From assembly GCA_009695045.1 (NCBI GenBank), contig SIBS01000001.1, positions 1-42,941 on the forward strand: a stretch of 42,941 bases of DNA, in the 5' to 3' direction. Numbering within the stretch: position 1 is the stretch's first letter; each line of letters opens with the position of its first letter. Of this stretch, positions 1 to 42,941 are shown piece by piece. A program made the position numbers and the translations under genes. The DNA is from Candidatus Levyibacteriota bacterium. Its GTDB lineage: Bacteria > Patescibacteriota > Microgenomatia > Levybacterales > UBA12049. Under the pieces are notes generated by a model, which was not told the origin of the DNA, did no database searches, and saw only the letters and a program-made list of their open reading frames with translations.

Positions 1-807
1 TTCATAGACTCCAATCTTTGATGGATTAATCATCGCCTCTCTATATAAAGATATGAGTCCAAGTCTTTTAGTTTTGCATAAATATTCTAGACCAAATTTA
101 AGCAATACCCTATTGAGACCCGTAAGTGGTACTAAATCAGCAACCGTTGCAAGAGCTACTAATTCCAAATGAAATGTTTTATTATAACTATTTTCTTTTT
201 TCCCCAAAGAAAATATTGCCTCTTGAGAAAATATCCAACCAACCGAAGCACCACATAATTTTGTTGAATGAATAATGGCATATGCAGGCATTTCTTCTTC
301 AGAAATCTCCGAATGGGCAACGTGATGATCTGTTATTATTACATCTATTCCCTGCTCTTTTGCAAACTGGACCGCCTTATAAGCAACAATGCCATTATCA
401 ACAGTGATAATTAAATCAATTTTTTTATATTTTTCCTGCAATTTTTTTATTCCATTAATAGATAATCCATATCCTTCTTCAAGTCTATGTGGTATATATG
501 GAAGAATATTAACGCCTAATTTATATAGAGATTCCCATATAATTGCAGCTCCACAAATTCCATCAACATCATAATCACCAAAAACAATAACCTGATCTTT
601 TTGTTCAATAGCTATTTTAATCCTATCAATAGCTTTTTTCATTTGTTTTATATCTATACCAACGCCTTCTAAGGAAACTGATTCAAGTTTTGGATAAAGA
701 AAATCAGCTATATCTTTTTCTAAAAAAATACCTCTATTTTTTAAAAGAGTTGATTGTATAGTATCTATACTTTGAATATCCATAGTGAGTATGTTCCATT
801 TTTTCAT
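1..807 (-). CDS. recJ: Single-stranded-DNA-specific exonuclease RecJ, N-terminal part (runs off window start)
   Basis: Reverse-strand frame from ATG at 807 is open to position 1: MKKWNILTMDIQSIDTIQSTLLKNRG..., with GDYDVDGICGAAI and GIDVIITDHHVAHSE (DHH phosphoesterase motifs). Absent from the ORF track because it is truncated. Confidence 0.9.
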   Translation of the reverse strand, partial: MKKWNILTMDIQSIDTIQSTLLKNRGIFLEKDIADFLYPKLESVSLEGVGIDIKQMKKAIDRIKIAIEQKDQVIVFGDYDVDGICGAAIIWESLYKLGVNILPYIPHRLEEGYGLSINGIKKLQEKYKKIDLIITVDNGIVAYKAVQFAKEQGIDVIITDHHVAHSEISEEEMPAYAIIHSTKLCGASVGWIFSQEAIFSLGKKENSYNKTFHLELVALATVADLVPLTGLNRVLLKFGLEYLCKTKRLGLISLYREAMINPSKIGVYE

Positions 808-864
808 TTGTTTCCTATTTTAATCTTTCTGTTATACTATATCAAATCGGTTTTCTGCACTATA

Positions 865-2223
865 ATGATAGAACGAATACCTCAATATATACACAATATT
901 TTAAAAAAATTTGAAAAAAATAATTTCAGGATATTTCTTGTTGGTGGATGCGTTCGCAATCTTTTATTAAAAAGGGCTATTGCTGATTGGGATCTTGCTA
1001 CAAATGCTACGCCTCAGGAAATGTTACAAATTTTTCCTGATGGATTTTATGAGAATCAATTCGGCACAGTTGGTATTCCTATTGAAGCAGATAATCAAAA
1101 ATCAATAGTAGAGATTACAACATTTAGAACAGAGGGGGAGTATAAAAATAATAGACATCCAGGGAAAATTGTTTGGGGAAAAACAATAGAAGAAGATTTA
1201 CAGAGAAGAGATTTTACAATAAATGCTATTGCACTGGAAATTAAAAATAATAAAGAGATTATAATTGATGTATTTAATGGGCAACGAGATATTCTTGAAA
1301 AAATAATAAGATCAGTTGGTAAACCCGAACAAAGATTTAATGAAGATGCATTAAGATTGCTAAGAGGTATACGCTTAGCAACAGAGTTGTCATTTAAGAT
1401 TGAAGAAAATACTTGGAAAGCCATCATAGAAAATGAATCACTTATTAAAAATATATCTGATGAAAGAATACGTAATGAGTTATTACGAATATTGGAAAGT
1501 GAACATGCGTATGAAGGAATATCCCTGCTCAATGAATCTGAGTTACTCAAGAATATCTTACCAGAATTACTAGAGGGAGTTAATGTTTCACAAACTAGAC
1601 CTGGAAGACACCATCAGTCTGATGTATTTACTCACAATATGCTCTCTTTAAAATTTTGCCCCTCCAATGATCCTCTTGTAAAATTTGCAGCATTACTCCA
1701 TGACGTAGGAAAACCACGTGTTAAAAGTTCTGATGAAAATGGTTTAGTAATTTTTTATAATCATGAGGTGGTGGGAGCAAAAATAGTAAGAGATATATGT
1801 GATAGATTACATTTTTCTAAAAAACATAAAGAGAAAATTTCAAATCTCATAAGATGGCATATGTTTACCGTAGATGAGAATATAACCGATGCTGCCATTA
1901 GGAGATTTATCCGACGAGTAGGAATAGAAAATGTAAAAGATATGATGGATCTTCGTGTCGGAGATAGATTGGGAGGCGGAACCCAAACTGCTGAGAGCTG
2001 GCGCCTAAAACTATTCAAAGATCGTGTCGAAAAACAATTGCAACCTTTACCTTTTAACATAAATGATCTCGTGATTGATGGGAACGATATTATGCGTGAG
2101 TTAAATATAAAACCAGGTAAAATAATTGGAGAACTATTGCAAAAATTATTCGAAGAAGTTGATGAAAACTTAACTTTAAATAATAAAGCTTATCTAGAAA
2201 AACGTATTAAAGAATTAATTTAA
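865..2223 (+). CDS. cca: CCA tRNA nucleotidyltransferase / poly(A) polymerase family with HD domain
   Basis: FLVGGCVRNLLLKRAIADWDLATNATP, RRDFTINAIAL, and HD motif LLHDVGKP. Start reassigned from 754 to ATG at 865 because the track's first 37 aa overlap recJ and look non-native. Confidence 0.92.
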   Translation: MIERIPQYIHNILKKFEKNNFRIFLVGGCVRNLLLKRAIADWDLATNATPQEMLQIFPDGFYENQFGTVGIPIEADNQKSIVEITTFRTEGEYKNNRHPGKIVWGKTIEEDLQRRDFTINAIALEIKNNKEIIIDVFNGQRDILEKIIRSVGKPEQRFNEDALRLLRGIRLATELSFKIEENTWKAIIENESLIKNISDERIRNELLRILESEHAYEGISLLNESELLKNILPELLEGVNVSQTRPGRHHQSDVFTHNMLSLKFCPSNDPLVKFAALLHDVGKPRVKSSDENGLVIFYNHEVVGAKIVRDICDRLHFSKKHKEKISNLIRWHMFTVDENITDAAIRRFIRRVGIENVKDMMDLRVGDRLGGGTQTAESWRLKLFKDRVEKQLQPLPFNINDLVIDGNDIMRELNIKPGKIIGELLQKLFEEVDENLTLNNKAYLEKRIKELI

Positions 2224-2284
2224 ACTTTATACAATAAAAGTATATTTTATATTAATATTGTATAATGAGTTATTAAACATAAAT

Positions 2285-2734
2285 ATGCTTAAAGCAATAT
2301 TTCAACAAGAATTAAAAGAATCGATGCTTGCAAGAAATGAATTAAAAACATCTGTTCTTCGCATGCTTATTTCTGCAATTACATATTATGAAATTCAAAA
2401 AGGTGGAGCTGGATACAATGCAAACGAAGAAGATGTATTAAAAGTAATTGAAAAAGAAGCGAAGCAAAGAAAGGATTCAATAAGTCAATTTATGAATGCA
2501 AATAGACAAGATTTAGTTGATAAAGAAAAAAAGGAATTAGATATTTTACAAAAATATCTACCAGATCAAATGCCAGAAGAAGAAATAATAAAATATGTAA
2601 AAGAAGCAATTTTGCAAACTGAAGCAAATTCAATGCAAGATATTGGAAAAATAATGTCAGTCTTAATGCCTAAATTAAAAGGGAAAGCAGATGGATCTAT
2701 TGTTACTCAAATAATTAAAAAGGAGCTTACTTAA
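2285..2734 (+). CDS. GatB/YqeY domain-containing protein
   Basis: MLKAIFQQELKESMLARNELKTSVLRMLISAI... is typical YqeY-like. Internal Met at 2285 preferred over 2258. Confidence 0.85.
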   Translation: MLKAIFQQELKESMLARNELKTSVLRMLISAITYYEIQKGGAGYNANEEDVLKVIEKEAKQRKDSISQFMNANRQDLVDKEKKELDILQKYLPDQMPEEEIIKYVKEAILQTEANSMQDIGKIMSVLMPKLKGKADGSIVTQIIKKELT

Positions 2735-2738
2735 TTAA

Positions 2739-3629
2739 TTATTTATTCCTACTCCACTCTTCCAAAAAAACGAGAAGTGGTGCTGCATTAAAAATAGAAG
2801 AATAAGTACCACTAAATACTCCAATCAATAATGCTACAACAAACCAACGTATTGTCTCTCCACCAAATAAAAGCATTGTTAAAAGAACCAGAAATACGGT
2901 GAGAGACGTATTTATAGATCTACACATTGTCTGTACAATAGACTTATTTACAACCTCCTTAAATGGCAATGTTGGCATTCTTCGCATGTTCTCCCTAATG
3001 CGATCAAAAATAACAATAGTATCGTGAACTGAGAATCCAATTACCGTAAGCACTGCCGTAACAAACAAGCTGTCAACCTCAACATCATAAAAATATCCCA
3101 AAAGAGAAAATATACCTACAAGAAAAAGAATATCATGAAGAAGAGCTATAATGGCACAAACACCAAAACGAAAACTACTAGCAGGTTTTGGTATAACCCT
3201 AAATGACCATCCAATAAATAAAAGTATTAATACCGATGATATTAAAATTGCCTTAAGCGCATTTATCGTAGTCTCCTTACCAACTGTTGGCCCAACGGTT
3301 TCAAATGCATCTTCTTTAAAAGTTAATGATTCTTTTTTTAATAGAGTAATTATATCATCATGTTTTTTTTGGTCAATTGGTTTTGTTTTTATAAGAAATC
3401 CATTTGTTGAAGCTTGAACCTGCGCATCAAATCCTTTTTTTATCAATATTTCTCTTACTTTTTTAGTCATTGCAATATCTACATGCTTTTCCATAACAAG
3501 AGATAAGCGAGATCCGCCAGAAAAATCAATTGAAGGCTTTAATCCAAAGAATAATAAAGAAATCAAACCAGGAATTATTACTAAAAGAGAGATGGTAAAA
3601 TATATCTTTTTATTTTCTATAATATTCAT
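2739..3629 (-). CDS. secF: Protein translocase subunit SecF
   Basis: FGLKPSIDFSGGSRL, VGPTVGKE, SVHDTIVIFDRIREN; adjacent to secD. Confidence 0.95.
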   Translation of the reverse strand: MNIIENKKIYFTISLLVIIPGLISLLFFGLKPSIDFSGGSRLSLVMEKHVDIAMTKKVREILIKKGFDAQVQASTNGFLIKTKPIDQKKHDDIITLLKKESLTFKEDAFETVGPTVGKETTINALKAILISSVLILLFIGWSFRVIPKPASSFRFGVCAIIALLHDILFLVGIFSLLGYFYDVEVDSLFVTAVLTVIGFSVHDTIVIFDRIRENMRRMPTLPFKEVVNKSIVQTMCRSINTSLTVFLVLLTMLLFGGETIRWFVVALLIGVFSGTYSSIFNAAPLLVFLEEWSRNK

Positions 3630-3630
3630 A

Positions 3631-4971
3631 TTATTTTCTATATATCATTCTTAAAAAAGTTCTCGTAACCGTGATGGCGGAAAACATCGAGACCGTAACA
3701 CCGATAAGCAATGTTACCGCAAATCCCCGAACAATACCTGTACCAAATTGAAATAAAATAATAGATGTAATAATACTTGCAATATTTGAATCCTTAATTG
3801 AGCTCCATGCTCTAGAAAAACCCAATTCCAATGCAGCGTCATTACTTTTTCCACGCCTTAACTCTTCCTTCATTCTTTCAAAAATAAGAATATTTGCGTC
3901 TACTGCCATACCGATAGAAAGAACGAATCCAGCAATTCCTGCTAGCGTTAAGGTAATTGGAATGAGCTTGAATAATGTTAAAACAAAAATTGCATATAAA
4001 ACCAATGCAACGCTAGCAGTTGCACCCATTTTTCCATATAAAAGTATCATAAAAATAATAATAATAATAAAACTAATAAAGCCTGCAAAAAGACTCTTTT
4101 TTAAAGATGCGTCTCCAAGAGTTGCCCCAAGTGTGCTTTGCTGAATAATTTTTAATGGTACTGGAAGTGCGCCAGCATTAAGTTGACTAGCCAACTGTTT
4201 TGCCTGCTCCGTAGTAAACCCACCACTAATTTGCCCACTACCTCTTATTCCCTGCTGAACGGTTGGTGCAGAAAAACACAAATTATCAAGACAGATTGCC
4301 ATACGTTTTCCTACTAATTTTTCTGTTTGATTATAAAACTTTTCTTGACTATTAGAGATAATAGAAAATAAAACAACTGGATTTGATGATTGATTATCAA
4401 AAGATGCCTGTGCATCCTTTAAATCTGCACCAGTTAATCCAATATTCAATGTATCTTCATATTTTAATAATGAAGACAATGATGCTTCTTTTTTTAACTC
4501 CCTAAACTCTAGCTTTGCAGTTGTTCCAACAAGTGAAATAGCTTTATCAACATCAGTTATCCCCGGAAGCTCTACTATGATTCTATAATCATTATTTCCT
4601 TTTGCCGTCTGAACAATTGGCTCAGCGACTCCAAGAAAATTTACTCTTCTTTCTATGACTAGCTTTGCAGCATCAAGTGCAATTTCTCTTTGAGATTGCT
4701 CAACGTCTTTCATTTCAGCTTTGAGAGTTAAGCTAGTTCCTCCTTCCAAATCCAATCCTTTTCGAAAATAAAATTCTCGTTGCAAATTGAAAGGACGTAA
4801 TAAGATATTTGGATCAAATCCTATAAAATTTTTATTTACTTCTATTTTCTTGTTATAAAAAGGTATTTTGGGAGTTTTAAACTGAATATGAATTCTTGAA
4901 GGCAATATAAATAATATAGAAAAAATTGTCAGAACAATAATACACCATAACAAATATTTATGATTATTCAT
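3631..4971 (-). CDS. secD: Protein translocase subunit SecD
   Basis: RKGLDLEGGTSLTL, ERRVNFLGVAEPIVQ, GMAVDANILIFERMKEELRRGKS. Confidence 0.95.
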   Translation of the reverse strand: MNNHKYLLWCIIVLTIFSILFILPSRIHIQFKTPKIPFYNKKIEVNKNFIGFDPNILLRPFNLQREFYFRKGLDLEGGTSLTLKAEMKDVEQSQREIALDAAKLVIERRVNFLGVAEPIVQTAKGNNDYRIIVELPGITDVDKAISLVGTTAKLEFRELKKEASLSSLLKYEDTLNIGLTGADLKDAQASFDNQSSNPVVLFSIISNSQEKFYNQTEKLVGKRMAICLDNLCFSAPTVQQGIRGSGQISGGFTTEQAKQLASQLNAGALPVPLKIIQQSTLGATLGDASLKKSLFAGFISFIIIIIFMILLYGKMGATASVALVLYAIFVLTLFKLIPITLTLAGIAGFVLSIGMAVDANILIFERMKEELRRGKSNDAALELGFSRAWSSIKDSNIASIITSIILFQFGTGIVRGFAVTLLIGVTVSMFSAITVTRTFLRMIYRK

Positions 4972-5009
4972 AATTATAAAAAATTAATTAATGCAATCCT
5001 ATTCCTGAT

Positions 5010-5585
5010 CTAAGAAAGAAGCTGCTCTTCATCTCCCATGAGCATTACTCTTGAACCAGCAAGTAGAGAAGAGATGAATGGATCTCTTTTCTTTTTTCTA
5101 AAAATAAACTCTTCTTCTGACATAGCAGTATAATTTATTTCTGTTCCCAAGCGAGTTTCTTCATTTCTTATTAAAAGAGATAATTCTGGCAATACCACCG
5201 TACCAACTACTACTAAATCTATTTGATCTTGTTTTTTTTCCATTCTTCTTACAAAGCGACCTGAAAACATAACATATTTTATTTTACCAAGCTTTACTTT
5301 GTTTTTTAAAATATTTGCACCTAGCCCAATTGTCTTAACACCAATTTCCAGTAGATCATAATAAAATTGATATGTCTTGGAAAGAGAATAGTATATTCTA
5401 TTTGCTCGTGGCTCTTTTTCAAGAATACCTTTTTTTTCCAAAAAAGATAATTCTCTTCGAACAGCATTAATTTCGTCACCTGTTCTTCTTACCAATTCAC
5501 GCACATGATACATTTCTAGCGGAAACGCAAGAAAAACATTAAGCAACTTTATTCTAGACTGTGATGTAATTAAATCAGAAAACAT
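5010..5585 (-). CDS. Winged-helix transcriptional regulator-like protein with C-terminal nucleotidyltransferase-like region
   Basis: N-terminal wHTH-like segment (SQSRIKLLNVFLAFPLEMYHVRELVRRTGDEINAVRRELSFLEKKGILE) and KKQDQIDLVVVGTVVLPEL. Confidence 0.65.
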   Translation of the reverse strand: MFSDLITSQSRIKLLNVFLAFPLEMYHVRELVRRTGDEINAVRRELSFLEKKGILEKEPRANRIYYSLSKTYQFYYDLLEIGVKTIGLGANILKNKVKLGKIKYVMFSGRFVRRMEKKQDQIDLVVVGTVVLPELSLLIRNEETRLGTEINYTAMSEEEFIFRKKKRDPFISSLLAGSRVMLMGDEEQLLS

Positions 5586-5591
5586 AGCCCA

Positions 5592-6794
5592 CTATTTTAC
5601 GGTCATTATACCACTTGTGGGCAGAACTTGAAACCATATATTTCCTCTATTAAATTTTATGGCAGATCCTTCATTATCAAACAAAAGTGTTCTAGAAATT
5701 CTAGTATCTTTTTTCCATACTCCATCTATTTGCTTACCATCCATAAAAATTGTTGCTTTTCCATTACCTTTTGTTTTATAGAGAAGATGAAGATTATCTT
5801 CATATCCATCATTTGCATTAGTTTCTATCATTGATAATACAACAATATTTTTTGCAGTTAATGTCTTACCTGTATTCTTATCTATATGAGCTACGCCACC
5901 ATTTCGCCTAATGTAATTATTTGCCTTAGAATCATATTTCCAATCTACAAAGAAGTCTGTATATCCCTTCCAAAACTCCAGATGAATATCTTGCATAATT
6001 GGACTTTTTGAAATATCTATATCATCCTTAAATGTATATGGAATAAATGAATCACTCCATTCATCTCCTTTTTTGTCTAAATTAGTAAGACCTCTTGATT
6101 TTTTTGCAAATTCCCATAACTTAGTAGTACTAGAATACATGGTGTGCTCCGTGGCCGTTGAGGAACCCAATCTATCATAATCACGCCAAAATATAGGGAA
6201 GCCAATAGAAAATTGATTTAAGTCATTAGATCCTCCCCAACCGTAAGTGATAATTTTTTCAAGCGCATCAGCTGGGCCAGGGGTATTTGCCCCACCTACG
6301 TGAGCATATAGTGGAAAATTATATTCAGAGACGAAATCTAAGAAATAAACCCTCGCTGAGCGAACGGGCCCAATGGGATTTACGTCTTTACAGTAAAAAA
6401 TTGAGAGAAATCTCGTTATTCCACCTTCTGCTACAATCTCATAAATTACATCTGCTGAAGATAATCCAGACTGAGGATGAGATTCCTTATGATTCTCTAT
6501 CATTACAGCTAATGGTCTATGCTTATCCCACCAGTCTTTTTGTTCTTTAGAATAAAATATTCCATTGATTGGACAAACTTCTGTATTTGGAGATTCTTCA
6601 TTAAAAACCAACTCCCCAGAAGAATTTTTTAAAGACTTTGGTAAAGGAGACACTAATTTTTTATTAATATTTGTATTTTGAGAGAAAAATGCGTACGAGG
6701 CCGTTGAGCTTATTGCATAAACTACCAATACTAAGATTATAACTAAAGTTCTTTTTTTATCCATTTTATAAATACTATGCTTATCCCTTTGCAT
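5592..6794 (-). CDS. DUF3048 domain-containing (YerB-like) membrane-anchored protein
   Basis: N-terminal TM, RPLAVMIENHKESHPQSGLSSADVIYEIVAEGGITRFLSIFYCKDVNPIGPVRSAR. Real start may be the internal Met at 6764. Confidence 0.85.
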   Translation of the reverse strand: MQRDKHSIYKMDKKRTLVIILVLVVYAISSTASYAFFSQNTNINKKLVSPLPKSLKNSSGELVFNEESPNTEVCPINGIFYSKEQKDWWDKHRPLAVMIENHKESHPQSGLSSADVIYEIVAEGGITRFLSIFYCKDVNPIGPVRSARVYFLDFVSEYNFPLYAHVGGANTPGPADALEKIITYGWGGSNDLNQFSIGFPIFWRDYDRLGSSTATEHTMYSSTTKLWEFAKKSRGLTNLDKKGDEWSDSFIPYTFKDDIDISKSPIMQDIHLEFWKGYTDFFVDWKYDSKANNYIRRNGGVAHIDKNTGKTLTAKNIVVLSMIETNANDGYEDNLHLLYKTKGNGKATIFMDGKQIDGVWKKDTRISRTLLFDNEGSAIKFNRGNIWFQVLPTSGIMTVK

Positions 6795-7239
6795 CTCTTA
6801 ATGCCTTATTTTCATCATCTGATAATTCATGTTCCAATCCTTTTCCCTCAGCTATTCTTTTTGCATACCATCTCGTTCCAGACCTAGAATGTAAACCAGA
6901 TATCACTATTCCACTATTTTTTCCATTTACTAAAGAAAGAATAAAACTTTGATCTCCACCGGTATCGTTAAAGGGATTAAATCGCAATAATCCTACTTTT
7001 TGAATATGTAATAATCCGTCTTCTTCAATTGTATCACAGCGTTGTTTTAAAATAGTAATATCTTTTTGAGATACAGATAAATCCTGCAATAATCCATCAA
7101 GTACTGCCTTCATTGTTTTTGAACTGATCCCTCTTACAAGATTATTATAATGAGTGAGCATTCGAAAGAATAAAAAAGAAAGGAAAATTAACCAAAAAAT
7201 TATAACGGAAAAAAAGGTAATAATTAAAGTAGAACTCAT
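6781..7239 (-). CDS. DUF4446 family protein
   Basis: N-terminal TM then LLRFNPFNDTGGDQSFILSLVNGKNSGIVISGLHSRSGTRWYAKRIAEGKG. Confidence 0.85.
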   Translation of the reverse strand: MSSTLIITFFSVIIFWLIFLSFLFFRMLTHYNNLVRGISSKTMKAVLDGLLQDLSVSQKDITILKQRCDTIEEDGLLHIQKVGLLRFNPFNDTGGDQSFILSLVNGKNSGIVISGLHSRSGTRWYAKRIAEGKGLEHELSDDENKALRDAKG

Positions 7240-7258
7240 GTATAGTTATACTAGCCTC

Positions 7259-7277
7259 TTGACAGCTTTGCTGTCAA
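7259..7277. promoter_or_regulatory. Perfect inverted repeat TTGACAGC-TTT-GCTGTCAA in a divergent intergenic region; provides the -35 for the + strand gene
   Basis: 8-bp perfect arms between divergent starts 7239(-) and 7301(+). + strand TTGACA is 16 nt from TGTAAT (7281-7286). Confidence 0.55.
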
Positions 7278-7300
7278 TAGTGTAATCTTTTCGCTATCAG

Positions 7301-7594
7301 ATGAGTAAGCGAAAAAAAACTCGCCAAGAAAAAATTATCACTGGTCTTAGACGAAAGCTATCAATAAACGGCCCCGATCGCTCTCTCGACAATCAGGCAT
7401 TAGCATATACCTCAATGCAATTTCAGCCTATTAAAACAGCACAATACGAAGATTTGATTACTTATAATACTATGCATTTTAAGAAAGATATACAAAAAAC
7501 AGCAATTATTACTTTTGGAATTCTTGCATTTGAAATTATTTTATTTTTATTAATTAAAAACCAATTAATTTCTTTTTCGATAATTGGTTTATAG
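7301..7594 (+). CDS. Small hypothetical membrane protein (one C-terminal TM)
   Basis: 97-aa ORF, basic N-terminus, TAIITFGILAFEIILFLLI hydrophobic helix; promoter-like sequence upstream and a DUF5679-like gene downstream. Confidence 0.6.
   Translation: MSKRKKTRQEKIITGLRRKLSINGPDRSLDNQALAYTSMQFQPIKTAQYEDLITYNTMHFKKDIQKTAIITFGILAFEIILFLLIKNQLISFSIIGL
7558..7590 (+). repeat. Hairpin AAACCAATTA...TAATTGGTTT overlapping the end of the 7301 ORF
   Basis: Perfect 10-bp inverted repeat just upstream of the 7615 SD. Confidence 0.5.
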
Positions 7595-7614
7595 TTGAAA
7601 GGAGGTGATTAATA

Positions 7615-7758
7615 ATGGCAACAATGTATTGTGTGAAATGTAGAGCAAAAAGTGAAGATCCAAATGCTGAGAAAGTTACCATGAAAAATGGCAAACCAGC
7701 ACTCAAAGGAAAATGCCCAACATGCGGAACTGGCATGTATAAAATCGGTTCTTCATAA
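7615..7758 (+). CDS. Small zinc-ribbon protein (DUF5679-like), 47 aa
   Basis: MATMYCVKCRAKSEDPNAEKVTMKNGKPALKGKCPTCGTGMYKIGSS* preceded by strong SD AAAGGAGGTGA; two CxxC pairs. Below the ORF-track length cutoff. Confidence 0.8.
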   Translation: MATMYCVKCRAKSEDPNAEKVTMKNGKPALKGKCPTCGTGMYKIGSS

Positions 7759-7761
7759 GGT

Positions 7762-7792
7762 TTAAAAGATTTTTTTCGAAGAAATCTTTTAA
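7762..7792 (+). terminator. Hairpin TTAAAAGATTT...AAATCTTTTAA downstream of the zinc-ribbon gene
   Basis: 11-bp inverted repeat followed by a T-rich tract. Confidence 0.5.
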
Positions 7793-7811
7793 TTTATTTC
7801 TTCTAGAAATA

Positions 7812-7845
7812 AAAGAAACCCTTGCAGTATAGCGAGGGTTTCTTT
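7812..7845 (+). terminator. Intrinsic terminator AAAGAAACCCT...AGGGTTTCTTT
   Basis: 11-bp perfect stem with CCCT/AGGG core and TTTCTTT tail, just upstream of the next promoter. Confidence 0.7.
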
Positions 7846-7849
7846 GTAA

Positions 7850-7879
7850 TTGACAAGAATAATAAAATAATTATATTAT
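7850..7879 (+). promoter_or_regulatory. Sigma70-like promoter for the SAM riboswitch transcript
   Basis: Consensus TTGACA (7850-7855) with TATATT (16-nt spacer) or TATTAT (18-nt spacer), immediately upstream of the aptamer. Confidence 0.65.
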
Positions 7880-7885
7880 TATAAA

Positions 7886-7985
7886 AATCAAGAGTGATGG
7901 AAAGGGGACTGGCCCGATTATCCATCCAGCAACCGAGCCATTAAAAATGACTGCGGTGCTAATTCCAGCCCATAAGGGAATGATT
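7886..7985 (+). ncRNA. SAM riboswitch aptamer (S-box, SAM-I type)
   Basis: AAGAGTGATGGAAAGGGGACTGGCCCGATTATCCATCCAGCAACCGAGCCATT...GCGGTGCTAATTCCAGCCCATAAGGGAATGATTAG matches the S-box core (GGGACTGGCCC, CAGCAACC, GGTGCTAAnTCC). Confidence 0.93.
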
Positions 7986-8008
7986 AGGTCTAATTGACAA
8001 AAATTTTA

Positions 8009-8031
8009 CCTCTCTTATGAGAGGTTTTTTT
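8009..8031 (+). terminator. SAM riboswitch expression-platform terminator, CCTCTC-TTAT-GAGAGG-T7
   Basis: 6-bp GC-containing stem plus 7 T. Alternative pairing AGGT(7986-7989)/ACCT(8008-8011) and AATT(7992-7995)/AATT(8002-8005) could act as antiterminator. Confidence 0.8.
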
Positions 8032-9639
8032 ATGATTAAAACAGAACGGATCCTAGATAATACCAAAAGAACGCCTCCACGATTTGCAGCAGAATCTACT
8101 ACTAAATTTCAAGACTCACTTGATGATAAAAATAAAGGCATTTACAGTGAAACAGCTACGTATTGGAGAAATGGATTTCCGTCATTAGCATCTGCAGAAA
8201 GACATATTGGGGAACTAATAGGAGCACCAAAAGAGCATATTTTTCTTACAAATTCAGGTATGTCTGCGCTAGCAACAGCTGTTGAAGCAACTGCTCCAAC
8301 TCATGGAGATATAGTTATTTATGGAAATCAAGGCTATCGCAATTCATTACTTTTTTTTCAAAATATACTAGGTGGTCGCGGAGTGATACCGATACCAATA
8401 AATCCTGGTTCAATTTTAGATATTGAACAAGTACTGCAAAAAATAGAATCATCAAAAAAAATAGTAAAAGTATTAGCATTTGAACCTTTTGCAAATGATA
8501 AAAAAATGCCAGTTGTTGATGTGAAAAAACTTTTAGAACTTCCGGTTTTGCAAAGAATTAATCCTATTATAATTCTTGATAATACTCTTGCAACAGATTC
8601 CATTTTGCCCTTAGCATCCATCTTAAAAAAATACCCAAATCTACAGACTATAGTAGTTGAAAGTATTACAAAATCTTATTTATCAAATGAAGATAATGGT
8701 GGAGTTATTTTCACTTCAAATGATGAATTAGCTAAATTAATACAAATATATAGGAAGGTATATGGATCTACCCCTGGTCCATCCTTGATTCAAACAGCAG
8801 AAAAATTCATTCCTCCAACCAAGGATCAATTTGATAAAGAAAATAGAAAAATTGCACAAAATACACTTATAATTGCGAGAGCATGCGAAGATGCAAAGGG
8901 ATCAGGTGAATTATTTGAAGTTATTCATCCCGGACTCGTGTCTCATCCAAATTATGAAATCAATAATAAAATTTCTATAGATAATGCAACCGTTCCATTA
9001 TTTTATATAAATCCAATTATTGAAGGATTAACTTCTAAAGAAATTGTTCGAGTTATTGAAAGAAATAATGGGCTTAGAGATTGTTTTATAACTGAAAGCT
9101 TTGGTTTTCCACAAACTTCAATATTATGGGAACCAAATTCAAATTATGTAAGAATTGCTGGCGGACTTGAGGAAAATGAAAAAACTATCAGTATTGCAAA
9201 TAGGTTTAAAGATGCTCTTTCTCAGATAATAAGCATTCCAACTGGCGAAGTATTTCCATTTAATAATTATAAAATAGAAATAAGAAAACAACTTTTAGAA
9301 AATTGCGGACAAACTTGCCTAGAAATGATTGGAAGAGAAGTTCCAGTTGAATTATTAAATGAAGGCGAAGTTTCACCGCTAGACTTACTAGGATATATTT
9401 ATGATGCGAAGATACATAATTTCGAAATTGACGAATTTTCCGAAAATAATATCGCGATGGTTTTAGGAAATAAAAAAAATACAGGAAGATATCATTGGTA
9501 TTTAAGAATAGGGAATAATATTATTGATCCAGAACAAGGAATAGTAGAGCTAGCAAAGGAATATGAACAAAGAGAAATAAATGAAATAATTACATCGATA
9601 TTAATCCCAACTAAAGTAGCTCTTCCAAAAGAGGAGTAA
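8032..9639 (+). CDS. Cys/Met-metabolism PLP-dependent enzyme (cystathionine gamma-synthase/lyase family) with C-terminal papain/C39-like domain
   Basis: IIILDNTLATDSILPLA and VVESITKSYLSNEDNGGVIF (PLP-binding Asp and Lys contexts). C-terminal extension contains NCGQTCLEMIG and YHWYLRIGNNIIDPE. Start moved from 8017, which lies in the terminator loop. Confidence 0.82.
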   Translation: MIKTERILDNTKRTPPRFAAESTTKFQDSLDDKNKGIYSETATYWRNGFPSLASAERHIGELIGAPKEHIFLTNSGMSALATAVEATAPTHGDIVIYGNQGYRNSLLFFQNILGGRGVIPIPINPGSILDIEQVLQKIESSKKIVKVLAFEPFANDKKMPVVDVKKLLELPVLQRINPIIILDNTLATDSILPLASILKKYPNLQTIVVESITKSYLSNEDNGGVIFTSNDELAKLIQIYRKVYGSTPGPSLIQTAEKFIPPTKDQFDKENRKIAQNTLIIARACEDAKGSGELFEVIHPGLVSHPNYEINNKISIDNATVPLFYINPIIEGLTSKEIVRVIERNNGLRDCFITESFGFPQTSILWEPNSNYVRIAGGLEENEKTISIANRFKDALSQIISIPTGEVFPFNNYKIEIRKQLLENCGQTCLEMIGREVPVELLNEGEVSPLDLLGYIYDAKIHNFEIDEFSENNIAMVLGNKKNTGRYHWYLRIGNNIIDPEQGIVELAKEYEQREINEIITSILIPTKVALPKEE

Positions 9640-10501
9640 TATCACGATTACCAAATGATTGCTTCACGAGAGGCATACTCGAAATTTGTGGCGTACCATC
9701 TTCCCATGTAGGTCTTTCTTCTTTGTAAAGTATTCCTGTTGCAATTTTTTCTTTTTCCCCATCCATAAGTGCCCTCTTTAATGGCCATTCCTCTGCTATA
9801 AGATAGGCTTGTGCCTTATCACTAGTATCATGTCCATTATCTTCTACCTTATATACGCGTTCATAAAACCATGAAAATGTATTTTTATGGTTAAATGTTA
9901 CGCATGGCTGCATTGTATCAATGATAGAAAACCCTTTATGCTTGATCCCTTCCATCACGAGCTGGGTCTCTTGCTTATTATCTCCAGCAAATCCTCTGGC
10001 AACAAACGTTGCGCCCGCAGCGAGAGAATAAGACATGGGATTAACTGGCGCCTCAACTGTTGGAACTGGTGTTGCTTTATTTTTTTCACCAATGTCTGTT
10101 GTTGGGGAAAATTGACCAGTAGTTAATCCATAAATCTGATTATTATGAACTATTAAAGTAAGATTTATATTTCTTCTTGCAGCATGAAGTAAGTGATTCG
10201 CGCCTTCCCCATATTGATCACCATCTCCACCAATCACAATTACCGTAAGCCCACTGTTGGCTAACCTAATACCTTCTGCTATCGGCATTGGCCTACCGTG
10301 TAATCCGTTAAATCCGTATGTCTTTACCCAGTAAGGAAGCTTACTCGAGCATCCAATTCCTGAAACAAGAACAACTTCCCACGGATTAAGCTGCAGGGAC
10401 ACAATAGCATTTTTTAAAGATACCCAGACTCCAAAGTCCCCACACCCAGGACACCAATTTGGCTTATCATATGTAATCTCTAAATCTTTTAATTCTGTCA
10501 T
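9611..10501 (-). CDS. korB: 2-oxoacid:ferredoxin oxidoreductase subunit beta
   Basis: NWCPGCGDFGVW, SGIGCSSKLPYW, VIGGDGDQYGEGANHLLHAARRN (TPP binding), NNQIYGLTTGQFSPTT. Confidence 0.92.
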   Translation of the reverse strand: MTELKDLEITYDKPNWCPGCGDFGVWVSLKNAIVSLQLNPWEVVLVSGIGCSSKLPYWVKTYGFNGLHGRPMPIAEGIRLANSGLTVIVIGGDGDQYGEGANHLLHAARRNINLTLIVHNNQIYGLTTGQFSPTTDIGEKNKATPVPTVEAPVNPMSYSLAAGATFVARGFAGDNKQETQLVMEGIKHKGFSIIDTMQPCVTFNHKNTFSWFYERVYKVEDNGHDTSDKAQAYLIAEEWPLKRALMDGEKEKIATGILYKEERPTWEDGTPQISSMPLVKQSFGNRDITPLLEELL

Positions 10502-12246
10502 AATACCTCTTTTATTCTCGCTATAATCTCTTCAGGATAAAATGGTCTACCGTCATACTTTCTAAAATTATGGCTCATAGTTAATCCTGTATACTCTCTT
10601 ATTAATCCCTCTAGTTGTCCAGTCTTATTTCCCTCAATAATAAGTGTTTTCCCACTTTTACCAATAGCGGATATAACGGCATCAACCGGAAATGGTGCCA
10701 GGCAATTAATTTTTAAAAAGTTTACTGAAATATTTTCTTTTGCCAACCAATTCATTGCTTCAAGCGTAGGCATTTTAGTTGAACCAAAACCAACAATTGT
10801 TAAAGATGCATCCGCTAAGCCATAACTATCTACTGGGGAAAAACCTAACTCCAAAGACTCTAATTTCTTGAATCGCTTATTCATCATTTTTATTCGAACT
10901 TCCGCCTCTTCATTATAAAGCCCGCGTTCATCATGTTCATCGGATCCAGATAATGCGATTCCACCTTTTTGGCCAGGAATAGATCGAGGAGAGATACCAT
11001 CATCTACCAAGGAATATCTCTTGTAATCTGTAGACAAAGCCACATCTTCATCACTAATAATTTTTCCTCTCTTTATAACAAAGTTCTTTGCTAAAGATGA
11101 TATTTTATCAAATGGAACAGTTGCATGCCCCTCCATTAAATACTTATCAACTACCAAAATAACTGGAAGCTGACATATATCTGCAATATTAAATGCATTC
11201 ATGCTCATATTAAAAGCCTCTAACATATCTCCTGGAGCTATAACAACTCTAGGAAAATCATCTTGACCTGCATGTAGAACAAATCTTAAGTCTCCTTGAC
11301 CTGTCCATGTTGGCATACCTGTCGCTGGACCAGGTCGCATTCCTTCTACGATTACTAGTGGCGTTTCTGTTTGAGCTGCTAAACCAACTGATTCTACCAT
11401 TAAGGAAAATCCACCACCGCTCGTTGCAACCATACTCCTAGCACCTGCAAATGAAGCGCCAATTGCCATATTAATACCAGCAATTTCATCTTCCGGCTCC
11501 TTTGCTACAATACCATACTTAAGCGACTGAGCAATCAATGTCATCATCACTCCATTAACTGGTGTCATTGGATAAATTGCAGAAAAATTTACACCAGATT
11601 GTATTGCACCAAGAGCAACAGATTCTCCTCCACCTATAAGTATATTTTTTTGAGTTTGTAAAATATTTTTTTCAATAATTCGCTTAAATTTACCAAAGCT
11701 ATTTTTTTGCACGTATTCAAATCCTGACTTTGCAGCATTAATATTTTCTATTACGACTTCTTCTCCTTTTTTAGAAAAAACGTCTTGCATTATTTTTTCA
11801 AGCACATTAAAGTCATCATGTATTAAGCCTAATGATGCTCCTACGGCAACTGTATTTATCATTAATCGATCTACATTGATTTGCTTGATTATTCCTGCAA
11901 ATGGTACAGGTATTAAAACCGTGCCTAATGCAAATTCTGCAGGATCAACCTTAATTAATTGATCATCGTAAATAATAGCTGCTCCATCAGATAATTCTTG
12001 CTTATGTTTATCTATTGTCTCCCTATTCAAAGCAACAAGAATATCTACTGATTTCTTTTGGGAAAAAATCTGCTCACTTGCGCCACGAACATAATATGCA
12101 TTATGACCACCACGGATAAGTGATGGGTATTCTACATAATCAAAAACGGAGAGACCAAGGCGAGTAAAAATTTTTGACATCATTACGCCAATCGTCATGA
12201 TGCCATAACCAGCTTCTCCGCCAATAAGCCATTGAATATCAGTCAT
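10498..12246 (-). CDS. korA: 2-oxoacid:ferredoxin oxidoreductase subunit alpha (gamma-alpha fusion)
   Basis: MTDIQWLIGGEAGYGIMTIG (gamma domain), AIYPMTPVNGVM, EDEIAGINMAIGASFAGARSMVATSGGGFSLMVE. Start at 12246 preferred over 12267. Confidence 0.92.
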   Translation of the reverse strand: MTDIQWLIGGEAGYGIMTIGVMMSKIFTRLGLSVFDYVEYPSLIRGGHNAYYVRGASEQIFSQKKSVDILVALNRETIDKHKQELSDGAAIIYDDQLIKVDPAEFALGTVLIPVPFAGIIKQINVDRLMINTVAVGASLGLIHDDFNVLEKIMQDVFSKKGEEVVIENINAAKSGFEYVQKNSFGKFKRIIEKNILQTQKNILIGGGESVALGAIQSGVNFSAIYPMTPVNGVMMTLIAQSLKYGIVAKEPEDEIAGINMAIGASFAGARSMVATSGGGFSLMVESVGLAAQTETPLVIVEGMRPGPATGMPTWTGQGDLRFVLHAGQDDFPRVVIAPGDMLEAFNMSMNAFNIADICQLPVILVVDKYLMEGHATVPFDKISSLAKNFVIKRGKIISDEDVALSTDYKRYSLVDDGISPRSIPGQKGGIALSGSDEHDERGLYNEEAEVRIKMMNKRFKKLESLELGFSPVDSYGLADASLTIVGFGSTKMPTLEAMNWLAKENISVNFLKINCLAPFPVDAVISAIGKSGKTLIIEGNKTGQLEGLIREYTGLTMSHNFRKYDGRPFYPEEIIARIKEVL

Positions 12247-12338
12247 TATATTTTGTAATAATATCAATTATATAATATATTAACAAGAAAAAATATCAAT
12301 CTTCGCAATAAGTATATTTAAAGCTATAAAAAATATAG

Positions 12339-12363
12339 TATGCATCTATATATTAGATGCATA
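12339..12363 (-). terminator. Hairpin TATGCATCTA-(5 nt)-TAGATGCATA in the ferredoxin-korA gap, likely minus-strand terminator
   Basis: Perfect 10-bp inverted repeat, followed on the minus strand by CTATATTTTTTATAG. Confidence 0.5.
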
Positions 12364-12449
12364 ACTTATATAGTAAGATTGCAGATTATATCCTAGCTGT
12401 AATTTAATAATAAAAGATTTATTAATTTAAAGGGGTTAATTGACAATAT

Positions 12450-12722
12450 TTATGCTGGCCAAACTTGACGAATCTCATTTCCATTATCATCAACCTCAAC
12501 GATTACAATAGCATTAACTGGACATGATTTTGCAGCGTGCTCAATATTGACCTCTGTATCATTTATATCCAGATATGATACTAAGTCTGAAGTCGTTGAA
12601 CCATCTTTTTTCTTTATTACTGCTTTACCTTCTCCATCTAATTCAAAAGTGCCCGGAGCAACAGCAACGCAACTCGCTGCTCCTATACATGAATTCCTAT
12701 CTACTCTTACTTTAAGTGGCAT
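12450..12722 (-). CDS. Ferredoxin, single cluster, three-Cys (3Fe-4S-type) motif
   Basis: MPLKVRVDRNSCIGAASCVAVAPGTFELD...HAAKSCPVNAI: C-x2-A-x2-C ... C-P. Confidence 0.85.
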   Translation of the reverse strand: MPLKVRVDRNSCIGAASCVAVAPGTFELDGEGKAVIKKKDGSTTSDLVSYLDINDTEVNIEHAAKSCPVNAIVIVEVDDNGNEIRQVWPA

Positions 12723-13101
12723 AAAGACAATCTCTTAGTACTCCTAAAGCAAGAAGTGCGCATTTTTTTCTCGCTTCTGATACTTCAACTCCCAATAATC
12801 TTAGCATATCTTTTTGAGAAAATTTTGTCAACTCATTTATTGCTTTTCCCTTGCTATATTCTGTAAGGATTGATGCACTCGCAATGCTGATGGCGCATCC
12901 ATAACCATTGAAAGATATTTCCCCAACGCTAATTTGTTTTTTTTTATACTTATTTGTACTTTTCCAATTGATAAATATTTCTATCTCATCTCCACAAAAA
13001 GGATTAGTCTGCTTTGACTTAATAGAAAAATTTTCAATAAATCCAAAATTTTGTGGACTCCTATAATGTTCTAATATTTCTTCTCTATATAAATTATTCA
13101 T
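12712..13101 (-). CDS. sufU: SufU/NifU-like iron-sulfur scaffold protein
   Basis: YREEILEHYRSPQNFGFIE, NPFCGDEIEIFI, FNGYGCAISIASASILTEYSKGK, ARKKCALLALGVLRDCL. Confidence 0.88.
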   Translation of the reverse strand: MNNLYREEILEHYRSPQNFGFIENFSIKSKQTNPFCGDEIEIFINWKSTNKYKKKQISVGEISFNGYGCAISIASASILTEYSKGKAINELTKFSQKDMLRLLGVEVSEARKKCALLALGVLRDCLYAT

Positions 13102-13104
13102 ATA

Positions 13105-14352
13105 TTATTTCTTGAAAATTGATTTAACTTTTTTTATTCCACTAATAAATAAATCCACATCATCTCTATCATTATAAATATAAAAACTAACACGAGCACT
13201 CGCTTGTATTCCGAGCACGGAATGGAGTATCTGAGCACAATGATGACCAGCTCTTATACAAATATTCATATCACCCAATATTTGCGCAATATCATGTGGA
13301 TGAATATTCTCTAAGGAAAAAGATATTGCACCTGATCTATCGTTTGACTTTAATGGTCCATATATTGTTAAACCTTCTATTTTATTCATCTTAATCATTG
13401 CATATTCAGTCAATTCTATTTCATGCATTCTGACATTTTTTATTCCAATTCTGTTTAGATAATCTATCGCAGAACTAAGTCCAATAATTGCTTCTATTGG
13501 CAACGTTCCTGATTCGAATTTTTGAGGAGACTCTGTAAATGTTGTTAAATTTTTTGAAACCTCTCGTATCATTTGACTACCATAAATCAATGGATCAATT
13601 TCTTTTAATATTTTTTTCTTCCCAAATAAGATACCTATTCCTGTTGGAGACATCATTTTATGTCCTGAAAAAACAAGAAAATCACATCCCATATCTTGAA
13701 CATTTATAGAAAAATGAGGCGCAGATTGAGCAGCATCAACAATAATAAATGGTTTATTTTTATCGCCATATTTCTCGGTTAATAATGAAGCAATTTTTTT
13801 AATATCAACTATAGTTCCCAATACATTTGAAACATGACATAATGCTACAATTGACAGTAAGGGAATATCTAATAAAGATGTAAAAACAATATTATTATAT
13901 TCATCTTTAATCTCATCGCATAATTGACCATTTTTATCAATTGCCCAATAATATAATTTTGCTTTTTTTTCTTTAGCAATTTTTTGCCATGGAACAAGAT
14001 TGGAATTATGTTCCATTTCAGTCAACAAAATCGCACTTCCCTCTGAAATAAATTTTTTTAATCCATTCATTATTATGTTTATTCCCTCAGTAGTACCATG
14101 AGTAAATATAATTTCATCAGGAGATGAGGCATTAATAAAGGTTGATATCTTAATTCTTGCTTTTTCTACTTCTAAAGTTGCCATTTCTGCAATTTTATAT
14201 AAGCCACGATGTATATTGGAATTATATGTTGTATAAAAATTACTTACTGAATCTATAACGCATTGTGGTTTTTGCGAAGTTGAAGCAGAATCTAAATATA
14301 TAAGTGAGGAGATTTTTGAAAAAATAGGGAAATCATCTCTATATTTTTTCAT
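13105..14352 (-). CDS. sufS: Cysteine desulfurase SufS
   Basis: YLDSASTSQKPQCVID, FTHGTTEGIN, DAAQSAPHF, FLVFSGHKMMSPTGIGILFGKK, RAGHHCAQ. Confidence 0.93.
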   Translation of the reverse strand: MKKYRDDFPIFSKISSLIYLDSASTSQKPQCVIDSVSNFYTTYNSNIHRGLYKIAEMATLEVEKARIKISTFINASSPDEIIFTHGTTEGINIIMNGLKKFISEGSAILLTEMEHNSNLVPWQKIAKEKKAKLYYWAIDKNGQLCDEIKDEYNNIVFTSLLDIPLLSIVALCHVSNVLGTIVDIKKIASLLTEKYGDKNKPFIIVDAAQSAPHFSINVQDMGCDFLVFSGHKMMSPTGIGILFGKKKILKEIDPLIYGSQMIREVSKNLTTFTESPQKFESGTLPIEAIIGLSSAIDYLNRIGIKNVRMHEIELTEYAMIKMNKIEGLTIYGPLKSNDRSGAISFSLENIHPHDIAQILGDMNICIRAGHHCAQILHSVLGIQASARVSFYIYNDRDDVDLFISGIKKVKSIFKK

Positions 14353-14918
14353 AAATTTTTTCTTATTTTTTTTTGTAAAATATTTTGCTCACTTTTTGGA
14401 AAATATGAAATAAAAGGCATAAAAAAACCAGAAATGATAAGTTCTTCTGCTTGTTTTTCAGTAAGACCCCTACTACGCATGTAAAATATTTGATCTTCAT
14501 TCGGTCTACCGATCGTAGAAGCATGTCCTGCCTTTAAATCATTTTCATCTATTTCTAGCGATGGCACACTTCTTCCTTTTGCATCATCAAATAGGATTAT
14601 TTTCGAGGAGAAAAATCCATCTGATCCTCTTGCACCATTCTGAATTCGGACCATTCCATCATTATCAATTGACGAATTATTCTTAAATACTCCCCTTATG
14701 GTTGTCATACTTTTTGTATTCTCACCTTCGTGAGTAACATCGGTATTGAAAACAATTTTAGATGAACCAGTACCAAGAAAAAGTCCTACCATATGAAAAC
14801 TTGCGCCTTTTCCAACAAGACGAATTTTCACATTTACTTCTTTTTCTTCTCCATTTATCCATATAAATGGAAGTGTACATTTTTGATTATCTTTAATAAT
14901 ACGCTCTATTATTTTCAT
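14349..14918 (-). CDS. sufD: Short SufD-like Fe-S assembly protein (189 aa)
   Basis: LEIDENDLKAGHASTIGRPNEDQIFYMRSRGLTEKQAEELIISGF matches the SufB/D C-terminal core; located between sufB and sufS. TGA stop overlaps sufS ATG (ATGA). Confidence 0.85.
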   Translation of the reverse strand: MKIIERIIKDNQKCTLPFIWINGEEKEVNVKIRLVGKGASFHMVGLFLGTGSSKIVFNTDVTHEGENTKSMTTIRGVFKNNSSIDNDGMVRIQNGARGSDGFFSSKIILFDDAKGRSVPSLEIDENDLKAGHASTIGRPNEDQIFYMRSRGLTEKQAEELIISGFFMPFISYFPKSEQNILQKKIRKNL

Positions 14919-14924
14919 TTCTTC

Positions 14925-16322
14925 TTACCCTACGGAGCCAGTCATCTCTAATTGAAGAAGACGATTTAGCTCTATTGCGTATTCCATTGGTAATTCGCGC
15001 ACTATCGGCTCGACAAATCCATTTACAATCATTACCTCCGCTTGTGCTTGAGATATTCCTCTACTTTGAAAATAAAATAACTGATCTTCGCCAATTTTTG
15101 AAACAGATGCTTCATGACCAATGGAAACACGCTCTTCATCAATACTCATGGTAGGATATGTATCGGATCTACTAATAGAGTCTAATATGAGTGCATCACA
15201 ACGAACGGTAGACTTACTGTTCTCTGCACTTTTAATTACTTTTAAAAGTCCCCTATACGATGCTCTCCCGCCATCCTTGCATACAGATTTTGAAGAAATT
15301 ACAGAGCTTGTTTCGGGAGCCAAGTGTACAGCTTTTCCTCCAGCATCCTGATGCTGACCTTTTCCAGCAAATGCCAAAGATAAAATTTCACCACGAGCCT
15401 TCCTTCCCTTCAAGTAAATAGATGGGTATTTCATCGTAACCTTACTTCCCAAATTACCATCTATCCACTCACCAAATCCTTCTTCTTCTACAAACATTCT
15501 TTTTGTTACCAAATTATAGACATTTTTACTCCAGTTTTGAATTGTAGTATATCTTACGCGTGCTCCTTTTTTTACTATTATTTCAACGACTGCAGAGTGT
15601 AATGAATCAGTAGTAAAAATTGGCGCAGTACAGCCTTCTACGTAGTGAAGATAACTTCCCTCATCAGCAATAATAATTGTTCGTTCAAATTGTCCTAAAT
15701 TTTTTGCATTAATTCTGAAATAAGCTTGCAAAGGCAAATCAATATGAACCCCTTTTGGTACATAGATAAAAGATCCCCCAGACCATGCAGCAGTATTTAA
15801 GGCTGCAAATTTATTATCACCTGGAGGAACTATTTTAGTAAAATATTCTTTAACAAGATCTGGATATTTTTGAACTGCAGTATCAGTATCAACAAAAATA
15901 ACACCTTTATCAGATAACATTTTAGAAATACTATGGTATACGACTTCAGAATCATACTGTGCGCCAACACCTGCTAAAAATTTTCTCTCTGCTTCAGGAA
16001 TGCCAATTTTTTCAAACGTATTTTTTATTTCTTCTGGAACCTCATCCCATGTTCTTCCTTGTTTTTCTGAAGGCTTTACATAATAATAAATATTATCAAA
16101 ATCAATCTTAGATAAATCTGCACCCCATGAAGGCATTTGCTTTGTATAAAAAAGCGCTAATGCTTTTAGCCTAATTTCCCTCATCCATTCTGGTTCTTTT
16201 TTCATCCAAGATATTTCGTTAATAATTTTCTCCGAAATTCCCTTAGGCGAAGAGTAGAATGGCTTTGCTGGATCATGAAAGCCAAATTGATAATTCGATA
16301 AATCAAATTTTTGCATATCCAT
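14925..16322 (-). CDS. sufB: Fe-S cluster assembly protein SufB
   Basis: [77 protein letters not shown]. Confidence 0.95.
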
Positions 16323-17031
16323 CCTTTTCTATTTTTTTTACCAATGAGATTGTACCAGTACTTTTAATTTGACCATCAATCAAAACATGTACCTTATCTG
16401 GCTTTAGATAATGTAGTATTCTTTGATAATGAGTTATTATGAGAATTCCTACTTTTTGTTGTTTTACTACTTCGATTACTGCTTCAGCTACTATCTTAAG
16501 ACTATCTATGTCTAGCCCTGAATCTATTTCGTCAAGAATTGCAAACTTTGGCTGCAGAATAATTAACTGAACTATCTCTGCTCGTTTTTTTTCTCCACCA
16601 GAAAATCCTTCATTAATCGATCTTTGCATAAAATTCTCGTCAAGATGAACTACTTTCAAGGCATTTATTACACTTTGCTTAAATTGAGATAATGGTATTT
16701 TAATATCTGGATAAAGTGCCTTATGTGCTGTTCTAAGAAACGATAAAAATGAAACGCCACTTATTTCAATTGGCTGCTGAAAAGAAACAAATAAGCCAAT
16801 TCTTGCTCTCTCTTCTGGTAATAATGAGATAATATCTTTATTATTAATAGATATTTCTCCATCAATCTTCTTATAACCTGGATGCCCCATAAGACTCATT
16901 GCTAATGTTGTTTTCCCTGCACCATTTGGTCCCATTACAGCATGAATCTCTCCCGAATTTATAGAAATATTTATCCCATTTAAGATTTTTTTATTACCTA
17001 TTTGTACGTGTAAATTTATTATTTTTAACAT
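16303..17031 (-). CDS. sufC: Fe-S cluster assembly ATPase SufC
   Basis: [20 protein letters not shown] (Walker A), [29 protein letters not shown]. Confidence 0.95.
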
Positions 17032-17232
17032 ATATTGCTTATGTTATATTTTTTATATTAAAAATGATAATTATATTCCTAATTATTTAATATATAAAAA
17101 TGATTGCAAGAAGAAGATATATCTATATTTTATACTTTTATTATCAAAATAAAATAAAAAATACTTTACAAAAAATATTATATTGTTAAAGTAGTTTAGT
17201 TTACTTGAATTAAATTGTCAACTAAGTATGAA

Positions 17233-18819
17233 TTATTTTTCAATATAATGAACCAATTTATAAATACTAACTACGCTAAAATCCCATTTTTCTGCAATTT
17301 CAGCTCTCCCAAATCCAGCAATCTCCCACAAGGATGATCCCAAAGGGCTACATGATTGTTCACAAATAACTAAAAGTTGATCTGTTACAGTATGCCTTTG
17401 TAAATCATTTTGAAAATTTTCTATAACTACTGGCCTATGATTTATAATTTCAAAGAAATACCGATATCCATGATCAGAGTTTCCTTGAGAAATTAAAGCA
17501 AAATTAAATGACTTATTATTTGTTTTAGAAATAACAAAATCTGCAATTCTTTCTACCTGATCCTTTTGTTTATTTGCTAAAAAACGAAATGGCATTCCTG
17601 AGATATTTAAATAAAATAAAACTGAAAAAATAATTAATGCAAATATTTTTTCAATAAATCTTTTTTTATTGAAATTAAAAGGTATTAAAGACTTACTCCA
17701 TATTACATAAATTAAATTCCCAACCAAAAAAAATGGCAATGGAAACATAAATTGAAAATAATAATCATAAATTGGTTTATTATAAAAACCAAATAACAAA
17801 ATTCCTACCGTCCCCCAAATTAAAATAATACTCATTTTTAAGAAAGCCTCATTTCTTTTCTGTATAGTTTTACTATATTGATATAAAAACAATCCAAGAC
17901 TTGCAATAATAAGCATTATGGTGAAATAAAACCAAAAAGCTAAATAAGAATTTGTAGCAATATTCACTTGTTCAGGTGGAGGAAAAGCTGTAATAAGCCT
18001 ACTAAATAATCTAAATAAAACGTTTCCTATTGTTTGAACAAAATGATTACTTACTCCAGTTCCACTCGAGTGAAAAATAAATTTATATATACTTTGTATA
18101 TTTAAAAAATTATGCCTGACCTCAAATAATAAAAATGGAGATATACTAATTATAAATCCCCCAAATATATACAAATTTTGAGATAATAATTTTTTTAATA
18201 AAAAGATATAGCTTTTTGATTTATTAATAAATATATTGATAAAAAAAATATATAAAAAAACAGTAAATCCTAAAAAAGTAATAATATAATGAAGCTGTAT
18301 TCCTATTCCTAATAAAAGACCAGTTATGAAAAATAATTTTCCAGAATTATTTATTGATGCTTTATAAAGAAAATAAATAATAAGAATGGAGAAGAAGGGT
18401 AAGAGATTGGGATTCCATGAAGATCGTGAATATGCTATAACAACCGGAGATATAGAATATAATAATGCAGATATTAATCCGACTTGTCTATTAAAAAATA
18501 TGCTTCCAATTCTATAAATTAAATATACTGTTGCAACTCCAAATAGTCCAACCATTACTGCAGGACCTACGGGATCATAATTAAATAACCATAAAAATGG
18601 ACTTATGAAATAATAATAAATTGGACCAAGAAAAAAACCACCCACAGATGAGGTTGGTCCAAGAAGTGTTAATTTACCATGTAAGATATTATATGCTACT
18701 AAAACATCTCTGCCTTCGTCACCCAAGAAAGTCATATAATCAGATATTTTATAAAACCTTACAAATGCAGCTAATGAGATTATTGCTAAAATTATAAAAT
18801 TATTTTTAATAATTTTCAC
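17233..18819 (-). CDS. GT39-like integral-membrane glycosyltransferase
   Basis: FLGDEGRDVLVAYNILHGKLTLLGPTSSVGGFFLGPIYYYFISPF, many TM helices. GTG start overlaps the upstream gene. Confidence 0.8.
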   Translation of the reverse strand: MKIIKNNFIILAIISLAAFVRFYKISDYMTFLGDEGRDVLVAYNILHGKLTLLGPTSSVGGFFLGPIYYYFISPFLWLFNYDPVGPAVMVGLFGVATVYLIYRIGSIFFNRQVGLISALLYSISPVVIAYSRSSWNPNLLPFFSILIIYFLYKASINNSGKLFFITGLLLGIGIQLHYIITFLGFTVFLYIFFINIFINKSKSYIFLLKKLLSQNLYIFGGFIISISPFLLFEVRHNFLNIQSIYKFIFHSSGTGVSNHFVQTIGNVLFRLFSRLITAFPPPEQVNIATNSYLAFWFYFTIMLIIASLGLFLYQYSKTIQKRNEAFLKMSIILIWGTVGILLFGFYNKPIYDYYFQFMFPLPFFLVGNLIYVIWSKSLIPFNFNKKRFIEKIFALIIFSVLFYLNISGMPFRFLANKQKDQVERIADFVISKTNNKSFNFALISQGNSDHGYRYFFEIINHRPVVIENFQNDLQRHTVTDQLLVICEQSCSPLGSSLWEIAGFGRAEIAEKWDFSVVSIYKLVHYIEK

Positions 18820-20047
18820 TATTTTTTAAATGAGTTTTCCAAATTAATCTATTATAAATAAAATAATTTAGGGGGATTATTAATAATATAATCGTTGGAA
18901 ATAAAATTGCAATTCGAGTTAGAATAGAAAAACCAAAAATATTAATATTTTGCCCAATCAATACTACCCCAATCCATGTTGATACACCTTGGATTAATAT
19001 AGCAATGAATGAAGCTGTATTAAACTTTAATAATCTAATTATAAATGATGATTTATTTTTAATATTTTTAGCGTCACTAAAAGTCCAGATATTATTCAAA
19101 AGAAAATTTGAAAGTATTGCAAATTCAGCTCCAATACTAGTTGCTATCCCTTGGGAGTGGGCAGGCAACTGTTCGATCCCACCCACTAGAATTGACTGAG
19201 TTGTATAAAAAACTGATGCAAGCCATGAACTTAAGCCATAAATAATTGATAATTCCTGTGCAACTACCATAACTATAAAACCAATTCCACCAACTATTAA
19301 AAATTTTATAAATCTTCTTAATTCTATTATTCTTTCTCCGATAACATAGCGCAATAGATTTATAATATATTCAAATGGAGCAATTTTTGAATGACCTTCT
19401 TTTCTATCAGCAAAATGTATCGGAACCTCTGCTATCTTATAACCAGCAAGGATTGATTTATAAAGAAGTGCTACCTGAAATGTATACCCCTGATATGGTC
19501 TAACTTCTTCGCGTATTTTGAGAAATAAATCTTTTTTTATTGCACGCATTCCACCAGTCCAATCATGAATATAAAAACGAAAAGTAATTATTCTTACTAA
19601 TATATTTCCGCATACGGAAAATGCTTTTCTGTGTAATGGCCAATTAATTGGCATCGATCCACCATCGCTATATCTTGTGCCAATTGCTATATCATAACCA
19701 TTTTTTATTTTATCAAGAAACTTAGGTATTTCTCGTGGATCATGTGATAAATCTGCATCTATTTGAACTACTATATCTGCACCCATTTCCTCTATGGCGC
19801 ATGACATTACTCTAATATAGGCTGCTCCTAAACCTTTTTTTTCTCCTACATTTACGCCAAGATTTTTCCATTTCTTTCCAAGTCCCCTGACTATATCTGC
19901 AGTACCATCTGGAGAATTATCATCTGCGACGAGGATATTCATATCATAATCTTTTATTTTGGGAAAAACTTCTTCCTCGAGAATGGCAATAAGTTGCTCT
20001 ATGTTACCCTTTTCATTATATGTTGCTGGTATAACTACTACTTTCAT
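18806..20047 (-). CDS. Dolichol-phosphate mannosyltransferase-like GT2 fused to C-terminal GtrA domain
   Basis: PATYNEKGNIEQLI, VADDNSPDGTADIV, IDADLSHDPREIPKFL; C-terminal FLIVGGIGFIVMVVAQELSI... TM region (GtrA-like). Confidence 0.88.
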   Translation of the reverse strand: MKVVVIPATYNEKGNIEQLIAILEEEVFPKIKDYDMNILVADDNSPDGTADIVRGLGKKWKNLGVNVGEKKGLGAAYIRVMSCAIEEMGADIVVQIDADLSHDPREIPKFLDKIKNGYDIAIGTRYSDGGSMPINWPLHRKAFSVCGNILVRIITFRFYIHDWTGGMRAIKKDLFLKIREEVRPYQGYTFQVALLYKSILAGYKIAEVPIHFADRKEGHSKIAPFEYIINLLRYVIGERIIELRRFIKFLIVGGIGFIVMVVAQELSIIYGLSSWLASVFYTTQSILVGGIEQLPAHSQGIATSIGAEFAILSNFLLNNIWTFSDAKNIKNKSSFIIRLLKFNTASFIAILIQGVSTWIGVVLIGQNINIFGFSILTRIAILFPTIILLIIPLNYFIYNRLIWKTHLKNSENY

Positions 20048-21006
20048 TTTTGTATTTTAAAATATTCTATTGTTTTTTCTAATCCATCTTCAAAAGATAC
20101 TTCTGGTTTCCAATCTAAAAGTTTTTTAGCTTTTGATATATCTGGTTTACGTTTTTTAGGATCATCTTCCGGTAATGTCTCAAATATTATTTCTGAAGAA
20201 GATTCAATTTTATTTTTAATAAACCTTGCTACGTCTACTATATTTCTTTCGTCAGGATTTCCTAGATTAATAACCTCTCCATTAAGATTATCTATAAACA
20301 TTAATTTTAGCAAGCCATTAACTAGATCAGTAATATAGCAAAAGCTTCTTGTTTGCATTCCAGCTCCATACACAGTAATTGGCTCATTTCGCAATGCCTG
20401 ATTAATAAAATTTGAAACAACGCGACCATCATCAATCTGCATTCGTGGACCATAAGTATTAAATATACGAACGATACGAGTATCCATATTATGCTTCCTA
20501 AAAAAAGCAGTTGTAATTGCTTCACCGAAACGCTTTCCTTCATCATATACAGATCTTATGCCTCGAGAATTAACATTTCCGAAATAATCTTCAGTTTGTG
20601 GAGACACCTCTGGGTCTCCATAGATTTCTGATGAAGATGCAAATAAAAATCTCGCATTCTGAGATTTTGCCAACATAAGTAAGTTATAACTCCCAACAGA
20701 ATTAACAAGTAATGTTTCAATAGGAAAATTTATATAGCTACGCTTGCTCTTCTTGTTAGGTGATGCAGGAGATGCAAGGTGAAAAATATAAGATATATTA
20801 TTTAATAAATCTGAGGGAGGGATTTCTGTGGCAAGATCATGATCGAGTAAATGAAAATTATTATTCTTATCTAAATCTTCTATATTTTTCTTATCACCAG
20901 TAATAAAATTATCTATACAAACAACTAAATAGCCTTTTTCCAATAGCTGTCTACATATATAGGAGCCGATAAAACCTGCCCCACCAGCTACAATTACCTT
21001 CTGCAT
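20044..21006 (-). CDS. NAD-dependent epimerase/dehydratase, UDP-glucuronate decarboxylase (UDP-xylose synthase)-like
   Basis: GGAGFIGSYICRQLLEKGY, HLASPASP, SSSEIYGDPEVSPQTEDYFGNVNSRGIRSVYDEGKRFGE, RIFNTYGPRM. Confidence 0.85.
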   Translation of the reverse strand: MQKVIVAGGAGFIGSYICRQLLEKGYLVVCIDNFITGDKKNIEDLDKNNNFHLLDHDLATEIPPSDLLNNISYIFHLASPASPNKKSKRSYINFPIETLLVNSVGSYNLLMLAKSQNARFLFASSSEIYGDPEVSPQTEDYFGNVNSRGIRSVYDEGKRFGEAITTAFFRKHNMDTRIVRIFNTYGPRMQIDDGRVVSNFINQALRNEPITVYGAGMQTRSFCYITDLVNGLLKLMFIDNLNGEVINLGNPDERNIVDVARFIKNKIESSSEIIFETLPEDDPKKRKPDISKAKKLLDWKPEVSFEDGLEKTIEYFKIQK

Positions 21007-21010
21007 AAAA

Positions 21011-22955
<1,945 letters not shown>

Positions 22956-22958
22956 TTT

Positions 22959-24251
22959 CTAGCGCCCAACACCTTTATATACAAAACCTAGATCTTGAAT
23001 TAATTTTGGATCAAAAATATTTCTTGCATCAAGAATTAAAGGGGAACGCATATCTTTCTTTAATTTTTTGAAATCTAAATTTTTAAATTCATTCCATTCT
23101 GTCATTAAAATTAAGATATCTGAATCTTTTATTGCTTCCTGAGCATTTATAGAAAAAGTAACATTTTTTAAAATTATTTTCGCATTTTCCATAGCAATAG
23201 GATCATATGCTTTTATTTCAGCCCCTAACTCTTGCAACGCTTTTATAACCAATAATGATGGTGCATCTCTAATATCATCTGTATCTGGCTTAAATGCTAG
23301 ACCAAGAATGCATACAGTTTTTCTCATTAAAGTATTTCCAAGCATATCTTTTGCTTTATCAACTATTGAATGGATGGCTTCATTATTTACCTCTTCTACT
23401 TCCCTTAAAAGTCGAAAATCATATCCATGTTTTTTAGCTATTGCTATTAATGCTTTTACATCTTTTGGGAAACAACTTCCTCCATATCCACCACCAGCAG
23501 ATAAAAAAGCGCTACCAATGCGACTATCAAGTCCTACAGCTTGTAAAACACTAGGGCCATCTGCTCCAGTTAATTCAGATATTTTAGCAATAGTATTTGC
23601 GAATGATATTTTTGTAGCTAAAAAAGCATTAGAAGCATATTTTATCATCTCAGCGGTTTCTATATTAGAGATCACTCGCTTACCACCAATTGGCCTATGG
23701 AGTTCCGTCATGGTATCACTTGCTTTTTTTGATTCTATGCCAAACACAACTCTATCAGGATTTAACGTATCAGAAATTGCTTGTCCTTCTCTCAGAAATT
23801 CAGGACATGAAGCAATATCGAATTCTACATTTTTAGATTTTACAGACTCAATTATTTTTTTAACTTCTTTATTCGTACCCACAGGCACCGTGCTCTTAGT
23901 TGCGATAATCGTATAGCCATCAATATGTTTACCTATTTTTTCTGCAACCTCAAATACGACAGATAAATCAGCTTCGCCTGTAGTCTTTGGTGGTGTTCCT
24001 ACTGCAATAAAAACAACTTCTGATTCAGGAATTGCCTTATCATAATCTAAAGTAAAAAATAATCGCTTTGCTAATACATTCTTTTTTACTATCTCCTCTA
24101 ATCCTGGCTCATAAATTGGTAGAATTCCTTTTTTTAAATTTTCAATCTTTTCAAAAGTATGACCAATTACCCATACTTTATTACCTAAATCTGCAAATGT
24201 TGCAGCGGTAACAAGACCTACGTATCCATGTCCTACAAAAGTAATTGTCAT
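22959..24251 (-). CDS. ugd: UDP-glucose 6-dehydrogenase
   Basis: FVGHGYVGLVTAATFADLGN, ATKSTVPVGT, CPEFLREGQAI, GGGYGGSCFPKDVKALI. Confidence 0.93.
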   Translation of the reverse strand: MTITFVGHGYVGLVTAATFADLGNKVWVIGHTFEKIENLKKGILPIYEPGLEEIVKKNVLAKRLFFTLDYDKAIPESEVVFIAVGTPPKTTGEADLSVVFEVAEKIGKHIDGYTIIATKSTVPVGTNKEVKKIIESVKSKNVEFDIASCPEFLREGQAISDTLNPDRVVFGIESKKASDTMTELHRPIGGKRVISNIETAEMIKYASNAFLATKISFANTIAKISELTGADGPSVLQAVGLDSRIGSAFLSAGGGYGGSCFPKDVKALIAIAKKHGYDFRLLREVEEVNNEAIHSIVDKAKDMLGNTLMRKTVCILGLAFKPDTDDIRDAPSLLVIKALQELGAEIKAYDPIAMENAKIILKNVTFSINAQEAIKDSDILILMTEWNEFKNLDFKKLKKDMRSPLILDARNIFDPKLIQDLGFVYKGVGR

Positions 24252-25144
24252 AAAGATAACTGTTTTTTTATTATTTTTAAACCTTCCTTAAAAGAATTCA
24301 TCTCGATATCTAGCTTCTTAAGTTTATCACTTTTCATGATTAAATTAAAGGGTCTTTCTGCCCTATTTTTAAAGAATTCTGCACGAGTTGTTGAAAAAAT
24401 TAAATTTTTATCATAACCAAAAATATCTACTATATCTATGCATGCATCATATGGTGTAAGTGACCCATTTCCAACAACATGAAAAATACCGTCTTGCCAA
24501 TTTGAAATAAAAGCATTAATAAATAAAGCAAGATCATCAATAAAAGTTGGCGTAAAATGATGATCAATAACTGCAGAGACCTGCTGCCTAGATTCCAAAC
24601 GCTTCATTATCGAGCGGAAAAAATTATTTCTTATAAAAGATGCTCTATATGGATAGGCTATTCTAAAAATTGCCAATGGAACCATCGCCGCCTTAACTAA
24701 TTTTTCTCCCTCAAATTTTGTCTGACCATACCAATTAATTGGATTTTCTCTATCACCGTCAAAATAAAAATCTTTGGCTCCATCAAAAACAAAATCTGTA
24801 GAAATATAGATAATTTTCTTGCCTGTTTTATTGCATGTATCTACTATATTTCGTGTTCCTTCTACATTTATAGCCCATGCACTACTCGCCAGGGATAAAT
24901 TTTCAATTTTTTCTTTTCTTTCAATATCCTCTTCTCTATCTAGCTCGCATGTATCGATATCTGATTTAGCAACCATATGTAAAACTATAGAGGAATCTGA
25001 TTTTTCAATTGCATTAAAAACTGAGGATCTATCAACAATGTTGATACCAGAGCTACGACTTATATTTTAAAATTCATGATTATTTAATAATTCTGTGATT
25101 CTTGATCAAACAAGCCCATGAAGTCATGTGCCAATTATTCTCAT
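24248..25144 (-). pseudogene. rmlD: dTDP-4-dehydrorhamnose reductase (RmlD)-like, with three in-frame stops near the 5' end
   Basis: Frame from ATG 25144 (ATGA overlap with rmlB stop): MRIIGT*LHGLV*SRITELLNNHEF*NISRSSGINIVDRSSVFNAIEKSDSSIVLHMVAKSDIDTCE..., then open to 24248. Stops: TGA 25124-25126, TGA 25106-25108, TAA 25067-25069. The track's 242-aa ORF (24248-24976) is the remainder. Confidence 0.85.
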
Positions 25145-26154
25145 AAAAATCCATATTGCATATCATAATATTTTTGATATTCACCTTTTTTAACTCTCTG
25201 CCACCACTCCTTATTATCAACATACCATTTAATTGTTTTTTCAAGCCAAATATCAAAAGATAGCTGAGGCTCCCATCCTAATTCATTTTTTATCTTTGAC
25301 CAATTAACATCATATTTTCTATCATGTCCAGGTCTATCTTTTACAAACTCTATGGATGATTCATCTTTATCCATAATTTTAATAATTTTTTTTATTACTT
25401 CTATGTTTGGTAAAAGCTGTGTCATTCCCCCAACAAGATATGTCTCTGCAATTTTTCCCTTTTTTAAAACCATATCTATTGCTCGACAGTGATCTTCAAC
25501 ATGCAACCAATCCCTAACATAGAGACCATCTCCGTAAATTGGCACTTTTTTTCCTTCCAAAAGATTTGTTATTGCTAGAGGAATAAATTTTTCAGGAAAC
25601 ATATAGGGACCAAAATTATTAGAGCAATTAGTAATAGTTATCGGCAACTCATAAGTTTCACTATATGCACGGACTAAATGATCTGATCCTGCCTTAGTTG
25701 CAGAATATGGACTTCTAGGATTGTAAGGTGATTTTTCTGAAAACTTAATATTAGTTTCTAGCTCAATTGACCCAAAAACCTCATCTGTTGAAATATGATG
25801 AAATCTCTTAACATTATTTCTTAAAGCTGCATCTAGCATAACCTGAGTACCTAGCACATTTGTTTTTACAAATTCTGATGGACCCATTATTGACCTATCA
25901 ACATGAGTCTCAGCGGCAAAATGAACAACAATATCCGCTCCAGCCATCGAACTTACAACTAAATTACTGTCTGCAATATCTCCTCTTATAAATATATATT
26001 TAGGATTTTTTTCAATACTTTTAAGATTTTCTAAATTTCCAGCATATGTTAATTTATCAAAATTAATAATGCTATCATTTGGATAATTTTTTATCCAGTA
26101 GAGTATAAAATTAGAGCCAATAAACCCTGCTCCACCCGTAACGAAAAGTTTCAT
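25141..26154 (-). CDS. rmlB: dTDP-glucose 4,6-dehydratase
   Basis: FVTGGAGFIGSNFILYWIKNYP, HFAAETHVDRSI, STDEVFGS, YSATKAGSDHLVRAY. Confidence 0.94.
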   Translation of the reverse strand: MKLFVTGGAGFIGSNFILYWIKNYPNDSIINFDKLTYAGNLENLKSIEKNPKYIFIRGDIADSNLVVSSMAGADIVVHFAAETHVDRSIMGPSEFVKTNVLGTQVMLDAALRNNVKRFHHISTDEVFGSIELETNIKFSEKSPYNPRSPYSATKAGSDHLVRAYSETYELPITITNCSNNFGPYMFPEKFIPLAITNLLEGKKVPIYGDGLYVRDWLHVEDHCRAIDMVLKKGKIAETYLVGGMTQLLPNIEVIKKIIKIMDKDESSIEFVKDRPGHDRKYDVNWSKIKNELGWEPQLSFDIWLEKTIKWYVDNKEWWQRVKKGEYQKYYDMQYGFL

Positions 26155-26174
26155 ATATTATTAATATTTGTGAA

Positions 26175-26903
26175 TTATTTGGAGTCAATTTTTTTTGCCC
26201 AAAAACTATTCGCTTGAAATAAACTTTGAAAAGTTCCGGCATCACTCCAAAATCCATCTAAAGTTGAGTGATTAAGCTTATTATTTCTAATATACTCATT
26301 ATTAACATCTGTTATTTCTAATTCTCCCCTTAATGAAGGAGTTATGTTACGAATATAGTTAAAAACATTTTTATCATATATATAGAGACCAGTAACTGCC
26401 ATGTCGCTTTCGGGATATTTTGGTTTTTCGTCGATTCTTATTACTTTCTGATGATGATTTTTATCAAATATCGCAATTCCAAAACGACTGGGATCATTAA
26501 CTTTTTTTAAAAAAACCATTGCACCATCAGTGAATTCTTTTATTTGATGCGATATGTTTGCATCCGTTGTGTTATCTCCTAGAATAACTGCGATATTCTC
26601 ATTAGATGCAAAATCTTCAGCAAGTAATAACGCATCCGCAATTCCACCATCAGGCTTCTCTTGGTATGCATATTCTAGATGAGTGACGCCAAGTTCTTTA
26701 CCATTTTTCAAAACACCTAAAAACTGCCCTACATGTGGCCCACTTGTAACTATTAGTATTTCAGTAACACCAGCTTTTACAAGTGTCTCAATTGGATAAA
26801 ATATCATTGGCTTATTATACACGGGAAGTAAATGCTTATTAGAAACATGGGTAAGCGGATATAATCGTGTCCCTAGTCCTCCTGCTAAAATAATACCTTT
26901 CAT
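26175..26903 (-). CDS. rmlA: Glucose-1-phosphate thymidylyltransferase-like nucleotidyltransferase
   Basis: MKGIILAGGLGTRLYPLTHVSNKHLLPVYNKPMIFYPIETL, ILGDNTT, RIDEKPKYP. Confidence 0.92.
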   Translation of the reverse strand: MKGIILAGGLGTRLYPLTHVSNKHLLPVYNKPMIFYPIETLVKAGVTEILIVTSGPHVGQFLGVLKNGKELGVTHLEYAYQEKPDGGIADALLLAEDFASNENIAVILGDNTTDANISHQIKEFTDGAMVFLKKVNDPSRFGIAIFDKNHHQKVIRIDEKPKYPESDMAVTGLYIYDKNVFNYIRNITPSLRGELEITDVNNEYIRNNKLNHSTLDGFWSDAGTFQSLFQANSFWAKKIDSK

Positions 26904-26937
26904 AAATTTGTCTATTCTCTAAGAGAGTAATCCTGAA

Positions 26938-27210
26938 TTACGATAAAAAACCACCTGTGATAAAAAATATCACAACAGATATGCCAAGGCTCCCTATGAG
27001 TATATATTCTATCACAATTTTACTTGTCAAGTCATGCATTGCTTTATGATGAATAATACCAAAAAGAACATAAGAAAAAGCAGTAAGTACAATAATGGAT
27101 GCTTGAATCTGTTTATTTTGAGAAAAATTAAGCATAATTATAGTCGAAAAAATAAAAATTAGAAAAAGAGAAATATAATAGCCTATATGATGCTCTGAAT
27201 GTTTAATCAA
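26938..27210 (-). CDS. Small hypothetical membrane protein
   Basis: 90 aa, about three TM segments; ATG overlaps the end of the CAP-domain gene. Confidence 0.6.
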   Translation of the reverse strand: MIKHSEHHIGYYISLFLIFIFSTIIMLNFSQNKQIQASIIVLTAFSYVLFGIIHHKAMHDLTSKIVIEYILIGSLGISVVIFFITGGFLS

Positions 27211-28064
27211 AATACAACTCCCTTACTAATAATTACAATAAATAACAACATTAATCCTAAAAATAAAATATGATCTGAATTATGTCCTACGAAACGAATA
27301 ATTTTTTTATTTTCTATAATAATCATATCTAATGCAAAAATAAAAATAAAGAATAAAAAAATACCATAAGCTAATATTTTTGAAAATGACAGAGTATCTA
27401 AAATTGGAGCTTTTATAATTGATGATGATTTGACCCCTTCTACTGCCTTATTTTGTTTAGCAACGGATTCATTAAATGCAGATTTTCTATCTAAGACTAT
27501 TGGATTCATTCCGCCTAACTCTTCTATTACCAATATCGTAACTTCCCCATCTAGGATACCATCAACTACTGCAAAGCCAACATCTTGAAAGTTTTTGGAT
27601 AATATATTTTCTCGATGAGATTTACTATCCATCCATGCATTTATAACATCTTCTGATGATGTAAATCCCCTAGCTAAATTTTCTCCTGCATAGACATATT
27701 TATATCCAGCTTTTTTAATAAAAAACCAAGGAGTAGTTCCTGATGGAGAAGTATGTGCCCAATAATTTTTAGCGAACATATCTGTCCCCTTCAATGATGC
27801 AGCTTGATTAAGCTCTGCATTAAGTTTAAGAGAAGATAAGCCATTTTGTTGACGCTTTTTATTTGTTAATAAAAGAAGATCTTGGGAAGAAATACCTATT
27901 GACACGCCTAATACTCCTGAATAACTCTTTTTTAAAAATGGGGCATATAAGCTAAATAAAAATAATAGAATAATTAAGAAAAGCAATGATGAATGATGAA
28001 TTATTTTAGGACGATAATTATTCGTCTCCTGAGGCAGAAAAAGGTGGCAGAAAAAACCCTTCAT
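27207..28064 (-). CDS. CAP (SCP/PR1)-domain extracellular protein with TM segments
   Basis: LLLTNKKRQQNGLSSLKLNAELNQAASLKGTDMFAKNYWAHTSPSGTTPWFFIKKAGYKYVYAGENLARGF...SHRENILSKNFQDVGFAVVDG. Confidence 0.9.
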   Translation of the reverse strand: MKGFFCHLFLPQETNNYRPKIIHHSSLLFLIILLFLFSLYAPFLKKSYSGVLGVSIGISSQDLLLLTNKKRQQNGLSSLKLNAELNQAASLKGTDMFAKNYWAHTSPSGTTPWFFIKKAGYKYVYAGENLARGFTSSEDVINAWMDSKSHRENILSKNFQDVGFAVVDGILDGEVTILVIEELGGMNPIVLDRKSAFNESVAKQNKAVEGVKSSSIIKAPILDTLSFSKILAYGIFLFFIFIFALDMIIIENKKIIRFVGHNSDHILFLGLMLLFIVIISKGVVF

Positions 28065-28070
28065 TAAATT

Positions 28071-28079
28071 AGTATATCA
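28071..28079 (-). promoter_or_regulatory. Extended -10 (TGATATACT) 6 nt before the CAP-domain ATG; predicted leaderless start
   Basis: Minus strand: TGATATACT-AATTTA-ATG; -10 sits between the tsaB stop codon and the ATG. Confidence 0.5.
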
Positions 28080-28406
28080 TCAATATTGCGCGTCAACAAT
28101 CGCCCCAATGTTCATATTATTAACCTTTATATTCATCAGATAGGAAAGAGCGTTTCCAATTGCTAATCCCACTCTTAGACCAGTAAATGAACCTGGACCA
28201 ATATCAACTTCTACTGAATGAACATCTAATAAAGATAGATTATTTTCATTCAATATTTCATCTAGTAGAAATAAGACCATCTGATTTTTATTTTTTCCAC
28301 TTTCTTTTTCTTTTTTGAAATCTCTTCCATTAATATTAAGAACAACGATAGTTTTTTTATTATCAGACGTATCAATAAAAAGATTACTCTTCAATAATTT
28401 ATTCAT
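28080..28406 (-). CDS. tsaB: Short TsaB-like tRNA t6A biosynthesis protein
   Basis: LFIDTSDNKKTIVVL...SVEVDIGPGSFTGLRVGLAIGNALSYLMNI; only 108 aa. Confidence 0.82.
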   Translation of the reverse strand: MNKLLKSNLFIDTSDNKKTIVVLNINGRDFKKEKESGKNKNQMVLFLLDEILNENNLSLLDVHSVEVDIGPGSFTGLRVGLAIGNALSYLMNIKVNNMNIGAIVDAQY

Positions 28407-28983
28407 AATTTACCTTTAAAATTCCCTGTCTTAAAATAGTCCATGGATTAACAGAGCAATCAATTACTGTTGATTCTTGTTTCAGGCTACATTCACCATC
28501 AACTATAAAATCTACAAGATTAATAAGGCGAGGATTAATCTCATTTATTAAAAAAGGCGTGGGCTCTCCGTTGAAATTTGCAGATGGACCAAGTATCGGA
28601 ATTGCTGTTTCGCGTATTAAAAATCTAGTTATTTTATTATTTGGAATCCTTACTCCCATAGTATCTCCTCCACCACGCACGAGAGGAGAAATTTTTTCAA
28701 CTTTACAAGGCAAAACAATTGTCAGCGCTCCTGGCCAATAAGGTTCTATTAATTTATCTACAATATTTTTAGAAATAGGATAAAGATAATCTTGTGCCAT
28801 TTTTACAGTATCAACTAAAACAGGAACAGATTTTGTAATTGGTCTTTTACGAATATTAAATAAACGCTTTATACTTTTGGGCTTATTTATATGACAACCA
28901 ACACCAAATGCCGTATCTGTTGGAAAAATAATAATTCCACCTTTATTAAGAATATCTATTGCTTTTTTAAGTTGATTTTCCAT
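28399..28983 (-). CDS. tsaC: L-threonylcarbamoyladenylate synthase (TsaC/YrdC/Sua5)
   Basis: MENQLKKAIDILNKGGIIIFPTDTAFGVGCHINKPKSIKRLFNIRKRP, PILGPSANFNGEPTP. Start at 28983 preferred over 29034. Confidence 0.9.
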   Translation of the reverse strand: MENQLKKAIDILNKGGIIIFPTDTAFGVGCHINKPKSIKRLFNIRKRPITKSVPVLVDTVKMAQDYLYPISKNIVDKLIEPYWPGALTIVLPCKVEKISPLVRGGGDTMGVRIPNNKITRFLIRETAIPILGPSANFNGEPTPFLINEINPRLINLVDFIVDGECSLKQESTVIDCSVNPWTILRQGILKVNYE

Positions 28984-28984
28984 A

Positions 28985-29422
28985 TTAATATTTCCTAATA
29001 ACAACCACTCTCTTACTATCTCCGTCATATTCACAGGAAACTTCCCATCTATACTTTGGCATTTTTTCTTTCAATTTTTCTGACCACTCAATTACAGTTA
29101 CTCCAAACTCATCCTCAATCATCTCATTAAATCCAAAACTAGAAATATTTTTTTCATCATCCAATCTATACAAATCCATATGATAAAAGTGATGGATATT
29201 TCCATTATTAATATCATAAGTGCGAGCAATCATGAAAGTTGGAGATACAATTCTTTGTTGAACACCTATTCCCTTAGCCATGCCCTGAATAAATGTAGTT
29301 TTACCACTCCCCAATGTTCCCCTAAATACAATTATATCTCCAGCTTTTATTTGCTTAGAAAACTTTACGCCAAGATCAATCATCTCTTTTGGTGAAATAA
29401 CAATAAAATTATCTAAAATCAT
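28985..29422 (-). CDS. tsaE: tRNA t6A biosynthesis ATPase TsaE
   Basis: GDIIVFRGTLGSGKTTFIQGMAKGIGV, VSPTFMIARTYD, HFYHMDLYRL, VTVIEWSEKL. Confidence 0.92.
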   Translation of the reverse strand: MILDNFIVISPKEMIDLGVKFSKQIKAGDIIVFRGTLGSGKTTFIQGMAKGIGVQQRIVSPTFMIARTYDINNGNIHHFYHMDLYRLDDEKNISSFGFNEMIEDEFGVTVIEWSEKLKEKMPKYRWEVSCEYDGDSKRVVVIRKY

Positions 29423-30234
29423 ATTTTCATTTTTTTTCTAATCACATAAAATGCAAGTATAGCACAACAAAAAACTCCAATTCCTAAAACTATATATACA
29501 GAAGAATAATTATCAATAATTTTATTATTGCTTTTCATTGTTCTAGAATCAATCCTAATTACTTTATCTTCTGAGATAATTGTATTACCAAGCACTGATC
29601 CAGTAATTGATATAGGATTGTTATCTTCAGTAGTTGGTTCTAGGACTAATGTGGCGATTTGTTTTGGCATATTTGAAGGCAATATAATTAACACTATAGT
29701 TGTTGGCTCTGGCAAGGAAGTTGGCTGAGGTGATGCGGTAATTGTTGGCAAAACTGTTGGATAGGGAGTAGGGGTCTGAGTTGGGACTAAAATATTTACA
29801 GTTACCGCATTAACACTTGCTTCTGAAGATGTATATGATCCAGATGTAGTATATCTTCTTATTCTTAATTTATAAATTCCCATACCGTCATATTCTGTAA
29901 TAGATGGATTACCAGTTCTTGCTTGAATTAACCCAGTCCAGGAAGCACCTGATTGAATTACTATGGGAAGAAATTGAGCATATTCAGAACCAGTGTACCA
30001 ATAACTTCCATTAAATGTTTCTCCAAAATAATTAATTGTTTGATCTTTATATAAATCTACTCTTAGATAATTTGTTCCAGCCGTGGCACCAGATATGGTA
30101 GCCGTAATAGTAAACGATTCAGAAATTATCGATAAAGGAATATCAGAGACAATCGTAGTAACAACTGCATTCACGAACTTCGTAGATGCAATTAAAAAAA
30201 TAATTCCAATAATGAGCGCTATGGCTCTCTTCAT
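29419..30234 (-). CDS. Hypothetical surface protein (signal peptide, beta-rich domain, PT-rich linker, C-terminal TM)
   Basis: MKRAIALIIGIIFLIASTKFVNA; TQTPTPYPTVLPTITASPQPTSLPEPT linker; C-terminal VYIVLGIGVFCCAILAFYVIRKKMKI. Confidence 0.65.
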   Translation of the reverse strand: MKRAIALIIGIIFLIASTKFVNAVVTTIVSDIPLSIISESFTITATISGATAGTNYLRVDLYKDQTINYFGETFNGSYWYTGSEYAQFLPIVIQSGASWTGLIQARTGNPSITEYDGMGIYKLRIRRYTTSGSYTSSEASVNAVTVNILVPTQTPTPYPTVLPTITASPQPTSLPEPTTIVLIILPSNMPKQIATLVLEPTTEDNNPISITGSVLGNTIISEDKVIRIDSRTMKSNNKIIDNYSSVYIVLGIGVFCCAILAFYVIRKKMKI

Positions 30235-30238
30235 TAAA

Positions 30239-31438
30239 TTATTGTAAATGCCAATATAAAGTCATCTTATCATTTGGATGAATAATAAAAACTCCATTTG
30301 CACCATCCCCAGTACAATTTCTACATATATATGCCTCACCTTTCTCAACAGCTTTTACTACAGAATCAAGTGGACCAACCATATCAAATGCAGGATGTGG
30401 ATTTCCATTATACATCCATGCCCAACAAGTTGTCCCAAATCCTTGTGAGATATATAAATTATCAGTTGACATTGGCCAATCAAAAGATCCATCTCCTGTA
30501 ACAGTCGAGCCCCTTGAATCACTTCCACACCCAGTATTCCAAAATACACTCCTTGATTGAAGAATATTCGAGGGATTTTCATAGTTTGAATAATAGCTAT
30601 AATCCTCAAGCTTAGAAATATTATATACACCAAAATGTAGATGAGCACCAGATGAATAACCAGTATTACCCATAAGTCCTATAACATCACCTTTATCAAC
30701 TGAACGTGGCACAGTTGAAATTAAAAACTTTGCAGCTTTTTGAATTTGACCAAGCTCTCTTAATGCATCCGACAATCTTTTCTGATATTCAACTTCAGAA
30801 TTTTTTGTAATCATAAATAATGACTCTTTATCTTTTTTCTCGTTATCTAATTGAGCTGTATAAACATTAAGCTGTTTTCTTAGATCTTCTACTTTATTTT
30901 TTTTTGTTTGAAAAATATCTTTCTGATTTTCATAATTGTTTTTAGCCTGTTGAGTTGTGAGAAGTAACTCTTTATCATTTGCCTGAGTAATTCGTAAATA
31001 ATTAAAGCGAGTAAAAAAATCAGTAATACCATTCGCAGATAAAAGCAGTTGAAATGGCTGAACTGTGCCAAGCTCATAAGTTGCTATTATTCTATTTATT
31101 GAAACCCTTGTTAATGCATCAAGTGAATATTGTAATTCATTTATTTTATTTGTTGCAATTCCTATATCTCCATTAATTTCTTTAATTTCCTCTTCTGTCG
31201 CATTTATACGGAGCTCTGTCAATTTAATTTGATTATTCATGACTGCAATTTGAGATGAAAGTGTTTTCTCTTGCCCTTTAAGATTTATGACTTTATTTTG
31301 CAAATCATTTATTTCATTTTGTAAATTATTTAATGTATCACTAAAAGGTGTAGGGGTTTGTGCATGTGCATGGAAAAAAATACCAAAAATAAATAAGAAG
31401 AAAGATAAAATGAAAAAAAAATTCCTGAATAAATTCAT
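30239..31438 (-). CDS. Secreted coiled-coil protein with M23-type (LytM) peptidase motifs in permuted order
   Basis: Signal peptide, long coiled coil, GDVIGLMGNTGYSSGAHLHFGVY followed by FDWPMSTDNLYISQGFGTTC...HPAFDMVGPLDSVVKAVEKGEAY...LYWHLQ*. Confidence 0.85.
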   Translation of the reverse strand: MNLFRNFFFILSFFLFIFGIFFHAHAQTPTPFSDTLNNLQNEINDLQNKVINLKGQEKTLSSQIAVMNNQIKLTELRINATEEEIKEINGDIGIATNKINELQYSLDALTRVSINRIIATYELGTVQPFQLLLSANGITDFFTRFNYLRITQANDKELLLTTQQAKNNYENQKDIFQTKKNKVEDLRKQLNVYTAQLDNEKKDKESLFMITKNSEVEYQKRLSDALRELGQIQKAAKFLISTVPRSVDKGDVIGLMGNTGYSSGAHLHFGVYNISKLEDYSYYSNYENPSNILQSRSVFWNTGCGSDSRGSTVTGDGSFDWPMSTDNLYISQGFGTTCWAWMYNGNPHPAFDMVGPLDSVVKAVEKGEAYICRNCTGDGANGVFIIHPNDKMTLYWHLQ

Positions 31439-31444
31439 AGCAGG

Positions 31445-32311
31445 CTATTTTAAGTAACGCAGGACTGCCAATAGACTAGAAAATATGCCTAAAAAAGCAG
31501 CTATCATCAGCTCAATACCTAAGAATTCAAGCAGCAATAACCATGATATTGGAAATATTTGAATTCCTTGCAGAAATGAAGAAAGAAATGGTCCTGCATA
31601 AAAAATTAGTCCTACAGATAATGACCACCCAAAAACTGCCCCTATCATTCCATAAAGCATTCCCTCAAGAACAAATGGCCATCTAATATACCAATTAGTC
31701 GCACCAAGTAATCGCATAATTTCTATTTCATCTTTTTTCTGAGAAATCTTAATACCAATTATAATAATCATTATAAAAACAGAGTCTAATAATAATGCTA
31801 AGATTAACGCCAATCCTATTTTTCTTAATGCATCTGTCCAATTGGTAAGATTAGTTACTATATCCTTGGGGAAAACTACCTCTTTAATAATTGTAGTATT
31901 TTGTAGAGCATTTGATATTTCTGAAAGATCTTTAATATTTGTGGTAGAAATTTCAAGAGATGCTGGAAGAATATCTGCTGTAACAAATTCCAATAATAAC
32001 GGGTCATCTTTAAATTTTTGCTTATAAATCCTAAGTGCATCTTGTTTTGAGACAAATTTTGTACTTGATACTTTATTGCTAGATTCTATTTGTGATCGAA
32101 GATCATCAATTTTTTCTTGAGTTGCTTCGTTTTTGAAAAATGCTGTTACTTGTGGTAGTGATTCAAAATAAGTAATTATTTTTGCAGATCCAAAGATAAC
32201 AAAAGTAAATAAAGAGGCAACAAAAAAAGTTTGCATGATTATAAAAACCGCTGCAAATGCTTGATACGGAGATCGACGTATATGTTTCCATGCTGTTCTA
32301 AATGACTTCAT
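31445..32311 (-). CDS. ftsX: Cell division protein FtsX-like permease
   Basis: RTAWKHIRRSPYQAFAAVFIIM, LPQVTAFFKNEATQEKIDDLRSQI, RLLGATNWYIRWPFVLEG; next to ftsE. Confidence 0.9.
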   Translation of the reverse strand: MKSFRTAWKHIRRSPYQAFAAVFIIMQTFFVASLFTFVIFGSAKIITYFESLPQVTAFFKNEATQEKIDDLRSQIESSNKVSSTKFVSKQDALRIYKQKFKDDPLLLEFVTADILPASLEISTTNIKDLSEISNALQNTTIIKEVVFPKDIVTNLTNWTDALRKIGLALILALLLDSVFIMIIIIGIKISQKKDEIEIMRLLGATNWYIRWPFVLEGMLYGMIGAVFGWSLSVGLIFYAGPFLSSFLQGIQIFPISWLLLLEFLGIELMIAAFLGIFSSLLAVLRYLK

Positions 32312-32994
32312 TTATCACCCTCTTTTTCTTTATGGCTCTCATCTCTTATTAGGCGTCCTTTTTCAAGCGATATAATCCTTTTTTTCATACTATTTACAAT
32401 ATCAAAATTATGAGTCGCCATTATAACAGTTGTTCCCTTGCTATTAATATCTAAAAGTAGTTTTACAATTTCCCTACTAGTAATTTGGTCCAGATTGCCA
32501 GTTGGTTCATCAGCAAGTAAAATATCTGGAGACAAAACCAAAGAGCGAGCTATTGCAACTCGCTGTAATTCCCCCCCCGAAAGTTGAACTGGAAACTTAT
32601 TTCTATGCTCACTTATTCCTAATTGACTTAACACTTCCTCTACTCTTATTCTTGCTTCATCAGATGCAAAACCAGAAAACTCCAGTGGTAAAACAACGTT
32701 TTCGAAAATAGTTCTATCCGTAAGTAACTTAAGGCTTTGAAAAACAACGCCAACTTTTTTTCTCAAATGAGATATTTTTCCTTGAGGAAGCTTTACTATA
32801 TCATAATCTGCAACGATTATAGTCCCCCCAGATGGAAGAATATCTCGTATAAGAAGCCTAAACAATGTTGTTTTACCAGAACCAGTTGGACCAACAAGGA
32901 ATACAAATTCTCCTTTTTCAACAGTTAGATTTATATCGAATAATCCTAAAGTCCCAAGTGTAAATTTTTTTGTGACCTTATTTAGCTTAATCAT
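32308..32994 (-). CDS. ftsE: Cell division ATP-binding protein FtsE
   Basis: MIKLNKVTKKFTLGTLGLFDINLTVEKGEFVFLVGPTGSGKTTLFRLL, LSGGELQRVAIARSLVLSPDILLADEPTGNLD. Start at 32994 preferred over 33045. Confidence 0.92.
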   Translation of the reverse strand: MIKLNKVTKKFTLGTLGLFDINLTVEKGEFVFLVGPTGSGKTTLFRLLIRDILPSGGTIIVADYDIVKLPQGKISHLRKKVGVVFQSLKLLTDRTIFENVVLPLEFSGFASDEARIRVEEVLSQLGISEHRNKFPVQLSGGELQRVAIARSLVLSPDILLADEPTGNLDQITSREIVKLLLDINSKGTTVIMATHNFDIVNSMKKRIISLEKGRLIRDESHKEKEGDK

Positions 32995-33008
32995 AAAAGG
33001 AGTAAATT

Positions 33009-33479
33009 CTATAATGACTCTACTTGACCAACTTCCATAAGCCAACCTGCTTTTTTGGAAGAATTAGTTTGACCCCATACTTTTACTTTCTTTCCTAGAA
33101 ATTTAGAAAGGTCAACCAGGGAAGATGTTAAATACACATTTTGACTTTCTCCACCAGGACGAACTAGATGATACTGCCCTTCATTATCTATTCCTCCATC
33201 TTTTAACATTCCTTCTGCAGTATCTTTAAATGTTTTAGAAATTTCCGAATCAACTATTTTATATTTTTCTGATTCAACTACAGAAATATTTTTAGAACCA
33301 ACACTTATCATATTAGAATTCTGAATTGAAATAATATATCCAGTTCCAATACCAAGAACAGAAGCTATCAATAAGGAGATTATTAACTTTTGAGAAAACA
33401 TACTAGATTCAATTATTTCTAAATCATGAACTAATGAATCCTCATCTTCTTTATGGCTATGATTTTTATTCTTATCCAT
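33009..33479 (-). CDS. Hypothetical protein with N-terminal TM, between prfB and ftsE
   Basis: TM (KLIISLLIASVLGIGTGYII) and C-terminal LSKFLGKKVKVWGQTNSSKKAGWLMEVGQVE. Confidence 0.6.
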   Translation of the reverse strand: MDKNKNHSHKEDEDSLVHDLEIIESSMFSQKLIISLLIASVLGIGTGYIISIQNSNMISVGSKNISVVESEKYKIVDSEISKTFKDTAEGMLKDGGIDNEGQYHLVRPGGESQNVYLTSSLVDLSKFLGKKVKVWGQTNSSKKAGWLMEVGQVESL

Positions 33480-33535
33480 ATGTATAGCTTATATAGTAAA
33501 GCATAAATTTAAAGATTTAACAACTCAGAAATATT

Positions 33536-34546
33536 TTATGAAAAAAATCTAAGCTCTTCTTCTATAAATCTATCAAGATCTCCTCCTAGTACGCCTTCCG
33601 TATCACTCGTTTCATGATTTGTTCGTAAATCCTTAACCATTCTATATGGATGCAGTACGTATGATCTTATCTGGTTTCCCCATCCTGGTGTTTTATATCC
33701 ACCCTTTAATCTTTTTTCTTCTTTTTTACGCTCTTCTTCCTGCACTACCCATAATTTTGCTCTTAATATCCTTAATGCATCTTCTCGATTTTGCCCTTGT
33801 TGTCTTTCTGCTTGAGCTGTTACAACAATGCCTGATGGTAAATGTTTTAGCCTAACTGCTGAAGAAACCTTTTGAACATTTTGCCCGCCATTAGAACTAG
33901 CTCTATAAAAATCCCATTCAATATCATCATCTTTTATCACAATAGGGCTCTTATCATCTTCAATTAGTGGAAGTAATTCTACTAATGCAAATGATGTTTG
34001 TCTTAAATTATCAGCATTAAACGGAGATAATCTTACCAATCTATGCACTCCTGCTTCACCTTTAAGAAAACCGTAAGCATATGCACCAATCACGGTCATA
34101 GTAACGCTTTTTATTCCTGCTTCTTCTCCTGAAATTTCTTCTATTACCTCAAATGACCAACCTTTTTTTTCAAAATACCTAGTATACATTCTATATAGCA
34201 TCTCTGCCCAATCCATGGCTTCAACCCCACCCTGACCAGAATGAATCGAAAATATTGCACTATTTCCATCATAATGACCAGAAAAATACATCAACATTTC
34301 AAGCTTATCTAAAAGCTTTTGAGCATCTTCGATCATACCTTCTCGCAAATATTCCTCAAGAAGATGAGCCTCATTGATTTCTTTTTGCAAATTAGTCATT
34401 ATTTTCATTTTAGAAGCGGCCAGTTGATGATTCTGCCAAAAATCTTGATGACTACTTTCATCCTCAATTTCTTTAATTTTATTGATTTTTTGCTCAATAC
34501 CTAATTTATTAATAGTCTTAAGCGCTCGCTCCTTTAATTCATCCAT
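33536..34546 (-). CDS. prfB: Peptide chain release factor 2
   Basis: IHSGQGGVEAMDWAEMLYRMY, FYRASSNGGQNVQKVSSAVRLKHLPSGIVV, YVLHPYRMVKDLRTNHET; SD AAAGGA upstream. Confidence 0.94.
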   Translation of the reverse strand: MDELKERALKTINKLGIEQKINKIKEIEDESSHQDFWQNHQLAASKMKIMTNLQKEINEAHLLEEYLREGMIEDAQKLLDKLEMLMYFSGHYDGNSAIFSIHSGQGGVEAMDWAEMLYRMYTRYFEKKGWSFEVIEEISGEEAGIKSVTMTVIGAYAYGFLKGEAGVHRLVRLSPFNADNLRQTSFALVELLPLIEDDKSPIVIKDDDIEWDFYRASSNGGQNVQKVSSAVRLKHLPSGIVVTAQAERQQGQNREDALRILRAKLWVVQEEERKKEEKRLKGGYKTPGWGNQIRSYVLHPYRMVKDLRTNHETSDTEGVLGGDLDRFIEEELRFFS

Positions 34547-34555
34547 AATATTCCT

Positions 34556-34957
34556 TTAAAAACTATCGCACATCTTTTGGCACATTTCTTTTGCTTTATT
34601 GCGAGGAACTTGCTCTATTGTTTTCAAATCATTTAATATTTTTTGGACCTGTGGAGAGGATGATGCAATTTCTGTCAAAGATATATTTGATGCATCAATC
34701 ATAATGGTCGAAATTTTTTCCTCAATTGCTTGTTTAACAAAATCCCCGCTACTCTTTATACTAAAAATATTTCCATCTTGACGAGTTATAGCACCAGCTA
34801 CTTCTTTACGCATGTTATCATTTTTAAATTGTTGTTCAAATTTACTAAATAAAATATCTTTTGAAAAAAATAATCCTATTCCAATTATGACTATGCTTAT
34901 AATCCCTATAAAAATCTTTTTAATATCCCATACTTCATCATGAATTTCTTCACTCAT
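34556..34957 (-). CDS. Hypothetical single-TM protein
   Basis: 133-aa ORF with TM IKKIFIGIISIVIIGIGLFF, upstream of prfB; TACAAT 6 nt before ATG. Confidence 0.6.
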   Translation of the reverse strand: MSEEIHDEVWDIKKIFIGIISIVIIGIGLFFSKDILFSKFEQQFKNDNMRKEVAGAITRQDGNIFSIKSSGDFVKQAIEEKISTIMIDASNISLTEIASSSPQVQKILNDLKTIEQVPRNKAKEMCQKMCDSF

Positions 34958-34999
34958 GCAATTATTGTAAGAGAAAAAGAATCTGTTTGCAAACGAAAA

Positions 35000-36844
35000 T
35001 TATAAAAGAAGTTTTTTAACACGAGCCACTATGTGACTTGAGTCAATACCAGCAGCTCTAATAACTTCTAATTCTTCGCCAGAATGCGCTATGCTAGAAA
35101 TTGCCATCTTCTCGATAATAGCTTTTTGATCTGCTAAAGCACTTAATACAAAATCGCCTAAGCCACCATGCTCAAAGTGATCCTCAACAACGATAATTAT
35201 TTGTTTTTTTGTTTCTTTTAATGCCAAAATTAGCGCTTCTTTGTCTATTGGCTTTACGCTATAGCAATCAATAACTCGAATAAATATATTCTGCGATCTT
35301 AGCACTTCATATGCCTTAATTGCTTCATGCACCGTTAATCCACCACCAACTACCGTAAGTAGATCATTTTTATTTTTTTGTAAAACTTTTGATCCACCGA
35401 TTAAAAATCTTTCTTCATCTTTATAAATAACCGGCACCTTGGTACGTGCCGTGCGGAGATAAGAAATTCCATCAAATCCAATTTGTAAACCAGTAAGTTT
35501 TTCTGTTGCAACAGCATCTGCTGGATAAAGAATAACTGAATCTGGTAATGCACCTATCATTGCAATATCCTCAAGCCCCATTTGAGACGATCCATCTTTT
35601 CCGAGAGAAACACCAGCATAGGATCCACACAGCTTAAGATTTGCCTCAGAAATCCTACCCATCCTAATTTGATCGAATGCTCTTGTAAAAAAAGCGCCAA
35701 AAGTTGCAACATATGGCAAGAATCCTAACTTTGATAATCCAACTGCAACTCCTACCATGTTTTGTTCTGCAATAAAACATTCTATGAATCGATCAGGAAA
35801 TTCTTTTTCAAAATCTTGAACTGAAGTAGAATTTTTTACATCTCCATCTAATACTATTAATTGCTCATTTATTTTACCAAGCTTGACAAGTGCCTTACCA
35901 TTTATTTCTTTTGTCATAAATACATCTCCAATCTTATATTCAGTTTCTACTTCTATGGATACATCAACTTGTTTAATGTTCATTATTTCTTTTGGCATTC
36001 GTAATGGAAAAACTACTTCATCTTTTAATTCTCCAAGAATTTTTAATATCTTCTCCAAATATTCCTTGCTCAATGGTTTAGAATGATAACCATTTTTATT
36101 TTCCCATTCATCAATACCTTTACCCTTAATTGTCTTTGCAATAATAATAAATGGACGATTACTTTTATTATTTACAGCAAGATTAAATGCATTTTCAATT
36201 TCTTCAATATTGTGCCCATCTATAGCTAAAACTTCCCATCCAAAAGCTGAAAATCTATTAATATATTCATCCATACTGTGTCCAAACATCGTCTCCTCGC
36301 TTTGTCCAAATCTATTGATATCTGCTATTGCAATTAGATTATTAAGCTTATAATAAGACGCGAAATTAGCCGCTTCCCAGATTTGACCCTCAGCCAATTC
36401 ACCATCTCCAAGCAATACATAAACCTTTGGCTTTTTTATAAGTTTTCTACACCTTTGTATGCCAATTGCCATTCCTGCTCCTATTGATAATCCTTGTCCA
36501 AGCGATCCAGTTGCCGCTTCGGTATATGGAAAAGTTGCCACAGGATGTCCTTCAAACTTACTACCAAAAGCTCTAAGTGTTTTTAATTCTTCAAATGGAT
36601 ATGCTCCAGAAGCCGCATATAGACTATACAGGAGAGGAGCAGCATGGCCTTTAGAAAAAATCAACCTATCATTGGCTAAATTATTTGGATTTTTTATATC
36701 ATATGAATAATGCTTATCAAATAAAACAGTCATTAGATCTACGGCCGACAGAGATGAAGTTGCATGACCAGATTGAGCCTCAGTTGTCGCAATAAGGCAC
36801 CATTTCCTAACAAGATTCGCTTTTTTTATTAAATCTATATCCAT
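35000..36844 (-). CDS. tkt: Transketolase (full length, single chain)
   Basis: SGHATSSLSAVDLMTVLF, FSKGHAAPLLYSLYAASG, VLLGDGELAEGQIWEAANFASYYKLNNLIAIADINR, VGVAVGLSKLGFLPYVATFGAFFTRAFDQIRM. Confidence 0.94.
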   Translation of the reverse strand: MDIDLIKKANLVRKWCLIATTEAQSGHATSSLSAVDLMTVLFDKHYSYDIKNPNNLANDRLIFSKGHAAPLLYSLYAASGAYPFEELKTLRAFGSKFEGHPVATFPYTEAATGSLGQGLSIGAGMAIGIQRCRKLIKKPKVYVLLGDGELAEGQIWEAANFASYYKLNNLIAIADINRFGQSEETMFGHSMDEYINRFSAFGWEVLAIDGHNIEEIENAFNLAVNNKSNRPFIIIAKTIKGKGIDEWENKNGYHSKPLSKEYLEKILKILGELKDEVVFPLRMPKEIMNIKQVDVSIEVETEYKIGDVFMTKEINGKALVKLGKINEQLIVLDGDVKNSTSVQDFEKEFPDRFIECFIAEQNMVGVAVGLSKLGFLPYVATFGAFFTRAFDQIRMGRISEANLKLCGSYAGVSLGKDGSSQMGLEDIAMIGALPDSVILYPADAVATEKLTGLQIGFDGISYLRTARTKVPVIYKDEERFLIGGSKVLQKNKNDLLTVVGGGLTVHEAIKAYEVLRSQNIFIRVIDCYSVKPIDKEALILALKETKKQIIIVVEDHFEHGGLGDFVLSALADQKAIIEKMAISSIAHSGEELEVIRAAGIDSSHIVARVKKLLL

Positions 36845-36851
36845 TGAGATT

Positions 36852-36860
36852 ATTGTATCA
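36852..36860 (-). promoter_or_regulatory. Extended -10 (TGATACAAT) 7 nt before tkt ATG; predicted leaderless start
   Basis: Minus strand: TGATACAAT-AATCTCA-ATG. Confidence 0.5.
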
Positions 36861-36879
36861 TCGCTTCAATAAAAATCAA

Positions 36880-36888
36880 TGGTATAAT
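36880..36888 (+). promoter_or_regulatory. Extended -10 (TGGTATAAT) 6 nt before uppP ATG; predicted leaderless start
   Basis: TGGTATAAT-TTATTT-ATG(36895). Confidence 0.55.
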
Positions 36889-36894
36889 TTATTT

Positions 36895-37668
36895 ATGAAT
36901 CTTATTGAAGCAGTAATTTTTTCTATCGTTGAAGGAATTACTGAATTTCTTCCAGTATCTTCAACTGGTCATTTAAATCTAGTAAGAGTTTTACTAAATA
37001 TACCCAAAACAGATTTTTTTACAACTTTTGAGATATTTATTCAATTAGGATCAATTTTAGCTGTCATATTTCTATATGGAAATATCGTATTAAAAAATAA
37101 AGAGTATTGGAAAAAAATTATTACAGCATTTATTCCAACTGCCATTATTGGCTTAACTTTTGGAAAATTTATAAAAAATTATCTAATTAGTAATGAATAC
37201 ATAACATTGATAGCATTATTTTTGGGAGGAATAATTCTTATTTTTTTTGAGATTTTCTATAAAGAAAAAGATCACCATATTGAAAGAATAGAACTTATCA
37301 CCTATCCACAGGCAGCTATTATAGGAATCTTTCAATCATTAGCAATGATTCCCGGAGTATCGAGATCAGCATCTACAATTTTAGGAGCATTATTTTTGGG
37401 AACAAAAAGAAATACTGCAATTGAGTTTTCATTTCTTCTTGCAATTCCAACTATGATTGCAGCAGCAATTTTTAGCATTAAAGATGCATATTTTAATTTT
37501 TCAACAAATGAATCCTTATTGATGATGGTCGGAATCTTAGTATCATTTATTATGGCTATTTTTACAATAAAATGGCTAGTTAATTTTATTAAATCAAATA
37601 GTTTTATTCCATTTGGTATTTATAGAATTATTATCTCTATTATTTTTTATATTTTTATTCTTAATTAA
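36895..37668 (+). CDS. uppP: Undecaprenyl-diphosphatase UppP (BacA family)
   Basis: MNLIEAVIFSIVEGITEFLPVSSTGHLNL, IPGVSRSASTILGALFLG. Start reassigned from 36844. Confidence 0.94.
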   Translation: MNLIEAVIFSIVEGITEFLPVSSTGHLNLVRVLLNIPKTDFFTTFEIFIQLGSILAVIFLYGNIVLKNKEYWKKIITAFIPTAIIGLTFGKFIKNYLISNEYITLIALFLGGIILIFFEIFYKEKDHHIERIELITYPQAAIIGIFQSLAMIPGVSRSASTILGALFLGTKRNTAIEFSFLLAIPTMIAAAIFSIKDAYFNFSTNESLLMMVGILVSFIMAIFTIKWLVNFIKSNSFIPFGIYRIIISIIFYIFILN

Positions 37669-37691
37669 ATTTAATGTAAATTAATATTTTA

Positions 37692-37700
37692 TGATACAAT
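37692..37700 (+). promoter_or_regulatory. Extended -10 (TGATACAAT) 6 nt before the MazG-like ATG; predicted leaderless start
   Basis: TGATACAAT-TAATTT-ATG(37707). Confidence 0.5.
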
Positions 37701-37706
37701 TAATTT

Positions 37707-38039
37707 ATGAATATTGATACACTCCAAGAAAAAATAAAATTACTCAACGAAAAAACAAGACCACATTATAAATTATATTCCCAAAGAGAAAAAGAAATTC
37801 TTACAAAGACTATCAAGCTTAATGAAGAAGTAGGCGAGTTATGCAATGATATCTTAGCAGTATTAAAGTTGCAGAGGAAATCAAAACTCGAAAAATTTGA
37901 TAAAAGAAGTATCTATGAAGAATTTGCTGATGTAATAATTACAACAATTCAACTTGCAGAAGCAGCTGGAGTTGATACTAGTAGAGCAATTAGTGATAAG
38001 CTTACTAAAATTGAGAAAAAATACCTTCAAGACAAATAA
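37707..38039 (+). CDS. MazG-like nucleotide pyrophosphohydrolase-family protein
   Basis: IKLNEEVGELCNDILAVL...IYEEFADVIITTIQLAEAAGVD: EExxE...ExxD pattern of all-alpha NTP pyrophosphatases. Confidence 0.8.
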   Translation: MNIDTLQEKIKLLNEKTRPHYKLYSQREKEILTKTIKLNEEVGELCNDILAVLKLQRKSKLEKFDKRSIYEEFADVIITTIQLAEAAGVDTSRAISDKLTKIEKKYLQDK

Positions 38040-38040
38040 A

Positions 38041-38070
38041 ATATAATAATAATTTTGAGACTTATTATAT
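38041..38070. terminator. Hairpin ATATAATAA...TTATTATAT between convergent MazG-like and sodC genes
   Basis: 9-bp perfect inverted repeat at the convergent junction. Confidence 0.45.
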
Positions 38071-38580
38071 CTTAAGTATAACACCACATCCAGATCTCGG
38101 ACCACCACTAACTCCAGATTTATGTGGACCACTTACGCACTGATCGTGATTACCATGAATCATTATAGATGCGCCACCTTCATTAAAAATACATATGGGG
38201 CCATCCATAATCGAAAATCTTGTTGTAATTGCATTTAATTGACCTGATCCATCCTCTTTTATTTCTATATTGGGAAGATCTCCCATATGAAAAGGGTGAT
38301 TAACATCTGGATCATTATTGGCTGCAGGACCAAGATCAAAATGTCCACCAGCGGTCATAAATGGAACTTCGCAGATTCCTTTTTCATGAAGATGACAACC
38401 ATGAAGCCCTGGCTTAAGAACGCCCTGTTCAGAATTAATTCTAACTAATACTCGAACCCATGTTGCTGTACCAAGTTGCATTTCGAAGAAGTCTGCGGTG
38501 CCATAAATACCATCTCCAATAATATTGGCATGTGCTTTTGCAATTTCATATTCTTGTCCATCTGGCCATTCAACTAACAT
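38065..38580 (-). CDS. sodC: Cu/Zn superoxide dismutase-like protein without evident signal peptide
   Basis: GLHGCHLHEKGICEVPFMTAGGHFDLGP...NHPFHMGDLPNIEIKEDGSG...SIMIHGNHDQC...SGVSGGPRSGCGVI. Confidence 0.88.
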   Translation of the reverse strand: MLVEWPDGQEYEIAKAHANIIGDGIYGTADFFEMQLGTATWVRVLVRINSEQGVLKPGLHGCHLHEKGICEVPFMTAGGHFDLGPAANNDPDVNHPFHMGDLPNIEIKEDGSGQLNAITTRFSIMDGPICIFNEGGASIMIHGNHDQCVSGPHKSGVSGGPRSGCGVILKI

Positions 38581-38643
38581 AATTAAACTTATACAACAGA
38601 TATAAGTATGATTGCAAGAGGAAAAATAATAAATAAATAATAA

Positions 38644-39189
38644 CTATAATAATGAGTTAATTTTTTTAAAATCTTCCAATAACAACTTCTTGAGCGATGG
38701 AAAACGCAATCCAGCAGCGGGATGTAGGGTAATAAAATACTTTTTACCATCTTTTTCGATTATTTTTCCATGATCTTTCCTTACTGCAACCTTCTCCTGC
38801 AATACTCCATACGCAGCTACATTTCCAAGTAAAGTAATTATTTTAGGATTTATGACTGAAAGTTGCCTTTGCAAATGCTCTCTTCCATGATCAATATCTT
38901 TTTTTGTTGGTGTACCACGAAGAGGTAAGTATTTTACGGGGCTCGTAATATAAACTTCTTCTTCACTAAGCCCTATAGATCTAATAAGAAACCTTAATAA
39001 TTGTCCTGATCTACCAATAAATGGCCTTCCACTTATCGCCTCCTTCTTGCCAGGTGCCTCACCTATGAAAACTACCCTTGCGTTAGCACTTCCCTCTCCA
39101 ACAACAGCTACGCCAGTCTTACCAATTGGGCAAATCATACAAGCATATATCTCATCATTTACTTTTTCAAGAGCTAATTTTTTTATCAT
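38644..39189 (-). CDS. Uracil-DNA glycosylase, family 4-like
   Basis: VVFIGEAPGKKEAISGRPFIGRSGQLLRFLI, ITLLGNVAAYGVL, FITLHPAAGLR. Confidence 0.88.
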   Translation of the reverse strand: MIKKLALEKVNDEIYACMICPIGKTGVAVVGEGSANARVVFIGEAPGKKEAISGRPFIGRSGQLLRFLIRSIGLSEEEVYITSPVKYLPLRGTPTKKDIDHGREHLQRQLSVINPKIITLLGNVAAYGVLQEKVAVRKDHGKIIEKDGKKYFITLHPAAGLRFPSLKKLLLEDFKKINSLL

Positions 39190-39193
39190 GAGG

Positions 39194-39643
39194 CTAAGAA
39201 AAACTTATTAAATCAATCATTATCTCTTTTGCATGTTGATTAGGATCTACATCTAGATATTCCTTGATAATATCTCCTTTTGGATCAATTAAAAATGTTT
39301 TACGAATAATTCCATCATATTCTTTACCCATAAATTTTTTCTTTCCCCACGCATTATAATCCTTAATAACGTCTCCATTTGGATCACTAAGTAAAGAAAA
39401 ATTTAATTGATATTTTTTTGCAAATTTTTCATGAGATACTATACCATCTCTTGAGACACCTAATACAATCACTCCATTTTTTGTTAAAAACTCACTATTA
39501 TCTCTAAATCCACAAGCTTCTTTTATGCATCCAGGAGTATCATCTTTAGGATAAAAATATAATACAATCCATTTTCCTCTATAATCAATAAGCGATTGCT
39601 TAACATTATTTTGATCAAAAAGAATAAAATCCTTAGCTTTCAT
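39194..39643 (-). CDS. bcp: Peroxiredoxin (Bcp/AhpC-TSA family)
   Basis: DYRGKWIVLYFYPKDDTPGCIKEACGFRDN, VLGVSRDGIVSHEKFAKKYQLNFSLLSDPNG. Confidence 0.92.
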   Translation of the reverse strand: MKAKDFILFDQNNVKQSLIDYRGKWIVLYFYPKDDTPGCIKEACGFRDNSEFLTKNGVIVLGVSRDGIVSHEKFAKKYQLNFSLLSDPNGDVIKDYNAWGKKKFMGKEYDGIIRKTFLIDPKGDIIKEYLDVDPNQHAKEIMIDLISFS

Positions 39644-39677
39644 AAAAAATACGATTATTAGTGGTAAATAAAAATAT

Positions 39678-40688
39678 TTATTTCAAATAATCACCTGTAA
39701 TAATTTCTATTGTGGTATCCGTTGCTTTTTCATTCTTCTCAATTATTTTTTCGAATACTTCCCCTAAATCTTTAGATATTGCAGCTTTTATTTGTTTAGT
39801 AACGGGTTTATTATATATAATCACTGTTTCAGTCGTATCTCTTATATCGGAGTTGCTAGTTTCTATTTTTATAAAACCTTCTTTTATTAAAAGTGCTTTT
39901 ACTTTACCAGCCTGACCAACAATTCCCGTACCATTTATTACCTTTATCGATATATCTTCTTTTTTACTAATTTCAGGAATTGGCGTTGCCATAGGAATAA
40001 CTGCGACTGATGGAACTATTTTATTTTCAGTCGTAATCAACGTCGAATAATAATTAAATACAAATAACCCACCAATTATTAAGGAGATAGACAATAGAAC
40101 AACAATTAATTTTTTCCAAGGTAAATTAATCTTTTTATTTTTTATATTATTATCTAAAAAATTACCAATATGCAATCTTAATGTATCACCAATTATATGC
40201 TTGACTTGTTCATTTCCAATTTCCACATCACTATCTCCGTCAACATATAATGTAACTGGCACAACTCCTTCAATTATCCATCCTTGCTCTTGGAATACAT
40301 ACATTACTAATTCATATATGGATTTATTTGTTGCCAAGCAGTAGACTGTATTTTTTGTCTTAATTATTTTCTCTGCTAAATCATTTTTAGGAATATTAAT
40401 TTCTTTATGAAAGTGTTTAATTTTTTCATTAAAATCACTTATTAAATGAAAGCTCTTTTGAAAAAATACCCCATCAGCTAATATTATTACTGAATCCTGT
40501 GGAATCATGGAAAGCTTTATTAAAAATTCTATAATTTCATCTTTAAATTTTTCCATATCTATAACTTCACCATTTTTATAAACAGACTTTGAAAAAATCA
40601 ACTTCTGTGTTTCTACGGAGTCAATTTCATGCAATTCTAATGAATTTTGCCTAAGATAAATAACTATTTTTAATTTTTGAAATAACAT
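39678..40688 (-). CDS. Hypothetical protein: cytoplasmic N-terminal domain, TM, extracellular LytR_C domain
   Basis: TM WKKLIVVLLSISLIIGGLFVFNYY; C-terminal ISIKVINGTGIVGQAGKVKALLIKEGFIKIETSNSDIRDTTETVIIYN. Confidence 0.72.
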   Translation of the reverse strand: MLFQKLKIVIYLRQNSLELHEIDSVETQKLIFSKSVYKNGEVIDMEKFKDEIIEFLIKLSMIPQDSVIILADGVFFQKSFHLISDFNEKIKHFHKEINIPKNDLAEKIIKTKNTVYCLATNKSIYELVMYVFQEQGWIIEGVVPVTLYVDGDSDVEIGNEQVKHIIGDTLRLHIGNFLDNNIKNKKINLPWKKLIVVLLSISLIIGGLFVFNYYSTLITTENKIVPSVAVIPMATPIPEISKKEDISIKVINGTGIVGQAGKVKALLIKEGFIKIETSNSDIRDTTETVIIYNKPVTKQIKAAISKDLGEVFEKIIEKNEKATDTTIEIITGDYLK

Positions 40689-40689
40689 A

Positions 40690-41061
40690 TTAATTTTTAT
40701 TATATTCTTTTAATTTTTTAATATCTTCATGTAATTCTCTTCTTACTTCATCTGCTGCTTTTCGTATCTTTTCTTCTATTTTTTCTACTTTTATAAAAAG
40801 TAGATTCCATATATCTTCATGATTATCATTAGAAAAATGTAGAAGAAAAGTTTTCTTATCATTTTCAGAAAGCTCTGATAAAATCAAATCAAGAATCGTA
40901 TGGTGTAGGTTATCATTAGCAAGCTTTGTTAATGAATTTAATTCATCTTTATTTAATCCAAAATCTTCCAATGCATCTATAAGATATTCCATATCTACTA
41001 TATGACTATAAAAATGTTTGTTATGAGATAGAACAGTTTTATTCATATTATTATGATACAA
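40690..41061 (-). CDS. Hypothetical protein, DUF5663-like
   Basis: EYLIDALEDFGLNKDELNSLTKLANDNLHHTILDLILSELSENDKKTFL; acidic helical. Confidence 0.55.
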   Translation of the reverse strand: MYHNNMNKTVLSHNKHFYSHIVDMEYLIDALEDFGLNKDELNSLTKLANDNLHHTILDLILSELSENDKKTFLLHFSNDNHEDIWNLLFIKVEKIEEKIRKAADEVRRELHEDIKKLKEYNKN

Positions 41062-41947
41062 TATCTATCGGCCCTAAAGATATATTATCATTTGGATCTT
41101 CAATAAAAAAATAAAGAACTGGTCCTCTTTCTGAACCATCTACTCTTTCTAGATGAGACATAACCTCCGGTGATCCTCCTAGATGCTTACCTGTCCATAC
41201 CGCTGGACCAGCGTCACCAATTACAGCAACTATTGCTCTTCCATTTTCAGGATTAATAACAAGCATTTTACGAAATTTAAAAAAATCTCCATATTCTGAA
41301 ACTCTTGATAAAAAATTATCTGATAAAAAAGTAGGTACTGCTATGTAATATTTTTCTCTCATTATATCTTTTTCCGTCATTTGATCTTTAGAATATGCAA
41401 AATGTCTCCATGCACCTAGGCCGGGGGCCATCCCCGAAGAATAAAATCTATCCCTATCTTCATCTTTTGAAAAATGTGACCCCATGGTATCTCCTGGATA
41501 CCTTGATAAATGTTGCTCTTCTCCAATTAAGCCATATGTTCTATTGAGCCTTTTTTTATCAATTTTTGCTACAACATTAAATCCAAAACTATTTGTCAAT
41601 ATTGATGCTATTTTATTTTCTTCTTGAGGAATTAAAGTTCGCACTTTTTTAGGAAGTAGTTTGCCAAGCTCTGGTATTAATTTTGCATTTATTTCAGCAT
41701 CAGATATTAAAACACTATTATTGATATATGGTCTTGCTGATAAAAAAGGAGATAATGGTGTTAATAAAAGCATAAGGCTCCCAAACGAACTGACCATTAG
41801 CTGTTTTGAATTTTCACTAACCCAATCAAGTGCCTGAGCATGTTTTTCCCATAGCCTATCGCGTAGCGTTTTGTTCTTAGTAGACCACTTATTGTATAGG
41901 GAATGATAATTCTTCTTTTGATGAGAACTTTTATTAAGATCATACAT
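41051..41947 (-). CDS. Conserved hypothetical membrane-anchored protein, possible DPBB/RlpA-like C-terminal region
   Basis: TM LMVSSFGSLMLLLTPLSPFL; AIVAVIGDAGPAVWTGKHLGGSPEVMSHL. Confidence 0.5.
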   Translation of the reverse strand: MYDLNKSSHQKKNYHSLYNKWSTKNKTLRDRLWEKHAQALDWVSENSKQLMVSSFGSLMLLLTPLSPFLSARPYINNSVLISDAEINAKLIPELGKLLPKKVRTLIPQEENKIASILTNSFGFNVVAKIDKKRLNRTYGLIGEEQHLSRYPGDTMGSHFSKDEDRDRFYSSGMAPGLGAWRHFAYSKDQMTEKDIMREKYYIAVPTFLSDNFLSRVSEYGDFFKFRKMLVINPENGRAIVAVIGDAGPAVWTGKHLGGSPEVMSHLERVDGSERGPVLYFFIEDPNDNISLGPIDIVS

Positions 41948-42053
41948 AGAATATAACTATTTCATAAATATAACTTATGGTCAAGATAAAATAAATAAAA
42001 AACTTACTGCGTAAAATAAAGGCATTATTTATGGAGAGTTTTTTTTATTGCAA

Positions 42054-42100
42054 AAATTATAAAATATTCTCAATAATAAATTAAGAATATTTTATAATTT
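42054..42100 (-). terminator. 17-bp perfect hairpin at the secA 3' end, overlapping the stop codon
   Basis: AAATTATAAAATATTCT (42054-42070) / AGAATATTTTATAATTT (42084-42100), then TTTTT on the minus strand. Confidence 0.6.
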
Positions 42101-42941
42101 ACCGTGGCATCTTTTATATTTTTTCCCAGATCCACAATGACATTGATCATTGCGACCATACTTCTCAAATCCAATATCTATTTGTTTTCTATTTATTGAT
42201 TTATTATTTTTATTTCCCATTCCCTCACTTACTTCACTTTCCGGAGCGTTTGTAACAAAACTCTTTGGATGATTAGACAAATCTGGCGAATGTTCAACAT
42301 TTATTTTATAAATTTTATGAACAATTTCATCATCTATAGATGATATAAGACGTTCAAACATGGAAAATGCATCATTTTTATACTCCACTAGTGGATCACG
42401 CTGAGCATACCCACGTAATCCTATTCCTTGACGGAGATTATCTATAGAGTCTAAATGCTCCATCCACAAGCTATCAATCGTAGACAGCGCTACAAACTTT
42501 TCTAATTGACGCATTATCTTTTCACCCATATTATTCTCTCGCTGATCATATAGATCAAGAGCGATTTCATTTAGAAATTCTTGCTTCTCGCCAATCATTT
42601 GCCTTTGATCTAATTGTAAAATAATCTGTTTCTTAGATTCATCATCAAATTGAATAATTGTTCCAAATTCTTCAACAATTTTCCCTGAACTTGAAAACTC
42701 TTGATCGTAAACATCACTTATATTAGAAACGACAAGATTCATGATATTTTTTGAGATTTTTTCTTTAATATCATTTTTCAATGATTTATCGACTGCTTTA
42801 CTTTGCTCTAGGAGTTTTTTTCTTTTCCCATAAACAATCCCTCTTTGCTTATTGAGCACATCATCATATTCAACAAGATGCTTTCGTATATCAAAATTAA
42901 ATCCTTCTACTTTTATTTGAGCTTGTTTAATTGCATGGGAA
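42092..42941 (-). CDS. secA: Preprotein translocase SecA, C-terminal part (runs off window end)
   Basis: Open to window end: SHAIKQAQIKVEGFNFDIRKHLVEYDDVLNKQRGIVYGKRK..., SIDSLWMEHLDSIDNLRQGIGLRGYAQRDPLVEYKNDAFSMFERL, zinc motif CHCGSGKKYKRCH. Confidence 0.95.
   Translation of the reverse strand, partial: SHAIKQAQIKVEGFNFDIRKHLVEYDDVLNKQRGIVYGKRKKLLEQSKAVDKSLKNDIKEKISKNIMNLVVSNISDVYDQEFSSSGKIVEEFGTIIQFDDESKKQIILQLDQRQMIGEKQEFLNEIALDLYDQRENNMGEKIMRQLEKFVALSTIDSLWMEHLDSIDNLRQGIGLRGYAQRDPLVEYKNDAFSMFERLISSIDDEIVHKIYKINVEHSPDLSNHPKSFVTNAPESEVSEGMGNKNNKSINRKQIDIGFEKYGRNDQCHCGSGKKYKRCHGKL

Follow-up and report, generated by a model that had tools for sequence, protein, structure and literature searches.

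In the window analysed here (the whole 42,941-nt stretch of DNA), a SAM-I riboswitch aptamer heads an intact ORF that joins a divergent Cys/Met PLP enzyme to a C-terminal extension of probable C39-like type (Table 1). We read this arrangement, with a probability of roughly 45 %, as a gene that SAM represses and that encodes a sulfur-amino-acid enzyme of two domains.

Table 1. Features of the riboswitch-led gene (window coordinates)
Feature	Position	Strand	Details	Basis
Sigma-70-like promoter	7850–7877	+	TTGACA-16-TATATT, 11/12, directly 5′ of the aptamer	Consensus match only; such sites occur in the region about as often as expected by chance
SAM-I (S-box) riboswitch aptamer	7882–7986	+	P1 looks short (AAUC/GAUU)	RF00162, sub-gathering
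Candidate ON-state pairing	7986–8011	+	AGGU (7986–7989) with ACCU (8008–8011); would free the ribosome site	Constrained folding of the window leader
OFF-state hairpin, terminator-like	8008–8031	+	ACCUCUC-UUAU-GAGAGGU + U7; 3′ arm GAGAGG (8019–8024) is the likely Shine-Dalgarno	
ORF, divergent Cys/Met PLP enzyme + C39-like domain	8032–9639	+	535 aa	Homologous fusion in G105
PLP domain	8032–9237	+	Residues 1–402; Schiff-base Lys K214 (8671–8673)	PF01053, alignment
C-terminal extension, C39-like	9238–9636	+	Residues 403–535; Q420 (9289–9291), C425 (9304–9306), H488 (9493–9495), D499 (9526–9528)	

An earlier note on this DNA had placed a SAM-I riboswitch upstream of the gene, and the covariance model bears this out: RF00162 matches over model positions 1–108 (38.5 bits, E value 1.8e-7 in a 301-nt search), though the score lies below the Rfam gathering score of 44.4 and a default Rfam scan therefore lists no SAM-I at this site. 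A search of the whole genome with the same model returned the same element (E value 9.5e-8), which is the sole SAM-I element in the host genome, and the core motifs CAAGAG, GCAACC and GGUGCUAAUUCC can be read directly in the window. Further sub-threshold Rfam matches (leader peptides and sRNAs) were rejected as no better than chance, most of them resembling the A+T-rich terminator of the preceding gene. The aptamer stands 5′ of a methionine/SAM-related gene, and folding predicts that the platform between them is switchable.

This platform is compact, likely using the 3′ arm of a hairpin (GAGAGG) as the ribosome site and a U6–7 run as the spacer before the AUG. The same arrangement is shared by the units of all seven members of the PLP subfamily described below, and most SAM-I leaders, including those ahead of other genes in the relatives, end in CCUCUC-loop-GAGAGG-U7-AUG. 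The exact string was found at 15 places in 14 of 382 genomes of the class, 11 of the 15 places lying behind a SAM-I aptamer (one of the 11, in G020, being partial), while a reversed control pattern had 0 occurrences in the same 382 genomes; for the window, 0.05 occurrences of the hairpin-U7-ATG string are expected at ≤2 mismatches, which speaks against a chance origin. Two aptamers that lack the exact string keep the hairpin through paired changes, namely ACCUCCC/GGGAGGU in G021 and ACCUCUUG/CAAGAGGU in G005.

With the ribosome-site arm forced open in folding, the partner of the 5′ arm in G304, G310, G018 and G017 is GGGA(A)GG, from the 3′ strand of P4/P1; in the window leader it is AGGU together with the GAG in the kink-turn, a weaker pairing than in the relatives. 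From this folding and complementarity we infer an OFF switch, in which bound SAM would hold P4/P1 together and release the 5′ arm to close on GAGAGG. When SAM is scarce, the aptamer would be loose, upstream sequence would hold the 5′ arm ACCUCUC and the free GAGAGG would allow the protein to be made; when SAM is bound, the hairpin would mask the ribosome site and may also end transcription within the U7 stretch that immediately precedes the AUG. Hairpins that act as both terminator and sequestor are known from other riboswitches, and the present platform is therefore a variant. A CCTCTC/GAGAGG-T7 string also follows what appears by eye to be a cobalamin-type leader (L140, G152:C66), so the platform may serve other riboswitch classes too.

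The ORF runs for 535 codons without a stop. Translation probably begins at ATG 8032, since the mechanical ORF start (ATG 8017) sits in the loop/3′ arm of the leader hairpin. The gene had been proposed to encode a Cys_Met_Meta_PP enzyme, in agreement with a PF01053 match over residues 21–327 (62.2 bits; family cut-off 27). The Schiff-base lysine and the cofactor contacts are present (Y44, R46, Y102, N155, D183, S211/T213/K214 and R374), and Y44, R46, Y102, N155, D183, R374 and the lysine are invariant in all seven subfamily members. The best score against the NCBIfam equivalogs, which include cystathionine gamma-synthase, was 46 bits against a cut-off of 477.

The subfamily comprises seven members found in Microgenomates genomes: the window protein, its relatives in G020 (37 % identity) and G026 (36 %), and those in G105, G304, G290 and G310 (30–32 %). 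In the PLP tree, the window protein groups with G020 and G026 (93/91), and G105 with G304, G290 and G310 (95/95). A glutamate precedes the conserved serine in the clade of the window protein (ITESFGF) and a glutamine in the other clade; this position presumably separates cystathionine gamma-synthase/lyase from methionine gamma-lyase, and we treat it as a lead only.

SAM-I leads all seven units that contain the subfamily gene. The aptamers of the window, G026, G105, G304 and G310 were called by covariance model, and those of G290 and G020 were read by eye on account of large inserts (G290) and a contig end (G020). The gene order in G020 is MetF-MetE-MetE′-PLP-canonical cystathionine-type enzyme, and in G026 aspartokinase, homoserine dehydrogenase, Asd, homoserine-kinase-like, SAM-I, PLP, canonical enzyme; in both, the PLP gene overlaps the canonical one. 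SAM-I in G310 precedes a 137-aa gene within the unit of the PLP gene. Other SAM-I targets in the relatives are metK, metE-like and metA genes and several genes of no known function.

Some of these last encode small proteins. The 137-aa product (L051 4913–5326, G310) and a 151-aa product (L144 1048–1503, G358) are uncharacterized and alike by eye, and their genes lie directly behind SAM-I leaders, upstream of the PLP gene or of a MetE-like gene. A second look-alike pair, of 130 aa (L146 1526–1918, G327) and 138 aa (L143 1064–1480, G250), stands behind the same SAM-I/hairpin leader. Two larger uncharacterized genes behind SAM-I leaders encode 263 aa (G018:C34 3123–3914, L069) and 444 aa (G018:C2 31398–32732, L067); the L069 switch shares its gene neighbourhood with the switch of the window but drives a different gene.

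The pathway that explains the relatives of the PLP gene is absent from the host. Its 677-kb genome (96 % complete) encodes one PF01053 protein in total, with no second, canonical partner enzyme found, and neither MetE nor homoserine dehydrogenase was found in it. The metK gene is a truncated remnant with stops (RPIYLSTASYGHFGR; G000:C5 about 52460–52890; L096 2957–3390, minus strand). The host thus seems to have lost the bacterial SAM synthetase yet kept the SAM-I switch, and with the partners missing as well, the gene looks like a methionine-regulon orphan. Next to it, on the opposite strand of the window, ORF reading indicates subunits of a 2-oxoacid:ferredoxin oxidoreductase and a Suf iron-sulfur operon (9611–12267 and 12450–17031).

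The metK remnant and the missing MetE, homoserine dehydrogenase and second PF01053 enzyme are what would be expected if switch and gene were decaying leftovers of methionine synthesis that persist and do little. We consider this very unlikely, as the 535 codons are free of stops and the active-site residues, riboswitch core and platform are intact. Moreover, G105 keeps a homologous fusion with its switch and likewise returned no match for bacterial MetK, MetE or homoserine dehydrogenase, and G304 none for bacterial MetK (the genomes are not fully complete). Under the preferred reading, the PLP half would be a functional enzyme of the gamma family (cystathionine type), from a divergent Microgenomates subfamily that serves methionine synthesis in some relatives; given that the methionine partners were not found in the host, it would likely use imported substrates there.

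The extra C-terminal residues described in the earlier note are present and amount to about 133 aa, with the motifs ENCGQTCLEMIG...HWYLRIG...IIDPEQG. Pfam and NCBIfam searches of this extension returned no match (for Peptidase C39, PF03412, none at E 10), and PHROGs and PDB sequence searches gave no usable match; PDB matches to solute-binding proteins (E value 0.2) were rejected as they lack the Cys/His motifs. By tblastn, the best plasmid match was the S. epidermidis peptidase of a C39 exporter (E value 0.05, 83 % of the query). The C39 HMM scored 12.0 bits on the window tail; 3000 shuffles reached at most 8.5 and the other window ORFs at most 3.1. An hhalign comparison of the three-sequence extension family with C39 gave 88.6 % (P 2.6e-6) across almost the whole domain, aligning Gln, Cys, His and Asp with Q420, C425, H488 and D499 in order; 200 column shuffles gave ≤1.3 %. 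Since the S. epidermidis sequence (L130) had been picked for its tblastn match, a control comparison omitted it; the value then fell to 62 %, covering only the His/Asp part. Smaller sets, without L130 and others, gave 10–30 %, and 171 pieces of other window ORFs ≤3.7 %. C39_2 (PF13529) was rejected as parent family because only its Cys motif aligns (22 %).

These profile comparisons make a C39-like papain fold probable, and the papain/C39 reading of the earlier note is partly supported; structure modelling did not add to it, with an AlphaFold pLDDT of 45 for the tail alone and 50.7 for the full protein (45–51 overall) and a meaningless best Foldseek match (E value 1.0). The missing Pfam match, the poor models and a profile support due in part to one selected sequence would also suit an extension that is not papain-like, a fast-evolving lineage-specific domain whose NCG...H...DP order resembles that type by coincidence. 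We find this explanation unlikely, as far lower scores are obtained with shuffles and with other ORFs of the window, and the alignment keeps the catalytic residues in order and is almost full-length.

The extension occurs in two of the seven subfamily members, the window protein and that of G105 (33 % identity; extension E value 2.9e-7), and was seen on none of the canonical PLP enzymes, so that it is not a common feature of the PLP family, as the earlier note had required of its proposal. The homologous fusion in G105 argues that the architecture is not due to chance. No further clear case emerged from a profile search of 382 genomes of the phylum or among 45 genomes of the family of G105, viral contigs contained no relative, and the PLP + C39-like architecture is absent from every curated family searched. 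A single shared origin, with both fusions as one PLP clade, was rejected (p-AU 0.0006), which leaves either two separate fusion events or an ancestral fusion with several losses. G020 encodes a free-standing 195-aa homologue (L028/L052) on a contig other than that of its PLP gene, which shares the KIPT and NCGQT...HW motifs with the extension but differs in having no PLP domain, no visible SAM-I leader and Cys in place of Asp, so that catalysis may not be universal.

It is on these grounds that a non-catalytic or regulatory tail has to be weighed, one that binds a ligand or peptide or controls oligomerization, as in some exporters, leaving only the PLP half enzymatic. Most subfamily members do without the extension, the G020 homologue lacks the Asp, and C39-like domains without peptidase activity exist; both fusions nevertheless retain Gln, Cys, His and Asp, and we place this possibility on the unlikely side. 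In the two-domain enzyme that we prefer, the C39-like half would most likely cleave or transfer a small peptide or thiol-peptide and so yield a sulfur amino acid for the PLP site, although this coupling of the two domains is a guess. A survey of papain-like enzymes in JBC (PMC10318531) sets C39 near C70, BtrH_N acyltransferases and phytochelatin synthase, and hydrolase, transferase and thiol-peptide chemistry are therefore all possible for the extension. A narrower proposal, which we regard as rather doubtful, is a bifunctional sulfur scavenger, turned on at SAM shortage in a host unable to make SAM: its C39-like cysteine hydrolase would cut a thiol-peptide to free a sulfur amino acid, which would then move on to the PLP site within one and the same chain.

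A literature search of limited breadth found no paper joining SAM riboswitches and the Candidate Phyla Radiation; one review (PMC11665869) mentions both riboswitches and Patescibacteria, as tools. New here are the presence of SAM-I in all seven units, the shared platform, the recurrence of the extension, its C39-like profile support and the apparent orphan status of the gene in its host. The system makes metabolite-sensing regulation accessible to testing in the mostly uncultured Patescibacteria and defines a divergent PLP subfamily with SAM-I ahead of each sampled member. A switch without a recognizable bacterial-type MetK, in the host and in G105, raises the question of whether imported SAM is sensed, and a SAM-I regulon with a compact, lineage-wide platform could serve as a ligand-controlled expression tool.

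Relative to the cystathionine gamma-synthase/lyase family (PF01053), the PLP domain scores above the family cut-off and keeps the Schiff-base Lys and the Asp, Tyr and Arg contacts, but the subfamily has lost the YSRxGNPT and HPASMTH motifs (the latter with a deletion of ~17 residues), falls far below every NCBIfam equivalog cut-off and forms its own clade. The tail resembles the peptidase domain of bacteriocin exporters such as PCAT1 and ComA (PF03412) in its similar length and in the aligned order Q-x4-CG...L-x-M, H-aromatic, D-P; it differs in scoring below Pfam level and in being C-terminal on a PLP enzyme within a single ORF, with no ABC exporter attached. Finally, the riboswitch shares with typical SAM-I (S-box) elements of RF00162 a full-length match, a kink-turn, the GCAACC + GGUGC core and a place at the head of methionine-regulon genes, and departs from them in the sub-gathering score and short P1 of the window element and in the merged hairpin/ribosome-site/U-run/AUG platform that is common to Microgenomates.
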